Source: Acidobacteriota bacterium | GTDB taxonomy: Bacteria > Acidobacteriota > Terriglobia > Terriglobales > Acidobacteriaceae | Direction: 5' to 3' | Assembly: GCA_013289795.1 (NCBI GenBank) | Contig: JABCZH010000002.1 | Location: forward strand, 124,001 to 188,000 | DNA length: 64,000 nucleotides | Part shown: positions 1 through 64,000 of the stretch, in pieces | How the letters are laid out: every line of letters starts with the position of its first letter | Position numbering within the stretch: position 1 is the stretch's first letter | Translations under genes and position numbers: made by a program | The notes under the pieces: generated by a model | What the model saw: the letters and a program-made list of their open reading frames with translations, nothing else | Database searches by the model: none | What the model was told of the DNA's origin: nothing

Positions 1-1
1 G

Positions 2-979
2 ATTGAGCAACTGATTGAGCGCATGCAGCAGGAAGACTACATCAGCATTGAGCAGCCGCACGATCCTGCGCAGCGTTCGAGTGTGGGCGGGCAGGTGGGC
101 GAGGCGCAGCCGCAAGTGAAGTTTGAGATCACCGACAAGAGTTTGGACTTCCTCGGTTTCAAGACGCTGCGGGATCTGATGGGCTCGCTGGGAAAATCGA
201 GTTTTGGCCGTCACGATACGCGCGATATGGCCACCGGAGTCGAGGCCAGCGGGGCTTCACGAGTCTACGAGTTCGGCGATACGTTGAATCTCGACATCAC
301 GGCAACACTATCGAGCGCCATTCAGCGCGAGGGAATGAGGCTGCCGTTGAACATCGAATACTCCGACTTGCAAGTACATCAGTGTGAGTATCAGTCATCG
401 TGCGCTACGGTGTTAATGCTGGATTGCTCGCACTCGATGATCCTCTACGGCGAGGATCGGTTCACGCCGGCCAAGAAAGTCGCGATGGCGTTGTCGCATC
501 TGATCCGCACGCAGTATCCTGGCGATTCGCTGTCGCTAATTCTGTTTCATGATTCGGCTGAGGAAGTGCCGCTCTCACAGCTGGCGCGAGTGAAAGTTGG
601 GCCGTACTACACCAACACGCGCGAGGGCCTTCGGCTGGCGCAGCGCCTTTTGCAACGACAGAGAAAAGACATGAAGCAGATTGTGATGATCACAGACGGG
701 AAACCGTCGGCGCTGACGCTCGAAGACGGTCGCATTTACAAGAATGCGTTTGGGCTGGATCCGCTGGTGGTGAGTCAGACGCTGGAGGAGGTTTCTAAGT
801 GCAAGCGGGCGGGCGTAATGATCAATACGTTTATGTTGGCGTCGGATTACGGCCTGGTGCAGTTCGTGCAGAAAGTCACCGAGATGTGTCGCGGTAAGGC
901 GTATTTCACGACGCCTTATACACTGGGGCAATACTTGTTGATGGATTACATGTCGCGGAAGACGAAGACGATACATTAG
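2..979 (+). CDS. VWA (von Willebrand factor A) domain protein, 5'-truncated
   Basis: The frame is already open at the left window edge and the first ATG (position 23) has no clear ribosome site, so the true start lies upstream. Counting from that ATG, the MIDAS metal-binding motif DCSHS is at residues 134-138. The later MITDGKPS stretch matches the fourth strand of the VWA fold, and the protein ends in a conserved DYMSRK-type tail. Proteins of this kind are usually encoded beside a MoxR/ChlI-like AAA ATPase and act with it in chelatase-like or complex-assembly tasks. That partner would lie outside the window. There is no membrane segment in the visible part, so it is probably cytosolic. The VWA assignment is solid; the role is inference. 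Confidence 0.8.
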
Positions 980-1055
980 TCGCAAGCAAAAAACCTGCCG
1001 AGCTTTGTTCGACTGCCCATCGAGGGCGTCCGGGCCCACGTGGTTCGCGGCGCTC

Positions 1056-1289
1056 CTAAGTTCCTTCCACTTTCTTTACCGCCAATTCCGCTCCCTGAAA
1101 CCCGATCTTGCTGTGAGTGCCGTCACAGAAGGGCTTGTTGACGGATCCGCCGCAACGGCAGAGTGAGAAAGCCGGCTTGCCGGTCAGATCGTACTTGTTG
1201 CCGTTGACATCGACCAGCTCGATTGTGCCTTCAGGAGCTTCTACGCGATAAGGTCCATTGGGGCGGATGGTGATTTTGACTGTAGCCAT
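1056..1289 (-). CDS. CDGSH iron-sulfur domain protein
   Basis: This 77-residue protein contains the CDGSH-type 2Fe-2S ligand set: CRC, then a proline, then CDGTH (C-x-C-x2-S-x3-P-x-C-D-G-x-H). The three Cys and one His bind a redox-active or transferable cluster. I chose the internal ATG at 1289 because AAGAGG lies just upstream and the product then begins directly with the beta-strand MATVKITIRPNG. A longer frame to 1331 has no such support. It is a single small cytosolic protein with no operon partner; its physiological partner cannot be read from the sequence. Confidence 0.88.
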   Translation of the reverse strand: MATVKITIRPNGPYRVEAPEGTIELVDVNGNKYDLTGKPAFSLCRCGGSVNKPFCDGTHSKIGFQGAELAVKKVEGT

Positions 1290-1339
1290 GAGGCCTCTTT
1301 TCTCAAAAGGGTTCGATAGCAAAGGTAACACGAGAAGCT

Positions 1340-1441
1340 GTCAGCTATCAGCCGTCAGCATTCAGCCCACTGTCGTTTGGAACGCTCCTATGCAAAATCT
1401 CTTGGGATCCCAAGCTGAGAGCTGATAGCTGAGAGCTGATG
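1340..1441. repeat. Intergenic inverted repeat, CAGCTATCAGC family
   Basis: Two imperfect complementary arms flank a short core between the CDGSH gene and the glycosyltransferase gene. The left arm holds CAGCTATCAGC and GTCAGC units. The right arm holds AGCTGATAGCTGAGAGCTGA units. Each arm is built from near-7-bp TCAGC-type steps, the same style as the elements near 6.25 and 32.57 kb. It could fold as a long hairpin in RNA or DNA. No ORF is supported in it. Confidence 0.7.
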
Positions 1442-1448
1442 GCTTTGC

Positions 1449-2573
1449 TTACGCGGCGCGAACTTCAGCCTGGACCGTGCGGTGGTAGAGCTTCAAGTAC
1501 TCGTCGGTCATGCGGCGGGCAGTGAAGCATTCACGCGCGCGTTGGAAGGCGCGGGCGCCGTATCCACGGCAGAGATCGCGTTGCTCGTGAAGGCGACGAA
1601 TTACGCCGGCCAGGCTGGCGGCGTCGTTTTCACGAAAGTAAATCGCTGCGTCGCCCCAAATTTCGCGGAATGAAGGAATGTCATTGGCCACGATGGCGCA
1701 GCGCGAGAAGGCGGCTTCGAGCGGCGCGAGGCCAAAGGGTTCGTAACGCGAGGTCGCGACAAAAATCGCCGCACGACTGTACAGCGTGCGGAGCTGGGCC
1801 TCGGTCTGTGCCCCTTTCAAAGAAATGCTGGCGGGGTCGGCGGCCAGCTTGATGTCGGCGGAGATGGGAATACGTCGAACCGGAGCCGGCTCGTCGCAGT
1901 TCACGATGCAAACCGGCAGCGGGTGGGAGTGTTGCGTCAACAGCGATATCTGTTTGCCTGCGTCCCGCAGGCGACCCACCGCAAGCACTGAATCGTTCTT
2001 GTTCACGTAGGGATTAAACGAAACCGGATTGCGGCCGTTGTAAATCACGGCTTCACGCCGCGGTTGGGCATAGCACTCGCGAATCGTATCCAGCATCCAC
2101 AGCGAAGGCGCCACCACCATGCTGGCTTGCGACAAGCCATCGGTGACTAGGTCGCGATACCAGCGCAGCCAGCGGCTCTCTTCGGGCTCATGGCCGTGGA
2201 CCGCCTGCCACCAACTGATCAGGTCTCCATGGGCAACTACGATGCGCGGCGTCTTGACGGGCAGGCCGCCAAAACACAGATGATTCAAGTGCAGCAGGTC
2301 GGGCTTGAGCTCTTTAACCAAGCCGGTCAAATATTGACAGGAGTCGATGAAGTCGCGCTGGCCTTGCTGCATCCAGTCGAGACAAAAGGCGGTGGGCCGG
2401 TAGTCGAGGCCCGGCAGGTTCTCCATCCAGAAAGTTTGCTCGGGAAGCGGGATGTCGCCGAGGCTGACCAGAGTGATGCGAGCGCCGCGGCTGACGAGTC
2501 CAGTGACCAGTTCCTGAGTGTAGGTCCACACCCCACTCAGCGTGTCAGTCGTAACAAGAACGTGCACTAGCAT
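1449..2573 (-). CDS. Glycosyltransferase family 4 (GT-B fold)
   Basis: This 374-residue protein has the GT4 architecture. The N-terminal Rossmann half starts with VHVLVTTDTLSGVWTY (acceptor side). The C-terminal half carries the family signature YEPFGLAPLEAAFSRCAIV (about residues 278-296), whose E-x7-E pattern contacts the nucleotide sugar. It should transfer a sugar from an NDP-sugar to an unknown acceptor. The ATG at 2573 has AAGGA just upstream. There is no signal peptide. It is divergent from the PIG-L gene, but the N-terminus lacks the glycine-rich BshA pattern, so a bacillithiol role is not supported. Donor and acceptor are unknown. Confidence 0.85.
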   Translation of the reverse strand: MLVHVLVTTDTLSGVWTYTQELVTGLVSRGARITLVSLGDIPLPEQTFWMENLPGLDYRPTAFCLDWMQQGQRDFIDSCQYLTGLVKELKPDLLHLNHLCFGGLPVKTPRIVVAHGDLISWWQAVHGHEPEESRWLRWYRDLVTDGLSQASMVVAPSLWMLDTIRECYAQPRREAVIYNGRNPVSFNPYVNKNDSVLAVGRLRDAGKQISLLTQHSHPLPVCIVNCDEPAPVRRIPISADIKLAADPASISLKGAQTEAQLRTLYSRAAIFVATSRYEPFGLAPLEAAFSRCAIVANDIPSFREIWGDAAIYFRENDAASLAGVIRRLHEQRDLCRGYGARAFQRARECFTARRMTDEYLKLYHRTVQAEVRAA

Positions 2574-2750
2574 TGTCCTTTTTCCAGGGGGCGCTTTCGC
2601 CCAGGCCGGACCTGGTTGCCCGAGCCGTCATATTCTATTGCGAAATCGCCGGCGGGGAAAGCATTTCGTTGAGAAGCTCCCGTTGCGCCGCAAAAGCTTG
2701 CACAATTTCTCCTGCGGATTGCATGCCGCAGTCTCCAATTACAATAAGCC

Positions 2751-3494
2751 ATGCTTCGGATGATGTGCATTACGGCCCACCCCGACGATGAGGCAGGCAA
2801 TTTTGGCGGGTGTTTACAGCTATATGCTGGCCGCGGAGTCGAAACCTGCGTCATCTGCCTTACGCCCGGACAGGCCGCGACCCATCGCGGCAGCGCCGCG
2901 AATGACATAGAGCTGGCTGCGCTGCGGCGGCGGGAGTTTGCCGCTGCCTGCGCGATTCTCAAAGTGACGAATGGAATCGTGCTCGACTATCCCGACGGGC
3001 AACTGCATCGGATGGAGGCTTACAAGGTAGTCTGCGAGCTGACGTTGAAGATCCGCGAGTTTCGTCCGCAGGTGGTGCTGACGTTTGGGCCGGAGGGCGG
3101 TGTCACCGGCCACACCGATCACTCTATGGCTTCGATCTTCGCCACACTCGCCTTCCATTGGGCAGGGCGGAGCAATCGCTATCCTGACCAGTTCAGCGAC
3201 CGCATTCGTCCTCATCGGGTGCACAAGCTTTACCATGCAACCGCCAACTTCACTCTCCCCGACCGGCAGCCGGTCACACCGTCTCCGATCACCGCGGTCA
3301 TCGAGGTTGGTGCGTACCTCGAAACCAAGATCGAGGCCTTCAGAGCGCACACCACGCAAGCGCCGTTATTCCAGATGTTTGAATCGCGCATGCGCCAGTA
3401 CGGTGGCCAAGAGAGATTCCACCTGGCGGCTTCGATGGTTGCAGCGCCGGTTCAGACGGAGACCGATTTGTTCGGGGGCATCGAAAAAAACTAA
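2751..3494 (+). CDS. PIG-L family N-acetylglucosaminyl deacetylase-like protein
   Basis: The N-terminus contains AHPDDE (residues 9-14), the zinc-binding and catalytic signature of the PIG-L/LmbE family. A later GHTDH supplies the third metal ligand. Length (247 residues) is normal. The family removes N-acetyl groups from GlcNAc-containing conjugates such as thiol cofactor precursors, antibiotics or lipids; the substrate here is unknown. It is cytosolic by sequence. The stop codon directly abuts a CCACAGAGG-type repeat, so the last codons may have been shaped by repeat insertion. Confidence 0.87.
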   Translation: MLRMMCITAHPDDEAGNFGGCLQLYAGRGVETCVICLTPGQAATHRGSAANDIELAALRRREFAAACAILKVTNGIVLDYPDGQLHRMEAYKVVCELTLKIREFRPQVVLTFGPEGGVTGHTDHSMASIFATLAFHWAGRSNRYPDQFSDRIRPHRVHKLYHATANFTLPDRQPVTPSPITAVIEVGAYLETKIEAFRAHTTQAPLFQMFESRMRQYGGQERFHLAASMVAAPVQTETDLFGGIEKN

Positions 3495-3523
3495 CCACAG
3501 AGGACACAGAGAGCCACAGAGGT
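3491..3523. repeat. Single arm of the CCACAGAGG repeat family
   Basis: A run of CCACAGAGG, ACACAGAG and CCACAGAGG units follows the TAA of the PIG-L gene. The same units form both arms of the elements at 31945-32011 and 37838-37918. Here I find only one arm. Any short ORF reading NHRGHRE-type peptide across it is an artefact of the repeat. Confidence 0.75.
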
Positions 3524-3553
3524 AACCCGCATCCTCCCAGCACCTTCTCATGT

Positions 3554-5434
3554 TTAGCGCGGCTTGATGATGTCGCTCAATACATCTGGCTTCGAGTCGT
3601 CGCGTACCAGATGGGGATATTTCTCTCCGCCGTGGTAGTCGAGGTTGTAAGTCTTGAAGTATTCGGTGTTCTCTACCAGCAGCGCCAGCGGTGCGGAACT
3701 GGTTGTCCCGGCCTTGAGCGCATCGTGCAGGACATCGGCGGAAAAGCGGCGGCCGTTCACTGCAATCACTCTCATTCCCGGACCGATGCCGGCTTTCGCG
3801 GCTGTCATACCTTCAATGGTGTCGATGACGGTGCCGTCCTGCCGGAGTTGGAGCCCAATCGAGTAGCTCGCATTGATGTCCTCGTTGTAGTGCTCGCCAA
3901 TGCGGAACAATTCCGAAGGGGTGCTGTCATAAACCAGCTTCCAGCCGCTGCGTTCGATCCCGCTGATTGGAGCGCCGGGACCGTGGTTGGTCAGGCGTTC
4001 CGTCCAGAATCCGCGCCAGTCATAGGCTGCCACCTGGTTTAGAGCGTTCACAACGTCGTCGAAAGTGTAGGTGTTCACCGCAGGCGGTCCGCTCTGCCCG
4101 CCGTGGAAAAGGTGGCAGAAATCGTCCATTGACCTCTTGTTGTGGGATTGCTGGCGGATGATGGTGTCCACCCACAACCAGTTGAGAACGTCTTCATCGT
4201 AATAGTCGACTTCGCGCCGCCACGACTGCCACTGGAGGGGAGCGTCTTGCATAGAAGGCACGCCGTCGGCGGTGTCTTGCAGGTTGCGCCAGGTGCGGCC
4301 GGGAAGATTGTCGAGGCGGGCAGCGATCAGGGCCACGGAGTCGCGATATTGCTCCGGCGTGCGGAGTCCACTGCGCGCGCTGAGCAGGTCTCCAAGATAT
4401 GAAGTGAGGCCTTCGTACACCCACAGCAGATCAGTCTGCATGGGCTTCTCGTAGTCGGGCGTCGCGAGGTCCGCGGGCCGGCGGTATTTTCCGTTCCAGG
4501 AGTGCACATACTCGTGGGGCAGCAACCCGGCGTGCAAGAGGCGGTGCTCGGGATCGACCATGCCGCGTTCATCAACCCGGCTATCGTTCGATTCGTGATG
4601 TTCGAGGCCGAAGTGTGCGACGTGGTCGCTAAGACTGTAGACAAAGTGATAGTCGCGGAAATGCCGGGCCCCGAAGAGTTTGAACGCCTGGTCGGTCAGG
4701 TTTTTGTAATCGTCGAGAACCTCGGCGGGGGCATCGAGCGCGGCGGCGCTGTCGGCGGCGATGTCCATTTCCTGGTGCGGATTTTCCGCCAGGGGAATAA
4801 TGCGCAGGTATTCGCCCGCGATGACGGGCGAATCCACCACCGTGGTCAGAGCGGCGGGACTGAACTTGATGTCAGCACCGGTCTGCGACGCGACCGGCAG
4901 CGGTGTGCCAAACTTCCAACCGGCGGGCAGCCGCAGGCTGGCGGTGTAAGTTAGTTGGTCGGTAGTCCAGTTGGCCGGGTAGAGCAGAACCGTGTTCCAG
5001 CTCAACACGGTCATCTTTTCGGTGGCGGACATTCCACCGGTGAAGATGCCGCCTTCGGCTGCGGGAGCGGCGTAGTCCAGAGCTACGTTGACGGTCGAGA
5101 CTCCTTGCGGCACATCGACGTGGAAAGTCCATCCATCGAGCAGATCGCGGCGCCACGTGAGGGGCTGTCCGTTGGCGGAGAATTTGAGCCCGGTGAGTTC
5201 CTCGATCGGCCCGGTTGGACCGTGCTCACCGGGAATCCACTTGGGATAGTAAAGAGTCAGCGAACCCGGAGCGGCGGGGATGGTCAGTTGTGCGTGGATG
5301 ATCTTTCGTGGCGCGTCACTGGCATCGACGGCGATGGTGATGGCTGGGGCAGTAGAGGAATTCTGTGCGAGAGCAGGCAAGATCAGAGCAGAAAAGAAGA
5401 ACAACCACAGCCAGACACGGCCCGAATGGTGCAT
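3554..5434 (-). CDS. M61-family glycyl aminopeptidase with PDZ domain
   Basis: This 626-residue protein starts with a signal peptide (hydrophobic stretch about residues 8-23, ALA cleavage context). The catalytic zinc motif HEYVH is at residues 307-311, followed by WNGKYRRP, which is characteristic of M61 peptidases. A catalytic-domain stretch rich in Trp and Tyr follows, then a PDZ-like module near residues 510-590 (GLQLRQDGTVIDTIEGM). The product should be an exported metalloaminopeptidase acting on N-terminal residues of peptides in the periplasm. It is a single gene on this strand, between two plus-strand genes. The family call is strong; the natural substrate is unknown. Confidence 0.92.
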   Translation of the reverse strand: MHHSGRVWLWLFFFSALILPALAQNSSTAPAITIAVDASDAPRKIIHAQLTIPAAPGSLTLYYPKWIPGEHGPTGPIEELTGLKFSANGQPLTWRRDLLDGWTFHVDVPQGVSTVNVALDYAAPAAEGGIFTGGMSATEKMTVLSWNTVLLYPANWTTDQLTYTASLRLPAGWKFGTPLPVASQTGADIKFSPAALTTVVDSPVIAGEYLRIIPLAENPHQEMDIAADSAAALDAPAEVLDDYKNLTDQAFKLFGARHFRDYHFVYSLSDHVAHFGLEHHESNDSRVDERGMVDPEHRLLHAGLLPHEYVHSWNGKYRRPADLATPDYEKPMQTDLLWVYEGLTSYLGDLLSARSGLRTPEQYRDSVALIAARLDNLPGRTWRNLQDTADGVPSMQDAPLQWQSWRREVDYYDEDVLNWLWVDTIIRQQSHNKRSMDDFCHLFHGGQSGPPAVNTYTFDDVVNALNQVAAYDWRGFWTERLTNHGPGAPISGIERSGWKLVYDSTPSELFRIGEHYNEDINASYSIGLQLRQDGTVIDTIEGMTAAKAGIGPGMRVIAVNGRRFSADVLHDALKAGTTSSAPLALLVENTEYFKTYNLDYHGGEKYPHLVRDDSKPDVLSDIIKPR

Positions 5435-5556
5435 TTGGATCTCCCTGGGTCATTGCAGCAGCGGATTAGGAACTCCCGAATATAACAGAAACGTTTCAAT
5501 ACTATTGTTGGGTTTTGATGCGATGCATTGCGGAAATTCGTGACCCGCGGTCGCTC

Positions 5557-5572
5557 TGCTATGATTTCGGCG
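5557..5572 (+). promoter_or_regulatory. Extended -10 promoter of tmk, possibly leaderless
   Basis: TGCTATGAT (5557-5565) is an extended -10 element ending only six bases before the GTG taken as the tmk start. There is no Shine-Dalgarno sequence between them and only a poor -35 (TTCGTG, 17-bp spacing). A start of transcription about seven bases after the -10 would fall at the GTG, giving a leaderless message. Confidence 0.4.
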
Positions 5573-6291
5573 TGTCGTCGCATCCCCAGCGCGGAAAATT
5601 CATTACCTTCGAAGGGCTTGACGGATGCGGCAAGAGCACGCAGCTGGAGAAGCTGGCGAAGATGCTGCGCGCGCAGCATCTATCGGTGGTCGTCACCCGC
5701 GAGCCCGGCGGCACGCCGACGGGGGAAAAGATCCGCCAGCTTCTGCTCGATACCGGCACCTCGGCGCTGGCGCCGCTGGCGGAACTGGCGCTGATGTTTG
5801 CTTCGCGCGCCCACCACATCAAAGAGGTCATTCAACCGGCGCTTGGCGAAGGTCGCATCGTGCTGTGCGATCGCTTTACAGACTCCAGCGAGGCTTATCA
5901 GGGTGGTGGACGAAAACTGGGAAGCGAGCCCGTGCTGGCGCTTCACCACGCGCTGTGCGGAGACTTGCAGCCTGATCTCACGATTCTGATGGATTCCGAT
6001 CCGGTGATGAGCGTGGAGCGTGCCCGCCGCCGCAACAAGGCGAGTACGCCGGGAAACAAGCGAAGCGAACACGATGAGAACCGCTTCGAGCAGGAGAGCC
6101 GGGCTTTCTTCGGGCGGGTGCGAAATGCGTATCTGGCAATCGCAGAACGCGAGCCGCAGCGCGTGGTAGTTGTCGATGCCCGTGGAACTCCAGAGAAGAC
6201 TCACAAGCTCATCAAGGAAGTGGTGGCAAGAAAGTTGAAGACAGCTTTCAGCACTCAGCAGTCAGCATTCAGCCGCTCCGGTACGAGGTGA
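5572..6291 (+). CDS. tmk: Thymidylate kinase
   Basis: It phosphorylates dTMP to dTDP with ATP for DNA synthesis. Counting from the GTG at 5572, the P-loop GLDGCGKST lies at residues 15-23. Further on are REPGGT (dTMP site), the CDRFTDSSEAYQGGG stretch with the DR[FY] motif, and an Arg-rich lid (RARRRNK). I prefer GTG 5572 over the longer frame from 5515 because the family begins just before the KFITFEGLDG strand and because a -10 element occupies the intervening bases. The last roughly 14 residues (TAFSTQQSAFSRS...) are encoded by the left arm of an inverted repeat and are not family-like. It is followed by holB, a common pairing of replication genes. Confidence 0.95.
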   Translation: MSSHPQRGKFITFEGLDGCGKSTQLEKLAKMLRAQHLSVVVTREPGGTPTGEKIRQLLLDTGTSALAPLAELALMFASRAHHIKEVIQPALGEGRIVLCDRFTDSSEAYQGGGRKLGSEPVLALHHALCGDLQPDLTILMDSDPVMSVERARRRNKASTPGNKRSEHDENRFEQESRAFFGRVRNAYLAIAEREPQRVVVVDARGTPEKTHKLIKEVVARKLKTAFSTQQSAFSRSGTR

Positions 6292-6362
6292 GCGCGCTAG
6301 AATGCCGAAGTCGGCGAAAGGTGAAGAAGCGGCTGAATGCTGAGTGCTGACTGCTGAGTGCT
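6250..6362. repeat. Long inverted repeat between tmk and holB (TCAGCACTCAGC family)
   Basis: The left arm 6250-6277 and right arm 6328-6362 are complementary (AGCACTCAGCAGTCAGCA on the left; its complement on the right, with one extra 7-bp CACTCAG step). The core of about 50 bp is not repetitive. The left arm codes the tail and stop region of tmk. The right arm runs up to eight bases before the holB ATG. The same family occurs at 32567-32659. Confidence 0.88.
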
Positions 6363-6369
6363 AATCAAC

Positions 6370-7470
6370 ATGCCCTTCTCTGATTTCTACGGCAACTCGG
6401 ACGTAGTGAATCGCCTGCGCGAGATGCTGGCGCGCAATCACTTTCCTCAGGCGGTGATTCTGACTGGGTCACAAGGCTCAGGCAAGTACACGCTGGCCCT
6501 CATGCTGGCGAAGGCGATGAATTGTCTGGAACCAATCATGACGGGCGGCCTTCCAGACTTTTGCGGCAAGTGCTCCAACTGCGTGCGAATTGCGCAATCG
6601 GAAGATCTCGACGCCTGCACGGCAGAAGCGGTAGAAGCGCGAGAGAACATGCGCGAGACCGACAAGAAAGAGACGCGCCTGTTTGTGCAGACTCATCCCG
6701 ACGTGCTGGTAATTCCGCCGGATCCGCCCCAGATGATGATCAAAGTCGACCAGGTGCGAAGGGTGATCGAAACCATCTATTACCGGCCGGGAGATGCCAG
6801 GGAACGGGTTTACATCTTCACCGATTCGGCTTTCATGAAGGAAGCAGCGAATTCTTTGTTGAAAGTGCTCGAAGAGCCGCCTGAGTTCGCCACTATCTTC
6901 CTGCTGGCTGAGAATGCGGGAGAACTCCTGCCCACAATTCGTTCGCGTTCGATGGTGGTGGGGCTGAAGGCACTGCCTGCCGAGGAAGTCGAACATTATC
7001 TCGCAAGGGAGAGGGCGGACTGGAGTCCCAAACAGAGGTCCCTGGTCTCGCGTTTGAGTGAAGGAGCGGTGGGGCGGGCACGCACCTTCGATCTCGCGGC
7101 GTACACCGCAGCCCGCCAGCACGCCTTGACGATTCTCACCTCCGCGTTGCGCGCGGCGGATCACAGTGAACTGTTCAAAGTCACCGAGACCTACCGGGCT
7201 GGGGCCGAAGGCCGGGAGAAGATAGAGCGACTTCTGCGAACGCTCTACTCGCTATTACAGGATTTGCTGTTCATCAACTCGGGAACGCCCCAGTCCGTCC
7301 ACAATACCGACATTGAGAGCGAGTTGCGGAGGCTGGCGGAGGCGGCCAGCTTCGAGTGGATTACCTCGGCAGCTGACGGGCTTGCCGAGGTGGAGCGGGG
7401 GATGCGGCGTAACCTGCTGCGCTCACTGTCGCTGGATGCGTTTGCGGTTGGGGAAGCGCTTGGCAATTAG
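6370..7470 (+). CDS. holB: DNA polymerase III subunit delta' (clamp-loader)
   Basis: This is an AAA+ clamp-loader subunit. Counting from ATG 6370, the Walker A motif GSQGSGKYT is at residues 33-41. A zinc-module CGKCSNC follows near residue 65. Then come KVDQVRRV, the sensor stretch NSLLKVLEEPP, and the arginine-finger-type IRSRS (SRC-like). The zinc module carries an insert of about 35 residues rich in Glu and Arg before THPDVLVI. It loads the sliding clamp with tau/gamma and delta. A GTG at 6358 inside the repeat is a less likely start. The last two codons and stop lie in the left arm of another repeat. Confidence 0.93.
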   Translation: MPFSDFYGNSDVVNRLREMLARNHFPQAVILTGSQGSGKYTLALMLAKAMNCLEPIMTGGLPDFCGKCSNCVRIAQSEDLDACTAEAVEARENMRETDKKETRLFVQTHPDVLVIPPDPPQMMIKVDQVRRVIETIYYRPGDARERVYIFTDSAFMKEAANSLLKVLEEPPEFATIFLLAENAGELLPTIRSRSMVVGLKALPAEEVEHYLARERADWSPKQRSLVSRLSEGAVGRARTFDLAAYTAARQHALTILTSALRAADHSELFKVTETYRAGAEGREKIERLLRTLYSLLQDLLFINSGTPQSVHNTDIESELRRLAEAASFEWITSAADGLAEVERGMRRNLLRSLSLDAFAVGEALGN

Positions 7471-7560
7471 CACTTGGCATTTGGCCAGCACAGGTTCGTG
7501 CCGTTGCGGGAAAAACCCGACGCTTGCATTGGCTAAATGCCAAGTGCTGATTGCTAACTG
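7462..7560. repeat. Inverted repeat overlapping the holB stop codon
   Basis: The arms 7462-7486 and 7531-7560 are complementary over about 25 bp (core AGCACTTGGCATTT opposite AAATGCCAAGTGCT) with few mismatches. The left arm begins inside the last two codons of holB, so the TAG is part of the repeat. A GC-rich spacer of about 45 bp separates the arms. Confidence 0.83.
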
Positions 7561-7701
7561 CTTGTACACGCACCACATGGGCATTGTCATTCCCGCTGCG
7601 CTTGTGCTAGGTTATTGGCAAGTTCACGCCTTCAAAAACCCACAATCACAGTCGCGCCGTGTGATGTGGCCCGCGTTAACAGCGTGTCTACAGGTGGTGT
7701 T

Positions 7702-8112
7702 ATGAAAGATGCGATTGATTCCATGCCAGCCGAGCGGACAATCGAGCCAGAATTTGCCAACCGCAAGCTGATCCGTCCCTCGCTGAACCGCAACGACCAT
7801 CCTCCTCACCCCGCGCCGGCAGCAGCAAGTGAGCGGCGGGCGGAGCGCCCGGAACGTGGCGGCGAGCGCAATGGAGGCGGCAGGAAAGCAAGCCCACCCG
7901 AGCAGACCAACGCAGAGAACTTTTATTACCAGAAGCAGATGCAATCGAAGACCCCGATGGTCATCGTGCTGCGCGATGGCGAACAATTGCACGGGACCAT
8001 CGAGTGGTATGACAAGAGCTGCATCAAGATAAACCGGAACGGCGCCGCCAACCTGATGATCTACAAGCCTTCGATCAAGTACATGTACAAAGAAGGGGAG
8101 AACGGGAAGTAA
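7702..8112 (+). CDS. hfq: Hfq-like RNA chaperone with N-terminal extension
   Basis: The C-terminal half (about residues 72-136 from ATG 7702) has the Sm fold of Hfq: the [20 protein letters not shown] strand, the [10 protein letters not shown] Sm1 bend, and the final strands [14 protein letters not shown]. The Sm2 signature, normally YKHA, is YKPS here. About 70 residues of low-complexity, Arg/Pro/Glu-rich sequence precede the Sm core; most Hfq proteins have only a few residues there. Hfq hexamers pair small RNAs with mRNAs. The start at 7702 follows GGTGG and a GTG-rich stretch; an upstream frame from 7615 is less likely. The Sm call is firm; full Hfq activity with the altered Sm2 is unproven. 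Confidence 0.82.
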
Positions 8113-8197
8113 GCTGACAGCTTCTGGCTCTGTCGGGCCTTGGCCGTGAGTTGGCCGTCGAGTAACACCACGGAATAATCCAGCACATACCTCCCGG

Positions 8198-8226
8198 TTG
8201 ACAATCGCCTATATCTTCCTTAGCAT
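8198..8226 (+). promoter_or_regulatory. Sigma-70-type promoter of the HU-like gene
   Basis: A perfect -35 TTGACA (8198-8203), a 17-bp spacer and TAGCAT (8221-8226) lie about 45 bp before the GTG start of the HU-like gene. The perfect -35 and ideal spacing make this one of the clearest promoters in the window, although the -10 is imperfect. Confidence 0.6.
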
Positions 8227-8271
8227 CAATAACTTGGTAGCACTGCAACCATCCCGACGCAGGAGCCGCTT

Positions 8272-8541
8272 GTGATTAAGCTCGACATCATCAACGAAGT
8301 GGTCAACAAAACCGGAATCACCAAGACCAAGGCCGAATTGGCCGTGGAAACCGTGTTTGAGAGCATGAAGCGATCTCTGACCAGGGGTGATCGCATTGAG
8401 CTTCGCGGATTTGGCGTGTTCAACGTGCGGCCGCGCAAGACCGGAATCGGGCGCAACCCGCGCACCGGGGCTGAGGTCTCGATTCCGCCGGGCAAAGCAG
8501 TGCGCTTCAAACCGGGCAAAGAATTGCAATCCATCGATTGA
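8272..8541 (+). CDS. HU/IHF-family DNA-binding protein
   Basis: This 89-residue protein matches the HU/IHF family along its length. It has the N-terminal helices (KLDIINEVVNKTGITK), the hinge GFGVFNVRPR, and the DNA-wrapping arm GRNPRTGAEVSIPPGK with the intercalating-proline region, then VRFKPGKEL. It bends and compacts DNA as a dimer. The GTG at 8272 is preceded by AGGAG at the proper distance. It is expressed from its own promoter. Sequence alone does not separate HU from an IHF subunit; the family call is firm. Confidence 0.93.
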   Translation: MIKLDIINEVVNKTGITKTKAELAVETVFESMKRSLTRGDRIELRGFGVFNVRPRKTGIGRNPRTGAEVSIPPGKAVRFKPGKELQSID

Positions 8542-8635
8542 TCGGGATGAGCGGGTTTCCGCGTCCCGGCGCGCGATGGCGGCATCCAACTACCGCGGCA
8601 AGTTTTGTCTCTGCGATTGGGAACCTTTAATTTTC

Positions 8636-9652
8636 ATGTCTGATCTTGTTCCTCCCGTACCTGCGGAAACTGATTTCGCGCCTTCGATGCAGGTGCTCTA
8701 CGTTCCCCGACCCCGGCAACGCTACTGGCTGCACGTCCTTTTATTTTTGGTGACCGTGTTCACCACGCTGGTGGTGGGCTCGCGCATGGAATATAACTTC
8801 CAGCATGGCCGTCCCGCCTTCTCACTGGCGGACGATGACTTGCCGTTCTTCCCAGCGCGTTGGGCGCTGGGGCAACCGTCGCGCTTGCTTTTGGGGTTGC
8901 CTTTCGCTTCGACGCTCATGCTGATTCTGCTGGCGCACGAAATGGGGCACTATCTTTACTGCGTCTACTACGGTGTGAATGCTACGCTGCCGTTTTTCAT
9001 TCCCGCGCCGACTCTGATCGGCACCCTGGGAGCCTTCATCCGCATCCGCTCACCCATTCGCTCGCGAACGGCGCTGTTTGATATTGGCATTGCGGGGCCC
9101 ATCGCGGGATTCGTCGTAGCAACAACCGTGCTGATGTTTGCTTTGCCGCTGTCGAAGGTCATGCCGGTAGGAGCGCCAGCCGCCGATGTTCAGTTGGGAT
9201 ATCCGCTGATCTTTCGATTGGTGTCTGCCATGCTTTCGCTGGCGGGCGCGCACGGAGGACATTCCACGTTGGAGAATATGTATCTGCATCCCACGGCGAT
9301 AGCAGCCTGGGTAGGGATGTTCGCCACCGCTCTCAATCTGCTTCCGGGCGGGCAACTCGATGGCGGACACATCGTGTTCTCCATCGCGCCCCGTGCCCAC
9401 AAGCAGATTTCGCGGCTGACCATCCTGGCGCTGATTCCCATGGCGCTCTACTTCTGGGCGGGTTGGCTGGTTTGGGCGATTCTGCTGCGCATCAGCGGCA
9501 TGCGCCATCCCATTGTCGCGGAGTGGCCTGCGGTGATGGGTGTAAGGCGCAGACTGGCAGTTTTTGCCTTGATCATGCTCGTCTTGACGCTGGCGCCGGC
9601 GCCGTTTGCGCATAGCTCGCTGCTGGAAGTATTTCGTGAGTTGAGGCAGTAA
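8636..9652 (+). CDS. M50-family (site-2-protease-like) membrane metalloprotease
   Basis: This 338-residue polytopic membrane protein carries the zinc motif HEMGHY in a hydrophobic helix and the third-ligand motif LDGGH about 140 residues later, both typical of M50/S2P intramembrane proteases. Several other hydrophobic helices are visible (LLFLVTVFTTLVVG near the N-terminus; FALIMLVLTLA near the end). It should cut membrane-embedded or regulatory substrates within the bilayer. The ATG at 8636 opens the family-like N-terminus; a longer frame from 8387 overlaps the HU gene and is not credible. No sigma/anti-sigma partner is adjacent, so the substrate is unknown. Confidence 0.88.
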   Translation: MSDLVPPVPAETDFAPSMQVLYVPRPRQRYWLHVLLFLVTVFTTLVVGSRMEYNFQHGRPAFSLADDDLPFFPARWALGQPSRLLLGLPFASTLMLILLAHEMGHYLYCVYYGVNATLPFFIPAPTLIGTLGAFIRIRSPIRSRTALFDIGIAGPIAGFVVATTVLMFALPLSKVMPVGAPAADVQLGYPLIFRLVSAMLSLAGAHGGHSTLENMYLHPTAIAAWVGMFATALNLLPGGQLDGGHIVFSIAPRAHKQISRLTILALIPMALYFWAGWLVWAILLRISGMRHPIVAEWPAVMGVRRRLAVFALIMLVLTLAPAPFAHSSLLEVFRELRQ

Positions 9653-9659
9653 GGTTGCA

Positions 9660-9690
9660 GCCACACGGGCGAGGACTCCCGCACCTACAT
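9660..9690. repeat. Degenerate GGGCGAGG...CCCG hairpin element
   Basis: A short CACGGGCGAGGACTCCCG hairpin-like unit lies between the M50 protease and the 3' end of the kinase gene. It resembles the better-preserved elements at 22943-22963 and 50757-50778. It may act as a weak transcription end between convergent genes. Confidence 0.45.
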
Positions 9691-9750
9691 TCCTACTTCA
9701 AACCATCCACCAAGAACAGCTCGGACAACACCCGGCTCTAGTTGTAGGCG

Positions 9751-12420
9751 TTATTTCTTCTTCAATTCCGCGGTCCAGTTTTGTACGAGTGTCAACGGCT
9801 GCGAACTGCCTCCGTTTCGACTAATTGCTAGGAAACGTTGAGCGTCATGAGTAGGCTGGTATTGACGGCTGATGGTTTCCAAGTTCAGGCGGAATAGCGG
9901 CTTGGTGCCAACCACCAGAAACGTCGCCCCATTGCCATCGACCTGGGCGGATGAAAGCTGGCCGGAACCAAAATCAAAGAAGAAGAGTTCTTTGCCGTCG
10001 CCGCGCCAACGAGGCCAGGTTCCACCGTCGGTGGAAATTTGCCATTTCGCCCCCGTCCAGGGAAAGGGAGCCACATATACCTCCGGGCGTCCGGTCTCGT
10101 TGGAGTTGAATGCCACCCAGCGTCCATCGGGGGAGAAAGCTGCTGATTCCTCGTCGGTAGAAGAACTGGCGTAGGGAAAGGGCTTGCTGTCGCCGAACAT
10201 CGGAAGCACCATCACGTGCAGCTTGTTCCCCGAGCCCTGGTCGTACAAAATGTAGCGGCCATCGCGCGACCAATCGTCGACTTGGGGAAACGCGTTGGTG
10301 GAGGAAGACACCAATATTTTTTCGTCGGCCGCGCCGGTGGCGGGTTTGACAGCGATGGAACCCTGCTGATTAGTGGTAAACGCGATCTGTTTGCCATCCG
10401 GGGACCAGACCGGAGCCCGATGGGTTCCTCCGGCGAAAGTCAGACGGGTCTTCAGCTTGCTGGCCAGGTCAAACACCCAGATGGTGGCAGCCGCGGCATT
10501 GGCATCAGTCACCGCGACCTTCTTGTTATCCGGGGAAAGCTCAAGATCATAGAAGCCGAGGTTATCGTTGACAGTGTCGAGTTGCTTTCCGCTGCGGTCA
10601 TACCAGATCAAACTTTGGCCGCCCGAAGCCGCGCCGGAAGCGTACAGGAGCATGCCGTTATCGGAAACGCTGAAGTTCGCGTGCCACAGGCCCACATCGT
10701 TTTGCACATCCTCGCGGAGAGTTTCCGGCTCACCTTTCAATTGCCCCGCATCCGGATCGAAGCTTTGTGTCACCAGAGCATTCTCGCGCAGGAAAAGCAG
10801 GCGGCCAGAGGCGTAGCGAACGCTGGCAACAGTGTGAAACAGCAGCCGGTTTTCTTTTCCATCGAGTGAGGCCAGGAAAACGGCGGTATCCGGGCTGGTA
10901 GCAGCGTTGTGATTCACAGCCAGGTAAAGAAAATGCTTTCCGTCCGGCAGAAAGTTGGGCCAGCGGTGTGACGTCGCAGTGACGTTATCCACCTTCGTGA
11001 TCGGAGTCGGAGTACCCCCGGAGGACGATACCTGAAAGATTCCCGCGTTATAAAAAGGCGCGAAAACGATGGTACCGTTCGGACCCCAACTGGCGCCGCG
11101 TCCCAGGTTAGTGTCGCAGAGGGTAGTCGGTTGGCCCCCGGCAACTTCAATGCGCTTGAGCTTGCTGGGTGTGAAGAAACCAACGGAACGGCTGTCCGGC
11201 GACCAGAAAGGAAAGCTTGCTGCCTCGGTGCCGGGAAGCGGCTGCGGAGAAAGTGAGTCCAGCGAACGCAAGTAGAGTTGCAAATGACCGCCGCCGTTGG
11301 CAGAGAACACGAGATAGCGACCGTCAGGCGAGATTTCGGCGGGGCCGGCTTCGTCTCCGGTAAGGTTGAATTGTGTCTTGTCGGGCGGGCTGATCTGTAC
11401 CCGCAAGACCGGCACTTGCTTCTGGTTAGCCAGGTAGGCAAGGCCGCCGGTGACAATAGCGACAACCGCAAAGATCGCGGCAACGCCCCAAGCCAGCCTT
11501 TCACGATGCTTGCGGTGGACGACGATGACGGGAGCCGCTACACCGGGTTGCGATCCGCCTTCGCCAATCTGTTTGAGTTGCAGCCGGACGTCGTGAGCGG
11601 TTTGCCAGCGCTCGTCAGGATCCTTGGCCATGCAGGTTCTGACCAATTGATCCAGCGGCAACGGTGTCATGGGCTGGACGGAGCTGATGGGCGCAGGCTG
11701 GCGCTCTAATACCGCAGCCATTACGCTGGCTGTGGTCTTGCCCTCGAAGGCGCGCTTGCCGGTGGCCATTTCGTAAAGCACGGCTCCCAGCGCAAAAATG
11801 TCGCTGCCAGGGTCGGCTTCTTTGCCTTCCACCTGCTCCGGCGACATGTACTGAAAGGTCCCGACGACCGTGCCTTGCGCGGTCAGCGGTTGGTTGGGAC
11901 TGGCGACGGTCTGGGTCAAGCCCGAAGATTGTGCACTAACCGGGGCCACCGCCTTGGCTAGGCCAAAGTCCATCAGCTTGGCGCCGGACTTGGTCAACAT
12001 GATGTTGCCGGGCTTGAGGTCGCGATGCACCACGCCGCTGCGATGGGCGCGATCAAGGCCGTCTGCGATTTCCGCGCCTATCCGAAACAACTGCTCCAGC
12101 GGGAGCGGGCCTTTGACCAGGCGCGAGCCCAGCGTCTCGCCTTCCAGATACTCCATCACCAGGTAGCTGATTCCGTCCTGCTCGCCGACGTCATAGAGCT
12201 GGCAGATGTTGGGGTGATTGAGCGACGAGATGGCACGGGCCTCGCGCTCGAACCGTTCTTTCGCGTCGCGCTGGTCGGAGAGGTGCTGGGGAAGAATCTT
12301 GATGGCGACCGTTCGCTCCAGGCGAGTGTCGCGGGCACGGTAAACTTCGCCCATGCCTCCGGCACCGATGGGTGAGACGACCTCATAGGGGCCGAGTTTT
12401 GTACCGCTAGAGAGTGGCAT
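9751..12420 (-). CDS. Transmembrane Ser/Thr protein kinase with TolB/PD40-type beta-propeller
   Basis: The kinase domain covers about residues 10-285. It shows the glycine loop IGAGGMG (18-24), catalytic Lys in AIKIL (K41), HRDLKPGN (132-139) and DFG (151-153). All catalytic residues are present. A single membrane segment (about 310-332) leads to a C-terminal region of repeated WSPDG/FSPDGRW blades of the PD40/TolB propeller, likely outside the membrane. This arrangement is a common acidobacterial sensor kinase; propeller ligand and kinase targets are unknown. Length 889 residues. It lies upstream of and on the same strand as nothing obviously co-transcribed; the MFS gene is 70 bp further upstream on this strand. 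Confidence 0.92.
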   Translation of the reverse strand: MPLSSGTKLGPYEVVSPIGAGGMGEVYRARDTRLERTVAIKILPQHLSDQRDAKERFEREARAISSLNHPNICQLYDVGEQDGISYLVMEYLEGETLGSRLVKGPLPLEQLFRIGAEIADGLDRAHRSGVVHRDLKPGNIMLTKSGAKLMDFGLAKAVAPVSAQSSGLTQTVASPNQPLTAQGTVVGTFQYMSPEQVEGKEADPGSDIFALGAVLYEMATGKRAFEGKTTASVMAAVLERQPAPISSVQPMTPLPLDQLVRTCMAKDPDERWQTAHDVRLQLKQIGEGGSQPGVAAPVIVVHRKHRERLAWGVAAIFAVVAIVTGGLAYLANQKQVPVLRVQISPPDKTQFNLTGDEAGPAEISPDGRYLVFSANGGGHLQLYLRSLDSLSPQPLPGTEAASFPFWSPDSRSVGFFTPSKLKRIEVAGGQPTTLCDTNLGRGASWGPNGTIVFAPFYNAGIFQVSSSGGTPTPITKVDNVTATSHRWPNFLPDGKHFLYLAVNHNAATSPDTAVFLASLDGKENRLLFHTVASVRYASGRLLFLRENALVTQSFDPDAGQLKGEPETLREDVQNDVGLWHANFSVSDNGMLLYASGAASGGQSLIWYDRSGKQLDTVNDNLGFYDLELSPDNKKVAVTDANAAAATIWVFDLASKLKTRLTFAGGTHRAPVWSPDGKQIAFTTNQQGSIAVKPATGAADEKILVSSSTNAFPQVDDWSRDGRYILYDQGSGNKLHVMVLPMFGDSKPFPYASSSTDEESAAFSPDGRWVAFNSNETGRPEVYVAPFPWTGAKWQISTDGGTWPRWRGDGKELFFFDFGSGQLSSAQVDGNGATFLVVGTKPLFRLNLETISRQYQPTHDAQRFLAISRNGGSSQPLTLVQNWTAELKKK

Positions 12421-12492
12421 TAGTAGCTCAAACTGGGAAAGTTCGATTGTAGGTGGTGAGGACGGTGAATGGAAGGGCCGGCCTTGACCGTT

Positions 12493-13839
12493 CTAGTCCT
12501 CCACCACGCGGGCAGTCATCGCGCCTGGGGGTTCACCCCCGGCGATGGCCTGGGCCACGATGAGCCGGCGCGCCTCGACGCGGATCTTGGGCAACTGCAC
12601 GGCGAACAATCCCGCGCCCCCAACCGCGGCAACCGCCCCCATCGCCACGGTGATGGGAGCTCCCAGGCGATCGGCGAGCGCGCCCGCGAACAATGCGCCG
12701 AAGGGCGCCATGCCCATGAACATCATCGAGTACACCGCCATGACGCGTCCGCGCAGATGGTCAGGCACCATGGCCTGGATGAGCGTATTCGAGGAAGACA
12801 TCTGCAGCATCATGAAGAAGCCGACGGGCAGAAGAAGTCCGACAGACAGCCAGAGGTTGTGAGAAAAGGAAAAGAGAATCAGGCTGACACCGAAAGCTCC
12901 GCAGGAAAAGGCCACCCATCGCCCCAGGCCGTGGACACCGGTCTTGGCAGCGAGCGTTAAAGCTCCGAGCAGAGCGCCGACGCCGGTTGCTCCCATCAGG
13001 ATGCCCAACTCTCGGGCGCCACCGTGAAGGATGCGGTGGGCGAAAATTGGCATCAGCACGGTATAGGGCATCGCGACCAGACTGACCAATCCCAACAGCA
13101 GCAGAATGGCGCGGATGGGCGCGGTCCGGCTCACGAAGCGGAAGCCTTCGATGATGTGCGCCAGTGGCGAGACCCAGTCATCCGCATAGGAGGGCGGATG
13201 CACCCGCATCAGCCAGAGACCCACAATCACCGCGATGTAGCTGACGCCGTTGGCGAAGAAGCACCAGCCTTCGCCGATTCGGGCAACGAGGATTCCCGCA
13301 ATAGCTGGGCCGATAATGCGTGCGCCATTGAACATGGAAGAGTTCAGCGCAATGGCGTTCATCAGGTCTTCCTTGCCCACCATATCCACAAGGAATGACT
13401 GGCGGCCCGGAATGTCGAAGGCATTCACCACTCCCAACAATGCCGCGAGCACGAAGATATGCCAGACCTGAACGGTCCCGGTGAGGGTGAGCGCCGCGAG
13501 GATAAGCGCGAGAATCATGGAGCAGACCTGGGTGGTAATCACGACTCGCTGCCGGTTGTAGTGGTCGGCCACGATCCCGCCGAGCGGGGCGACAAGAAAA
13601 ACCGGAAACTGGCTGGCAAATCCGACCGAACCCAGCAACAGCGAAGAACCGGTCAAGCGATAGACCAGCCATGCCTGGGCGACAGTCTGCATCCAGGTTC
13701 CGATCAACGATATAAGCTGGCCGCTGAAAAAAAGTTGGAAGTTGCGGTGGCGGAGGGCGCGCAGGGTGGCGGACAACTGGATCTTTCCGCTGGGGAGGGC
13801 GGGCGGTTGGTCTGTTTGTGGTTCCGTTCGGGCTGACAC
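12493..13839 (-). CDS. MFS transporter, EntS/MFS_3-like exporter
   Basis: About 12 hydrophobic helices are visible. The N-terminal signature ALRHRNFQLFFSGQLISLIGTWMQ is typical of the MFS_3 group that includes the enterobactin exporter EntS. The loop between helices 2 and 3 (APLGGIVADHYNRQRV) is the MFS motif A. It probably exports a small molecule by proton antiport; the substrate is not readable. I use the GTG at 13839, 24 residues before the family start. A frame to a GTG at 13950 adds residues that match nothing, and neither start has a good ribosome site. The gene sits upstream of the kinase on the same strand. Confidence 0.85.
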   Translation of the reverse strand: MSARTEPQTDQPPALPSGKIQLSATLRALRHRNFQLFFSGQLISLIGTWMQTVAQAWLVYRLTGSSLLLGSVGFASQFPVFLVAPLGGIVADHYNRQRVVITTQVCSMILALILAALTLTGTVQVWHIFVLAALLGVVNAFDIPGRQSFLVDMVGKEDLMNAIALNSSMFNGARIIGPAIAGILVARIGEGWCFFANGVSYIAVIVGLWLMRVHPPSYADDWVSPLAHIIEGFRFVSRTAPIRAILLLLGLVSLVAMPYTVLMPIFAHRILHGGARELGILMGATGVGALLGALTLAAKTGVHGLGRWVAFSCGAFGVSLILFSFSHNLWLSVGLLLPVGFFMMLQMSSSNTLIQAMVPDHLRGRVMAVYSMMFMGMAPFGALFAGALADRLGAPITVAMGAVAAVGGAGLFAVQLPKIRVEARRLIVAQAIAGGEPPGAMTARVVED

Positions 13840-13960
13840 AGTTGGCTCTAGGAGTATCCTATCAGCCGCAAACGGGAGGAAATCCTCTCGGCAAGTTGGA
13901 TCCCGAACCCGCTCTTCTTCCGGAATCCTGGCCAGTCGCGACCGTGGCACAAACAGGTCA

Positions 13961-13988
13961 TTTGCAACCTGGCGGATTTTGCTACAAT
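13961..13988 (+). promoter_or_regulatory. Candidate extended -10 promoter upstream of the CpaE-like gene
   Basis: TTTGCA (13961-13966), a 16-bp spacer and TACAAT (13983-13988) preceded by TGC form an extended -10 promoter on the plus strand. It would give a leader of about 180 nt before the ATG at 14176. The -35 is only partly consensus. Confidence 0.42.
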
Positions 13989-14175
13989 GCTTGCAACCCC
14001 CGGACCCTCCTCCCGGTTTGGCATTGTCTGCAGACTGCTTATGTTCAAGCCCTGAGTAGGAATCTGGCCGAGGTTTGGAATGGAGTTTCGCTTACGCGTG
14101 CAGTTACAAAAGTCACTTGGCGTAGGGGCAAACTCTTCATAACATGCAAGTACCGGGTTTACTGAGGCCCTCTTC

Positions 14176-15411
14176 ATGCACGGGATAGCGGTTACCCTTC
14201 TTACCGAGGACAAGGAACGGCTGCAGGCGCTCCAGCAGCGCCTGGAGAACGCTCAAATCGGTCGCAATGTCTTTGGGCATGTGGGCTTTCCCGCCAGCCA
14301 GACCGACCCTCTGCTGCGCCAGATTCAGGATGTGCATGCCGAAGTTGTGCTGGTGGATATTGATCCGGAGAACGTGCAGCGGGCCATCCGGGCCATCGAA
14401 CTCATCCACGCCAACACCAACGATATTGTGATCTTCGCGGTGGGGGCGATGATCAATCCCGAGACCATTGTTTCCGCCATGCGGGCGGGAGCACGCGAGT
14501 ACCTGGAGCGCAATTCCACCGCGGAGAGCATGGTGGAAGCCTTCAACCGCTTCGCGGCATCGCGTGGCAAGGCGCGTACTTCGTCGGGCCGGGCGCGGGT
14601 TTTCGCGGTCACCAATGCCAAGGGCGGGGCGGGCGCGACGACCGTTGCGGTAAATACTGCGACGGCTCTGCAAGAAGTGCACACCGGGGTTCTGCTGGTG
14701 GACTTTGCGTCCCTGGGACACGCCGCGCTTCATCTCAATGCGCGTCCGACGTTTGGGCTAACGGATGCGTTGCAGAATCTGCATCGTATTGATAGTTCCC
14801 TTTTGCAAGGTTTAATGACACAGTGCAAGGACGGCCTGCAACTTCTGGCTGGTCCGCAGACGCCTCATCTGGTGACCCCAACGGCGGCCGAACTGGCCGG
14901 TCTGTTTGATCTGCTGGTATCGCACTTCCAATACGTGGTGGTCGATTGCTCGAACCGCATCGACGATACGGCGCGTATGCTCTGTGATCTGGCCAATGCG
15001 GTGTTGCTGGTGGCCCAGACCGATGTGGTCTCGCTGTGGAGCGCGGGCCGTATGCGGACCTTCCTGGAAGAGGGGGCGGGACGCGACCGTGTCCGCCTGA
15101 TCCTGAACCGCTACAAGAAGATTCCCGGCTTCAGCGACGAAGACGTCGAGGCAGCCACCAACTGCAAAGTGCTGTGGAAGCTGCCCAATAATCACCAGGC
15201 GATTGCGCCCGCGATTGATAAGGGCACGCCGGTCGCGTTGCAGGAAAGCATCGACATCGGCCGTTCCTTCCGCGGACTGGCAGCGCTGCTGGCCGATGCT
15301 TCGCCCACCTCCGAAGGGTCTCTGGACCTGGTTTATCAGCCGGACAAGTCAGAAACCAAGAAAAAAGCCGTAGGCCGCCTGCTCATCTCGCCCGCGCGCG
15401 CCGGGCAGTGA
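14176..15411 (+). CDS. CpaE/TadZ-like protein: receiver-like domain plus MinD/ParA ATPase
   Basis: Residues 1-125 form a receiver-like fold (VVLVDIDPENVQ and the AMRAGAREYL end). Residues 138 onward form a deviant-Walker ATPase with KGGAGATT at 149-156 and switch-type VLLVDF and VVVDCSNR strands. In known systems CpaE/TadZ localises the Tad/Flp pilus secretion machine at the cell pole. Only this gene is present here; no cpaA-F or tad neighbours occur within the window, so it is an orphan member whose target may differ. Length 411 residues is normal. It is convergent with the cyclase-domain gene. Confidence 0.83.
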   Translation: MHGIAVTLLTEDKERLQALQQRLENAQIGRNVFGHVGFPASQTDPLLRQIQDVHAEVVLVDIDPENVQRAIRAIELIHANTNDIVIFAVGAMINPETIVSAMRAGAREYLERNSTAESMVEAFNRFAASRGKARTSSGRARVFAVTNAKGGAGATTVAVNTATALQEVHTGVLLVDFASLGHAALHLNARPTFGLTDALQNLHRIDSSLLQGLMTQCKDGLQLLAGPQTPHLVTPTAAELAGLFDLLVSHFQYVVVDCSNRIDDTARMLCDLANAVLLVAQTDVVSLWSAGRMRTFLEEGAGRDRVRLILNRYKKIPGFSDEDVEAATNCKVLWKLPNNHQAIAPAIDKGTPVALQESIDIGRSFRGLAALLADASPTSEGSLDLVYQPDKSETKKKAVGRLLISPARAGQ

Positions 15412-15420
15412 TCGTCATCC

Positions 15421-17652
15421 TTACTTTGCTGTAGCCGTCTTTCCTGCTGGCTTCACACCTTCCAGCTTGGCGTAAATGGCAGGATTGGTACAGACCTCGT
15501 AGTACCACTGGTCTGTCCAATGTTGCAGCGAGAGATTACGGGTCTCGACCTGAGGCACGCGGCTTCCGCGCACCACGATTTTCCGGAAAATGTCATTACC
15601 CACCGGCACCAGGCCGCTCCACAGGCGGTATTCTTCGTGGGTCTTGAGCTCGGGAAGCTCTAGCTTGCAAGGCTCGAGGGAAATCTCCTGTTCCAGCTTG
15701 TGAAATGCGGCCTCGCTCATGCGAATGCCGTTCACGTTGTATTTCAAAATGAAGTCCTCGGGACTGTCCTCCAGGTCGGCGTCGCTGACGGTCTGGAAGG
15801 CATAGACGTGGAAAGGAGTGTCGGCGCTCTTCATGGTTTTGCGCACCCGCTTGCTGCACGAAGAAAGCCTGTCGCTGTCGTTGAGTGCATCCGAGATCAT
15901 GATTCGCTGCTCTCCGTCCATCAGATACATTGGCGGCGAGTCCTGGTAGGAAATTCCCACTCCCAGCTCGATGCCGGGCAGCCCGGCCCGTTCCACCAGT
16001 TGGTTATAACCGCGTACGATCTCGACGATTTCCCGGGCCAGAACCGAAGCGCGGCCCACCCCCAACCCCGGTTCACCGTCGCGCTCAAGGATGGCTAGAA
16101 TAATTGCGTCGCCCTCCAGGAAGACCTTGACGGCTCCGTACTTGGCCAACAGTTTGTTCACCGGATCGTAGAAGTTCAGACTGAAATACGAAGCCGGATT
16201 CATGCCCCGTTCCAGCAAAGAGCGGGTCAGCCGTGAGGAATCACGGACGTCGGCTTTAATGACTACATGCCGCACCACTTTTTCCTCGCCGGATTTCTGC
16301 TCGTCGGGGAGCAGAAACTGATACAGCGTTCCGTTCATGGCTGACAGTTGACGGATCTTGTCGTTGGCCACCAGGTTGATGCTGTCCAGTGCACCGTTGA
16401 GAGCCTCCAGTTGCCGCAGGTCGCGGTGGTAGCGAATGAAGTCCCGCAGGAAGCGACCGGCCTTCTTGGCACGCTCTGCTCCGCGGCAGCTCGCAACCCG
16501 ATCGATGGCTGCGTGGAGACTATCCGTGGAAAGTTTTCCGTGTTCGGCGATGAGCTTTTCGACGCGAACCTTCTCTTCCTTTGAAATCAGAGCATTCTTC
16601 AACTGTTGGGCGTTGATGCGGGGTGAATACTCAGCCAGGAGCGGCGCGACTTCATAAGAGGCGGCCACGTACTCCATGAGTTTTTCGCGCTCCACCAGAT
16701 TTATCCACGCGCCGAGCCGATCCACTTGAGCACGGCCTTCAGGAGTGGATTCGTCGGGCACCCCCGCTCCGACGAGTTCGTGAGCATTTTCCGGGACATT
16801 CAGCCAGCCGTCGAGCGTGGCGTCAGGATCCTGGTCCAGCTCCAGCTTTGCCGATTGCAGGAATTCGCAAACAATTCGGCGGACGTTCGAGAAGCGGTCA
16901 GGGTCTCGGTCGAATCCGCCCAGCATGACATACTGCTCGGCGTTCAAATAGGTATCGCGCCCGTCCTCAGTAAAAATCAATGGATTGAGAAACAGCTTGT
17001 ACTGCTCGTCGTTGCTATTGCCGAAAAGCGAGCGGCGAGTACGGGCTAGAGTTTCCTTCTCGATGTCACGGAGCGTGCGCAATAGCTCCTGGCCGGCCTT
17101 GCGTTGAATAATTTTCTTGGCTACCTGAAAGCTCGCGGCCCGCTCCCCATACTCCAATACCTTGTACTGTTGCAGGCCTTCATGGCTTTTCAATGTCATG
17201 CGGCAGCGTTCGAGAATCTGCGCGAACTGGGCATGGAGTTCGAAGCGCAGGAACTTGATGATCGCCGATCGCGCCAGCAAGTCCAGCACTGGACTTCCCT
17301 GCGCCTTGGCGTGGTTCAGGGCAGCGACGTGAATCTCCGCCAGCAGTGGTTTCAAGTCGGCAAGCTCAATCCGCTGCGGCCGGGAATTCGAAGCTGGACG
17401 GATGATGTTTCCCTGGCCCTGTTGCACCTCGGTGGCCAGCAAGCCCTCGACATCTCCGTGGCGTACCAGGAAACGCGCGATGTGCAGGCGCATCTGCTCC
17501 ACGAATTTGGGGCTCAGGTGAACGTCATGGCGCAGATTGTCAACCCCAACCTGCAAGCCCTCCAGCGAGAGCACGGGAGTAAAACTGGAGAGCCGGAGTG
17601 GGGCCTCCTCTTCCGCGTGGCGCCCGAAGCTGAAGATAGGGATGCGCGGCAT
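15421..17652 (-). CDS. Large helical protein with C-terminal class III cyclase-like domain
   Basis: I do not recognise a named family for this 743-residue protein. Residues 1-450 look mostly helical, with Leu/Glu/Arg-rich stretches, and no membrane segment is present. Residues 460-640 resemble a class III nucleotide-cyclase homology domain: IKADVRDSSRL (D468 in the first metal position), a YFSLNFYDPVNKLLAKYGAVKVF linker, then LEGDAIILAI (EGDA 513-516, second Asp). Later signature residues are not clear, so it may be inactive or bind rather than make a nucleotide. It starts 22 bp after the TPR gene and is probably co-transcribed with it. Function is unknown. Confidence 0.68.
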   Translation of the reverse strand: MPRIPIFSFGRHAEEEAPLRLSSFTPVLSLEGLQVGVDNLRHDVHLSPKFVEQMRLHIARFLVRHGDVEGLLATEVQQGQGNIIRPASNSRPQRIELADLKPLLAEIHVAALNHAKAQGSPVLDLLARSAIIKFLRFELHAQFAQILERCRMTLKSHEGLQQYKVLEYGERAASFQVAKKIIQRKAGQELLRTLRDIEKETLARTRRSLFGNSNDEQYKLFLNPLIFTEDGRDTYLNAEQYVMLGGFDRDPDRFSNVRRIVCEFLQSAKLELDQDPDATLDGWLNVPENAHELVGAGVPDESTPEGRAQVDRLGAWINLVEREKLMEYVAASYEVAPLLAEYSPRINAQQLKNALISKEEKVRVEKLIAEHGKLSTDSLHAAIDRVASCRGAERAKKAGRFLRDFIRYHRDLRQLEALNGALDSINLVANDKIRQLSAMNGTLYQFLLPDEQKSGEEKVVRHVVIKADVRDSSRLTRSLLERGMNPASYFSLNFYDPVNKLLAKYGAVKVFLEGDAIILAILERDGEPGLGVGRASVLAREIVEIVRGYNQLVERAGLPGIELGVGISYQDSPPMYLMDGEQRIMISDALNDSDRLSSCSKRVRKTMKSADTPFHVYAFQTVSDADLEDSPEDFILKYNVNGIRMSEAAFHKLEQEISLEPCKLELPELKTHEEYRLWSGLVPVGNDIFRKIVVRGSRVPQVETRNLSLQHWTDQWYYEVCTNPAIYAKLEGVKPAGKTATAK

Positions 17653-17674
17653 CTTTGGGAATCCGGCCTTTAAG

Positions 17675-19150
17675 CTAAGGTTGCCGCGCCTGGCTTACCA
17701 GGCGGGCACGAAATTGTGGAACCACCAGTGCTTGCTCCACCGTAGGCACATTCAGCGAAGCCAGCTTCGACGCTACAGATTGAGCGTCGGCAGCAGCCCC
17801 AGTGCTGTTGTACGCCCTCCATAAAAGGCGCATAGAGAGCGGATCGGCGGAATCCTCCTGCAAGTGGGAGATTGCTTCTGCATACTTTCCCTGCGCCACC
17901 AAGGTGGCTCCCGCAGCTCCGTGATAGCAGAGCTGGATGACCTGACTGCGGCTCTTGCCTGCCATGGCCTCCAATTCACTCACAGCTTTGGCCGCCGAAC
18001 TCAGGTCTTCCCCTTCGGCGGAACGTGTGGCCTCGACTTGCAGAATGCGCGCCTGCTCTTCATTGCGGTCGGTCACGGAAATCTCGTGCGGTTCCTGCAA
18101 CGCGAACTCGGCGGCTTGCAGTTCTTTACTCGCAAACTTGAAATTAGGTTGGTACATACCGAGAATTCGGTGGGCTTCAGCCTCGAGTCGAGCCTGTCCG
18201 GCCGCGTGCGCATGTTTGGCGGCTTCCGCCAGAGCCTTTTCGGCCTGTTTGTGATTGCCCTCGCGAATCCAGGTCAAGGCGGACTGAAGTTCGTATTGAA
18301 TCTTCTCGCCCTGGCTGCCTGCGAACACGATGGCCCGACCGTATTCTGCGCGCGCGTCTTGTTCCTTTCCCATGAGTGCCAGGGTGTCGGCCACTCCCAG
18401 TTCCGAGCCGAAGTTCGGATCCATGCGGACGCTGACACGGTATTGCTCCAAGGCAGCTTCGAACTTCCCGTCCATGCGCAGGAGTTCGCCGTAGGAATCG
18501 TGCGGATTGGGTTCATCGGGCAACAGGGCAACGTAGCGATCCATGGCAGCAAAAGCCTTCTCGAAATCGCCGTCGAAGGCGTAGGTATAGCCCAGGTCAT
18601 TGAGTACTGCCGGATAGTTGGGCACGATGCTCAGAGCGTGCTCGAGCACGATGGCAGCCTGGTGGTAGCGCTCCTGCAAGGTCAGCCAATCGCCGGCCAG
18701 GAAGGCCAGACGCGCGTCACGAGGATACTTTGCCAGCAAATCATTCATGGCGGCGATTGCGGGCAGGTAATTGTCTTCCTGCGCTCCGGCCAGCCAGAGG
18801 ATCAACAACTGTTCGCCCGGACTCGCTTCGGGCGCCAAGCGCTTGGCCTGCTGCCGAGCTTCGGCTTGCTCGGCGGGGTCTTTGCTGATCTTGGCGATCA
18901 TGATGAAAGCTTGCGCGAACTTGGGATCGGACTTGGTCGCGGCCCGCAGAAATTGAAGGCTCTCATTGAGGCGGTATTGCTCGAAATTCTGCATCGCTGC
19001 TTCGAAGTCGGTACGCGCGAGTGTTGAGGATGTGGTGACCGGTAGCTGATTGCCCTTACCTTGAGCGGGCGTTTTCGGGCTGGTCTTGCTATCGGCAAAC
19101 ACCCACGAGCACGACAGCAGGAGCAGGAAAAGGCAGCAGCGGCGAAGCAT
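17675..19150 (-). CDS. Exported TPR-repeat protein
   Basis: The 491-residue product starts with a signal peptide (MLRRCCLFLLLLSCSWVFA). After it come tandem tetratricopeptide repeats, for example YPAVLNDLGYTYAFDGDFEKA, PHDSYGELLRMDGKFEAALEQY and FGSELGVADTLALMGKEQDA. TPR arrays bind other proteins, so this is a likely periplasmic scaffold or partner. The downstream cyclase-domain gene begins after 22 bp on the same strand and suggests a shared operon, though that protein looks cytosolic. No enzymatic motif is seen. Confidence 0.82.
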   Translation of the reverse strand: MLRRCCLFLLLLSCSWVFADSKTSPKTPAQGKGNQLPVTTSSTLARTDFEAAMQNFEQYRLNESLQFLRAATKSDPKFAQAFIMIAKISKDPAEQAEARQQAKRLAPEASPGEQLLILWLAGAQEDNYLPAIAAMNDLLAKYPRDARLAFLAGDWLTLQERYHQAAIVLEHALSIVPNYPAVLNDLGYTYAFDGDFEKAFAAMDRYVALLPDEPNPHDSYGELLRMDGKFEAALEQYRVSVRMDPNFGSELGVADTLALMGKEQDARAEYGRAIVFAGSQGEKIQYELQSALTWIREGNHKQAEKALAEAAKHAHAAGQARLEAEAHRILGMYQPNFKFASKELQAAEFALQEPHEISVTDRNEEQARILQVEATRSAEGEDLSSAAKAVSELEAMAGKSRSQVIQLCYHGAAGATLVAQGKYAEAISHLQEDSADPLSMRLLWRAYNSTGAAADAQSVASKLASLNVPTVEQALVVPQFRARLVSQARQP

Positions 19151-19342
19151 TGGACCCTCGGAAATGGTTGATTTTCTTACTTGTTATGCGATGAGCGTAG
19201 CACGGCATCGAGAGCCGGAAAACGTTACCCAAGTTACTGGCTGCTGGGAATTTCGCTGCCATCGCATTGATAGGTAAGGACTTGCGGGGGCTCTTTTCGG
19301 TGTGTGGGAGAGCATCGGGGTCAGGACCAGACACCAAATTCT
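19151..19342. other. Intergenic region with GGTGTCTGGTCCTGAC motif
   Basis: This 192-bp gap between two minus-strand genes contains, near 19316-19342 on the minus strand, AATTTGGTGTCTGGTCC. It resembles the TTTGGTGTCTGTCC tags that occur at scattered intergenic sites in many genomes. It occurs once here, so I treat it only as a possible dispersed element. I see no other gene or site. Confidence 0.3.
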
Positions 19343-20497
19343 TCAGATCTTGAGGAAAATGCGCTTGCGGTAGGGCACCCACATCACCGTCCAGCACATG
19401 AGGACGTAACAAATCGCGTACAGCAAAGACGCATTGGCAGGGCTGACAAAGGGCTCGAATCCATTTTGATAGAGCACTTCCTCCCAGGACGAACCGGCGT
19501 CGGTAGAGAAACGGTAGAGGCACTGCGAAATCATTTCGGCAAAGGCATAGGCCACAATGGGGTTCATCCCGAAGACCAGGAAAAACGTGGTCCCACGCCC
19601 GCGCCAGTGCTTGACGTCGAACATCCAGTAGCACGCGGCGAGGCAGAGTAGCGCCAATCCGGCGGTCAGCAGCACGAAGGAACTGGTCCAGAGATCCTTG
19701 TTGATGGGGAACCAAAGATTCCAGAGTTCTCCAGCGACAACGCCCGCCAGCCCAAACAGAACCATGCCGATGACTTTCTCCTTACCCGAGCGGGGACCGC
19801 GTAGCCAGTCGCCAGTGAGCAGTCCGAGAAAGCTGGTGGCAATGGCGGGAATGGTACTGAGGATGCCTTCCGGATCGCGCGTGCCGTCAAATAAGTGACC
19901 AGCCAGCAATCGGCGATCGAGCCAGGCTGCCAAGTTGCGGTCAGGATCGAGCAGAGGAATCCCATGAGTGGGGATGCCGAATCCGGGCACGGGCACGTAG
20001 CGCATCAGGACCCAATAGCCGGTAAGGCATGCTGCAGCCGCTGTAATCCAGCCTCGACGGCCGGACCAAATGGCGAAGACGGCAGCAATGACATAGCAAA
20101 TCGCGATCCGCTGTAGCACTCCATAGATGCGCCAGGACGACAACGCATACTGATTGGGAAAACCGTTTAGAAAAAGGCCTAGAGCGAACAGAATCACACC
20201 ACGCCAACCGACATGGCGCATAAGCTGCCAGCGTGATTCGCCCCGCTTCAGGCGTGAGCTGAAGGAGAACGCCATCGACACTCCGACGATGAACAGAAAG
20301 AAAGGAAAGATTAGGTCGGCCGGAGTCCAGCCATTCCAATCCGCGTGTTTGAGTGGCCAGTAAGAGTCTGGCCCGTTGCCGGCATTGTTGACCAGAATCA
20401 TGGCGGCGATGGTCGCGCCGCGAAAAAGATCGAGAGAAACTAGCCTGGCGGGCGATGCGCCCGTCGGCGGCAAATCAGTGAGATCGGCATTCATCAT
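19343..20497 (-). CDS. NagX/HGSNAT-like membrane acyltransferase (DUF5009-type)
   Basis: The N-terminus RLVSLDLFRGATIAAMILVNN is the signature of the heparan-alpha-glucosaminide N-acetyltransferase/NagX family. It is followed by W-x-PADLIFPFFLFIVGVSM and about ten further hydrophobic helices. The family moves acetyl groups across or at the membrane onto amino sugars. The 384-residue length is normal. It starts 16 bp after the creatininase-like gene and is probably in the same transcript, which hints at a shared sugar- or amide-scavenging pathway, though no direct evidence for a substrate is visible. Confidence 0.82.
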   Translation of the reverse strand: MMNADLTDLPPTGASPARLVSLDLFRGATIAAMILVNNAGNGPDSYWPLKHADWNGWTPADLIFPFFLFIVGVSMAFSFSSRLKRGESRWQLMRHVGWRGVILFALGLFLNGFPNQYALSSWRIYGVLQRIAICYVIAAVFAIWSGRRGWITAAAACLTGYWVLMRYVPVPGFGIPTHGIPLLDPDRNLAAWLDRRLLAGHLFDGTRDPEGILSTIPAIATSFLGLLTGDWLRGPRSGKEKVIGMVLFGLAGVVAGELWNLWFPINKDLWTSSFVLLTAGLALLCLAACYWMFDVKHWRGRGTTFFLVFGMNPIVAYAFAEMISQCLYRFSTDAGSSWEEVLYQNGFEPFVSPANASLLYAICYVLMCWTVMWVPYRKRIFLKI

Positions 20498-20513
20498 TCA
20501 CTGCCGTTGTTGC

Positions 20514-21386
20514 TTATGGTCGCGTATCCAAAGGGTGAGTGGCTTTCTCGAAGAATTCGTTTTGCAGCCGCAGGCTGGTCTGGTCGGCCTTCACGGCGCG
20601 GATGCACTTGACGATGAGCTTTTCAAACTCATCCATCTCGAACTTGCCTCGTTCGACAGTGGCAACCGAGCCGTCTCCGGAATAGTGGTCAGGGAAACGC
20701 GCATACCACCAGATGGCGGTGTAGAGCTCGTCGGGCAGTGTCAAACGGGCCTGGTCAGCTCCGGATTCTGAGCGCGCGCGGTCCATGTGCACCAGATCGG
20801 GCCGCGCAATCAGCATTTTGGAGGTTTCCGATTCTCCGCCATGCAGGTCGATAGTATCCCGCTTCGGTGGTCCGCCCGTGATTGGAGGATCGACAATGGG
20901 AAGAATGTAAACAACATAATCGCGAGGCCGTTCAAGCTGGGTTTGCGCGAAGTACGGCAGCAGGTCCTCATTGCCGCCGTGGCCGTTAACGATGATGATT
21001 TTCTTGCATCCGTTGCGCGCCATTTCGTCGGTGGTCTCTTGCAGCAGATCCAATTGCAGATGGGTACTGTAGGCGACGGTCCCGGGCTCGTGCTTGGCTT
21101 CGAAAATCTGGCCAAAGTAATATTCGGGGAAGACAATCGCATAGTCCTGCTCGGCAGCGTGCAGAGCGGCATAGCGCACTTTGAGCAGATCGGTTCCCAA
21201 TGGCAAATGTGCGCCATGCTTTTCCAGGATGCCGAACGGAAGCAAGCAGGTTCCCTGGGATTGCTGAATGGCGGAACGGAACTCCGCCGCCGTGAGCTCT
21301 TCCCAGTGCACCGAGAGCTTGTTCTGCGCCCAGCCCAAGTTGGCACAAAACGCCAACATTACGAGAAATCCAAGAATCTTCTTCAT
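20514..21386 (-). CDS. Exported creatininase-family amidohydrolase
   Basis: The metal-binding signature GILEKHGAHLPLGTD matches the E-x-HG-x-HLP-x2-TD pattern of creatininases. IIIVNGHGGNEDLL is the second family hallmark. Creatininase relatives open cyclic amides or cleave formamide bonds. Unusually, the protein begins with a clear signal peptide (MKKILGFLVMLAFCANLGWAQ), so it should act outside the cytoplasm. The ATG at 21386 has GGAGAA upstream at correct spacing; a longer frame to 21455 is not needed. It is the first gene of a probable two-gene operon with the NagX-like gene. Confidence 0.87.
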   Translation of the reverse strand: MKKILGFLVMLAFCANLGWAQNKLSVHWEELTAAEFRSAIQQSQGTCLLPFGILEKHGAHLPLGTDLLKVRYAALHAAEQDYAIVFPEYYFGQIFEAKHEPGTVAYSTHLQLDLLQETTDEMARNGCKKIIIVNGHGGNEDLLPYFAQTQLERPRDYVVYILPIVDPPITGGPPKRDTIDLHGGESETSKMLIARPDLVHMDRARSESGADQARLTLPDELYTAIWWYARFPDHYSGDGSVATVERGKFEMDEFEKLIVKCIRAVKADQTSLRLQNEFFEKATHPLDTRP

Positions 21387-21523
21387 TAAATCGTTTCTCC
21401 AGAGGGCAATTCTAGCACTCGGGAACTTTCCCGCGGTGGGCCAGGACCTGGTCACCGATAACTGCTCTGTTCGCGGGTACTCTGGTTACCGTGGTCACTG
21501 TGGCCGATATCCACGCTGAGGAT

Positions 21524-22489
21524 ATGATGCAGAGACAGGCGCCTTTCATGAAGCAATTGGACTTCGTACTCTCTCTCACCAACAGCGAAAACGATTACCA
21601 GTTGGAGCAGGTCACCGCCGCTGAAGAAGCGGCGAAACGCCTGGGCGTGCAATTGCGCATCATGCATGCCGACAACAATGCCATTGACCAGAGTCAGCAA
21701 CTGCTGAAGATCATTCAGTCGCATTTGGACTCTCATCCAGATGGAATCATCTTTGAACCGGTGGGAGGAACGGCATTGCCGCAGGTGGCGCGCGCGGCCG
21801 CAGTGGCCGGAATCGGATGGGTGGTTCTGAACCGCGAAGTTGAATATATCGCCGACCTGCGCAAGGCGTACCGCATTCCCGCCTTCACACTGACCACCGA
21901 TCACGAGGAAGTAGGCCGCATTCAAGGCCGGCAATTTGCCGCGCTACTGCCAAAGGGAGGTTCAGTCCTGTATATTCAGGGGCCTTCGGAAAGTCTGGCG
22001 GCCAAACAGCGCACCGCGGGCATGTACGAGACCAAGCCTGTGGAAGTACAGGTAAAACTGATGAAAGCACAATGGACCGAGGCCAGCGCTTACCGGACGG
22101 TGAGTTCCTGGTTGCGCCTGTCCACTTCCCATCAGACGCACATCGACGTGATCGCAGCGCAGGACGATTCCATGGCCATGGGCGCCCGTAAGGCCTTCGA
22201 GGAGTTGCCCAACGGAGCGGCCCGGGATCGCTGGCTGAGCGTGCCCTACTTGGGTTGCGACGGACTGCCCAACAGCGGGCAAGCCTGGGTACGGGAAGGC
22301 CGTTTGAGCGCGACGGTTTATATTCCTCCCAACGCGGGTACTGCGCTTGAGATGCTGGTGAACGCAGTGCAAACAGGGACCATACCCCAGGAGCAGACCC
22401 TTACAGTGCCGGTTTCGTATCCGACGATTGAAGTCCTGGCTTCCTCGCTGGGTAAGACCCATGCTCGGTCAGCCGGCGGACGCGAGTAG
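21524..22489 (+). CDS. Periplasmic-binding-protein-like (type I, sugar) domain protein lacking a signal peptide
   Basis: The sequence follows the RbsB/type-1 sugar-binding fold: LDFVLSLTNSENDYQLEQ, the DGIIFEPVGG hinge strand, TTDHEEVGRIQG, and VIAAQDDSMAMGA near the ligand site. About 320 residues is normal for the bare domain. No signal peptide, lipobox or HTH is present, and no ABC permease or ATPase lies nearby. I use ATG 21524 because GAGG precedes it, with ATG 21527 and 21548 as alternatives; a frame to GTG 21491 also exists. It may be a cytosolic ligand sensor or a remnant of a LacI-type regulator or transporter. Confidence 0.72.
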   Translation: MMQRQAPFMKQLDFVLSLTNSENDYQLEQVTAAEEAAKRLGVQLRIMHADNNAIDQSQQLLKIIQSHLDSHPDGIIFEPVGGTALPQVARAAAVAGIGWVVLNREVEYIADLRKAYRIPAFTLTTDHEEVGRIQGRQFAALLPKGGSVLYIQGPSESLAAKQRTAGMYETKPVEVQVKLMKAQWTEASAYRTVSSWLRLSTSHQTHIDVIAAQDDSMAMGARKAFEELPNGAARDRWLSVPYLGCDGLPNSGQAWVREGRLSATVYIPPNAGTALEMLVNAVQTGTIPQEQTLTVPVSYPTIEVLASSLGKTHARSAGGRE

Positions 22490-22553
22490 CCGCATTCAGC
22501 AAGTCGTCGAACCACCTCCGTGAACCTGCTAGATTATTTTTTCAGGAGAGCCC

Positions 22554-22916
22554 ATGCCTACCCTCGTCCCGCAAGCGACTCGCATTACCTCCGCTGGAAG
22601 CAGACCCAAGCTGATTGACGAATACATTGGCAGGGTGAACAGCAAGACTGCCGGCGTCAGCGTAGCCCACATGCGCAGCCCCCAAGGATGGATAGAACCC
22701 GGACAAACTCCCGAGTTCGACGAGTTCACCGTAGTTCTCAAGGGAACTCTGCGCGTGCGCCACCAGCAGGGAGAAATGAACGTCTCCGCCGGCCAAGCGG
22801 TGATCACGCATCGCGGGGAGTGGATCCAGTATTCGACGCCGGTCGAAGGTGGAGCGGAGTATATTGCAGTCTGCCTGCCGGCGTTCTCGATGGAGACGGT
22901 GCATCGGGACGAGTAG
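22554..22916 (+). CDS. Cupin-domain protein
   Basis: This 120-residue protein has a single conserved cupin barrel. Motif 1 is around TPEFDEFTVVLKGTLRVR and motif 2 around GQAVITHRGEWIQY. Metal ligands are imperfect (FDEF in place of the usual HxH), so it may bind a ligand rather than metal. A good ribosome site (AGGAG) lies seven bases before the ATG. It follows the sugar-binding gene by 64 bp on the same strand and may be co-expressed. The role is unknown. Confidence 0.8.
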   Translation: MPTLVPQATRITSAGSRPKLIDEYIGRVNSKTAGVSVAHMRSPQGWIEPGQTPEFDEFTVVLKGTLRVRHQQGEMNVSAGQAVITHRGEWIQYSTPVEGGAEYIAVCLPAFSMETVHRDE

Positions 22917-22942
22917 TTGTGTGGCAGCCAATCAAAGAATAA

Positions 22943-22963
22943 GGACGGGCCGAATGCCCGTCC
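22943..22963. terminator. Hairpin terminator between convergent genes
   Basis: GGACGGGC, a five-base loop and GCCCGTCC form a perfect 8-bp stem between the convergent cupin and secreted-protein genes. The T-rich tract after it is short (TTGGTTATT). It belongs to the same GACGGGC...GCCCGTC family as 50757-50778, so it is both a repeat and a likely bidirectional terminator. Confidence 0.62.
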
Positions 22964-22990
22964 CTTGGTTATTGCCTGAAACTAGACCTG

Positions 22991-23422
22991 CTACTTCAGG
23001 TAAATCTCTTCTATTAAATCGGAGCTGATGGTTTCGCGCATTTCGAGGCGCTTCTCGGTCAACTGTTGGCCTTGTTGTTTGCCTCCGAGAATCTTGTCGC
23101 GCACGGCTTCGCCCTTGGCGGCGAGACCGTCCAAGGCGGCGTGGTTCTTGTATTCGATGGCGAGGCTGACATCCCAGTCTTCCGGGCTGTTTTTCGTTGC
23201 CTTGAGGAATATCTTGTAATCCATAATCATTCCCTGTTTTTTCTGTTCATCGAGCAGCGGTTTGCTGGATTGCTGAAGGCTGCTGAGATAAGCGTCCATC
23301 TGCCCAGGCTTCACGCGAACCAGGGTTACGCGCCAGACCGGGCCTTCGGTGTAGTGCTCCTGGGCTAGCAAAGTAGGTGCAAGCAGCAACAGCAAAGCAG
23401 CGAGACGGCAGATGTGCTTCAT
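22991..23422 (-). CDS. Small exported protein, possibly of dimeric alpha/beta-barrel fold
   Basis: It has a signal peptide (MKHICRLAALLLLLAPTLLAQ) and a 120-residue mature part. The pattern VTLVRVKPGQMDAYLSSL followed by WDVSLAIEYKNHAALDGL recalls ferredoxin-like ABM-type domains with a buried small-molecule pocket, but the match is only structural in feel. GGGAG lies seven bases before ATG 23422, so the longer frame to 23479 is rejected. I do not recognise its function. Confidence 0.7.
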   Translation of the reverse strand: MKHICRLAALLLLLAPTLLAQEHYTEGPVWRVTLVRVKPGQMDAYLSSLQQSSKPLLDEQKKQGMIMDYKIFLKATKNSPEDWDVSLAIEYKNHAALDGLAAKGEAVRDKILGGKQQGQQLTEKRLEMRETISSDLIEEIYLK

Positions 23423-23485
23423 GTGGGATCTCCCAAGCAAAATGGATTTGACTGAGGCCACATCATACGCCTCAGCCAACCTAGG

Positions 23486-23560
23486 CCACGGATTTTCACG
23501 GATTCACACGCATCAACCAACAAATGAAGGACTATCCGTGTTGATCCGTGGAAATCCGTG
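23486..23560. repeat. CACGGATTT inverted repeat
   Basis: Arms 23486-23510 and 23537-23560 are complementary over about 24 bp (CACGGATTTTCACGGAT against ATCCGTGGAAATCCGTG, roughly 21/24 matching). The spacer is AT-rich. It lies between the 5' end of the small secreted gene and the 3' end of hpf. It may form a hairpin that ends the lpt-rpoN-hpf message. Confidence 0.8.
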
Positions 23561-23582
23561 ACCCAAATTTCCCCGGAGAATC

Positions 23583-24191
23583 TTATGGCGCTTCGATCAA
23601 TTCCATCTTGCCGTCCCGCGTACGGTGCAGCACCATCACTTTGCCCTTGGGATCGCGGAACACAAAGACGTCACGATCACGAAAGTGAACCTCCTTGATC
23701 GCTTCTTCCAGGGTCATGGGACGCATGGCGACAGCGTCCTCGGAGCGCGAGAGGTGTACCTCAGTGGTCTTGGCAACCGCGGGAAACTTGTGAACTACGA
23801 CGTCAACTGCGCTGGCTTCGCTCAAGCCGACGGCGGTCACCACGGCTTCCTGGGACTCGCTGCCATTCCACTTCTTGGGGCTGGCGCTCTTGTGATTGTG
23901 GCGTTTCTGGGTGCGCCAGCGGGTCTTATATTTGACCGCCTGCTTTTCAAGATGTTCGAAGGCCTCGATAACGGCGGAAGGCATGTCGCCGGCTTGCGCT
24001 TCACTCACAATCGGGCCGTTGCGTGGGTTGATGGTGATTTCAGCTTTGTGGCGGCGCTTCTCGACCGCCAAAACTACTTTGGTTTCAAACTTGTCGCCAA
24101 GGATTTTACGGATCTTAGTGAGGCGGGTTTCAACTTCTTTGCGAATGGCGGGAGTAACTTCGAAGTGTCTGCCGGTGAATTCCACGTTCAC
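23583..24191 (-). CDS. hpf: Ribosome hibernation promoting factor, long form
   Basis: Residues 1-100 form the RaiA/HPF domain (NVEFTGRHFEVTPAIRKEVE; KAEITINPRNGPIVSEA). A variable Lys/Ser-rich linker follows. The last 55 residues are the dimerising C-terminal domain of long HPF (MRPMTLEEAIKEVHFRDRDVFVFRD). Long HPF joins two 70S ribosomes into an inactive 100S dimer in stationary cells. It is the last gene of the lptC/A-lptB-rpoN-hpf cluster, 56 bp after rpoN, an order also known in other bacteria. Confidence 0.92.
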   Translation of the reverse strand: MNVEFTGRHFEVTPAIRKEVETRLTKIRKILGDKFETKVVLAVEKRRHKAEITINPRNGPIVSEAQAGDMPSAVIEAFEHLEKQAVKYKTRWRTQKRHNHKSASPKKWNGSESQEAVVTAVGLSEASAVDVVVHKFPAVAKTTEVHLSRSEDAVAMRPMTLEEAIKEVHFRDRDVFVFRDPKGKVMVLHRTRDGKMELIEAP

Positions 24192-24247
24192 GAGCGCCCT
24201 CCTTGGAATTAGTTTCGTGTCACGGGCACAGCGTTGGGACTTCTACT

Positions 24248-26023
24248 CTATTTCTTCACCCTTCTCTGGTGGGTGCTCGGGATGCGCATGTCTTCGCGGT
24301 ATTTCGCGACGGTGCGGCGGGTCACCTGAATCCCCTGCGATTGCAGGATGCGGGTGATCTGCTCATCGGTCAGCGGCCGGGCGGAGTCTTCCTCCTCGAT
24401 AAGCTTTTTGACACGGCGCTTCAGGATGAGCAACGAAGTGTTGCCACCTTCGGGACCGTTAACGCTCTCGCTGAAGAAGTAGCGCAGCTCGAATACGCCC
24501 TGGGGGGTGTGAGCATACTTGCTGGCCACCGCGCGCGACACCGTCGAAGGATGCACGCCGATTTCTTCGGCCACCTCCTTGATCATCATGGGTTTCAGTT
24601 CGTCAATGCCTTTTTCCAGAAAGTCCTGCTGCCGAGCCACAATCGAGTAGCAGACCTTCATGATGGTCTGTTTCCGCTGCTCGATGTTCTTGATGAGCTG
24701 GATGGCGCTCTTGTAGCGTTCTTTGACGTAATTGCGAGTGTCTTTGTCGTTGCCGTCTTTTACCAGCAACCGCTTGTAGGCGGGATTGAGGCGAAGCTGG
24801 GGCACGTCTTCGTCATTCATGATGACCAGCCACTCATCACCATGCTTCACGAAGGCAACATCGGGTTCGATGAGCCGGGGCTGGACTTTGTTGTAACGCT
24901 GCCCCGGCCGAGGGTCAAGGGTGCGAATGTAGTTTAGGGCCAACTCTACGGCTTCCGCGGGACGCCCGATGGCGCGGGCGATTTCTTTGTGTTGCTTGTT
25001 CTGCACCGAGCGCAGATGCTGATCCACGATGGCAATGCCGTCGGCGATTGCCTGGGTGGTAGCTTCCCGCTCTCCGTTGCCATTCTTCTGCGACTCAAGC
25101 TGTTGCTGATGGAAGCGCAGTTGGCAGAGCAGGCATTCGCGCAGGTCGCGGCAACCGACACCGGGAGGATCCAACTGGCGGACCAGTTCGATGGCTTCGT
25201 GCAAGTCAGTCAGATTGAAGTTGGGGATAAAGGTGGGCGGTGCGGTGACCGCCGCAACCGCTGGTTTCGAGGCCTTAACCACAGGCTCGGGCGAAACCAA
25301 TGCTGCTGGGATGAGTTCATCGGTGAGCTGTGAGTCATTTCCATTCCACTCTGGTTCGAGGCTGGTCTCTCCGGAAAGAGCTTCATCCGGCAATGGCATT
25401 TCGTCGGCGGGCGGAATCTCGGCATTCAGGCCCAACGCCGCGGCTTCCTGAACAACTTTCTCGACCACCGCGGAATCGACTTCCGGCGGGGCGGGCGGAA
25501 TGACTCCCATCATTTCGTCGTCGCTGGCGATGAGATAGCCGTCTTCGTTGAGGTTGCCAATCACCACCTCGGCCGCTTCCCGAACTCCAGAGCTGGTTGG
25601 GATGGAGCCCAGTTGCCAGATCAAGTGGTCGCTGAGGTTGCTGGGCTTGGAGAGAAAATTCTCAAAGGATGGACGTTCGATGTCCTCACTCTCGCCCTGG
25701 CTGCGGTAACCGGGATCGAGGTAGTCCTTGAAGAACGATCCAAAGTCGATTTCCTCGAACGGGTCTTTGGTTTCGGCGGCCGCGGTCGGACTCTCTTCCG
25801 CCACCTTACGATCGCGGTCTTCCTCCTTGCGATTGACGTCATCGAGCAAGGGAACCGAGTCTTCCAGTTCCTCGAGGACCGGGTTCTCGACCATCTCGGC
25901 CGTAATCATGTCTCGCAGCTCAAGTTTGTTGAGCGCGAGCACACTGACCATCTGCACCAGACCCGGGGTCAGGATCTGCCGCTGTGATACTTTGAGACTC
26001 AATCTGTGCTGCAACATCACCAT
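24248..26023 (-). CDS. rpoN: RNA polymerase sigma-54 factor
   Basis: Region I begins with LSLKVSQRQILTPGLVQMVSVLAL (glutamine- and leucine-rich, activator contact). The core-binding domain includes LDPPGVGCRDLRECLLCQL. The RpoN box RRTVAKYRE is at residues 569-577, and an upstream HTH lies around HPSTVSRAVASKYAHTPQG. At 591 residues it is longer than the usual roughly 480. The excess is a Pro/Glu/Ala-rich segment around residues 195-270 between the acidic region II and the core-binding domain. ATG 26023 or 26017 is the start. It follows lptB by 45 bp. Confidence 0.95.
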   Translation of the reverse strand: MVMLQHRLSLKVSQRQILTPGLVQMVSVLALNKLELRDMITAEMVENPVLEELEDSVPLLDDVNRKEEDRDRKVAEESPTAAAETKDPFEEIDFGSFFKDYLDPGYRSQGESEDIERPSFENFLSKPSNLSDHLIWQLGSIPTSSGVREAAEVVIGNLNEDGYLIASDDEMMGVIPPAPPEVDSAVVEKVVQEAAALGLNAEIPPADEMPLPDEALSGETSLEPEWNGNDSQLTDELIPAALVSPEPVVKASKPAVAAVTAPPTFIPNFNLTDLHEAIELVRQLDPPGVGCRDLRECLLCQLRFHQQQLESQKNGNGEREATTQAIADGIAIVDQHLRSVQNKQHKEIARAIGRPAEAVELALNYIRTLDPRPGQRYNKVQPRLIEPDVAFVKHGDEWLVIMNDEDVPQLRLNPAYKRLLVKDGNDKDTRNYVKERYKSAIQLIKNIEQRKQTIMKVCYSIVARQQDFLEKGIDELKPMMIKEVAEEIGVHPSTVSRAVASKYAHTPQGVFELRYFFSESVNGPEGGNTSLLILKRRVKKLIEEEDSARPLTDEQITRILQSQGIQVTRRTVAKYREDMRIPSTHQRRVKK

Positions 26024-26068
26024 AGAGTCAGTCGTTGGTCCTTGGTCGTCGGTCGTCGGCCATTGATC
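26024..26068. repeat. TCGTCGGTCGTCGG low-complexity spacer between lptB and rpoN
   Basis: The 45-bp gap contains TCGTTGGTCCTTGGTCGTCGG-type tandem 7-bp steps. It has the same style as the arms of other intergenic elements, but no complementary second arm is seen. It may set the distance or attenuate between lptB and rpoN. Confidence 0.5.
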
Positions 26069-26797
26069 TCATACCAAAGAAAAGCTCTCTCCCAGGTACA
26101 CTCGCCGTACTTCAGGATTGCCGCCCAATTGTTCCGGCGTGCCCTGAAAAAAAATTCTGCCTTCATTAATGATGTACGCCCGGTCGGTGACCGACAACGT
26201 CTCACGGACGTTGTGGTCGGTGATCAGAATCCCGATTCCGGCCGCCTTCATATCACTGATAATCTTCTGCAAGTCGAGCACGGCAATCGGATCAATCCCG
26301 GAAAACGGCTCGTCCAGCAAAATAAAAGTCGGGTTGATGCAAAGAGCGCGGGCAATCTCCACGCGCCGCCGCTCTCCCCCTGAGAGCGCATATCCCCGGT
26401 TCTGGCGGATATGCTCCAACCCCAACTGGTCGATCAGCTTTTCCATCTTCTCCCGGCGTTCATGCCAGGCGATAGGCTGAGCTTCCAGCACGGCGAGGAT
26501 ATTTTCCTCGACCGTCAGCTTGCGAAACACAGAAGCTTCCTGGGGGAGATAACTGATGCCGTACTGACGCGCCCGCAGATACATTGGCACGTCCGTGATG
26601 TCGTCCTGGTCGAGCAAAACCCGACCCGTGTCCGGGGGAACCAACCCGACGATCGCATAAAAAGTCGTGGTCTTGCCGGCGCCGTTAGGTCCAAGTAAAC
26701 CAACAACTTCGCCCTGTTCCACGCGCAGGCTTACACCATTCACAACCCGGCGACCGCGGTAGGATTTTCCGATTTCGTCGGTGGCCAGAGTACGCAT
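26069..26797 (-). CDS. lptB: LPS export ABC transporter ATP-binding protein
   Basis: Walker [10 protein letters not shown] is at residues 36-44. The ABC signature [15 protein letters not shown] and Walker [17 protein letters not shown] are complete, with the family-specific Q-loop [13 protein letters not shown]. LptB powers lipopolysaccharide extraction from the inner membrane with LptFG (not in this window). Its ATG directly follows the TAA of the LptC/A gene without a gap, so the two are translationally coupled. The 242-residue length is typical. Confidence 0.95.
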
Positions 26798-29047
26798 TTA
26801 TCGTGCCACTCGCGTTTGCGTAACGGCAGGGGATGAAGTGTTGCCTTCAATCAGCACCCTATCATCGTGCCTAAAGAAAGTCAACGAAACCCCGGTAATC
26901 TTGCCCTGTTCGGCATCAAAAATGCTAGGCGAACCGCCGGTCAGTACGAATTTGTCTTCCTTGGCCGCGTAGACCAGATGTTCCCCTTCGGCCCGGCGCT
27001 GGGGTTGGGTGGCCACTACATCTCCTGTCGCCACGATCTTGTCGAGTTTTCCAGCACTGGGGGATCGGTTGGCGGGCACTTGCCCACGCGCCTGCAGATA
27101 CGCGTCCATTTGGCTGGCAGTGATGGTGATGTCGGCTTCTTTCGCCAGGACATTCCCCTCAAAATGGACTTTGCGTTCGTCATCAGCATAGGTCAGCCGG
27201 GAACAAGTGATGGCAACCGGAGTAGAGTGCCCTTCGGAGTCGGTTTGTACTAGAACCGTGGACACGGGCTGCGCCGACGCCCCTTGCGCGACCAACGAGC
27301 GGTGATCGCGATCAAAATCGATTGCCGGGGCTTCGACAACATTGGCATCCTGCCATAGCCGCACCGTTCCCCGGTAGAGCGCGGTTGCTGCTGAGCTGTG
27401 TGCGGTCATCGAATGAGCGGTTACATGGATTGGACTGGACGAGGCCAAGAGCGCTCCGTTGGGCTGGGGCATCAAATCGCTGTAGGTGGTTTTGACATCA
27501 CCGTCGGCAAATGCCGTTCCGGTTGCCCGATCCAACCGCATCGTCTGGGCGGTTGTGGTCATGCCACCTTCGCTGACGCGAGGTGAACCTGCAAGGGTCA
27601 AGGTCTGGTCCGCCGGAGTGTAGCGGCCCAAGTCGCTCCATGCTTTGCGGTCACCGTCGTTGTAGACGACGCTTCCCTGCTGCACCAAAGATTCGATCCC
27701 GCGCCCGGGCCGGAACGCAGCATCAAGTGTACGGCTGGTGCTGACCCGGTCGGGCTGTCCCGGGTTCTTGCTCACAATACGGGCGTCGGGAGCTCCGTGA
27801 ACCGTCGAGAACTGGCCGGAGGCGTCGAAATGGGCTTCAAACTTGCCCGCCGTAACTAGAGTCTCCTGCGCATCGCCCGAACCGGAAGGATGAGTTGCAA
27901 TCTGTGCAGCACCGAAAGTTTCTGCCCGCTCGAGACGGCTTTTGCTGGTCAGAAAGAAATCCACGGCTGATGCGGTCAGTTCCAGATCCTGAGAACGACG
28001 CGACGCGCCGGATGAAGTCTGGTGCTGCACCAGCCTGACATTTTCTTCGGTGTGGACTTTGGTGACCTGATTTCTGCCGCCAAAATCGAGCACCACGCGC
28101 CCGGCGCTGGCCTGCATCGGTTGCACTCCAGCCATGTCCGCGGTCACGGTTCCAGAAAGAATTGCTGTGCGCAATCCCTCCCGTTTTTCGCCCATGAGGA
28201 GTTCGAGTTGATCGCCCTGCGCCTTCGCGATTGGGTCGGCATCCGTCTGGATCAATATATTGCCTGTGGCCAGAATCCGGCCGAGCCGATTGTCGGGTCG
28301 CAGAAACATGGTCGCCTGATCGGATTGGCATCGCCGCGCAGCCATGGTTAGTAGCGGGTGATCGAGCCAAATGTGATGCTTGGCCTTCACGATCATGGCC
28401 CGAGCCGCAGTAAGGGTTACGCCCTCCGACCCGGTCAGGATGTTGACCTGGGACTCCAGAGCGAGTTCTCCGCTTCCGGCCAGGTAGCGGACTCCCACGG
28501 CTGAGCCGCTGGCTTGTGGAAGGCTAAATTCGACCCGCTCGTTTGTGGATGCATCTCCGGTCTTCTGGCTAAAAACCAGGCCGCTGGTTTTCAGGTGAAT
28601 CGGATTCCTGAGATCGATTGGGACTGCCTGGTCGGGCTTGGCCGTGCCTCCTGGGTTCGCCTCCAAGTCGATTTGAACTTCGCCCTTCGCGGTCACATCG
28701 CCAGCCTGGGGGTCGTAGTCAAAATCGGCGCCCGAGATGCGGTCATAGCGGCTGGAATCACGCCCATAGATGGTGACGGTTACATCGTGCAGATGGGCTC
28801 GCCCGCCCTGCTTGAACTGCACCGCCTTGCTGGCCTCGATTTTGAACCAGGTACGTCCTTGCTCGGATTTCGAAATGGTGAAGCCGGTGGCGCTCTGTTG
28901 GATTTCGACGCCCATTTTCTCCGGAACCTGCTTGAGCGCATTCTGCACCCGCAGCTTGGCATAGAAATAGACGCCGCCCACCACCAGCACAAGAGCAATG
29001 GCAGCCGCGGCAAACCAGCGGCGCAAATGGGTGAGGAAAACAGGCAT
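26798..29047 (-). CDS. LptC-LptA (OstA) fusion-like LPS-transport protein
   Basis: An N-terminal membrane anchor (AAAAIALVLVVGGVYFYAKLRV, residues about 13-34) is followed by an LptC-like beta-jellyroll (FTISKSEQGRTWFKIEASKAVQFKQGG...). Long OstA/LptA-type repeats then run to the end (RVVLDFGGRNQVTKVHTEENVRL; LTYADDERKVHFEGNVLAKEADITITA). At 749 residues it is the length of LptC plus several LptA modules. It would carry LPS across the periplasm in one chain instead of separate LptC and LptA. It is first in the lptB-rpoN-hpf operon and directly abuts lptB. Domain borders are inferred. Confidence 0.82.
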   Translation of the reverse strand: MPVFLTHLRRWFAAAAIALVLVVGGVYFYAKLRVQNALKQVPEKMGVEIQQSATGFTISKSEQGRTWFKIEASKAVQFKQGGRAHLHDVTVTIYGRDSSRYDRISGADFDYDPQAGDVTAKGEVQIDLEANPGGTAKPDQAVPIDLRNPIHLKTSGLVFSQKTGDASTNERVEFSLPQASGSAVGVRYLAGSGELALESQVNILTGSEGVTLTAARAMIVKAKHHIWLDHPLLTMAARRCQSDQATMFLRPDNRLGRILATGNILIQTDADPIAKAQGDQLELLMGEKREGLRTAILSGTVTADMAGVQPMQASAGRVVLDFGGRNQVTKVHTEENVRLVQHQTSSGASRRSQDLELTASAVDFFLTSKSRLERAETFGAAQIATHPSGSGDAQETLVTAGKFEAHFDASGQFSTVHGAPDARIVSKNPGQPDRVSTSRTLDAAFRPGRGIESLVQQGSVVYNDGDRKAWSDLGRYTPADQTLTLAGSPRVSEGGMTTTAQTMRLDRATGTAFADGDVKTTYSDLMPQPNGALLASSSPIHVTAHSMTAHSSAATALYRGTVRLWQDANVVEAPAIDFDRDHRSLVAQGASAQPVSTVLVQTDSEGHSTPVAITCSRLTYADDERKVHFEGNVLAKEADITITASQMDAYLQARGQVPANRSPSAGKLDKIVATGDVVATQPQRRAEGEHLVYAAKEDKFVLTGGSPSIFDAEQGKITGVSLTFFRHDDRVLIEGNTSSPAVTQTRVAR

Positions 29048-29162
29048 CTGAAGACAAGTTTACAGAAACCGTACGGGAAGTGTTTCGATGGGACGGTTGG
29101 TCAGTTCAGGTATAAGATTGCGGTTTCCCGGGTGTCTGACAGCTTGTTCAAGGAGGATCCAG

Positions 29163-30047
29163 ATGAGTCCAAGCGTCCTCTACACGGCAAGAGAAGAAGA
29201 CCTCCTCAATCCCGGTGTGCGCGAGGGGTTTTTCCCGCCGGGCGCAAAGCAATCCGAGGCAACGCTGTGCGTGGGGATGGCCCGCCTTGCATATTGCCGG
29301 AAAGCTCCTGATTTCGGGTGCGATCAGGATCGCATTCGCGAGAATTTGCGGAGCATTGAATTCAAACTCTTCGCATGTCTGGAAACACGGGGCACGGAAC
29401 ACGGAAAGGGAGCGCACTGCGTTGTCTCGCTGCGTGAGGATGCGCCGCTGAGCCGGCGGCTGGCGGTGGTTGCCTTTCGAGGAACCGACGTCAAGGATGG
29501 CAGCAACTTGCTGTTCGACGCAGATCTTGAATTGGAGTCATGGGCGGGAAGGGGCCGGGTGCACAAGGGATTCGCAACCGCCCTATCGCAAGTACAAAAG
29601 GAGCTTCTAGCGTCGTTGGATTCGCTGCAAGGCTGCCGGGTGCTTTACACCGGCCACAGCCTGGGCGCAGCGATGGCGACTCTGCTGGCAGGTCTGAAGA
29701 AGCCGGATACACTTTTCACTTTTGGTTCACCGCGCGTAGGTGATGCTGAGTTCGTTGCCTCATTACAAGGTATTACCAACTTTCGTTTTCAGGATTGCTG
29801 CGACCTGGTAACCCATGTACCCCCAGAGGAACTCGGATACCGGCACCTGGGGCAGCCTCACTACATCGACCGCGAGCGCCGCGTGACTCTGAATCCCGAT
29901 CAAGGGTTCATTTCGAAAGATCACCGTCGGGCCCGCTGGAGTTTTCTGTTCCGTTATGCGTGGCGGCCGGGCAACGTTAGAGTACGCGAAACAGCCGACC
30001 ACGCTCCGATGAACTATGTGTGGCCGGTGGCGGCGATGCAGCGCTAG
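29163..30047 (+). CDS. Class 3 (alpha/beta-hydrolase) lipase
   Basis: This 294-residue protein has the class 3 lipase triad: GHSLG with Ser166, Asp214 in DLVTHVPP, and His280 in DHAPMNY. AFRGTD (about 104-109) is the oxyanion strand. The ATG at 29163 has a perfect AGGAGG site; an upstream frame from 29088 is rejected. No signal peptide is obvious, so it may be cytosolic or membrane associated. It hydrolyses acylglycerol-type esters. It overlaps the 3' end of recJ by four bases, the genes being convergent. Confidence 0.9.
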   Translation: MSPSVLYTAREEDLLNPGVREGFFPPGAKQSEATLCVGMARLAYCRKAPDFGCDQDRIRENLRSIEFKLFACLETRGTEHGKGAHCVVSLREDAPLSRRLAVVAFRGTDVKDGSNLLFDADLELESWAGRGRVHKGFATALSQVQKELLASLDSLQGCRVLYTGHSLGAAMATLLAGLKKPDTLFTFGSPRVGDAEFVASLQGITNFRFQDCCDLVTHVPPEELGYRHLGQPHYIDRERRVTLNPDQGFISKDHRRARWSFLFRYAWRPGNVRVRETADHAPMNYVWPVAAMQR

Positions 30048-31933
30048 CGCGCGCTTAGGGTGGAGTGAGCCGGTCCTGCGGCAGTCTCGTGGGCGATCTT
30101 GGATTGCACGGCGAAATCCCTTAGCGAGAGCTCCAATCCACCGAAATCAGGGTGGTCGTTGTGGTCGAGAGTAAATGCGATGTCGATGACATCACCCGGA
30201 ATAAGTTGCGCTTGCTGCACTCGCTCCGCCAGCCGCCAGCCCAGAGCTTTATAAACGACAGATTTTCGCCATTTCTCTGAGCGGCGGGGAATGGCAGCCG
30301 AATCGGGATGGCAGCGCGGCGTCACTGACTTCGCTTCATCATTCAGTTCCTCTCCGTTCCAAGCCAGCTTCAGTCGAACGTGCTTTTCTTTCACGATTTG
30401 CGGAGGCGCCATCAATCGCACATTGCGTGCAGTGAAAACTGGCTCCGGATTGCCGCTTCCGAACGGTTGTAGCAGGCTGAGAGCCCTAAAGAATTCTGGC
30501 GTCACGTTGCCGAGTTCGAGTTCTGCGTCAATGTTTAGAGTCGGTTCGAAATCAGCGAGGGTCAGGCAAGAGCGAGCATAAAGATCAAGGTGAGCGCGCA
30601 ACTCCCGCACACGCGCGGCGGGCAAAGAGAATCCCACGGCGTGAGAGTGACCGCCGAAACGGGTGAAGAGTTGCGAGCACGATTCCAACGCGTTAAGCAA
30701 GTGAAAGGGGCGAATGGAGCGGCCTGAGCCGTGGGCCTCATCGCCATCGCATGAGATGACGATCGCGGGACGGCCGCAGCGTTCCACTACGCGGGTGGCC
30801 GTGATGCCGATGACGCCGCGGTGCCAGCCTTCCCCGTCGACCACGATGCAAAACGAGTTAGGGAGGGTCGGATCTTCCTGAAAACGCGCGGCGATGGCCT
30901 CCAGGATGCGGCGTTCTTCCTCCTGGCGCTCGGAATTCAGTTGATCGAGTTTGGCGGCAATCTCTCGGGCGCGCGTCGCATCTTTTGTGCTGAAGAGTTC
31001 GATGACGTCGGCGGCAATATCCATACGTCCGGCAGCGTTGATTCGGGGCGCGACGCGAAATCCGACTTCGCCGGAAGTGAGAGGACGGCCGCTCACCTGC
31101 GCGGTTTCGAGCAACGCTTTGAGACCCGGATTGACTGCTGTCCGCAACGCTTCCAACCCCAGCTTGGCAAACACTCGATTCTCGCCGGTTAGCGGCACAC
31201 AGTCGGCGATGGTAGCGATGGCGACGATCTTCGCAAAAGAGTTAAGCAAAGACGCCTGATCGCGATGCGGCAGTCTGCGTTCCATCAAAGCCTGCGCCAG
31301 CTTGAAGGCAACGCCTGCACCGCAGAGCGCCTTGCACGGGTACTCGCAGCCGGGCTGATTCGGATTCAGCACAGCAAGCGCGTGCGGAGTACCGTCGGAG
31401 CCGGGCAGGTGGTGGTCAGTGACAATTAAATCCACGCCGAGGCGTCGTGCGGTGTCGGCAGCCGCGAACGCACGAATGCCCGCATCCACACTGATGATCA
31501 GTCGAATGCCGGCAGCCGCGGCGCGTTCTATGACATCACCGCGCAGGTCGTAGCCCTCCTTGATGCGATGCGGCACGTGGAATTCGGGCGTGCCTCCGCA
31601 AAGTTCGATGGCTGTCTTCAAAATGACAATGGCAGTTGTGCCGTCGACGTCATAGTCGCCGTAGATGAGGATGCCTTCTTTGCGCTCGATGGCGGCGTCG
31701 ATGCGGTCGACGGCCGCTTTCATGCCCAACATGAGATATGGAGAGTGAAGGTGGCTGAGTGAGGGAGTCAGGAAGCGTTCGGCAGTTTCGGGGTCAGTGA
31801 TACCGCGGATGACCAGTAGACTGGCGAGGAGGGCGGCGGCTTCATCGCCCTGTCGTAAGCGGGGATTGGCACGCAGTCTTGCGGCTAGGGTGTGAGATAG
31901 TGCCGCATCCGCCGTTCTGTGAAGCCACTTCAT
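30044..31933 (-). CDS. recJ: Single-stranded-DNA-specific exonuclease RecJ
   Basis: It has the DHH-superfamily motifs: GDYDVDGTTA (residues 92-100), DHHLPG (173-178), and GHSHAVGFSLP in the DHHA1 part, with the C-terminal OB domain after residue 470. RecJ degrades single-stranded DNA 5' to 3' in recombination and mismatch repair and uses Mn/Mg ions bound by these Asp/His residues. The 629-residue length is normal. Its 5' end lies a dozen bases from the CCACAGAGG-type inverted repeat. Confidence 0.95.
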   Translation of the reverse strand: MKWLHRTADAALSHTLAARLRANPRLRQGDEAAALLASLLVIRGITDPETAERFLTPSLSHLHSPYLMLGMKAAVDRIDAAIERKEGILIYGDYDVDGTTAIVILKTAIELCGGTPEFHVPHRIKEGYDLRGDVIERAAAAGIRLIISVDAGIRAFAAADTARRLGVDLIVTDHHLPGSDGTPHALAVLNPNQPGCEYPCKALCGAGVAFKLAQALMERRLPHRDQASLLNSFAKIVAIATIADCVPLTGENRVFAKLGLEALRTAVNPGLKALLETAQVSGRPLTSGEVGFRVAPRINAAGRMDIAADVIELFSTKDATRAREIAAKLDQLNSERQEEERRILEAIAARFQEDPTLPNSFCIVVDGEGWHRGVIGITATRVVERCGRPAIVISCDGDEAHGSGRSIRPFHLLNALESCSQLFTRFGGHSHAVGFSLPAARVRELRAHLDLYARSCLTLADFEPTLNIDAELELGNVTPEFFRALSLLQPFGSGNPEPVFTARNVRLMAPPQIVKEKHVRLKLAWNGEELNDEAKSVTPRCHPDSAAIPRRSEKWRKSVVYKALGWRLAERVQQAQLIPGDVIDIAFTLDHNDHPDFGGLELSLRDFAVQSKIAHETAAGPAHSTLSAR

Positions 31934-31944
31934 CGGGTTGATCT

Positions 31945-32011
31945 CTCTGTGGGCCTCTGTGTTCTCTGTGGTTGTGTCTTTTCACCACAGGGGACACAGG
32001 GGTCCACAGAG
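31945..32011. repeat. CTCTGTGGG/CCACAGAG inverted repeat upstream of recJ
   Basis: Arms 31945-31972 and 31984-32011 are 28 bp each and complementary with few mismatches (CTCTGTGTTCTCTGTGGT opposite ACCACAGGGGACACAG). The 11-bp spacer makes a compact hairpin. It lies between recJ and the hypothetical gene at 32030 on the same strand. The family also occurs at 3491 and 37838. Confidence 0.88.
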
Positions 32012-32029
32012 AAGTACTACATGAAGTTG

Positions 32030-32506
32030 CTACGGTTCGTCGTCGAAGCCGGGCTCGTCGATGGGCATTCCGCTGAAGTCCTCCGCCATCTCGAGAATGC
32101 CCTGATAGCGGTCGTACCATGGAGTGGACGCCTCGTACACCATCATTACGCCCTGGTGCGCGAAACCAAGCTGCACGAAGCCGGTTTTGCCAACGTAGGT
32201 GCGCAGCCAGCGGGCCTCTTCGATGTCTTCGTCGTTGGTGAACTCGGCGTTGCTCAGGCGCTGGATCATGGCGTCAAGTTCCTCGCGCTCCAGTTTCCAG
32301 GAGTCCATGATCAGAAACGGCGCGCCCGCAGCCTTGGCCAGTTCGACAAAATCCTTCCAGCCATCGGGATTGTCGGCCGACTTCCAGGGAACACTTTGCA
32401 CTTCTTCATAGTCGATGAAGCCGGGGAAGCGGCGCAATCCGTGGCCTTCAATGAAAGCGATCATGTCATCTTTGAGGCTGGCGAGATCGTCAGGCGCGGG
32501 CGACAT
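32030..32506 (-). CDS. Hypothetical protein of 158 residues
   Basis: I do not recognise this acidic protein (ends IDEPGFDDEP). It contains repeated EE/DD pairs, a hydrophobic core (PFLIMDSW; VQLGFAHQGVMMVYE) and no membrane segment, signal or Cys. The ATG at 32506 is preferred; an in-frame start at 32572 would lie within or next to the TCAGC repeat. It precedes recJ on the same strand, but a hairpin repeat separates them, so co-transcription is uncertain. Codon use looks like its neighbours, so it is probably a real gene. Confidence 0.65.
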   Translation of the reverse strand: MSPAPDDLASLKDDMIAFIEGHGLRRFPGFIDYEEVQSVPWKSADNPDGWKDFVELAKAAGAPFLIMDSWKLEREELDAMIQRLSNAEFTNDEDIEEARWLRTYVGKTGFVQLGFAHQGVMMVYEASTPWYDRYQGILEMAEDFSGMPIDEPGFDDEP

Positions 32507-32566
32507 AAGGATTTCCGAAGTATGTGGACATTGTATGCCGGAAAGAGGGAAGGTGTCAGGAGAATC

Positions 32567-32659
32567 GAGCATTCAGCAGTCAGCACTCAGCATTCAGCCC
32601 GCCGCGTTCGAGCAGGGTTCTTGAATAGCTGAATGCTGGCGCCTGAGTGCTGAATGCTC
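32567..32659. repeat. TCAGCACTCAGC inverted repeat upstream of the DUF507 genes
   Basis: Arms 32567-32598 and 32628-32659 are complementary in the CATTCAGC/CACTCAGC/GTCAGC step pattern. It is the same family as 6250-6362. The right arm ends eight bases before the candidate -10 element TGCTACACT (32664-32672) of the DUF507 operon, so the repeat forms the upstream promoter region. Confidence 0.85.
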
Positions 32660-32663
32660 TCTG

Positions 32664-32672
32664 TGCTACACT
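32664..32672 (+). promoter_or_regulatory. Extended -10 promoter of the DUF507 operon
   Basis: TGCTACACT is an extended -10 element 31 bp before the ATG at 32704. No good -35 is present; the expected position lies in the right arm of the inverted repeat. A start of transcription near 32679 would give a leader of about 25 nt. Confidence 0.4.
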
Positions 32673-32703
32673 AATTGTTTCTTAGCAACTCCTGACTCCG
32701 CAC

Positions 32704-32982
32704 ATGCTTCTGTCCAAAGAATATGTGGGCTATCTGGCCCGCGAAGTCACCAAAAAACTGATTGCGGGTGAGTTCATTGAGACCAAGGCCGTGCCCGTGG
32801 TCACGGAAAAGGTGCATGCCGCCATGCTCGAGGAGTTCACGCTCGAGGACCGCATCAACGACGAGGTGCGCGTCATTTTGGAAGCCTATTCCTCCGAAAT
32901 GCAGAAAACCGGCGCCAATTACCAGGAGATGTTCCGCAAAGTGAAGCAGGAACTGGTACGCAAATACAAGGCGGTGCTGTGA
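32704..32982 (+). CDS. DUF507 protein, first of a pair
   Basis: This 92-residue, highly charged helical protein has the DUF507 pattern: LSKEYVGYLAREVTKKL followed by a conserved LEDRINDEVRVIL. DUF507 genes are found in pairs in Acidobacteriota, Geobacter-type and deep-branching bacteria; the function is unknown. The pair here overlaps by four bases (GTGA), so both are translated from one message. Predicted cytosolic, no membrane segment. Confidence 0.85.
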   Translation: MLLSKEYVGYLAREVTKKLIAGEFIETKAVPVVTEKVHAAMLEEFTLEDRINDEVRVILEAYSSEMQKTGANYQEMFRKVKQELVRKYKAVL

Positions 32983-33254
32983 GAGTCAGCCGCGACAAAG
33001 TGAACAAGGTCGCGCACGCGGTTACGGAAGCGCTCGCGGAAGTGAATGAGCTGGATTTCGTCGAAGACCGCAACACCATTCGGCTCGAAGTGCGCCGGGT
33101 GATGGAAGAGCTGCTCAATCAGGAAGAAAAAATCGATCAGGCCGCCCGGCACAAGATCGAGAACCAGAAGCGCACCATCCTCGAAGGCAGCCAGGAGTGG
33201 GACATCCTCTATCGGAAGTACTACCAGGAAGAAGTCAAGAAGCTGGGCGTGTAA
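32979..33254 (+). CDS. DUF507 protein, second of a pair
   Basis: It starts at GTG 32979, overlapping the TGA of its neighbour. The 91-residue product repeats the DUF507 layout (VSRDKVNKVAHAVTEAL, then LEVRRVMEELL) with a longer C-terminal helix (IENQKRTILEGSQEWDILYRKYYQEE). The similarity of the two suggests they form a heteromeric complex. Function unknown. A terminator hairpin follows four bases after the stop. Confidence 0.85.
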   Translation: MRVSRDKVNKVAHAVTEALAEVNELDFVEDRNTIRLEVRRVMEELLNQEEKIDQAARHKIENQKRTILEGSQEWDILYRKYYQEEVKKLGV

Positions 33255-33258
33255 CAAA

Positions 33259-33284
33259 AAGCCCCACGCTGCCGCGTGAGGCTT
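33259..33284. terminator. Bidirectional terminator after the DUF507 operon
   Basis: AAGCCCCACGC, loop TGCC and GCGTGAGGCTT form an 11-bp stem with one mismatch, flanked by an A-run (ACAAAAA) on one side and TTTAGA on the other. It lies between the convergent DUF507 genes and the metallopeptidase-like gene and can end both messages. Confidence 0.78.
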
Positions 33285-33301
33285 TAGACACCAAAACAAA
33301 T

Positions 33302-34111
33302 TCAAGCTGCCACTTTTCGTGTGATCACCTGCTGCAACCGCTCCTTGTACAGCGTCGCCCGGTGAGTGATCTCTTTGTAGGTATGGCTGGTCACCCATTG
33401 CGTGTGCGGCGTGCGCCGGCGTTCGCGACGGCTGCCCACGTTGCCGCGATGCGTCGCATCGGTTGGCGTCTTCTGGGCCGTGAGCTGCTGCCAACCCGTC
33501 CCGTCGTTTACTCCGAACACCCCGATATATCCCCCAGAGATTAGCTCCAGAGGTTCCGAGATGTTGTTGGTCTGGTCGAACCGGGTCGATCCCTCAACCC
33601 GAAAAGTCTCGAACCAGGAGGGGAACACGAAGTCGGAGACGAGCACAGTGCCGATCTTGTAGGAGAAAGCGTCGGACTCGCACGCGTCGCAGACTTCGTA
33701 AGCGTAAAGTGTGCCGGTGGTGTTTTCGTTCTGCACAAACACAGTGAGATTGATGTTGGGGTCGGCCAGCATTTCCAGCAGTTCATGACTGGCAGTGACC
33801 GTCCAGCTATTGCCGTACTTCAAGTCGGTGGCGGCGAAGACCTTGCCCAGCGGTAGGCCATCGGGAGTGAGGTCGTGGTAGCCGAGAGCGCCGGCCTGAT
33901 CGGAGTCGTCAAGAATGGTGAGCCACCAGGTGCCGATCGGCGGCGTTGAGCCGCTAGGCACAAAGGTGAGTTCAGCGTCGGTTCCCCATGCCGGACGAAA
34001 GTCGTTGGTGACTTGTTGCTGAAGCGCGTTGACCACGGGACGAATCTCGGTATCGGTGAGCACCGTGCTGGCGTTAATGATGGAAATCTGAATGGTAGAC
34101 GTTTGCGGCAT
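33302..34111 (-). CDS. Metallopeptidase-like protein with HELLE motif
   Basis: The 269-residue product contains TASHELLEMLADPNIN. It resembles the SHE-x2-E-x3-DP motif of secreted zinc-peptidase-like proteins of unknown role, in which HExxE replaces HExxH. A pair of close Cys (VCDACESD) follows. No signal peptide is visible at ATG 34111, which has an excellent GGAAGGAG site 7-12 bases upstream; the longer frame to 34252 is not supported. The protein ends in an unrelated Arg/Thr-rich tail (RRERRRTPHTQW...). Enzyme activity is not established. Confidence 0.72.
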   Translation of the reverse strand: MPQTSTIQISIINASTVLTDTEIRPVVNALQQQVTNDFRPAWGTDAELTFVPSGSTPPIGTWWLTILDDSDQAGALGYHDLTPDGLPLGKVFAATDLKYGNSWTVTASHELLEMLADPNINLTVFVQNENTTGTLYAYEVCDACESDAFSYKIGTVLVSDFVFPSWFETFRVEGSTRFDQTNNISEPLELISGGYIGVFGVNDGTGWQQLTAQKTPTDATHRGNVGSRRERRRTPHTQWVTSHTYKEITHRATLYKERLQQVITRKVAA

Positions 34112-35824
<1,713 letters not shown>

Positions 35825-35852
35825 AGACGTTGTTGGCACGTCTAAGGGTTGG

Positions 35853-35878
35853 GCGGGGTGGAGCAGGTTCCACCCCGC
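35853..35878 (+). terminator. GC-rich hairpin after gdhA
   Basis: GCGGGGTGGA, loop GCAGGT and TCCACCCCGC form a perfect 10-bp stem 28 bases after the gdhA stop. No T-run follows, so it may also be an intergenic repeat. It stands eight bases before the next gene's ATG, where it could also hinder translation initiation. A weak AGACGT/ACGTCT hairpin precedes it. Confidence 0.6.
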
Positions 35879-35886
35879 AGATTCAT

Positions 35887-36606
35887 ATGTCAATAATAAG
35901 AGGTTCAGCTCGACTAGGTGTCGCCTTAGCGATAGTTGCTGCACTCCTGTCAGTGCTCGCGGGAGCCTGTTCAGAGGTGATCCGGCCGGGGATCGACGTA
36001 GGGCGAAACTTTCTGCTCAGGGTGGCAGACCGGGGCCACCCCGTTGAGGGGCTGCTTGTAAAGCTAACCTACGATGACTACACGACGCTTCCAACTCCTG
36101 TTGCGGCCACTACAGATGCCGCAGGCATTGCGCGATTCGACGATGTGCCTGCCGGCTTCTACCTCGTTTGGGCAGAACATGATGTGGGTATTCGGAGCAG
36201 CATCTCTGTGCAGGTTTCCGAGAAAAGCCCAACCATCGTCACAGTACCGATGAGTTGGCCCGCCCGAACCCCAATCCGGGTGCGAACCGCCAGCGGGACC
36301 CTACACCATTTAGGGAGTCTGCCAGGTTCCAAGCGGGCTTCGGTTTCTCTCGTAGAAGCCGTATCGGCTCATCTGCTTCAGACCGCCGACACAGACGAGA
36401 TGGGCCACTTTAGTGTCTTGAATGTCTCGCCTGGCCTGTATTTCTTGAGCTTGAGTTCCCTAGGGACGTCTATCGGTGAAATCGCCATCGAGGTAAGCGA
36501 AGACGCTGAGGAGGAAAGGTTGGATGTCGATCTGCGCTGGTCGGATTGCGGTCTGCACTACACCGACCGCAGCCAACCCAAAGCTGCACAATCTGCGGTG
36601 AAGTGA
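35887..36606 (+). CDS. Exported protein with two carboxypeptidase-regulatory/SpaA-like domains
   Basis: The N-terminus (SARLGVALAIVAALLSVLAGAC) is a signal with a near-lipobox LAGAC, so the protein may be a lipoprotein (Cys near residue 28). Two Ig-like carboxypeptidase-regulatory folds follow: VAATTDAAGIARFDDVPAGFYLV and TADTDEMGHFSVLNVSPGLYFLSL. Such domains are structural or binding modules. The ATG at 35887 has no clear ribosome site, but the frame upstream lacks signal-like residues. The C-terminus is Cys/His/Tyr-containing. Role unknown. Confidence 0.68.
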   Translation: MSIIRGSARLGVALAIVAALLSVLAGACSEVIRPGIDVGRNFLLRVADRGHPVEGLLVKLTYDDYTTLPTPVAATTDAAGIARFDDVPAGFYLVWAEHDVGIRSSISVQVSEKSPTIVTVPMSWPARTPIRVRTASGTLHHLGSLPGSKRASVSLVEAVSAHLLQTADTDEMGHFSVLNVSPGLYFLSLSSLGTSIGEIAIEVSEDAEEERLDVDLRWSDCGLHYTDRSQPKAAQSAVK

Positions 36607-36637
36607 CGCCAGCAACGGGGTTTGGGGAATATCGAAG

Positions 36638-37807
36638 ATGACTGACCGTCTGCTGAGCCTTGCGTTCTTGTTCATCTCAGCGTTCTCGCTTGCTAGCGAC
36701 ACGACCGTTCCGCCACCACCCCCCGGAGACTACCTTGACGTCGGTGGCGCCAAGCTCTGGTACGAAGACTGCGGCTCACAGAATTCTCCCGCAGTCGTCC
36801 TTCTCCACGATGGCCTGCTGAACTCTATTACCTGGGACGGCATCTGGCCATCGCTCTGCGCCAAATATCACGCCGTGCGCTATGACCGCAGAGGATACGG
36901 CCGCTCCGACTCGACGAAGGCTCCCTTCGTTCCCGAAGAAGATCTTCTCAAGATCATGCGCCAGGTGCACATGGATCGCGCCATCCTCGTTGGGAACTCC
37001 TCCGGAGGTGGACTGGCCCTTGACTTCGCCGTGGCGCATCCGGAAATGGTGGATGGACTATTTCTGATCGGTCCCGTTGTGCATGGCATGGCCAGCACGG
37101 ATTACTTCAACGAACGCGGAAGCAAGAACAGCGCACCCTTGGATCGCGGCGATGTGAAAGCAGCTGCGGAAAACTGGTCGAAGGATCGATTCATAATCGC
37201 TGGCGACGACTCGAAAGCGCGCAAGGAACTCTATGATGGTCTGTCGCAGAATCCGCAGAACCTGAAAGTCGATGGCAGCCTCGAAGTCCGCCCCTCGCCG
37301 CCCACCGTCGTGCGTCTCTCAGAGATTCATATCCCGATGCTGGTCTTAGTGGGCGATGCCGACATCGCCGATGTCTTTGCCTATTCCGGTGCAATCGAAG
37401 CGGCGGTGCCCTTGGCGTCGTTCGAAGTGTGGAAAGATACCGGCCACCTGATTCAGCTTCAGCGTCCGGCGGAGTTGGTGGCCCGATTCAACCGCTTCGT
37501 AGCGTTAACCGAGCGCAAAGACGTGCACCTCACGGACTCTCTCCTCAACGCTTACGTCGGCTGGTACAAACTAGGGAACCGCATGGCGAGCGTGACGGAG
37601 AAAGATAGCCGCCTGGTGGTGGAGATTCCTGGCAATCCTTACTACTGGCTATTTGCCGCCTCGGAAGCGAAGTTCTTCCTGCGCACGGAAGAGACGGAGA
37701 TTGAATTTGAAAGGGATTCGAGCGGGAAAGCGGTTGAGATGGTGGTTCACAATAGTGATGGCAGCGTGAACCGGTGTCCGCGAGTGACGGACGGCAGCAA
37801 ACAGTAG
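36638..37807 (+). CDS. Exported alpha/beta-hydrolase
   Basis: A signal peptide (MTDRLLSLAFLFISAFSLAS) precedes a classical alpha/beta hydrolase. VVLLHDGL is the oxyanion region, GNSSGGG the nucleophile elbow, VLVGDADIAD the acid and DTGHLI the His. A C-terminal 100-residue beta-rich domain (RNRMASVTEKDSRLVVEIPGNPYY-type) resembles DUF3471-like appendages of beta-lactamase-family proteins. It should cleave an ester, amide or epoxide in the periplasm; the substrate is unknown. It follows the previous gene by 31 bp and may share a transcript. Confidence 0.83.
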   Translation: MTDRLLSLAFLFISAFSLASDTTVPPPPPGDYLDVGGAKLWYEDCGSQNSPAVVLLHDGLLNSITWDGIWPSLCAKYHAVRYDRRGYGRSDSTKAPFVPEEDLLKIMRQVHMDRAILVGNSSGGGLALDFAVAHPEMVDGLFLIGPVVHGMASTDYFNERGSKNSAPLDRGDVKAAAENWSKDRFIIAGDDSKARKELYDGLSQNPQNLKVDGSLEVRPSPPTVVRLSEIHIPMLVLVGDADIADVFAYSGAIEAAVPLASFEVWKDTGHLIQLQRPAELVARFNRFVALTERKDVHLTDSLLNAYVGWYKLGNRMASVTEKDSRLVVEIPGNPYYWLFAASEAKFFLRTEETEIEFERDSSGKAVEMVVHNSDGSVNRCPRVTDGSKQ

Positions 37808-37837
37808 GTCAGATTTGGAAGTATGATGCGGGGTGGT

Positions 37838-37918
37838 ACCCTCTGTGTTCTCTATGCCCTCTGTGGTGACGGGTTTTCAAAAAGCTAAAACCACAGAGAG
37901 CACAGAGGACCCAGAGAA
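37838..37918. repeat. CTCTGTGG/CCACAGAG inverted repeat
   Basis: Arms 37838-37867 and 37890-37918 are complementary (ACCCTCTGTGTTCTCT against AGAGAGCACAGAGG). The spacer is about 22 bp. It is between the hydrolase and the receiver/PPDK gene on the same strand and would form a hairpin in a common message. It is the third copy of this family in the window. Confidence 0.85.
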
Positions 37919-37929
37919 GATACACACCT

Positions 37930-40911
37930 ATGGGAACCATCCACACCCCCGATCCCATCGTCGACCCCGAACGCCTCTTCGAGGGCTTCGAGAACCTGAT
38001 GCCCTTCCGGGTACAGGACATTCTCCTCGTCTCGAGCCTCTACGACTCCTTTATTCTGCGCGAAGATGGCCGGCTCAACGAACTGTTGATCGGCGAATCC
38101 CTCGAACTCAACTTGCAGCAGATTCCCGGAATTACCCATGTTTCGAGCGGGGCCGAGGCGCTGGCGCTGGCCCGCTCCCAGCCGCGCTTCAACTTGATCG
38201 TCACCAATCTGGAAGTTGAAGACATGGATGCGGCGCAACTGGCTCGCGAGGTCAAGGCTGCCGGACTCGATGTGCCCGTGGTGGTGCTGGCGTACGACTA
38301 CCGCGAGATCAAGAATTTTGTGGCCCGCAACCCCGTCACCGATCTGGAGTCGATTTTCCTGTGGCAAGGCAACGTCCGCATTCTGATTTCGATAATCAGC
38401 TACATCGAAGACAAGCGCAATGTGCTCCACGACACGCGGACCATCGGCGTGCCGGTGATTCTGGTGGTGGAGGATGACATTCGTTATTACTCGGCTTTTT
38501 TGCCGGTAATTTATACCGAGTTGATCACCCAGTCACGGCGGATCATCAGCGAAGGGCTGAACGTGGCCCACAAACTGGTGCGTATGCGGGCCCGGCCCAA
38601 GATTCTGCTCAGTTCCACTTATGAAGATGCGCTTCAGCAGGCCACGGAGTATCGCGACTATCTATTGGGCGTGGTGTCCGACATTGAATTTCCGCTTGGC
38701 GGTGAGTTGAGTACTGAGGCCGGTTTCGAGCTGGCTCGCCAGGTGCAGGAGAAAGTGCCGGACGTTCCCATCGTGCTGCAATCCAGCCGCACTGAATTTC
38801 GGGCGCGGGCCAATGCCGAAGGCTGTTCCTTCCTTCGCAAGCGCTCACCGACTCTGTTGCGAGACCTGCGACGGCTGCTGACGGAGCATCTGGGCTTTGG
38901 CGATTTTGTTTTCCGCCTGCCCGATCATACTGAGGTGGCCCGGGCCCGCGATTTGAACGAACTGGAAGCCCGGCTGCAAGAGGTTCCCGAGGAGAGCATC
39001 GCATACCACAGCGAGCGCAACCACTTTTCGCGCTGGTTGCGGGCGCGGACCGAGTTCGCCCTGGCGCAAAAGCTTCGCCCGCGCAAGGTCTCTGATTTCT
39101 CCACGCTCGAGGATCTGCGCCACGACCTGATCGACTCCATCGCCGACTACCGCAGCGAGCAGAGCCAAGTCTTAATTGGCGATTTCAATCCCGCGACTTT
39201 CAAGCCAGGCGATCACTACTTCTTGCGGATTGGCGGTGGTTCCCTGGGAGGCAAAGCTCGCGGGCTGGCCTTCGTTCGCCATCTGCTGCACAATAACCGC
39301 ATTGCCCGTCGTTTCCCTAACGTTCGTATTGTGGTGCCACCCAGCGTGGTGCTCGCAACCGACGTGTTTGACCGCTTCCTGAGCGAAAACAATCTGCTCG
39401 ACTTCGCCATGCACTCGACCGACGACGCTGATGTCCAGCGGCGGTTTCTGGCGGGAGCATTCCCTGCCCCGCTACGCGAGAATCTGCTGGCATTTCTGGC
39501 GGAGGTGCACTATCCGCTGGCGGTGCGTTCGTCGAGCTTGCTCGAAGACTCTCAATACGAGCCGTTCACCGGCGTGTATGAAACTTTCATGCTGGGCAAC
39601 CAGCACGCTGATCTCTTGATCCGCCTGGAACAACTCATGGAAGCGATCAAGCGGGTTTACGCTTCCACTTTCAGTTCCCATGCCAAGGCCTATGTGCGCT
39701 CGACGCCGTATCGGCTGGAAGAAGAAAAGATGGCGGTAATTCTGCAACAGGTGGTAGGAGCGATCCATGGGCAGCGGTTCTACCCTGATTTCTCCGGCGT
39801 GGTGCGATCGCACAATTTCTATCCTGTCCCTCCCATGAACTACGGCGACGGAATCGCAGCTGTGGCCCTGGGCATGGGGCGCGCCGTGGTGGATGGAGGC
39901 AAGTGCCTGACGTTTTGTCCCCGCTATCCGCGAAACCTGGTGCAATTCTCTTCGGTGGAGGACATCCTGGCCAACTCTCAGCGTGATTTCTGGGCGCTGG
40001 ACTTGAACCATGCGGAACCTCATGAAGACCCCCTGGCCGATCTGCGGGAAGTGCAATTCGGCCTCGACGCGGCCGAGACCGATGAGACCCTGCAAAACGT
40101 GGCATCAACTTATTCCGCGGACAATCACGTTGTCTATGACGGGCTCAGCCGGCCCGGGACGCGCATTGTGAGTTTCGCTCCAGTCCTCAAACACGACGTC
40201 TTCCCGCTCCCCGGAATTCTGGAACGCCTGACAAAGATCGGCGAAGACGCCTTTGGCCGCCCGGTCGAGATTGAGTTTGCGGTGCGGTTGCCGGAAAGCG
40301 TTCGCGGCCCATCCGAGTTTGGCTTTTTGCAGATTCGCCCGCTAGTGCTGTCGCGCGAAGGCGAAGAGTTGCGCATGGAGGATGTGAAGCCGGATCAGCT
40401 CATCTGCCAGAGCGCCAAAGTCCTGGGGAATGGAAGAATCCAGGATCTGCGTGACCTGGTCGTGGTCGACCTCCACCGCTTTGAAAGGACACGCAGTCAG
40501 GAAGTTGCCGAGGGCGTGGCCCAATTCAACGCAAAGCTGAACGAGAGTGGCCGGCCGTATTTGCTGATTGGAGTGGGGCGCTGGGGCTCGAACGATCCCT
40601 GGCTGGGAATTCCGGTGGAGTGGGACGAAATTTCAGGAGCACGCGTTATTGTTGAAGCCGGCTTCCGTGATTTTCGCGTGACTCCATCGCAAGGCAGTCA
40701 CTTCTTTCAGAATCTCACCGCATTTCAAGTGGGATACTTCACCGTGAATCCAGACGCCGGCGAGGGCTTCGTCGACTGGCAATGGCTGAGCGCTCAGCCC
40801 GCGGCTGAGGAGCGCGGGTGCGTGCGGCATCTACGGTTTGAGCAGCCGATGGTCGTGGTAATGAATGGAAAGACCAGCCAGGGAATGGTGTTCAAACCGC
40901 AAGCAGCATGA
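37930..40911 (+). CDS. Receiver-receiver-PEP/pyruvate-binding fusion protein
   Basis: This 993-residue protein has three parts. Residues about 28-160 resemble a receiver domain, but the phospho-acceptor position is N93 (IVTNLEVEDMD). Residues about 173-325 form a second receiver with VEDD (180-183), D251 (VVSDIEFP) and a Lys near 304, so it can be phosphorylated in principle. From about residue 415 the protein follows the PPDK N-terminal (PEP/pyruvate-binding, ATP-grasp) fold: GGSLGGKARGL (436-446) and RSSSLLEDSQYEPFTGVYET (533-552). The His swivelling and PEP TIM-barrel domains are absent; the C-terminus (VGRWGSNDPWLG) is its own. It may be an ATP-dependent regulator rather than a PPDK. Confidence 0.82.
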   Translation: MGTIHTPDPIVDPERLFEGFENLMPFRVQDILLVSSLYDSFILREDGRLNELLIGESLELNLQQIPGITHVSSGAEALALARSQPRFNLIVTNLEVEDMDAAQLAREVKAAGLDVPVVVLAYDYREIKNFVARNPVTDLESIFLWQGNVRILISIISYIEDKRNVLHDTRTIGVPVILVVEDDIRYYSAFLPVIYTELITQSRRIISEGLNVAHKLVRMRARPKILLSSTYEDALQQATEYRDYLLGVVSDIEFPLGGELSTEAGFELARQVQEKVPDVPIVLQSSRTEFRARANAEGCSFLRKRSPTLLRDLRRLLTEHLGFGDFVFRLPDHTEVARARDLNELEARLQEVPEESIAYHSERNHFSRWLRARTEFALAQKLRPRKVSDFSTLEDLRHDLIDSIADYRSEQSQVLIGDFNPATFKPGDHYFLRIGGGSLGGKARGLAFVRHLLHNNRIARRFPNVRIVVPPSVVLATDVFDRFLSENNLLDFAMHSTDDADVQRRFLAGAFPAPLRENLLAFLAEVHYPLAVRSSSLLEDSQYEPFTGVYETFMLGNQHADLLIRLEQLMEAIKRVYASTFSSHAKAYVRSTPYRLEEEKMAVILQQVVGAIHGQRFYPDFSGVVRSHNFYPVPPMNYGDGIAAVALGMGRAVVDGGKCLTFCPRYPRNLVQFSSVEDILANSQRDFWALDLNHAEPHEDPLADLREVQFGLDAAETDETLQNVASTYSADNHVVYDGLSRPGTRIVSFAPVLKHDVFPLPGILERLTKIGEDAFGRPVEIEFAVRLPESVRGPSEFGFLQIRPLVLSREGEELRMEDVKPDQLICQSAKVLGNGRIQDLRDLVVVDLHRFERTRSQEVAEGVAQFNAKLNESGRPYLLIGVGRWGSNDPWLGIPVEWDEISGARVIVEAGFRDFRVTPSQGSHFFQNLTAFQVGYFTVNPDAGEGFVDWQWLSAQPAAEERGCVRHLRFEQPMVVVMNGKTSQGMVFKPQAA

Positions 40912-40939
40912 ATCCCGTTTTGCCGTGGGCTCGGTTTCG

Positions 40940-41734
40940 CTAGTAGCGGCGTTCCCTGATCCAGATTCTGACTTGCTCTTCGACCGAGAAACCCTCCGCC
41001 GGATTCTGCACAAACTTCGATTCCAGGGCGAAGGTATGGGCCTCAAGTGGCACGGTGAAATGTGAGTTCGTCCTGAGAAAACCATCGACGAAGGCGCGAG
41101 TGTAGCGCTCTGGCCCGAGGAGTTGAAACTGGACGGCATGCACCAACCCGTGAAACAGGTCCCGCTCTGTGATTCTTTCGTTGAATACCACGACATCGAC
41201 AAAGGTCAGCGACGCCATGTGCGTAACCTGCGGCAGGTTAGCGATGCCCAGCGCCTTCGCTTCGGAGTAAAACGACGGATTCGGAAGTCGCGCGCCGCCC
41301 AGTTCCACAATTCTCACGCGGTCGAGGATGCCGGGGGAAAAGAACGGCCGCATGAGGGCCTTGTGCTCCGCGCTGAGGGGTTCCCCCGCAGCATAGTGGC
41401 GGTCGCGCTGCTCTCGCAGGTACGCCAGAACTCGTTCGGTGGCGCGAGAAATCTGTTCCTCGGGCAACATTGTCCCGCCGGTGTTCGGCCCCGCAGCCTC
41501 GCGCGGAATGAGCTTTTCGATGGAACTGTAGTAATCGTTCAGGTCGCTGGCTGCGGCGATGGCTTTGCGCAAGATCGAGCGCTCCCCAAACCGGGCCAGA
41601 TCATCGATTGAGAAACGGAGACGAAGTTGGTGGGTAGCGCACTGTGCGCTGATGAGTTCCAACTCTGCGTGGTGCAACTCGGCATCCATTTGGACAATAG
41701 CAATCCTGTCATCTGGATCATCCCAGGAAAACAT
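40940..41734 (-). CDS. Hypothetical protein with degenerate peptidase motif, TetR-linked
   Basis: I do not recognise a named family. The 264-residue product contains ERDLFHGLVHAVQFQLLG, which matches the helix of HExxH-type proteins (usually HELVHVVQ) with the catalytic Glu replaced by Gly. The later VPLEAHTFALESKF matches the third-ligand position of that type. Thus metal may still bind but proteolysis is doubtful. ATG 41734 has GGGAG eight bases upstream and is preferred to the TTG at 41761. It is divergent from the TetR gene, whose operator overlaps its promoter, so it is a probable target. Confidence 0.62.
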   Translation of the reverse strand: MFSWDDPDDRIAIVQMDAELHHAELELISAQCATHQLRLRFSIDDLARFGERSILRKAIAAASDLNDYYSSIEKLIPREAAGPNTGGTMLPEEQISRATERVLAYLREQRDRHYAAGEPLSAEHKALMRPFFSPGILDRVRIVELGGARLPNPSFYSEAKALGIANLPQVTHMASLTFVDVVVFNERITERDLFHGLVHAVQFQLLGPERYTRAFVDGFLRTNSHFTVPLEAHTFALESKFVQNPAEGFSVEEQVRIWIRERRY

Positions 41735-41788
41735 TCGGTAAACTCCCAATTGAGCTTGCAAACTGCCGGAAAGGACCTATACTCATTA

Positions 41789-41817
41789 CGTATACAGTGT
41801 TACGTTTACACTGTCAA
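41789..41817 (-). promoter_or_regulatory. Promoter with TetR-type operator in the divergent intergenic region
   Basis: On the minus strand, TTGACA (41812-41817), a 17-bp spacer and TATACG (41789-41794) form a near-consensus promoter for the hypothetical gene. A 21-bp palindrome ACAGTGT-N7-ACACTGT (41794-41814) occupies the spacer and touches both hexamers. Two contiguous 14-bp direct copies (41786-41799 and 41800-41813, 12/14 alike) also cover this stretch. A regulator bound here would block this promoter and possibly the TetR gene's own. Confidence 0.72.
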
Positions 41818-41854
41818 CATTTATTTAAACGTTTTAGTGACTGAGGATAAAGGC

Positions 41855-42418
41855 ATGCCCCGGCACCTCGATCCCGATGTCGAAGAACGCATTTTGAACG
41901 CCGCCCTTAAGTTGTGGAGAAAGGGAGCCGAGAAAACCCTCACCATGCGAGCCGTGGCCAAGGCCGCAGGCACTAACACTCCTGCCGTTTACCGCCGTTT
42001 TAAAGATCGGCGGGACATTTTGCATACCCTTTTGCGGCGCCTGCAAAAGGATGTCGCAGACGTGGTTCGCCCCTGCCAATCTGCTGAGGAGGCATGTGAG
42101 CGATATCTTGAGTTTGCGTTGAGTCATCCTAACGAGTACGAACTCTTTTATGAGCATGCCTACCAACTTCCCCACCCGTCTCAGGGTCCGATAAGAGAAC
42201 ATCGGCCCACCATGGCGCTGGTAGAAGCCAAGCTGGCCGACCGTCTCGGCGGATGCCCAGAGGACCACACGCGCCTGGGCCTCGCCCTTTGGGCGCTGTC
42301 GCATGGGACGGCCATGCTCCTGATCTCGAAGTCGATTCCCGAGGAGCACGCCGATGAGTTGCGTTCTGTTTTCTGCTCAACCCTGAGGGCTATGGTCCGA
42401 AACGGGTCTGAATGCTGA
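41855..42418 (+). CDS. TetR/AcrR-family transcriptional regulator
   Basis: The N-terminal HTH (VEERILNAALKLWRKGAEKTLTMRAVAKAAGTNTPAVYRRF) matches TetR repressors. The C-terminal ligand-binding part is helical. Length 187 residues is normal. ATG 41855 is preceded by GAGG; the frame upstream lacks support. The palindrome 41-61 bp upstream is its likely operator and controls the divergent gene. The inducer is unknown. Confidence 0.88.
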   Translation: MPRHLDPDVEERILNAALKLWRKGAEKTLTMRAVAKAAGTNTPAVYRRFKDRRDILHTLLRRLQKDVADVVRPCQSAEEACERYLEFALSHPNEYELFYEHAYQLPHPSQGPIREHRPTMALVEAKLADRLGGCPEDHTRLGLALWALSHGTAMLLISKSIPEEHADELRSVFCSTLRAMVRNGSEC

Positions 42419-42435
42419 AATAATGAAGTTGCGGC

Positions 42436-43518
42436 TTGGGGACGCTCGAATTGAAACCGGTCAGCGAAATAGCCACGTTCGTCAAGCAAGCAGCGAAGGA
42501 CGCCGGCTTTGAACTGGCCGGCATCGCTCCGGTTGCGGAATTTTCCGAGTTGAGCCGTTTTCCCGAATGGATCGCCGCCGGACACGCCGGCGAAATGCAA
42601 TATCTCGAGAAGCGCGACGAAGCCGGGAATCTGAAGCGGGCCTCTTTGCGCTCGGCGGTCCCGTGGGCACGCAGCGTGATCGTCTGTACCATCAATTACA
42701 ATACCGCCCATCCCTACTCGACAGAGGTGCAAGATCCTGATCGGGGATGGATTTCGCGTTATGCATGGAGCAACGAGGACTACCACGAAGCAGTTCTGCG
42801 GCGGTTGCGAGTGGTTGAGGATCGCCTGCGGAAAGTAACCAGTGAGACCGCGGCACTGCAAACGCTCTGCTACGTCGACACTGGTCCTTTGGTGGAGCGG
42901 GTCTATGCCAAATACGCGGGCGTGGGATGGATCGGGAAAAATACCTGCATATTGAATCAGCAAATGGGATCGTGGCTTTTTCTCGGCGTAATCATCTGTT
43001 CACTTGAGCTTACGCCGGACTTCCCTGCTCCGGACCGTTGCGGCACGTGCACACGCTGCATTGATGCCTGCCCGACGGACGCGCTCATCGCGCCCTACCA
43101 GCTCGATTCCAATCGGTGCATTTCGTATTTGACCATCGAAAAGCGCGGGGACATTCCGGAAGAAATACGCGAGGGCACGGGGCGGCACGTGTTCGGGTGC
43201 GACATTTGTCAGGACGTCTGCCCGTGGAACCGCAAGGCTCCATCTACTCGCGCCGATGAGTTTCAGCCGCGCCAGGGATTGGTCAATCCGGCACTGGAGT
43301 GGCTTGCGCAGATGACGACCGAGGAATTTCGTGACACATTTCGCGGCTCACCCATTCGCCGCACCAAGCGCGCTGGGCTGCGCCGGAATGCGGTCGTCGC
43401 CATGGGCAACAGCGGGAATCGCCGGTTCGCTCCAGTTCTGGAGGAGCTGGCAGCCGATGAAGACCCGGTAGTGGCAGAGCACGCGAAGTGGGCAGTGAGG
43501 AAGCTGGCTTCGTCGTGA
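42436..43518 (+). CDS. queG: Epoxyqueuosine reductase
   Basis: This enzyme reduces epoxyqueuosine in tRNA to queuosine using cobalamin and two 4Fe-4S clusters. The clusters' ligands are visible: C202-x2-C205-x2-C208-x3-C212 (CGTCTRCIDACP), and C255, C258, C262 (CDICQDVCP) with C228. The proton donor Asp148 (YVDTGP) and the C-terminal HEAT-like repeat are present. The start is uncertain: a TTG at 42436 gives the full N-terminus, and no ATG in frame is near. It follows the TetR gene closely. Confidence 0.92.
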   Translation: MGTLELKPVSEIATFVKQAAKDAGFELAGIAPVAEFSELSRFPEWIAAGHAGEMQYLEKRDEAGNLKRASLRSAVPWARSVIVCTINYNTAHPYSTEVQDPDRGWISRYAWSNEDYHEAVLRRLRVVEDRLRKVTSETAALQTLCYVDTGPLVERVYAKYAGVGWIGKNTCILNQQMGSWLFLGVIICSLELTPDFPAPDRCGTCTRCIDACPTDALIAPYQLDSNRCISYLTIEKRGDIPEEIREGTGRHVFGCDICQDVCPWNRKAPSTRADEFQPRQGLVNPALEWLAQMTTEEFRDTFRGSPIRRTKRAGLRRNAVVAMGNSGNRRFAPVLEELAADEDPVVAEHAKWAVRKLASS

Positions 43519-43566
43519 ACTGGTGTTGCCCGTGCTAGCATGGCTTCAGGTTTTGCCGATCGGATC

Positions 43567-45555
43567 ATGCCTATTTCCCGGCTTTTCGTGGCCTTGTTGT
43601 TGAGCGCTTCGGCCTTGCTGTCACCCGCGTTGGCTGCTGAACCCCACTGGATTCAAGTCGCTTCGAGGCATTTCCTGGTGCTCACGGATGGCGACGAAAA
43701 GCAGGGGCGAGAAGTCGCCGTGCGATTTGAGCAGATGCGGGCCGTTTTTGGACAGTTGTTGGCCCGAAGCCGGGTGAACATGCCGCTGCCTGTCGACATC
43801 ATCGCCCTCAAGAGCGACGAAGAATATGCGAACGCGGCTCCCTCGCCGCAGGGTAAACCCATCTTTGAAGCTGCGTTTTCGATTCCAGGCGAAGACCGGG
43901 AATTCTTCGTCCTTGATCTGGCAGAGGCCGACAACTGGCGGGCGATTTCTCGCGAGTTCGGCAGAATGCTTTTGAACTACAACTATCCGCCCACGCAGCC
44001 GTGGTTCGATGAGGGCTTCGCCGAGTACTTTGCCAGTCTTCATTTGGACAATCGGCAGATGTGGGTCGGTGAGGACCCCGAATCGAATCCGGCGGTCCGG
44101 CAAAGCGTGTTGGGAAAACCGTCGGGGACTGCCAAACCGCCGCAACCGTTGGTCGAGTTGTTGAGCGCATCGCCATGGATGACGCTGTCCGCTTTGTTTG
44201 TAGCGCAACCGGAGAGCTCTGCCGGAAACAGTCGCCAGACATTGTTTTACGCGCAGTCCTGGATGGTGATGCACTACCTCATCGACAGGAACAAGCTGGC
44301 GGAAACCGGGGCTTACTTCGGTCTGGTCCACAACAACAAACTGCCAGTGGACGAGGCGATCCAAAAGGCTTATGGCATGACCTCGGCGCAATTGGATCAG
44401 GCGGTGAAAGACTATTTTCACTCTCTGACGGCAGTTTCCGCCAAGGCGGTCGTTACTGCGGCTCCGGTCACATATGACGACGTCGGCGTCACCGACACCG
44501 ATGTTCCCGAAGCAGTTGGGCGGGCTTCCGTAGCGGAAATGGATTTGCGTTTGCCGGAACGGCATGATCAAGCTCGCCAACTGCTCGAGACGATTGCAGG
44601 AAAGCCCTTGACCGACAATACGGTCGTCCATCGGGGTGTCGGATGGGATCATCTGGTCAAGATGGAGTTTGAGCCCGCGACCGAAGAGTTCAACGCGGCG
44701 GTGGAGTTGGAGAACAAAGATCCCTGGCCACGTTATTACATGGCGCTGACCAAGTTTCGCGAGGCGCAGTCGAGCGGGAAGGAAGTCAAGGGTCTCGCCA
44801 ACATGATGCAAGATTTGCATTTTAGTTTGGAAAAGTGGACGGAGTGTGCCGAAGCCTATTACATGCTGGGATGGGCGCAGCGGGTGGGCGGCGGCATTCA
44901 CGCGGCCATGGAGTCGGTGCCGGCGGCGATCCGGCTGGCGCCGAGAAATCAAAGTTACTTGCTGGAGATGGCGCGAGTTTATGCAGCGGCGAAAGATTGG
45001 GATGCCGCCACCGCATTGCTGCAACGGCTGACCGCAAGTTCTGACTCACGAGTGGCTGCGGCTGCGCACAGCGATCTGCAAGACCTGCCCTCGTTGATGA
45101 AATATGGCGTGGCTCCGGTACATACTGCTGCCGCGCCCGCCGCCACATCTTCCGCTCCATCGAGCGCAGCCGCGGCGACTGCCAAGCCAACAACTCCCGC
45201 GGCGACACAACCGGCGAGCAAGCCCGGCAGCACGAGTGCGACTGCGAAGAGTTCACCCGCAGCTGACCTGAGCGATGAGATCTCAGAGACGGCGTCTGAG
45301 CCGGTGATTGACAAGCGGCCCATCCACTACTTGAAGGGGAAACTCGTTTCGGTGGATTGCTCTCAGCCTCCGGTCGCGGTTTTGACCTTCTCATCGGGAG
45401 CGAAGACCCTGACGCTGAAGACTGCGGATTACAAATCGATGACTTTGGTCGGGGCGGACGCATTCTCCTGCGCGTGGGCAAACCGGCAGGTCTCGGTGAA
45501 CTACAAAGCCGTAGGAACGGACACCGGGGATTTGGTTTCGTTGGAAGTGCGGTGA
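43567..45555 (+). CDS. Exported peptidase-MA-like protein with lost HExxH motif, plus TPR
   Basis: A signal peptide (MPISRLFVALLLSASALLSPALA) precedes a gluzincin-like domain in which the expected HEFTH helix reads REFGRMLLNY, while the downstream WFDEGFAEYFASL part is conserved. The zinc ligands are therefore missing and the domain is probably non-catalytic. TPR-like repeats (AMESVPAAIRLAP) and an Ala/Pro/Thr-rich low-complexity linker follow, then a small beta domain (VSVDCSQPPVAVLTF). Total 662 residues. It may be a binding or scaffold protein in the periplasm. Confidence 0.78.
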   Translation: MPISRLFVALLLSASALLSPALAAEPHWIQVASRHFLVLTDGDEKQGREVAVRFEQMRAVFGQLLARSRVNMPLPVDIIALKSDEEYANAAPSPQGKPIFEAAFSIPGEDREFFVLDLAEADNWRAISREFGRMLLNYNYPPTQPWFDEGFAEYFASLHLDNRQMWVGEDPESNPAVRQSVLGKPSGTAKPPQPLVELLSASPWMTLSALFVAQPESSAGNSRQTLFYAQSWMVMHYLIDRNKLAETGAYFGLVHNNKLPVDEAIQKAYGMTSAQLDQAVKDYFHSLTAVSAKAVVTAAPVTYDDVGVTDTDVPEAVGRASVAEMDLRLPERHDQARQLLETIAGKPLTDNTVVHRGVGWDHLVKMEFEPATEEFNAAVELENKDPWPRYYMALTKFREAQSSGKEVKGLANMMQDLHFSLEKWTECAEAYYMLGWAQRVGGGIHAAMESVPAAIRLAPRNQSYLLEMARVYAAAKDWDAATALLQRLTASSDSRVAAAAHSDLQDLPSLMKYGVAPVHTAAAPAATSSAPSSAAAATAKPTTPAATQPASKPGSTSATAKSSPAADLSDEISETASEPVIDKRPIHYLKGKLVSVDCSQPPVAVLTFSSGAKTLTLKTADYKSMTLVGADAFSCAWANRQVSVNYKAVGTDTGDLVSLEVR

Positions 45556-45622
45556 GAGGGATTTGCACGACGCACTCGTAAACTGCAAGAAAGAGAGCCC
45601 TCGTGCGGTATCCGGCCAGCCC

Positions 45623-45904
45623 TCATGTCCGACCTCGTTGACGTGCACGTCCAATCAAAGTCCAAAACCATAACACCGGCCAGGCAAGCAGGACCGCATT
45701 CATCAAGCCTGCGATCACCAAATACGCGTTCGCCCAGTCAGAGTGGATGCCCTGTCGAAAGAAAATTGCCGCGCCGAGCATTCCCGGTGCCAGGAGCACT
45801 CCGACGCCAGACAATCCGGGTACACTGCCGGCCAATGCAGCGAACACAGTCAGAATGAGCCCGATCACGAACGACCAGGCATACTTGCGAAGTTCCATCT
45901 TCAT
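45623..45904 (-). CDS. Small membrane protein with about three membrane helices
   Basis: Three hydrophobic segments are visible (SFVIGLILTVFAALAG, GVGVLLAPGMLGAAIFF, AYLVIAGLMNAVLLAWPVLWFWTLI). ATG 45904 (MKMELRKYAW) is the first good start; a TTG at 45919 also exists. There is no recognised family, no Cys or catalytic motif. The gene lies downstream of and convergent with the peptidase-MA-like gene. Confidence 0.6.
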   Translation of the reverse strand: MKMELRKYAWSFVIGLILTVFAALAGSVPGLSGVGVLLAPGMLGAAIFFRQGIHSDWANAYLVIAGLMNAVLLAWPVLWFWTLIGRARQRGRT

Positions 45905-45999
45905 TAGCGGGTGGTCCAAGCCACCGCTCGATATTCTACTCTCGAGGGTGCGCCGTCCATCTCAGCCTGGGCGGGGGGCTTCATGAATGCTCCCAGAGA

Positions 46000-46920
46000 C
46001 TACTGTCCCCCCGCCCCGTGTTTCTGGACCAAAGTTTCCCGAGTACGCCTGAGCGTGAAGACCAGCGATTCCTTCGGAATGCTGGAGATGAATGGGCTGA
46101 TGAGCCAGCCTAGACCTGTCGGAATGTCGCGGGTCAGCGAGATGGCTTCGAGCTGCACGTACACTCCGCCGTCGCGTTGCTGGAATCGCCAGTAGGAATT
46201 CAGCCGCCACATAAATCCGCTGTCGTTGCCGACCGGCTTCTCGGATTGGTTGGGCCTTCCGGCATTCTCGACTTCAGCGATGCGGTTGCTGCGTGAATCG
46301 GAGGTGGCGCGGGCGGCATCGAGGCGGGTGTATGTCACGTCGTACTCGGTATTGAGGATCACAGTTACGACTTTGGTCTTGCGCAGTCTGAGAAATATTC
46401 TGAAGCGGTCTCCGTCCCGCTTGATCAGCTTCGATTGCTGCACGTCGGGCGCGTAGAACTTGTACTGGTTGTCATAGTCCTGCAAGAAGGTGAGAGTCTG
46501 GTTGAGAGTCACGCCGGGAACAAAGACTGTGCCTATCCAGTGATGGATCAGGCCGCCCGGAACTGCGATGGGCTCTCCACTATCGCGGGTTTGGAGGCGG
46601 CCGGTGATTATCTCGCCGGCTTTCAGGCGTGCGAGGTCTGCGTCGCGCTCTGGCGACTGGAGTCCGTCGATATAGAGGAACGGCGCACTGGGCATATGGC
46701 GTTCGCTCAATTCGACATAGTGATCGAATGCAGCGACAGTTTCGGGTTTGAGTTGTTCGGCGGCGGCGGAAGAGCAGGCGATAGCGAAGATCGCCGCGAG
46801 AACGAAGATTCTTGTTCCGATTCGCTGCTTACTCCATTTCCCCCCACCTTTGCGCAAAAGGCGCGCAAAGATGGGGCACTCGTCGGTTGGGACGGTACAC
46901 GCGGAAGGACGACGCCACAT
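46000..46920 (-). CDS. Exported START/SRPBCC-like protein
   Basis: A late N-terminal signal (RIFVLAAIFAIACSSAAAEQ, about residues 37-56) precedes a conserved 240-residue domain. Its C-terminal block (YWRFQQRDGGVYVQLEAISLTRDIP, then GLGWLISPFISSIPKESL) looks like a lipid-binding START/SRPBCC fold seen in acidobacterial secreted proteins. It would act in the periplasm. I take ATG 46920; the 450-residue frame to 47367 overlaps the opposite gene and is rejected. Its start region is only 34 bp from the divergent regulator gene. Confidence 0.74.
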   Translation of the reverse strand: MWRRPSACTVPTDECPIFARLLRKGGGKWSKQRIGTRIFVLAAIFAIACSSAAAEQLKPETVAAFDHYVELSERHMPSAPFLYIDGLQSPERDADLARLKAGEIITGRLQTRDSGEPIAVPGGLIHHWIGTVFVPGVTLNQTLTFLQDYDNQYKFYAPDVQQSKLIKRDGDRFRIFLRLRKTKVVTVILNTEYDVTYTRLDAARATSDSRSNRIAEVENAGRPNQSEKPVGNDSGFMWRLNSYWRFQQRDGGVYVQLEAISLTRDIPTGLGWLISPFISSIPKESLVFTLRRTRETLVQKHGAGGQ

Positions 46921-46940
46921 GATGATTCTCTCGACTACGT

Positions 46941-46955
46941 TATGATGACGTGCGA
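46941..46955 (+). promoter_or_regulatory. -10 element adjacent to the winged-helix regulator start
   Basis: TATGAT at 46941-46946 ends eight bases before ATG 46955 in the 34-bp divergent gap. No ribosome site fits between, so the message may be leaderless, as proposed for tmk. The -35 is poor. Confidence 0.3.
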
Positions 46956-47800
46956 TGGCGGACGAGGCAAGACGACTATTCCGGTTTGGCGTGTTCGAAG
47001 CCGATACCGCCAGCGGTGAGCTGCGCAAGTCGGGGGTACGGCTGCGGCTGCAGGACCAGCCATTCCAGGTATTGGTGGTACTTCTGGAGCGGGCGGGCGA
47101 CGTTGTAACCCGCGAAGAATTGCGGCAGAAGCTCTGGCCCGCCGACACCTTTGTCGATTTTGACCACAGTCTGAATACCATCATTAACAAACTCCGCGAA
47201 GTGCTGGGCGATTCGGCTTCGAATCCCCGCTTTATCGAGACTTTGGCGAAACGCGGATACCGCCTTCTTCCCTCTGTCGAGACTCCCGAGAGAGTCACGA
47301 TCGAAGCTTCTATTTCACCTTCCGAAGCTCCGCGTCCGATTGCTTTGCCGACGACTTCCCTGCTCACTCGCCCCGACGATCTGCCAGCGGTTCCGCGCGG
47401 ATACGTGCGTGTACTCTTTCTGCTTATTCAGATCATGTATCTCAGCTTCTACATCGCAGCATTGGCTCGGCTGGGCGTAGTCATCGAACTGCTGGAGCAT
47501 GGGTTCGCGAGGCCGACCTGGATCACAGCTGTCTTGGTTTTGTCGGCTGCGGTGGGCATTCCGGTTCGTCTGTATTTGCTGTCGGCGGTCGCGTTCGATG
47601 TTGCCGGTCTCAGCCGAAAATTCCTTCGCCTGTTCCCCGGAGTCTTTGTGCTTGATCAACTCTGGGCCCTTTCGCCGTTCCTGCTGGCGCCGCAGATCGG
47701 GATGGGCCTGGCTCTCGCTATCACTGCGGCTTTGATCTATCTTCCCTTCTCCGAGCGTACTCTGCTGCTGATGCGTGATCGGTCGGAGCCGCCTGCCTAA
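46955..47800 (+). CDS. Membrane-bound winged-helix (OmpR-type) regulator
   Basis: Residues 1-105 are a trans_reg_C/OmpR-type winged helix (RFGVFEADTASGELRKSG...; LRQKLWPADTFVDFDHSLNTIINKLREVLGD; ETLAKRGYRLL). A Pro-rich linker and four hydrophobic helices follow (VLFLLIQIMYLSFYIAAL; AVLVLSAAVGIPVRLYLL; LWALSPFLLAPQIG; LALAITAALIYLPF). It resembles CadC-like one-component sensors whose DNA-binding head is cytosolic. No sensor domain beyond the membrane helices is seen. The opposite strand carries a long tail of the gtrA frame over nearly its whole length. Confidence 0.85.
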   Translation: MADEARRLFRFGVFEADTASGELRKSGVRLRLQDQPFQVLVVLLERAGDVVTREELRQKLWPADTFVDFDHSLNTIINKLREVLGDSASNPRFIETLAKRGYRLLPSVETPERVTIEASISPSEAPRPIALPTTSLLTRPDDLPAVPRGYVRVLFLLIQIMYLSFYIAALARLGVVIELLEHGFARPTWITAVLVLSAAVGIPVRLYLLSAVAFDVAGLSRKFLRLFPGVFVLDQLWALSPFLLAPQIGMGLALAITAALIYLPFSERTLLLMRDRSEPPA

Positions 47801-48277
47801 GCCTGAGTCTGCGCCTAAAGGCGCGATTGAGAGTTGCGATCTTTGCGGCACGACTGAAGTCGTGCCCTGATACGAATCGCCGGATAGAAACACCCAGCGG
47901 TCACTGGATAGGTAGTTGGCCGCAAAGCATAGCGAGATGGTCGCGAGATTAGCGGCTAATACCGGCACGCGCAGCCATCCGGCCAGCAGGCGCATTAACA
48001 GCAAATTGCCGACCAGTGAGATCAAGCCGTTGCTGAGATGAAAGCGCAGCAGTTGAGCAAGGGCGGTACGAACACCTCGGCCTGCGCGATCTGCCCAGGT
48101 AAAGCGCTGGTGCCACAGGAAGTTGTGTAGGACGGCCGCTTCCACGGCTAGCGCCGTCGCCAGCAGATAATTCATTTTCATCGCGACGAGAACCGCCAGC
48201 ACGCCCAGTTGAACACCGATCCCGATAGCTCCCACTAGCGAGAAGCGGAACAGACGGAGGCGCGAGGTTGTGATCAC
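47315..48277 (-). CDS. GtrA-like membrane protein with antisense read-through tail
   Basis: Residues 1-136 form a four-helix GtrA/teichoic-acid flippase-like protein (FSLVGAIGIGVQLGVLAVL; AVLHNFLWHQRFTW; FCAANYLSSDRWVF-type end). A typical GtrA stops near residue 140. Here a palindrome (47847-47866) encodes residues 138-144 and the frame continues 177 residues, rich in Gln/Arg/Ser, antisense to the winged-helix gene. The tail is unlikely to be a domain; it probably arose when the stop was lost. It overlaps the CDP-alcohol transferase start by four bases and is co-transcribed with it. GtrA proteins flip polyprenyl-linked sugars. Confidence 0.75.
   Translation of the reverse strand: MITTSRLRLFRFSLVGAIGIGVQLGVLAVLVAMKMNYLLATALAVEAAVLHNFLWHQRFTWADRAGRGVRTALAQLLRFHLSNGLISLVGNLLLMRLLAGWLRVPVLAANLATISLCFAANYLSSDRWVFLSGDSYQGTTSVVPQRSQLSIAPLGADSGLGRRLRPITHQQQSTLGEGKIDQSRSDSESQAHPDLRRQQERRKGPELIKHKDSGEQAKEFSAETGNIERDRRQQIQTNRNAHRSRQNQDSCDPGRPREPMLQQFDDYAQPSQCCDVEAEIHDLNKQKEYTHVSARNRWQIVGASEQGSRRQSNRTRSFGR
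47847..47866. repeat. Perfect GGCACGACT palindrome in the gtrA 3' end
   Basis: GGCACGACT-GA-AGTCGTGCC is a perfect palindrome of nine-base arms, accompanied by a smaller CGCCTAAAGGCG palindrome about 25 bases away. It lies exactly at the end of the GtrA domain, where a stop codon would be expected. Confidence 0.85.
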
Positions 48278-48981
48278 GCGAGCCTCTCTTCCCTATAGAG
48301 CTGGGCAGTGTGCTTGACGGCCGATACGATCAACATGATGCTCATACCGGCGATGGCGATGGTGCCACCGAGATCGAAGAGAAGCACGGGCCTTCCCAAG
48401 ACCTTGATCATGGGATGGCGAAGCAGTGCCAGATTGCCAATGGCGAGCAGAATGCGAATTTCCGTAGGCCCAAACTTCCAATAGGAAAGCTGAAACCGGC
48501 CCAGGGTGTATGTAGCGAGGTAGGCCTCGATGGACAGCATCAGAAACGCTACCAGCATTCCCCAAGCGATGCCGGGATGTACGTAGCCGGAGAGCGCGAG
48601 CCCGCCGATCAAGAAGAACGCTGCAATGGTGTCAGCGATGTGATCGACGTAAAAGCCGTAACGCGGGCGTTGCCGGTTGCGGACCCGGGCCAGCGTGCCG
48701 TCGAGACTGTCGCCGAGCCAGTTCAATGCCAGGCAGAGGATCCCCACCAGCAGTGCGTCGGGGTTGAGACGCGCCAGAGCATAGCAAGCACCAGCCAGGC
48801 ACTGAGCGATGAAGCCCAGCAGGGTCAGGTGATCGGAGTTGATGCAGGCAGGGGTGTGTCGCGCCAGCCAGAGCAGTGTTCGGCGTTCAGCGGACGCGAC
48901 AAAGCTCTCGTGAATGCGTGTGGCTGGGGCGAATTCTACCCTCTCTGTGGTGCCTGCGGTGTGAGCGATCAGGCTTGGCAT
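48274..48981 (-). CDS. CDP-alcohol phosphatidyltransferase
   Basis: The signature DG-x2-AR-x8-G-x3-D-x3-D is complete (DSLDGTLARVRN, then YGFYVDHIAD). These Asp residues bind the metal used to transfer an alcohol phosphate from a CDP-linked donor to form a phospholipid head group. Six hydrophobic helices are visible. Length 235 residues. Its ATG overlaps gtrA by four bases (ATGA), giving a two-gene operon. The product lipid is not readable. Confidence 0.9.
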   Translation of the reverse strand: MPSLIAHTAGTTERVEFAPATRIHESFVASAERRTLLWLARHTPACINSDHLTLLGFIAQCLAGACYALARLNPDALLVGILCLALNWLGDSLDGTLARVRNRQRPRYGFYVDHIADTIAAFFLIGGLALSGYVHPGIAWGMLVAFLMLSIEAYLATYTLGRFQLSYWKFGPTEIRILLAIGNLALLRHPMIKVLGRPVLLFDLGGTIAIAGMSIMLIVSAVKHTAQLYREERLA

Positions 48982-49147
48982 GAAGCGTTCCTCCCTTGCT
49001 CGCCCACTCTCGGTGAAAAGATCGCCACTGGCAATGCACGCGACCTCAAACGCACCTCAAGAAAAGATCACGGCGTAGGTTGCAGAAGGATTAGGACTTA
49101 AGAGATCGCCTGGATCGATTGACCGGTAAGGAGTCACAAACAAGAAA

Positions 49148-49171
49148 CCCTCGCAGCGGTTACTGCGAGGG
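49148..49171 (-). terminator. Terminator of the cold-shock gene
   Basis: CCCTCGCAG, loop and CTGCGAGGG form a perfect nine-base stem. On the minus strand it is followed by TTTCTTGTTT. It stands 22 bases after the cold-shock stop and is a standard rho-independent terminator. Confidence 0.88.
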
Positions 49172-49193
49172 TTGAAATTGGAAAAGCGAGGCC

Positions 49194-49397
49194 TCAGCCG
49201 CGGACCACGTTGGCCGCCTGGAAACCTTTGGGTCCCTTCAGCAGGTCGAACTCGACGGTTTCGCCCTCGTTCAGCGTACGGTAACCGTTTTCTTGGATCG
49301 CGGAGAAATGAACGAAGACATCCTCCCCAGTGGACCGCTGGATAAACCCGTATCCTTTAGCCCCGTTGAACCATTTTACTGTGCCCTTCTCTCTCAC
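49194..49397 (-). CDS. Cold-shock-domain RNA-binding protein (CspA family)
   Basis: This 67-residue protein has the RNP1 motif KGYGFI and the RNP2 motif VFVHFSAI of CspA-type proteins, with a typical beta-barrel. It binds RNA and removes secondary structure. The GTG start at 49397 has AAAGGAG seven bases upstream. A strong promoter 290 bases upstream gives it a long leader, typical of temperature-sensing csp messages. It forms its own transcription unit. Confidence 0.95.
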
Positions 49398-49677
49398 AAA
49401 AAACTCCTTTCGCCTCTTCTATGGGTGAAATTCCACGGGCCTCGCGAAGCGGACGCTTCCTCACAACCCCCTCAAAACCTGTGGACGAACAACCGCGGCT
49501 GCGCGCACCGTTGAACCCGCGCACAACAAGAAAAGCTCCGGAGTCCTCCGCCGTGCTGGGAGAGCACGGCGCAAGGCTCTGGAGCCTGTCGTGGTGACGC
49601 GAATTTCGACTGCGGTACACGCAACATCAGCCTGAACTTACGAACGTGTTGCACTGAAATGTGGCAACGAGCACAGA
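49398..49677 (-). ncRNA. Long structured 5' leader of the cold-shock mRNA
   Basis: If transcription starts about seven bases after the promoter's -10, at about 49671, the leader is some 275 nt. It includes a perfect hairpin (49548-49555 with 49561-49568: GCCGTGCT, GGGAG loop, AGCACGGC) nested in longer GGCTC/GAGCC pairs, and no credible ORF. Long leaders of csp mRNAs in other bacteria act as thermosensors or stability elements. This is an untranslated regulatory leader, not a separate RNA gene. Confidence 0.5.
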
Positions 49678-49705
49678 ATAATAGCAGGAAGTTTTTTTCT
49701 GGCAA
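49678..49705 (-). promoter_or_regulatory. Sigma-70 promoter of the cold-shock gene
   Basis: On the minus strand, TTGCCA (49700-49705), a 16-bp spacer and TATTAT (49678-49683) form a near-consensus promoter directed at the cold-shock gene. An A-rich stretch in the spacer and a palindrome upstream (49724-49735) accompany it. Confidence 0.7.
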
Positions 49706-49723
49706 GAGGAGATTTACAGTTAG

Positions 49724-49735
49724 TGAAACGTTTCA
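49724..49735. promoter_or_regulatory. TGAAACGTTTCA palindrome, LacI-type operator-like
   Basis: This perfect 12-bp palindrome with a central CG resembles LacI/GalR-family operators. It is about 20 bases upstream of the cold-shock -35 and about 120 bases before the BrkB start, so it could regulate either. No LacI-type gene is in the window. It could be chance. Confidence 0.35.
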
Positions 49736-49852
49736 GAATGTGACCCAAGGTTCCGGCGTGGTCGCAATGGGATGGCGTAGGGAATGGCGGAGGGTATTTT
49801 TCTTCGTCCGGCAGGGTCCATGCAACTCTATGATAATATTGGCTAAACTCAC

Positions 49853-50731
49853 TTGACTGAGCCGCTTCCATTGGCGACTGAGGCCGACCCCGAACCCTGG
49901 CCGCCGCAGGCATCGGAGGAACCCCGTTCTGGGCTGCTGGCATCGACCGCAAAATATTTATTGCGGACCGAGGTTCACACGTTTGCCTTCTCGGTGGCAG
50001 CCAATGCGGTCCTTTCATTTTTTCCGTTTGTACTGTTGCTATTGACGCTCATCCGCCGCGTGTTTCATTCCGCGGCGATGTACGAAGTAGTGGTGCAGCT
50101 GCTCCGCGATAGTCTTCCTGCTGGGCAGGATTTCGTGATTCGCAACCTGAACGCGTTGGTAGGCGCACGCCAACGCACGCAGATTTTCTCACTCCTGATT
50201 CTGCTGGTGACTTCGACTGGGGTCTTTCTGCCGCTGGAAGTCGCGTTGAACCGCATCTGGCATTTCCCTAACAATCGTTCGTACTGGGGGAATCAACTCA
50301 TGGCGTTGGGATTGGCATTTGGCTGCGGCGTACTGGCCCTGCTTTCGATCGGATTGACCGCCGGCAACGTGGTGCTGCTGCGAAGCCTCACCTTTGGTCA
50401 CGACATCGCCGCGATGCGGCTGGCTGGGTTCATCAGCATGAAAGTGTTTGCCATCGCCACCAGCATTGCCATCTTCTTTCTGATCTATTGGCTGCTGCCC
50501 AACGGCAAGGTTCCTGCGCTGGCGGTGCTACCGGCAGCAGTAATCATGGGATTGCTGTCGGAGATTCTGAAGTATGCGTACATCCTGGCGCTGCCCCGGC
50601 TGAATTTCCAGGAGGTCTATGGGCCGTTTGCTTTGTCGGCTAGCTTGATGTTCTGGGCGTTTCTCACTGGACTGCTCCTGCTTAGCGGAGCTTATTTGTC
50701 GGCGGAGCGGCACGGGCGGAGAAGGAAGTGA
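49853..50731 (+). CDS. YihY/BrkB-family membrane protein
   Basis: About six hydrophobic helices and the family pattern are present: AFSVAANAVLSFFPFVLLLLT, SLPAGQDFVIRNLNALV, the helix LALNRIW-type, and PFALSASLMFWAFLTGLLLLSGAYLSAE at the end. Family members are inner-membrane proteins of unsettled function. The start is a TTG at 49853, 18 bases after a TATGAT -10 element (49829-49834) with no ribosome site. Length 292 residues is normal. Confidence 0.87.
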   Translation: MTEPLPLATEADPEPWPPQASEEPRSGLLASTAKYLLRTEVHTFAFSVAANAVLSFFPFVLLLLTLIRRVFHSAAMYEVVVQLLRDSLPAGQDFVIRNLNALVGARQRTQIFSLLILLVTSTGVFLPLEVALNRIWHFPNNRSYWGNQLMALGLAFGCGVLALLSIGLTAGNVVLLRSLTFGHDIAAMRLAGFISMKVFAIATSIAIFFLIYWLLPNGKVPALAVLPAAVIMGLLSEILKYAYILALPRLNFQEVYGPFALSASLMFWAFLTGLLLLSGAYLSAERHGRRRK

Positions 50732-50756
50732 GGCAAAACTGCGGAACTTCGCTCCT

Positions 50757-50778
50757 GGACGGGCGAGGGTGCCCGTCC
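50757..50778. repeat. GGACGGGC...GCCCGTCC hairpin repeat
   Basis: Eight-base perfect arms 50757-50764 and 50771-50778 with loop GAGGGT lie 25 bases after the BrkB stop. It is the same family as 22943-22963 and may end the BrkB message. Confidence 0.7.
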
Positions 50779-50818
50779 CCACACATATGGTCGCAACGCT
50801 CATCCATCACACTCGTCT

Positions 50819-50861
50819 TGTGACGGTGATCACAGCACCTTCAAACCGCAACGCCTACTAT
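50819..50861 (+). promoter_or_regulatory. CRP-type site with class II spacing before the secreted-adhesin genes
   Basis: TGTGA-CGGTGA-TCACA (50819-50834) is an exact CRP/FNR half-site palindrome. A TACTAT -10 (50856-50861) follows, which would start transcription near 50868, putting the palindrome centre at -41.5, the class II activator position. There is no good -35, as expected of such a promoter. The first gene starts at 50917. Confidence 0.55.
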
Positions 50862-50916
50862 CCACTCACTCCCGTCAACGGCTGGCCTCGATTTCTTTCT
50901 TTTTGCGAGGCTTGCG

Positions 50917-51447
50917 ATGCCGTGCTCACGCAGTAAGTGCCTTTTTCTGGGGCTGATTCTTGTTGGTTCGCTGCCAGCAGCGGCTGTTAAGCCCTTGCAG
51001 TCGCCGGATATCCACATCTTCCCTCTGCGGCATTTCCTTACTCAGCAATCGGGGTACATCTTTTCCGGCACGGTGGAAAGGGTGGAGCGCCTTGCCCCGC
51101 GGACTGCCGGCAGCGTGGCCGTCATGCGCATTACCTTTCATGTGGATCGCGGCCTTCGCGGCACGCGTACAGGGCAGACGTTGGTGATTCGTGAGTGGGC
51201 TGGGCTGTGGCAGGCTGGCGGCCGCTATCGGCTTGGCGAACGGGTGATGCTGTTTCTTTATCCGCCGAGCAAGTTAGGACTGACCAGCCCGGTGGGAGGC
51301 GCATCGGGACGATTTGTGGTGGATCCGCTGGGGCGGGTCATCATCGAACCGCGCAAAGTTGGCCTCACGCGGACCCACTTCCCTGCCAACATGCGGATGG
51401 AGCCATTGAAGTTCTTCCGTGCTCTGCATCGCTCAGAGGGGGAGTGA
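50917..51447 (+). CDS. Exported hypothetical protein of 176 residues
   Basis: The signal peptide (CLFLGLILVGSLPAAAVK) is clear. The mature part has a beta-rich core (GYIFSGTVERVERL; VAVMRITFHVDRGLRG; RYRLGERVMLFLYPPSKLG) resembling small acidobacterial secreted proteins with a TIGxV-like layout. Cofactor residues are not visible. It is followed after two bases by the large TIG/Ig-like protein and surely belongs to one operon. Function unknown. Confidence 0.72.
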   Translation: MPCSRSKCLFLGLILVGSLPAAAVKPLQSPDIHIFPLRHFLTQQSGYIFSGTVERVERLAPRTAGSVAVMRITFHVDRGLRGTRTGQTLVIREWAGLWQAGGRYRLGERVMLFLYPPSKLGLTSPVGGASGRFVVDPLGRVIIEPRKVGLTRTHFPANMRMEPLKFFRALHRSEGE

Positions 51448-51449
51448 TC

Positions 51450-54437
51450 ATGATTTATCTCTCTCTTCCGAGGCGTGCACTTCTCCCGCCAGCCGCAGTG
51501 ATCGCCTTACTCGCCGTTGTCTTACCGATGGCCCGTGCAGGCGGGCCGAAGTACGTCGCCGGCGTTAGCTATTTCAATTCCGGACTGGCGGGTACGCCCT
51601 TGACCTGGAACCAGGGGGCGATCACCTACTACACCGACCAAGGCGATCTCAGCCCCATCCTTCCCGGACCAGCCGCAGATGCTTTCGTTGCCTCTGCCTT
51701 CAGTCAGTGGACGTCGATCCCGATCGCTGCCATCGCTGTCACTCACGGCGGGCAGCTGGCGGAAAACGTCAGCGGCGCGAATGTGTATGTGAATCCTGAT
51801 GGCACCATCACTATGCCAGCCGACATCGAGCCTTCGGCCACGGGCACACCCGTGGGGGTGGTCTACGACGAGGACGGCACGGTCACCGACGCGCTTCTTG
51901 GACAAGGTGCGGGCGACCCGTCCGAGTGCTTTTATAACGCCGCATATGGCGGGGACGACAATCTTGGAACCAGTGCGAACTTTCTCCATGCTCTGGTGGT
52001 CATAAATGGCAACTGCGCGCAGACGTCTTCCCAGCTTCCCGACGTGGAGTACCGGCTGGTGCGGGTGCTGGGGCAGGTGTTGGGACTCGACTGGTCGCAG
52101 GTGAATATTAATGTGCTGACGCACAACCCGCCTGCGACTGCCGATGACTACATCGGATTTCCGGTAATGCACCAGACCGATCCGCCCAACTGTATTCCCA
52201 TTACGCTGTGCTTTCCCAACCCTTATCAACCCAAGATCGACGACCAGGCGGCGCTGTCACGACTGTATCCACCGACCGGCAACCTGGAGAACCTTCCTCC
52301 GAAGCCGGTGGTCTCCGCCAACACCGCGCGCATTCACGGCAATGTCTTTTTCACTACATCGAGCGGTCAAGCCGCACAGGCAATGCAGGGAGTGAATGTG
52401 ATCGCCCGCTGGATCGATCCTCAGAACGGATTGCCCTCGCATGCCATCTCTGCAACTTCGGTTTCTGGATTCTTGTTCTGCGGAAATGCAGGCAACGCCG
52501 TCACTGGATATAACGACAGCGGCGGGCAGCCGTTGAATCAGTTTGGATCCGGTGACACTACACTCGAAGGATTTTTCGATCTTGGCGGATTGCAGATTCC
52601 CAATGGCGGCACCCGCGCGCAATTCCAACTCACGGTCGAGGGTATTGACGCCTTTTGGTCGTATGCACTGGAGCCCTATGGGCCGACGCAAGTGGAACCC
52701 TCGGGACATTCGCCGCCGATCATTGTTGACGTAAGCCTGGGTAACGATACCGAGCAAGACATTCTGATGCAAGGCAGCGCGTTGCAAAAGCAAAACCCGT
52801 TTCCGCCTACCACCTACCAGACCCCGGCGGCCGTGCCGTTGGGCGGTGACTGGATGGGCTCGTTTAATCCTTACGGCGATATTGATTTCTTCCAATTCAC
52901 CGGGCGAGGGAGCCGCACGCTTTCTGTGTTTGTAACCGCTTTGGACGAAAGCGGTGCGGCCTCAGAGAGCAAATCGCAGCCAGTAATAGGAATGTGGGGA
53001 ATATCGGACCCCGAAATCTCGCCGGCGCCCGCGAACACACCGTCGGCATTCAATTCCTCCGTGTTCGGAATGACCATGCTGAATGCCCAGCTCTTGCAAA
53101 CCTCGGGCTTCGTGATCGGAGTATCCGACATCCGCGGCGACGGTCGTCCCGACTACCGCTATCTGGCACGGATTCTCTACGGCGACCAGGTGAACCCGGC
53201 GCGGGCGAGCGTGGCGGGCGGAACGGCCTTGGCCATCTCGGGATTAGGGTTTCAATCGAACACTCGAGTCACGATCGGAAATGTGATTGCGCCGCCGCTG
53301 GCGACTTCGGCCACCCAGGTCCTGGTTACTGCCGCCTCCATGGCGGACGGCGTGCAAGACATCGGGCTGACCGATCCACCAACGCTGGCCAGTTCGGTCC
53401 TGAGCGGTGTCCTGACCTACGGCGCGGGCCCGAATGACACTCTGGTGCTAATCCCGTTCCCCAACCCCTCGACACCCGTGGGCGGGCAGGCGCCCAACCC
53501 GGTTCAGGTGCAGGTGCGCGCGCCTGATGGCAAGACTCCGGTGCAGGGGGCGAGCGTGGTGTTTACCTCAAGCCCCGCCGCAGGTTTTTCTGCATGCTCC
53601 GGCAACAGCAGTTGTACCATGCTGTCCGACGGGGAGGGTCAAGCCTCGAGCTTTGTCACCGTCCTCAGCGCCGGTGCAATAACCATCACCGCACAGTTGG
53701 CCCCCGGTTCATATTCAAGCCCTCAGCAAGTGCAGACGACATTGGTGGGCAGGGAGTCAGCGCTGGACATCGCTCTGGTTCCGCAGACGACTTCAATTAT
53801 GCAAGGGGCGTCGGTAAATGTGACGCTCACGGCACGCGTGCTATCCAACGGCCTTCCGCTGAACGGCAGCACTGTCAATTTTCAGGTTCTTAAGGGATCG
53901 GCGGGACTGAGCGCCTCGACAGTCACCAGCAACTCCAACGGGTATGCCAGCACGTTGCTGGAGATTTCCTCCATGGCTGGAGACTTGCTGGTGAGCGCGT
54001 GCGTCGGGCCGGGGAACAGTCCGTGCCTGAATTTCTCTGGAACCTCCATCGCCGCCTCGGTATTGCAACTTCAGGCGGTGGCGGGAAGTCCGCAGGTGGT
54101 GATGGCCGGACAAGTTCTGCAACCTGTGGTGGTACGAGTGACGGATTCCTCCACGCCTCCAAATCCAGTACTCGCGGCAGGTGTCGCATTCCAATACACG
54201 GGAGAGCGGGCGAGCGGCGACTCGACGGTCATCTCAACGGGAGACACCAACATTCGCAATGATCCTTCTCCAGTCATTTTGTTCAGCGGGCAGAGCGTGG
54301 CGCAATCTGACGTCAACGGCCTGGCGAGCTGGAAACCGACGACAGAAGGATTCAATGGGGACGTGGCAATTCTGGGAACAGCAAACGCAGGAACCGAACA
54401 GGTGCCGTTTGCGTTGCAAACTCTGCCACCGCCGTAG
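51450..54437 (+). CDS. Large secreted TIG/Ig-like protein with degenerate matrixin-like domain
   Basis: It starts with a signal peptide (about residues 10-31). Residues about 60-280 look like a matrixin-type peptidase domain in which the HExxHxxGxxH helix reads RVLGQVLGLDWSQVN, so all His ligands are lost. A TIG/IPT domain follows near residue 590 (VAGGTALAISGLGFQSNTRVTIGN), then several Big-like/Ig repeats (PVQGASVVFTSSPAAGFSACSGNSSCTMLSDGEGQASSFV; LNGSTVNFQVLKGSAGLS). ATG 51450 has GGGGGAG seven bases upstream; the longer 1080-residue frame is rejected. It is probably a surface adhesin or scaffold. Confidence 0.8.
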   Translation: MIYLSLPRRALLPPAAVIALLAVVLPMARAGGPKYVAGVSYFNSGLAGTPLTWNQGAITYYTDQGDLSPILPGPAADAFVASAFSQWTSIPIAAIAVTHGGQLAENVSGANVYVNPDGTITMPADIEPSATGTPVGVVYDEDGTVTDALLGQGAGDPSECFYNAAYGGDDNLGTSANFLHALVVINGNCAQTSSQLPDVEYRLVRVLGQVLGLDWSQVNINVLTHNPPATADDYIGFPVMHQTDPPNCIPITLCFPNPYQPKIDDQAALSRLYPPTGNLENLPPKPVVSANTARIHGNVFFTTSSGQAAQAMQGVNVIARWIDPQNGLPSHAISATSVSGFLFCGNAGNAVTGYNDSGGQPLNQFGSGDTTLEGFFDLGGLQIPNGGTRAQFQLTVEGIDAFWSYALEPYGPTQVEPSGHSPPIIVDVSLGNDTEQDILMQGSALQKQNPFPPTTYQTPAAVPLGGDWMGSFNPYGDIDFFQFTGRGSRTLSVFVTALDESGAASESKSQPVIGMWGISDPEISPAPANTPSAFNSSVFGMTMLNAQLLQTSGFVIGVSDIRGDGRPDYRYLARILYGDQVNPARASVAGGTALAISGLGFQSNTRVTIGNVIAPPLATSATQVLVTAASMADGVQDIGLTDPPTLASSVLSGVLTYGAGPNDTLVLIPFPNPSTPVGGQAPNPVQVQVRAPDGKTPVQGASVVFTSSPAAGFSACSGNSSCTMLSDGEGQASSFVTVLSAGAITITAQLAPGSYSSPQQVQTTLVGRESALDIALVPQTTSIMQGASVNVTLTARVLSNGLPLNGSTVNFQVLKGSAGLSASTVTSNSNGYASTLLEISSMAGDLLVSACVGPGNSPCLNFSGTSIAASVLQLQAVAGSPQVVMAGQVLQPVVVRVTDSSTPPNPVLAAGVAFQYTGERASGDSTVISTGDTNIRNDPSPVILFSGQSVAQSDVNGLASWKPTTEGFNGDVAILGTANAGTEQVPFALQTLPPP

Positions 54438-54467
54438 CCTCGCTATTGGATTTGCGGAGGCTTCGGT

Positions 54468-55712
54468 TCAGTGCGTCTTCGCCCGCTCTACGCACTCCAG
54501 AATCTCCAGTTCGCTGAGGGTGTGGTCGCAAGCTTTGGCGAGTTTGTAGATGCGTTCGACGAGGTCGTCAGAAGCAGGGATGTTGCGGTGCTCCAGCCAG
54601 TAGAGGATGTTTGACTTGCCACTCATAGGGCCAACATCAATCACCTGCTCCAGCCCGAAAACGTGGGATGGGACACCGGAATAGACCGTGTTCGCCAGTT
54701 CGATGTCATTCTTCTTGTAGGCTTTGATGACCGCGGCCGCGTGTACGCCAGTGGCGGTACGGAATGCGTCTTCACCAACCACGGGATAGTTCGCGGGAAT
54801 CGGCACGCCGGTGGCCCGCGACACCGTCTGACAATAGTCTTTCAGACGGGTCAGGTCTTGATTGTCCCAGGGTCGAATTCCCATCAGCTTGAGGTTGACC
54901 AGCATCTGGTCCATCTGCGTATTGCCGACCCGCTCACCGATGCCGAGCGCCGTGGCGTGGACACAATCGGCACCTGCGATCAAGGCCGCCATGGAATTCG
55001 CGATGGCGAGGCCACGGTCGCTGTGGCCGTGCCAGTCCACACGAATCTTCTCGCCGGAAGGTTTGACCACTTCGTCCATCACAAACTTCACCAGCGCGAA
55101 CGCTCCCACGGGTGTTGCATGGCCCGCGGTGTCGCAGATCACGATCGCCCGCGCGCCGCAGTTGATCGCCGTCGAATAAAGGCGTTTCACCGTTTCCGGA
55201 TCGCAGCGGGTGGTGTCTTCAGTGACGTACATGACGTCGAGTCTGAGCGACACTCCGTACTTAACCGCTTTTTCCGTGGTTTGCAGCAAGAAGTCATCGG
55301 TCCAGTTCTCGGTGTAGCGGCGGATGGGGCTCGATCCGATAAATGTAGCGGCTTCGATGTTCAAACCAGTGCGCTGGACGATTTCAGCAATAGGGCGAAT
55401 ATCATTTTCATGGGTGCGGGCCGCGCAGTTGGCCTTGATCTTCAACTTATGCTGAACAATCTCGCGGGCCAGAGCTTCCACACTCTCGACCGCGCGTGGG
55501 CCGGCGCCGGGCAAACCGAGGTCGAGAGAGTTGATCCCCAGAGCTTCCATCAGATGGAGAACAGCCAGTTTTTCGGCGATCGAAGGATCGCGCACCGAAG
55601 GCGATTGCAAGCCGTCGCGCAGGGTCTCATCGTTCAACAGGACTGGCCCCGCCGGATGCATGGAGGCGGGGCGAGTACGGTTCCAGTCGTGGATGAGTTC
55701 GGAGGACTTCAC
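54468..55712 (-). CDS. LeuA-like DRE-TIM metallolyase (isopropylmalate/homocitrate-synthase family)
   Basis: The DRE-TIM signature LNDETLRDGLQSP and the metal-binding DWHGHSDRGLA (HxH) are intact, as is GERVGN. It condenses acetyl-CoA with a 2-keto acid, or performs a related aldol reaction. At 414 residues it ends with a short helical tail and lacks the C-terminal leucine-sensing LeuA-dimer domain, so allosteric inhibition by leucine is unlikely. It overlaps the zinc-ribbon gene by four bases. It is not adjacent to other leu genes, so it may be a homocitrate- or citramalate-type enzyme. Confidence 0.84.
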   Translation of the reverse strand: MKSSELIHDWNRTRPASMHPAGPVLLNDETLRDGLQSPSVRDPSIAEKLAVLHLMEALGINSLDLGLPGAGPRAVESVEALAREIVQHKLKIKANCAARTHENDIRPIAEIVQRTGLNIEAATFIGSSPIRRYTENWTDDFLLQTTEKAVKYGVSLRLDVMYVTEDTTRCDPETVKRLYSTAINCGARAIVICDTAGHATPVGAFALVKFVMDEVVKPSGEKIRVDWHGHSDRGLAIANSMAALIAGADCVHATALGIGERVGNTQMDQMLVNLKLMGIRPWDNQDLTRLKDYCQTVSRATGVPIPANYPVVGEDAFRTATGVHAAAVIKAYKKNDIELANTVYSGVPSHVFGLEQVIDVGPMSGKSNILYWLEHRNIPASDDLVERIYKLAKACDHTLSELEILECVERAKTH

Positions 55713-56068
55713 CGCGTTTTGCCGGGAATCGTTAAACCGAATATTGATGTTTGCCCGGGGCCGGCAACGTTAACGCTCGACTCTTCTGGGCTCGGCAAGT
55801 AGAGGGTCTTGCAGTGCTCGCAGCGGTAGACCTCGGCGTCCTTTCCCCAGGCCTTTTCGGCGTCGCCGCAGGCTTGCTCCTGCACGTCCTCGGAGTAGAA
55901 CCAGCGCTTGAGATGGCCGCCGCAGAACTTGCCCTTGGCGTCTTTTTCGTTGCAGGCGCGCTGCCCCGGCTTCTTGATCTTGACTTTATGCTTGGGGAGT
56001 TGCGGTACGTCGGTGATTACGGTTCCGGTAGTGGCCAAAGTTGTCCTCGTGAGAGCGGCCTCTTGCAC
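55709..56068 (-). CDS. Small zinc-ribbon-like protein, partner of the LeuA-like gene
   Basis: The 119-residue product has Cys residues at about 39, 49, 67, 82 and 85 (RACNEKD; FCGGH; ACGD; YRCEHCKTLYLP), forming a probable zinc ribbon. No membrane segment is present. I do not know its role. It is the upstream gene of a two-gene operon: its stop overlaps the LeuA-like ATG, suggesting coupled translation and possibly a direct partner or specificity role for the enzyme. Confidence 0.68.
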   Translation of the reverse strand: MQEAALTRTTLATTGTVITDVPQLPKHKVKIKKPGQRACNEKDAKGKFCGGHLKRWFYSEDVQEQACGDAEKAWGKDAEVYRCEHCKTLYLPSPEESSVNVAGPGQTSIFGLTIPGKTR

Positions 56069-56136
56069 GCTCGATTCGATTAACGGTTCATTTTACTAAA
56101 GCCTCGCGAATCGCGGAAAGACACCGCCAGGCAAGG

Positions 56137-57687
56137 TCACCCGAAGCGGCGGAAGTGCGCCCAATAGACGGGCCAGGGCATTTTCAGGTTCCGGCAGAGC
56201 AAAATATCGGGATGATCGTGCGATTCTTCGTTCTCGACGCCAAATGGATTCGTATTTCTGGCAGCGACATCACAGTTGCCGAAGAGCTGCCGCCCCTCAT
56301 CCAAGTCGAAACCCACGACGATTATAGTTTGCGGCTGGCGGGGGTCATATCCGCGGTACCAGAACGAATTGGTCAGACTCATAGCGCGCGGCAGGCCCAG
56401 CACGGGACCGTATAAGTTGAGAGCACCAGCTTCGCCATAATTCCCGGTGAGAATTCCGGTTTGCTCACGCTCCGACGGAGATAAGGAGCCATAGACGCCA
56501 GCCACCGACTGTGCCAACTCCGGCCAACCGGTTTCCTCGCGAAATTGATCGTATAACTGGCTTGTGACCTTCCAGATGCGTGATCCGATGGGCGCGATCG
56601 GTGTGAAAAGCAACACGCATAACACGCCATTGGCGACAATTGCGGTCCATTGCGCACCGTATGTGAAACGCGACCATGCAGGCCGGACTCGGTCGAGCAG
56701 GGTTCCCAACAGAACACTGCCGCCGGCGATCAACATGGGATAGAGGGGCGCGGTGTAGTAGGATCGTGAGCCCGCCAGGCAAAACAGGGAGAAGGTGACG
56801 ACGAAGGTCCATCCCAGCAACCGGTAGCGACGCGCCTCCTGACGAGAGAAATAAAACCACAGCCCCGTGAGAGTCAGCGGCGCGGTCACGAAGTTCACGC
56901 ACACCCAGAGTTGCTGACTGTAGAAACCGTTGTAGCGTCCCTGGCGCAGATCGCGGGCATGCAGATATGACAAGAAATCGCGTGAGACGAAATCGTGCTG
57001 CGCCTGCCAGACGAGATTCGGCAGGAAAATGAGTATGGAAATACCAACCCCCAGCCAAAGCCAGCCGCTACGCAGGAAACGGCGCGCAGGTGTGAGCAGC
57101 ACCGCGCCCGCGACCCCGAGGGCGAGAAAACCCATGGTGTAGCGCGTCTCCATGCCGATTCCGAGCACCGCGCCAGTCGCCACCCACCAACGCGGGTCCT
57201 CAGATTTCAACAGGCGAATTAGAAAGTAGGTGGCCGTCACGCCCCAGAGATAGTCGAACGAGACGTACTGGAAAACTGCGCCTTGGATGAGGGAAATGGG
57301 GGCGATGCCGGCGGCGACTGCCGCCAGGACTTGAACATGACGCTTTCCGCCCAACTCGCGGGCCATCAGGCCGGTCAGGATCATGATCAGGCTGACTGCG
57401 ATGGCCGAAAATATCCGAAAACCGACCAGCGATGCACCAAAGAGGATTAGCTCCATGCGGCCGAGTAGCGGAGTGAAGGGCGGATATACAACGAAGCCCC
57501 AGTCGAGGTGACGCGCATCATCGAGTGTTTGAAGCTCATCACGATGAAATCCGTACTGGTTGTTAGTTGCGATGTGGAGGGTAAGGCAGGCCGCTGCGAC
57601 GAAAACCAAGGGACCGAAATCTGAACGGCAAAAGTCCGCGATTCGTTTGGTCATGGACTCGGGATTATTTCCAGAAAGGGCCCGCAT
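56137..57687 (-). CDS. GT39/ArnT-like dolichyl-phosphate-mannose-type glycosyltransferase
   Basis: This 516-residue polytopic protein has an early HRDELQTLDDARHLDWGFVVYPPFTPLLG loop. The family's catalytic DE and the first periplasmic loop fit, and about ten membrane helices follow. Such enzymes transfer a sugar from a polyprenyl-phosphate carrier to protein or lipid A. The C-terminal 90 residues form a soluble domain (QPQTIIVVGFDLDEGRQLFGN). The acceptor is not readable. ATG 57687; a second Met at residue 12 is also possible. Confidence 0.82.
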   Translation of the reverse strand: MRALSGNNPESMTKRIADFCRSDFGPLVFVAAACLTLHIATNNQYGFHRDELQTLDDARHLDWGFVVYPPFTPLLGRMELILFGASLVGFRIFSAIAVSLIMILTGLMARELGGKRHVQVLAAVAAGIAPISLIQGAVFQYVSFDYLWGVTATYFLIRLLKSEDPRWWVATGAVLGIGMETRYTMGFLALGVAGAVLLTPARRFLRSGWLWLGVGISILIFLPNLVWQAQHDFVSRDFLSYLHARDLRQGRYNGFYSQQLWVCVNFVTAPLTLTGLWFYFSRQEARRYRLLGWTFVVTFSLFCLAGSRSYYTAPLYPMLIAGGSVLLGTLLDRVRPAWSRFTYGAQWTAIVANGVLCVLLFTPIAPIGSRIWKVTSQLYDQFREETGWPELAQSVAGVYGSLSPSEREQTGILTGNYGEAGALNLYGPVLGLPRAMSLTNSFWYRGYDPRQPQTIIVVGFDLDEGRQLFGNCDVAARNTNPFGVENEESHDHPDILLCRNLKMPWPVYWAHFRRFG

Positions 57688-57708
57688 GAAATTAGACAGC
57701 CGCCTGGT

Positions 57709-58185
57709 TCAAAAAGTTCGCTTCGGCGGAATCTGGTCGGCACCGACGCGGCCGACCTCGATAGCAGCGGCAAAATAGTTCTCGCCTTTGATCGGGCATC
57801 CCGCCAATCGGCGCATCATCGCCAACTGGCCAACGTGAGTCAGCGCATCCGCCACCGGGCCTTGGAAGAGCTTCTCGACCGCTGCCTGCATGGGCTCAGG
57901 CGACGCTACGTAGTCATCAAACTTCTTAAGCGCGGCGAAGAATCGTCCAGCTTCCTGATCCCATGGCAGCGGCTTCGACTCGTGCCATTGCCGGGTTCCG
58001 TCCGCCATAGAGAGCGCCCAGTCTATAAGATCGCCAAGGTGGGCCAGGATTTGTACAGGGGTTCGCCCCGCACCGCTAAAGTCGGCAAACGTGGCTGGCG
58101 CCTCGCGAACAGTCTTCGCTCCACGGTAAGCCAACGTTGCCAGAGTGTGGCGGACCAATTCGCGTTTGGGATCGCTAGTGCTCAT
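57709..58185 (-). CDS. DinB-family protein
   Basis: The 158-residue helical protein matches the DinB/YfiT four-helix fold: VQILAHLGDLIDWALSM (first His of the metal trio), and ALTHVGQLAMMRRLAG with the HVGQ/E motif. The family includes small-thiol S-transferases. ATG 58185 is chosen with a two-base gap from the ALDH stop, so both share an operon. The longer frame to 58326 overlaps the ALDH gene and is rejected. Confidence 0.85.
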   Translation of the reverse strand: MSTSDPKRELVRHTLATLAYRGAKTVREAPATFADFSGAGRTPVQILAHLGDLIDWALSMADGTRQWHESKPLPWDQEAGRFFAALKKFDDYVASPEPMQAAVEKLFQGPVADALTHVGQLAMMRRLAGCPIKGENYFAAAIEVGRVGADQIPPKRTF

Positions 58186-58187
58186 GT

Positions 58188-59762
58188 CTAGATCTTTCCC
58201 TTTCGTTTGAGTACGCCAGCGGAACGCAGCGCGCCCCGCAGTTGTTTGCCCCAACTCCTGGCGAACATCAGATCGACGAACCCTTCCATCTGCCGCGTGA
58301 AGCTTTCGCCATACCCGTACCACCAAACTCTTTTCATGCCGGGCATCCGATCTGAATCCAGATACTTGATCCGGACCATCTCCTCGAGCCCGAAGATCCC
58401 ATGAGTGCGGCCGATGCCACTCGACTTCACGCCGCCGTGGGGCGCTTCGCTGACGCCGAAACAGGATACCGCATCATTGACCATCACCGTACCGGCGTGG
58501 ATGCGCCGGGCCAGGGCCTCGCCGCGGGCGCGATCCCGCGTCCACACGCTGGCCGCCAGACCGTAATCGGAGTCGTTGGCCAGGCGCACCGCTCGATTGT
58601 CCGTTTCGAACGGCATGATGGGCAGCACAGGCCCGAAAGTCTCCTCGCGCATGATGTGCATCTCGTGAGTGACCTCGGCAAGCACGGTGGGCGCGTAAAA
58701 GTTCTGGCCGAGGTCGCTTCGCCGCACGCCACCTGTCAGCACTCGCGCTCCGTGGACTCGGGCGTCTTCGACGTGTGCCTCCACGTTGCGGAGTTGGCGC
58801 TCGTTAATCAGTGGGCCGACGTCGATTTCAGGATCCATTCCGTTGCCGACGCGCAGCTGTGCGGCCTTGCGTGCGCACGCTTCCGAGAAGGGTTGATACA
58901 AACTGCGATGCACGTAACAACGCTCGACCGAGAGGCAGGCCTGGCCGGCATTCATGAACGCGGCCCAAACTGCGCCGCTCGAGGCTACGTCAATGTCGGC
59001 GTCGTCGAGCACCAGCATGGGATCTTTCCCGCCTAATTCCAATACCACCGGCAGCAGGCGAGCAGCCGCGGTTTGAGCTATGCGTCTGCCGGTGGCCACA
59101 CTTCCGGTGAAGACCAGCTTGTCGATACTTGCGTTGACCAGCGCTATGCCTGTGCTCCCGTCGCCGATGACCACTTGCAGAACATCTCTGGGCACGCCTG
59201 CTTTCCAGAGCAAAGCGGCCAGTTCGAGCGCAGTCAGGGAGGTGAGTTCCGACGGCTTCAATACAACGGCGTTGCCAGCTACGAGCGCGGCCAGAGTCTC
59301 CGTCGCCGGAATGGAAAACGGATAGTTCCAGGGAGAAATAATTCCGATTACGCCGTAAGGCTCGCGCGTCAGAAGGCCGGACTTGGCCTTCATCACGAGG
59401 TTACGATGTGGAACATTTTGGTCGCGTAGGAAGGCGTAGGAATTCTCCAAGTAGAAGCGGGCAGCATCGAGCACCACCAAGACTTCGGTGAGCAGAGCTT
59501 CAACCTGAGGTTTGCCGGCCTCGCGGGTGATCAACCGGGCAATCTCGGACTTCCTCTGGTGCAGGAGTTGCCGGAATTCGTCGAGAACATTGATTCGCTG
59601 TCGCACTCCCAGGCCGTGCCAGGCTGGTTGAGCGGCGTGTGCGCGATCCACCGCGGCGAAGACCTCGGTCTTGGTTGCGAGCATAAATTCGCGCAGGACT
59701 TCTCCCGTCGCCGGATTGACGGACGTGATCTTCCCAATCGCGGGTTTGAAGTCGGTGGCCAT
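58188..59762 (-). CDS. NAD(P)-dependent aldehyde dehydrogenase
   Basis: ALDH-superfamily residues are present: the VIGIISPWNYPFS entry loop, FTGSVATGR (NAD motif), the catalytic Glu in LELGGKDP (E242) and the nucleophilic Cys in NAGQACLSVERC (C276), counted from ATG 59762. A second-Met start is preferred over 59774. The C-terminal tail is longer than usual and helical (FARSWGKQLRGALRSAG). It oxidises an aldehyde to acid; the substrate is unknown. It precedes the DinB gene in one operon. Confidence 0.93.
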   Translation of the reverse strand: MATDFKPAIGKITSVNPATGEVLREFMLATKTEVFAAVDRAHAAQPAWHGLGVRQRINVLDEFRQLLHQRKSEIARLITREAGKPQVEALLTEVLVVLDAARFYLENSYAFLRDQNVPHRNLVMKAKSGLLTREPYGVIGIISPWNYPFSIPATETLAALVAGNAVVLKPSELTSLTALELAALLWKAGVPRDVLQVVIGDGSTGIALVNASIDKLVFTGSVATGRRIAQTAAARLLPVVLELGGKDPMLVLDDADIDVASSGAVWAAFMNAGQACLSVERCYVHRSLYQPFSEACARKAAQLRVGNGMDPEIDVGPLINERQLRNVEAHVEDARVHGARVLTGGVRRSDLGQNFYAPTVLAEVTHEMHIMREETFGPVLPIMPFETDNRAVRLANDSDYGLAASVWTRDRARGEALARRIHAGTVMVNDAVSCFGVSEAPHGGVKSSGIGRTHGIFGLEEMVRIKYLDSDRMPGMKRVWWYGYGESFTRQMEGFVDLMFARSWGKQLRGALRSAGVLKRKGKI

Positions 59763-59810
59763 CTGCCTTGGCAAGTTTACGCGGCGGCCAACGCCCGCGC
59801 TACACGACCG

Positions 59811-60563
59811 TCAATACTCCACGCTGACCAAGTACAGCCCGGTGGCCGGCGCAGTGGCACCCGCGGCGGATCGGTCTTTGGCTTCTAATATCCGAGTGAG
59901 ATCTTGCGGCCGCAAAGTTCCCTTCCCCACCAGAATAAAAGTCCCTATCAGATTGCGTACCATGTGGTGCAGGAATCCGCTGCCGCGCACGGTGTAGATC
60001 AATTCTTCCTCCTCGCGCTCCCAACTGGAGGCAGAAACCTGGCGCACATTGGAAACGCCGTCTTCTCCCTTTCCGCGCTCTGGGTCAACCGCTGCAAAGG
60101 ACGTGAAGTCATGTTCGCCGATCACTAGAGTTGCGGCTTGCTGCATGGCAGTTTCGTCCAGCGGATAAGGATGGTGCCACACGTAGCGGGCGAGAAATGG
60201 CGGACAAACTGCGTTGCGGTATATCCGGTAGCGGTAGGTCTTGGCCCGGGCGGATTTGCGGGCGTGAAATTCGCGCGATGCCTCGCTCAGTTCAAGCACG
60301 CGGATGGAGGCCGGGAGAACGTCATTCAGCGCCCTCGCCAGGTTCTCCGCCGGAATGGGCGACTCGAGAGCGCATGTGGCTACCTGGGCTAGAGCGTGGA
60401 CGCCGGCATCGGTGCGTCCGGAACCCTGCGGCAAGACCTTTTCGCCAGTGATTCGTCCAATAGCTGAGGCCAAAATGCCCTGGATGGTGGCAGAATCAGG
60501 CTGCACCTGCCATCCCGCAAAATCGGAGCCATCATAAGCGAGAACAATTTTGAGATTGCGCAT
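59811..60563 (-). CDS. truA: tRNA pseudouridine(38-40) synthase
   Basis: TruA isomerises uridines 38-40 in the anticodon arm. The catalytic Asp52 sits in GSGRTDAGVHALAQ. RYRIYRN and the C-terminal GSGFLHHMVRNLIGTFILVGKG stretch are family-specific. The 250-residue length is normal. It is a single gene followed by ALDH on the same strand after 48 bp. Confidence 0.95.
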   Translation of the reverse strand: MRNLKIVLAYDGSDFAGWQVQPDSATIQGILASAIGRITGEKVLPQGSGRTDAGVHALAQVATCALESPIPAENLARALNDVLPASIRVLELSEASREFHARKSARAKTYRYRIYRNAVCPPFLARYVWHHPYPLDETAMQQAATLVIGEHDFTSFAAVDPERGKGEDGVSNVRQVSASSWEREEEELIYTVRGSGFLHHMVRNLIGTFILVGKGTLRPQDLTRILEAKDRSAAGATAPATGLYLVSVEY

Positions 60564-60828
60564 AAGGAGCGGTTGGTTTTCTCCGAGCGCCGCTGGCCAG
60601 CTGATGCAAGTCCCTGCAGTTTCACGCCGTTGCGCGGGCTGGAATGCGAATAAATCGCACCCTGTCAGCTATACTAGTGCATTCCGTCTGCGGCGTCATA
60701 GCAACGCGCAATTCACCCGGGACACGAAAAATTGAAACTTGAGATGCGGTTTGTGCGTAATAAATGTTGATCTTGGGGACGGCAGTGTCATCTTTACGAA
60801 CAGCCTTTTTCCGTATGGAGATAAACGA
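60564..60828 (+). other. Intergenic region before the first TolC-like gene
   Basis: This 265-bp stretch holds the promoters of the divergent truA and TolC-like genes. A TATACT (60670-60675) could be a -10 on the plus strand, but no -35 is at the right spacing. GGAG precedes ATG 60829. I see no repeat or structured element. Confidence 0.3.
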
Positions 60829-62874
60829 ATGTCTTTGCCAAGTTTGAATTCCGTGAATCGGCTGACAGCGGCGACCCTGCTAGCCGGCGCATTTTCGATT
60901 AGCGGTGCCGCCCAGGACGCGGCGCAAACTCCTCCCTCGGCGCCCCAAGCATCGCAACCGGCTGCGGCTCAGGGGTTTGTGGTAAAGAACTACTCCAAGC
61001 CACAGTCGCACTTCCCCAACCCCATTGGCCCATATATGCCACGGCATGTGTCGCCGCCCAACTTGAGCAACACGCCTCGCATCGATTCGCTCATGCAGGA
61101 CGGTAAGCTGCTGATCTCCATGGACGACGCTGTCGCTTTGGCGTTGGAGAACAATCTCGACATTGGAATCGCCCGCTATAACCTCAATATTGCCGATACT
61201 GATGTGTTGCGCGCCAAGTCCGGTGCGGGGATTCTGGGCGTCAACACGGGCGTGGTCCAAGGTACGCCAGGGGGCGGCGTGGGCGGACTGGGTGGACAAG
61301 TCGGTTCCGGAACTGGCGGCACCAGCGCTGGGGCGGGCGGCGCAGGGACAGGCGCAGGCGGACTCGTTGTCTCCACGTTGGGTGTCGGACCAGCCATCAC
61401 CAGCTTCGATCCCATCTTGACCGGTACGGTGCAATGGGATCACTTCAACCAACTCGCCAGCAGTGCGTTCACCGGCGTGCCTGTGCTCGCCCAGAACACG
61501 CAAACTTATAATTTTGCTTACGCACAAGGGTTTCAGACTGGCACCAACCTGTCCGTCGGCTTCAATAACAGCCGGGTCAGCACCAACAGCCCGTTTACGA
61601 CTCTAAGCCCACTGATCAACACGGGATTCCAGTTCAGACTCACCCAGCACTTGCTGCAGGGCTTCGGTTTCGCCGCTAACGATCGTTTCATTCGCATCGC
61701 CAAGAACAACCGCGAGATCACCGACGTTGCCTTCCGCTTGCAGGTCATAACCACGGTGGATCAGATTGAAGGCATGTATTGGGATTTAGTATTCGCCTAC
61801 GAAAACGTCCGGGTTCAGCAGGAATCCATCGCCTTTGCAAAGAAGACGTTGTCGGACAACCAGAAGCAGGTGCAAATCGGCAGCCTGGCCCCTATCGAGG
61901 TGGTCCGGGCGCAAAGCACGGTGGCCACCGACCAGCAAGCCCTGACTCTGGCTGAGACAAATCTTCAGTTGCAGCAATTGCTGATGAAGAACGCGCTAAG
62001 CCGGACTTTAGTTGATCCCCGTTTGGCGGATGCGGAGGTGATTCCTACTTCGACTGTGAGCTTGCCCGCACAAGAAGACATTCAGCCGACTCAGGACCTG
62101 GTTGACGTGGCGCTCAGTCACCGCGCAGAACTGGCGGAGGCGCGCATTAATCTCGCGAGCACTGAACTCAGCAATAAGGCTGTCCGCAGCGCGCTGTTGC
62201 CTTCGCTCGACCTGTTTGCCTATTACGGAGGTTCGGGTCTGGCGGGATCACAGAACCCGGCAAATCTGTGCTCCAATCTAACCGCAGTCCAACAGCAGTT
62301 CGGTTGCGCCGGACCACCCAACAACCAACCTCCAGCGGCGTCCCCTGTGGGTTATGGCTCCTCTCTGAATGATCTGGTGAATTCAGCCGCTCCCGACAAG
62401 GGGATGGGCCTGACCCTCAACGTCCCGTTACGCAATCGCGCCGCTCAGTCTCAGCAGATTCGTTCTGAATTGGAGTATCGTCAAGCGCAGATGCGTTTAC
62501 AACAGATTGAGAACCAGATTCGTATCGAAGTGCGCAACGCGCAGTTCGCAGTGCAACAGAACCGGGCCAGTGTTGAGTCCGCCCAAGCCGCCGTTAGGTT
62601 GGGTCACGAATCCCTGGACGCTGAACAGAGGAAGTTCAACCTGGGGGCCTCTACCAGCACTCTGGTGCTGCAGAACGAGTCTGCCCTGGCGACGGCGGAA
62701 TCTACCTTGGTATCAGCGATGGCGGCGTATGAGAAATCGAGGCTGGAATTGGACCGGGCAACGGGTCTGCTACTGGATCATGCGGGAATCATCCTGGCCG
62801 ATGCCGAGCACGGACAGGTCACACATATGCCCAGCGTGCCGTACGTCGCCCCGCGGGCTCCTGCCCAGCCCTAA
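60829..62874 (+). CDS. TolC-like outer-membrane efflux protein with Gly-rich insert
   Basis: The 681-residue product has a signal peptide (TAATLLAGAFSISGAAQ) and the two OEP/TolC repeats, with helical strands such as RVQQESIAFAKKTLSDNQKQVQIGSLAPIEVVRAQSTVATDQQALTLAETNLQLQQ and a second copy near residues 530-640. Between residues about 135-200 it has a strongly Gly/Thr-rich insert that normal TolC lacks. Such proteins form outer-membrane channels for RND or ABC efflux. GGAG lies nine bases before the ATG. A terminator follows. The next gene is a paralogue. Confidence 0.85.
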   Translation: MSLPSLNSVNRLTAATLLAGAFSISGAAQDAAQTPPSAPQASQPAAAQGFVVKNYSKPQSHFPNPIGPYMPRHVSPPNLSNTPRIDSLMQDGKLLISMDDAVALALENNLDIGIARYNLNIADTDVLRAKSGAGILGVNTGVVQGTPGGGVGGLGGQVGSGTGGTSAGAGGAGTGAGGLVVSTLGVGPAITSFDPILTGTVQWDHFNQLASSAFTGVPVLAQNTQTYNFAYAQGFQTGTNLSVGFNNSRVSTNSPFTTLSPLINTGFQFRLTQHLLQGFGFAANDRFIRIAKNNREITDVAFRLQVITTVDQIEGMYWDLVFAYENVRVQQESIAFAKKTLSDNQKQVQIGSLAPIEVVRAQSTVATDQQALTLAETNLQLQQLLMKNALSRTLVDPRLADAEVIPTSTVSLPAQEDIQPTQDLVDVALSHRAELAEARINLASTELSNKAVRSALLPSLDLFAYYGGSGLAGSQNPANLCSNLTAVQQQFGCAGPPNNQPPAASPVGYGSSLNDLVNSAAPDKGMGLTLNVPLRNRAAQSQQIRSELEYRQAQMRLQQIENQIRIEVRNAQFAVQQNRASVESAQAAVRLGHESLDAEQRKFNLGASTSTLVLQNESALATAESTLVSAMAAYEKSRLELDRATGLLLDHAGIILADAEHGQVTHMPSVPYVAPRAPAQP

Positions 62875-62905
62875 ATCAAGCTGATCTATTTTCGGTAGAA
62901 AATCC

Positions 62906-62937
62906 GGCAGCTCTCGTCCCACGAGAGCTGCCTTTTT
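62906..62937 (+). terminator. Strong rho-independent terminator
   Basis: GGCAGCTCTCGT, loop CCC and ACGAGAGCTGCC form a perfect 12-bp stem followed by TTTTTCTTTT, 31 bases after the TolC-like stop. It is the most perfect terminator in the window. Confidence 0.95.
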
Positions 62938-63136
62938 CTTTTCCAGGTGCACCTTAAAGTTGCAATAACTCCCGCCAGAACTCGATCCCAATTTATAAAT
63001 CTTTACAATTCCCAGCCGATTGCGCCATGGCGAAGCGTTAGTCTAAAGCCAGCTTGAAAGTTCGGATGGTTCTCGGATAGCTTGCATCAAAAACAAGCTC
63101 ACGGCTTCAAGCAGCAGGTATCAAAGGAGAGAGACA

Positions 63137-64000
63137 ATGTTTCTTGCCCGTTTGGATTTTGCCGCACGGCGCGTTGCCGACATCATTCTCGTAGGAACCC
63201 TCATATTCAGCAGTCAGGCGCAACAGGCTCCTGTTGCCCCGCAGACTGTCGCTCCAGCGAGTGCGCAAAACTTGCCCCAGGCGCCCCGACCCATAACTGC
63301 ACAAGCGCCGGCTCCACAAAACGTCGTACGGGACTACAGCAAGCCCCGTTCGCAGTTTCCCAACGTGCTTGCGCCTTACGAACCGGGCGTGGTGCCGCCG
63401 ACGAACTTGAGTAACACCCCGCGCATTGACCAGCTGCTGCGCGACGGCAAGATCATGCTGTCGATTAACGATGCGATTGCGCTCACCCTGGAGAACAATC
63501 TCGACATCGTGCTGGCACGCTACAACCTGAACATCGCCGACACCGATATTCTGCGGGCCAAAGGCGGAGCTAATATTCTGGGCGTGAACACCGGCATCGT
63601 GCAAAATACGCCGGGCGGCGGGACCGGCGGCCTGAGCGGTCAAGTGGGCTCGGGCACAGGCGGCACCAGCGTGGCTGCAGGCGGGGTGGGCACGGGTACG
63701 AACGGTTTGGTGAGTTCAACCTTGGGGATCGGCTCGCCCATCACGAGTTTCGACCCTGCCCTCACCGGCACGCTTCAGATGGACCGGGGCTTCGCGGAAT
63801 CAACCAGCGTTTTCACTCCCGTTCCAGTGGTGAATACAAACACCGGCACTGCCAACTTCTCTTATCTCCAAGGGTTTCACTGGGGAACCAATCTTTCCGT
63901 GGGATTCAACAACTCGCATGTCACCACCAGCAATCCCACCAGCTCCTACACTCCGAGCCTGGCGTCCAGTTTCCAGGTCAAAGTCTCCCAGGAACTGTTG
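63137..64000 (+). CDS. Second TolC-like outer-membrane efflux protein, 3'-truncated
   Basis: The frame is open at the right window edge. An AAAGGAG site lies eight bases before ATG 63137. The N-terminus looks like a signal peptide (ADIILVGTLIFSSQAQ), followed by a Gln/Pro/Ala-rich stretch. From LSNTPRIDQLLRDGKIM onward it is closely similar to the previous gene, including the Gly/Thr-rich insert (TPGGGTGGLSGQVGSGTGG) and TSFDPALTG. It is a tandem duplicate; whether it forms a mixed or separate channel cannot be read. It has its own promoter region after a terminator. Confidence 0.83.
   Translation, partial: MFLARLDFAARRVADIILVGTLIFSSQAQQAPVAPQTVAPASAQNLPQAPRPITAQAPAPQNVVRDYSKPRSQFPNVLAPYEPGVVPPTNLSNTPRIDQLLRDGKIMLSINDAIALTLENNLDIVLARYNLNIADTDILRAKGGANILGVNTGIVQNTPGGGTGGLSGQVGSGTGGTSVAAGGVGTGTNGLVSSTLGIGSPITSFDPALTGTLQMDRGFAESTSVFTPVPVVNTNTGTANFSYLQGFHWGTNLSVGFNNSHVTTSNPTSSYTPSLASSFQVKVSQELL

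Follow-up and report, generated by a model that had tools for sequence, protein, structure and literature searches.

The window, a stretch of 64,000 nucleotides from an Acidobacteriota bacterium, carries on its forward strand a single intact reading frame with zero internal stops, whose product is labelled PK here (Table 1). The frame and the motifs listed in the initial annotation (GGSLGGKARGL, RSSSLLEDS, N93, EDD 181-183 and D251) were all recovered in place. Besides the DUF5752 match, Pfam assigns residues 438-816 to PPDK_N, with the cut-off passed, and residues 45-121 to Response_reg (7e-6, under the family cut-off); no further family appears at E <= 1, neither a PEP/pyruvate barrel nor a PEP-utilizer domain. 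The best NCBIfam models are of the PEP synthase/PPDK type and all score far under their cut-offs. The AF2 model of the whole protein reaches a mean pLDDT of 84.9 and a pTM of 0.72. The receiver-receiver-PPDK_N architecture is not a chance fusion, since it recurs in record titles from several phyla, and the alignments show a family strongly constrained across its full length. The DUF5752-like linker, the invariant His924 and the glutamate dehydrogenase (GDH) gene in the same window had escaped the first reading of this DNA.

Table 1. Features of the PK locus, with positions counted from the first nucleotide of the window
Feature	Position	Strand	Basis or content
Partner gene: GDH, NADP-specific type, 464 aa	34430..35824	+	NCBIfam NF006929, 756 bits vs cut-off 536
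Main ORF (PK), 993 aa	37930..40911	+	Pseudo-receiver, receiver, DUF5752-like linker, PPDK_N ATP-grasp, C-terminal His domain
Receiver 1, pseudo-receiver (about aa 30-172)	38017..38445	+	Strand/helix order of the model, alignment columns, weak Pfam match
Receiver 2, intact (about aa 173-325)	38446..38904	+	Structural matches, conservation
DUF5752-like linker (about aa 326-420)	38905..39189	+	PF19027, 4e-7 at 337-413
ATP-grasp PPDK_N domain (about aa 421-806)	39190..40347	+	PF01326, 3e-35; structural match to RPH/PEP synthase, Z about 26
C-terminal domain (aa 807-993)	40348..40908	+	GRWGS...LGIPV and PSQGSHFFQN segments; H924 candidate phosphohistidine

The relatives used for residue counts were collected with six short peptide patterns, keeping the best 80 of 564 confirmed stretches; the resulting 79 loci, with proteins 52-83% identical to PK, lean towards close relatives because of that choice. 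Together with the window they form an 80-member family set, in which a few sequences are incomplete. Alignment A1 has 64 rows, one for the window and the others for 63 copies drawn from 62 loci out of the 79, and alignment A2 has 43.

In the AF2 model, strands and helices of receiver 1 alternate in receiver order. Ser35/Ser36 come after strand 1, N93 (codon 38206-38208) occupies the acceptor position and Trp145 stands towards the end of the domain. Asp never occurs at position 93 in the best-80-of-564 set (Asn in 35, Thr in 33, Ser in 8 and Ala in 3 of 79 sequences), and with a receiver fold that lacks the acceptor Asp, receiver 1 is an aspartate-less receiver (ALR). From about residue 173 onwards, receiver domains match PK with Z scores up to 16.8 in the structural comparison. 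This second receiver, which the initial annotation had credited with a full acidic set, is indeed intact: in the best-80-of-564 set E181, D182 and the acceptor D251 (codon 38680-38682) are found in 80 of 80 members and K304 in 79 of 79, while position 285 is Ser in 60 and Thr in 20 members, which gives the acidic pair, acceptor Asp, Thr/Ser and Lys of a response regulator. The proposed acidic trio EDD 181-183 is reduced to its first two, invariant residues, D183 being variable (Asn in 62 of 80 in the same best-80-of-564 set). The linker that follows carries a strongly conserved H-x-E-R-N-H-F-S segment. No histidine kinase was found among the ten large ORFs of the window that were scanned, one of which is a Ser/Thr kinase, and none was recognised among the clusters of neighbour genes looked at.

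The ATP-grasp domain retains the ATP-site positions K442, R533, E780, E782, Q801 and R803 in 80 of 80 members of the best-80-of-564 set; a more distant copy outside this set (L110) has Lys at position 803. These residues correspond to the Lys, Arg, acidic pair, Gln and Arg of PPDK, which has Asp at the position matching E780. Two marks of the dikinase superfamily, a PPDK_N ATP-grasp domain (PF01326; Z about 26 to RPH and PEP synthase) and conserved ATP-site residues, are present. Compared in full length, the model matches rifampin phosphotransferase best (RPH; Z 26.3). Residues 418-991 superpose on residues 4-467 of a PEP synthase chain (Z 25.7, rmsd 4.3, 365 aligned), a span that takes in His422 of PEP synthase (numbering of PMC4844700), and residues 414-990 on residues 9-510 of PPDK (Z 18.1). 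Beyond the ATP-grasp domain 187 residues follow, none of them matching the family of the PEP/pyruvate TIM barrel in Pfam.

These 187 residues belong to no Pfam family. Modelled alone, they form a domain predicted with a pLDDT of 89.4 and a pTM of 0.88, with H924 (codon 40699-40701) at the start of a helix. This His is invariant (80 of 80 in the best-80-of-564 set) and also occurs in each of the 11 further copies and paralogs that were aligned. Where PPDK has its GGMTSHA segment, PK has PSQGSHF instead, a difference that speaks against the dikinase reading. The domain superposes on residues 756-867 of RPH (Z 7.1, rmsd 3.1, 112 aligned), a region whose swivel domain is placed at 767-865, with His825, in PMC4844700. 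RPH, PPDK and the extra domain of pyruvate kinase fill the 13 top structural rows (Z 7.1-5.9), followed by unrelated proteins at Z 5-5.7, and a Z of 7 is attainable through a common arrangement of elements. Foldseek returned no PDB match at E <= 1e-3, and comparison with PEP-utilizer profiles by hhalign, run with A2 and again with a deeper set from which 101 of 129 sequences entered the profile (Neff 3.7), detected no sequence similarity (probability about 0.2%). The order of the fold and the place of the invariant His within it weakly suggest a swivel-type phosphohistidine domain with a catalytic His, which would be a third mark of the dikinase superfamily. The absence of such a domain stated in the initial annotation, which a hidden one in the C-terminal 300 residues would refute, is thereby made doubtful: the weakly swivel-like fold (Z about 7) and H924 speak against it, although the PEP-utilizer profiles show zero similarity, so that the hidden domain is half found, in fold and His and not in sequence.

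The GDH gene lies upstream of PK in the window, across a gap of 2105 bp with two intervening genes. The same pairing is found well beyond the window. Among 64 copies of at least 985 bits from 62 genomes of the window's phylum, Acidobacteriota (35 genera, 14 of the 62 genomes from one genus; copies in G128, G137 and G169 incomplete), 53 have a GDH gene within 5 kb and 11 do not, and in a second phylum, taken as the Bacteroidota/Ignavibacteria group, 18 of 21 copies from 16 genomes are linked and 3 are not, a broken copy in G208, present as two pieces, being counted once. Chance would give roughly 0.5 linked copies in the window's phylum, assuming 2.25 GDH genes per 4.2 Mb genome, and 0.2 in the second. 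Fragments in G047 and on contig 294 of G005, as well as divergent copies outside the 62 genomes, were left out of this count; some second or third GDH rows were untyped, all of them on contigs other than those of the copies scored as unlinked. The nearest GDH gene is upstream and on the same strand in 47 of the 64 Acidobacteriota copies, at 27-428 bp except in the window (2157 bp) and in G145 (672 bp). In the best-80-of-564 set a GDH gene is found within 5 kb at 57 of 79 loci; of the 22 without one, 15 are covered for less than 5 kb upstream. The remaining 7 loci (L011, L014, L020, L021, L024, L026 and L039) have at least 5 kb upstream and yet no GDH gene within 5 kb, and all are labelled Acidobacteriaceae or Terriglobia; the linkage is looser in the window's own lineage.

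Co-occurrence follows the same line. Of the 62 Acidobacteriota genomes with PK, 60 encode a GDH that shares 60% identity or more with that of the window and two do not, vs 5 of 48 genomes without PK; the latter remain from 50 hand-picked genomes after exclusion of G026 and G047, which hold the protein whole or in pieces. For the second phylum the figures are 16 of 16 with PK and 3 of 24 without, from a scan with 98 genomes lacking a PK match, 20 of which were examined for GDH. Among neighbour clusters, GDH occurs at 69 of 110 loci, a count that includes overlapping loci from the same genomes, vs 20 for the next cluster, whose checked members are encoded on the other strand from GDH or PK. The mirror-tree correlation between PK and GDH (r = 0.52 over 62 pairs) is not proof, because shared species history also yields correlation. 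Judged by these gene comparisons, the PK-GDH partnership is well supported, and the partner that the initial annotation could not name can now be given as GDH, on the grounds of conserved gene linkage.

The pairing extends to paralogs. Among the matches listed, receiver-less short paralogs have a GDH gene within 5 kb in 8 of 10 cases in the window's phylum and 5 of 6 in the second, and divergent paralogs in 23 of 31 and 7 of 9, respectively, the Acidobacteriota copies being taken from within the 62 genomes with PK. Both classes mostly adjoin a GDH only 30-36% identical to that of the window, and the ATP-site positions and H924 are nearly invariant in them too. A nucleotidyltransferase domain was seen in the divergent class only, in 2 of the copies scanned. 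At 4 loci GDH-PK-GDH-PK arrays are present, in which all 8 copies cluster by array position for both proteins; these arrays may stem from one single duplication. A metallophosphoesterase gene lies directly downstream of PK in 7 genomes, and NfnA/NfnB genes also follow in some lineages. Neither was retained as a universal partner, being confined to 7 genomes and 8 loci and absent from the window. Likewise, comparing 74 GDHs that are linked, or presumed to be, with 6 that are not, that of E. coli among them, gives 23 differing alignment columns; these were not used to place a modification site in GDH, as they may mark ancestry alone because the unlinked GDHs are distant in the tree.

Read from its sequence and its gene context, PK is a protein with a pseudo-receiver, an intact receiver, a conserved ATP site, an invariant C-terminal His, no barrel and an old linkage to GDH. 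Since it travels with GDH in several phyla, the family probably regulates or modifies GDH under signal control, in an as yet undescribed role. We propose, at about even chances, that PK is a phosphotransferase of the dikinase type that is gated by its receiver, has GDH as its dedicated partner and probably modifies it, a proposal in which we infer both chemistry and target. A histidine kinase encoded elsewhere and responding to nitrogen or carbon state would phosphorylate D251, which would set the ATP-grasp domain and the His domain free. H924 would then receive the beta-phosphate of ATP from the ATP-grasp domain in the dikinase manner, giving AMP, and phospho-H924 would pass its phosphate to the neighbouring protein GDH, altering GDH activity. 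GDH is put forward as acceptor because PK has no recognised second substrate domain. In those lineages where a metallophosphoesterase gene adjoins that of PK, its product might reverse this step.

The conserved catalytic features could also serve a different acceptor. The partnership with GDH may be kept while phosphate goes to a GDH-linked metabolite (glutamate, 2-oxoglutarate or a downstream compound), as in RPH and HpeHI. We regard this as unlikely: small molecules are the substrates of the barrel-less dikinases known so far (PMC4844700; PMC12167813), ATP site and His are conserved, and linkage to GDH and NfnAB suits a metabolic module; on the other hand, a third, substrate-binding domain as in RPH is not recognised by Pfam, and the receivers, pseudo-receiver and linker look regulatory. 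The tandem arrays weigh in the same direction, as copies that each keep their own GDH fit protein-protein specificity better than a small-molecule acceptor. Catalysis may equally be doubted altogether, PK then binding GDH as a non-catalytic allosteric regulator and setting its activity, with the ATP-grasp domain sensing ATP/AMP and the receivers a two-component signal. The tight linkage would suit such a regulator, as would a pseudo-receiver and linker fit for protein contacts and a phosphohistidine domain with weak fold evidence and zero sequence evidence, but 80 of 80 members keep the ATP-site positions and H924, which in paralogs are nearly invariant as well, as expected of a catalyst, and we hold this reading, too, to be improbable.

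Shared gene regulation in a nitrogen/redox operon, with PK acting on something else, could account for the two intervening genes in the window, for the 7 loci of its lineage where the link is absent, and for the NfnA/NfnB and metallophosphoesterase genes that also follow in some lineages. It leaves aside that no other neighbour cluster comes near GDH in frequency and that the same pairing recurs across three paralog classes and two GDH types, and it is quite improbable. That PK is a degenerate or misannotated PEP synthase/PPDK is barely credible, even if its top NCBIfam models are of that type, far under cut-off as they are: the family is under strong constraint along its length, only 187 residues lie beyond the ATP-grasp domain, and a metabolic role of this kind is rejected on the absent barrel match together with a separate 931-aa frame in the same genome that has PPDK_N and PEP-utilizer matches. 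The initial idea that PK is no metabolic dikinase and instead an ATP-grasp enzyme, or a phosphotransfer regulator, under receiver control is upheld by the intact receiver 2 and the lack of a barrel match.

Compared with known systems, PK shares the PPDK_N-type ATP-grasp domain and the absence of a PEP/pyruvate barrel with the barrel-less dikinases RPH, HpeHI, CreHI and PpsAB, and the predicted fold of its C-terminal domain, with H924, weakly resembles the His-bearing swivel domain at the C-terminus of RPH. Where RPH/HpeHI-type enzymes have a RIF- or phenol-binding domain, none is recognised in PK, which has two receivers and the DUF5752-like linker instead; it further differs in the GDH linkage and in a C-terminal domain without detectable PEP-utilizer sequence similarity. 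With PPDK and PEP synthase it has the ATP-grasp domain, the ATP-site residues and possibly a His carrier domain in common, whereas a TIM barrel match is lacking and its genome has a PPDK-like gene of its own. Dedicated regulators of central nitrogen or carbon enzymes are familiar from GlnE, the glutamine synthetase adenylyltransferase, and PDRP1, the PPDK regulatory protein, and GarA is a non-covalent GDH-binding inhibitor protein of actinobacteria. Their kind of role is alike, GarA even acting on a GDH and GlnE acting on glutamine synthetase roughly as PK would on GDH, whereas their domains are unrelated to those of PK.

We know of no established dedicated ATP-dependent modifying enzyme for bacterial GDH, and a PMC literature search, judged largely on listings, found no published link between GDH and a PPDK_N/receiver protein. 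Fusions of Asp-less receivers with PPDK were catalogued in 2015; the portion of that work considered here reports a strong association of ALRs with pyruvate phosphate dikinase effector domains and a high rank of Acidobacteria in ALR number, and gives no function, second intact receiver or GDH link for these proteins (PMC4395418). The PK family is probably among them.

In summary, GDH stands where carbon and nitrogen metabolism branch, a textbook case, and a receiver/ATP-grasp/His family inherited with it in several phyla makes the question of GDH modification testable with two proteins. Tentatively, and at somewhat less than even chances, we envisage that GDH in several phyla is under covalent phosphotransfer control by its own two-component-gated dikinase, acting via a phosphohistidine carrier and with a phosphatase in some lineages, as a GlnE-like counterpart, and that receiver-less and nucleotidyltransferase-fused paralogs serve a second GDH type. 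If true, dikinase chemistry would be extended from metabolites to a protein target, and proteins that match PEP synthase models best among the curated ones, yet fail to satisfy them, would gain a suggested function.

The protein under study (PK) is composed of two receiver-like units (residues ~30-172 and ~173-325), a helical linker, an ATP-grasp domain and a C-terminal alpha/beta domain, as read from the order of strands and helices in its AlphaFold2 model (mean pLDDT 84.9, pTM 0.72, input of 64 sequences). In structural comparison of the model, residues ~173-326 are matched by receiver-domain structures with Z-scores up to 16.8. Together with the Pfam match listed in the table, the model bears out the fusion of receivers with a PPDK_N ATP-grasp domain proposed in the initial annotation. 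The top NCBIfam models are PEP synthase-like proteins and prodigiosin/undecylprodigiosin ligases, all far under their cut-offs. The linker carries a DUF5752-like segment; a stand-alone DUF5752 frame of 240 amino acids is found in the same genome (contig 2:399997-400620), and among 14 control genomes this family is present only in Sulfolobus acidocaldarius.

Features of the window and domains of PK
Feature	Position	Strand	Remarks
Ser/Thr protein kinase with WD40-like PD40 repeats	9751-12420	-	889 aa
GDH, NADP-specific type	34430-35824	+	NCBIfam; 2105 bp upstream of PK
PK ORF	37930-40911	+	993 aa, intact frame
Response_reg	aa 45-121 of PK		Pfam, weak match
DUF5752	aa 337-413 of PK		Pfam, 4e-7
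PPDK_N	aa 438-816 of PK		Pfam, 3e-35
ORF directly downstream of PK	40940-41761	-	273 aa; no Pfam or NCBIfam match

GTDB genome contigs were scanned with six peptide patterns of PK, yielding at least 588 stretches, at least 564 of which encode a relative at E <= 1e-3. Conservation was read from the best 80 of these at least 564 stretches, which lie in 79 loci (L-numbers). Here, the relatives are 52-83% identical to PK and cover it nearly in full in 77 loci, L033 and L050 being truncated by contig ends. They are labelled Acidobacteria, Gemmatimonadetes, Eisenbacteria, Ignavibacteria/Bacteroidetes/Chlorobi, Calditrichota, Zixiibacteriota, Krumholzibacteriia and Latescibacterota; metagenome bins with PK relatives are also labelled Alphaproteobacteria (two), Thermoleophilia and an actinobacterium. 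The GDH-linked copies on the Alphaproteobacteria-labelled contigs L022 and L031 (73 and 69% identical to PK, respectively) would reflect a binning error or horizontal transfer.

The first receiver, whose N93 was noted initially, lacks the acceptor Asp throughout (position 93 is Asp in 0/79 sequences), and the acceptor set D182, D251, S/T285 and K304 of the second is kept across the 80 sequences (window plus 79 loci). Invariant in the same 80 sequences are the ATP-site residues K442, R533, E780, E782, Q801 and R803, as well as G881, G883, G886, G893, W898, E909, Q921, G922, H924, F925, F926, Q927 and N928 of the C-terminal domain; a more distant copy (L110) has Lys at position 803. Because both halves are so constrained, the alignment speaks for an active, regulated protein rather than a remnant. 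Copies that are shortened or divided between two frames (L027, L029, L030 and contig 31 of genome G208) may stem from misassembly or be broken genes. Two frames, of 523 and 480 amino acids, in genomes G082 (contig 55:20106-20876) and G146 (contig 100:12154-12969) match the search model at positions ~125-391 only, corresponding to the regulatory half (second receiver and linker) without the ATP-grasp half.

The initial annotation further stated that a phosphohistidine domain is missing. At the level of sequence this stands: Pfam holds no family for the C-terminal domain, and hhalign against PEP-utilizer profiles gives ~0.2% probability. At the level of fold it is doubtful, given the invariant H924 and a swivel-like fold at Z ~7, although Foldseek returns no structural match at E <= 1e-3. 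In the AlphaFold2 model H924 occupies the N-terminus of helix 923-931, after strand 904-910 and before strand 935-940. The catalytic His of PPDK is likewise located at a helix start between two strands. Structural alignments of the whole model with PEP synthase (418-991 on chain 4-467, Z 25.7, rmsd 4.3, 365 aligned) and PPDK (414-990 on chain 9-510, Z 18.1, rmsd 4.8, 348 aligned) extend beyond the ATP-grasp domain. Modelled alone, residues 807-993 reach a pLDDT of 89.4 and a pTM of 0.88, and their 13 best structural rows are rifampin phosphotransferase (RPH) 756-867 (Z 7.1-5.9), the extra C-terminal domain of pyruvate kinase (Z 7.1) and PPDK (Z 6.8-6.2); a Z of ~7 is weak, with proteins such as L,D-carboxypeptidase, RraA and glutamate carboxypeptidase next at 5-5.7. 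The pyruvate kinase domain is akin to swivel domains. The RPH span covers its swivel domain (residues 767-865, with His825), and the span aligned with PEP synthase takes in His422 (numbering from PMC4844700). Residues 807-993 are thus probably a swivel domain, judged from the model.

No partner had been named for PK, and here glutamate dehydrogenase (GDH) emerges as the one dominant neighbour, clustering beside PK relatives in 69 of 110 loci (some overlapping), with the next cluster at 20. In the window, the two are separated by genes for a CarboxypepD_reg-like protein and an alpha/beta hydrolase. Among 197 genomes of Acidobacteriota, 62 carry 64 PK copies at >=985 bits; these genomes span 35 genera, one of which supplies 14. 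For 53 of these 64 copies a GDH gene is located at most 5 kb away, and for 47 the nearest one is upstream on the same strand. In a second phylum, sampled through 118 genomes around the genome of the Ignavibacteriales bin L057, 16 genomes carry 21 copies, 18 of them within 5 kb of GDH and 17 with a same-strand upstream GDH, against rough chance expectations of 0.5 and 0.2 linked copies for the two phyla. Within the best 80 of at least 564 stretches, GDH is found within 5 kb in 57 of 79 loci; 15 of the other 22 cover less than 5 kb upstream and seven truly have no GDH within 5 kb. All seven are labelled Acidobacteriaceae or Terriglobia, and the link is therefore looser in the window's own lineage.

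Co-occurrence points the same way. A GDH at least 60% identical to that of the window is present in 60/62 genomes with PK vs. 5/48 hand-picked genomes without it (Fisher p ~2e-22, a value inflated by shared ancestry), and in 16/16 vs. 3/24 genomes of the second phylum. Four loci (L053, L069, L072, L073) have the order GDH-PK-GDH-PK, and each of the 8 array copies has same-position copies as its three closest within the set, for PK and GDH alike. This comparison shows each PK copy staying with its own GDH, and the arrays may descend from one ancient, inherited duplication. We consider it very probable that PK is partnered with GDH.

Two related classes share this neighbourhood. Short paralogs (frames of ~580-640 amino acids) lack both receivers and retain the ATP-grasp and C-terminal domains; divergent ones (~780-1170) combine PPDK_N with the same His-bearing C-terminal domain. 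Among the matches listed, GDH lies within 5 kb of 8/10 short and 23/31 divergent copies in the window's phylum, and of 5/6 and 7/9 in the second. Identity of the nearest GDH to that of the window is 30-36% in 11/13 short and 26/30 divergent cases and 63-77% in the remainder; PPDK_N proteins of three classes thus accompany two types of GDH gene. The divergent paralogs L096:6124-9300 (+) and L103:4484-7666 (+) carry a C-terminal nucleotidyltransferase domain (NTP_transf_2), not found in those of L104, L106 and the cut stretch of L095, and a GlnE-like activity beside the second GDH type is possible. At L096:3090-9300 (+), genes for a GDH, a short paralog lacking receivers and the nucleotidyltransferase-fused paralog lie close together on one strand and may form a single operon.

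In seven genomes (L047, L091, L092, L095, L098, L103, L105) a calcineurin-like metallophosphoesterase (PF00149) directly follows the PK homolog on the same strand, with gaps of ~0 to 230 bp, and is a candidate reversing phosphatase. NfnA- and NfnB/GltD-like (ferredoxin:NADP oxidoreductase) genes lie downstream in eight loci labelled Acidobacteria, Terriglobia or Sulfotelmatobacter (L005, L010, L012, L027, L028, L029, L033, L039), within ~400 bp in six. Neither the phosphoesterase nor NfnA/NfnB was recognised among the window ORFs scanned, nor was a histidine kinase among the ten large ones. The only other PPDK_N match of the genome, a PPDK-like frame of 931 amino acids on contig 17, is also its only PEP-utilizer match.

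In known dikinases, a His is phosphorylated from the beta-phosphate of ATP and the phosphate is then passed to a second site (PMC4844700); barrel-less members exist, such as RPH and HpeHI, which is even split (PMC12167813). PK has the first half of this machinery, plus a receiver gate. Its anatomy and conservation, the GDH linkage and the tandem pairing are observed; in the mechanism we propose, some kinase would phosphorylate D251, H924 would become phosphorylated, and its phosphate would pass to GDH. Dikinase chemistry via H924 is the favoured reading, held with some reserve. GDH suggests itself as acceptor or target because no second-substrate domain is recognised in PK and GDH is its constant companion; the chances that the GDH protein is the target are about even. 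That Asp-less receivers occur together with PPDK domains was described statistically in 2015 (PMC4395418). A literature search covering few subscription journals returned no publication that describes the association with GDH, which does not prove that none exists. The RPH authors drew attention to a large set of such enzymes yet to be explored (PMC4844700), and PK would represent a catalytic core of the dikinase superfamily in a regulatory role.
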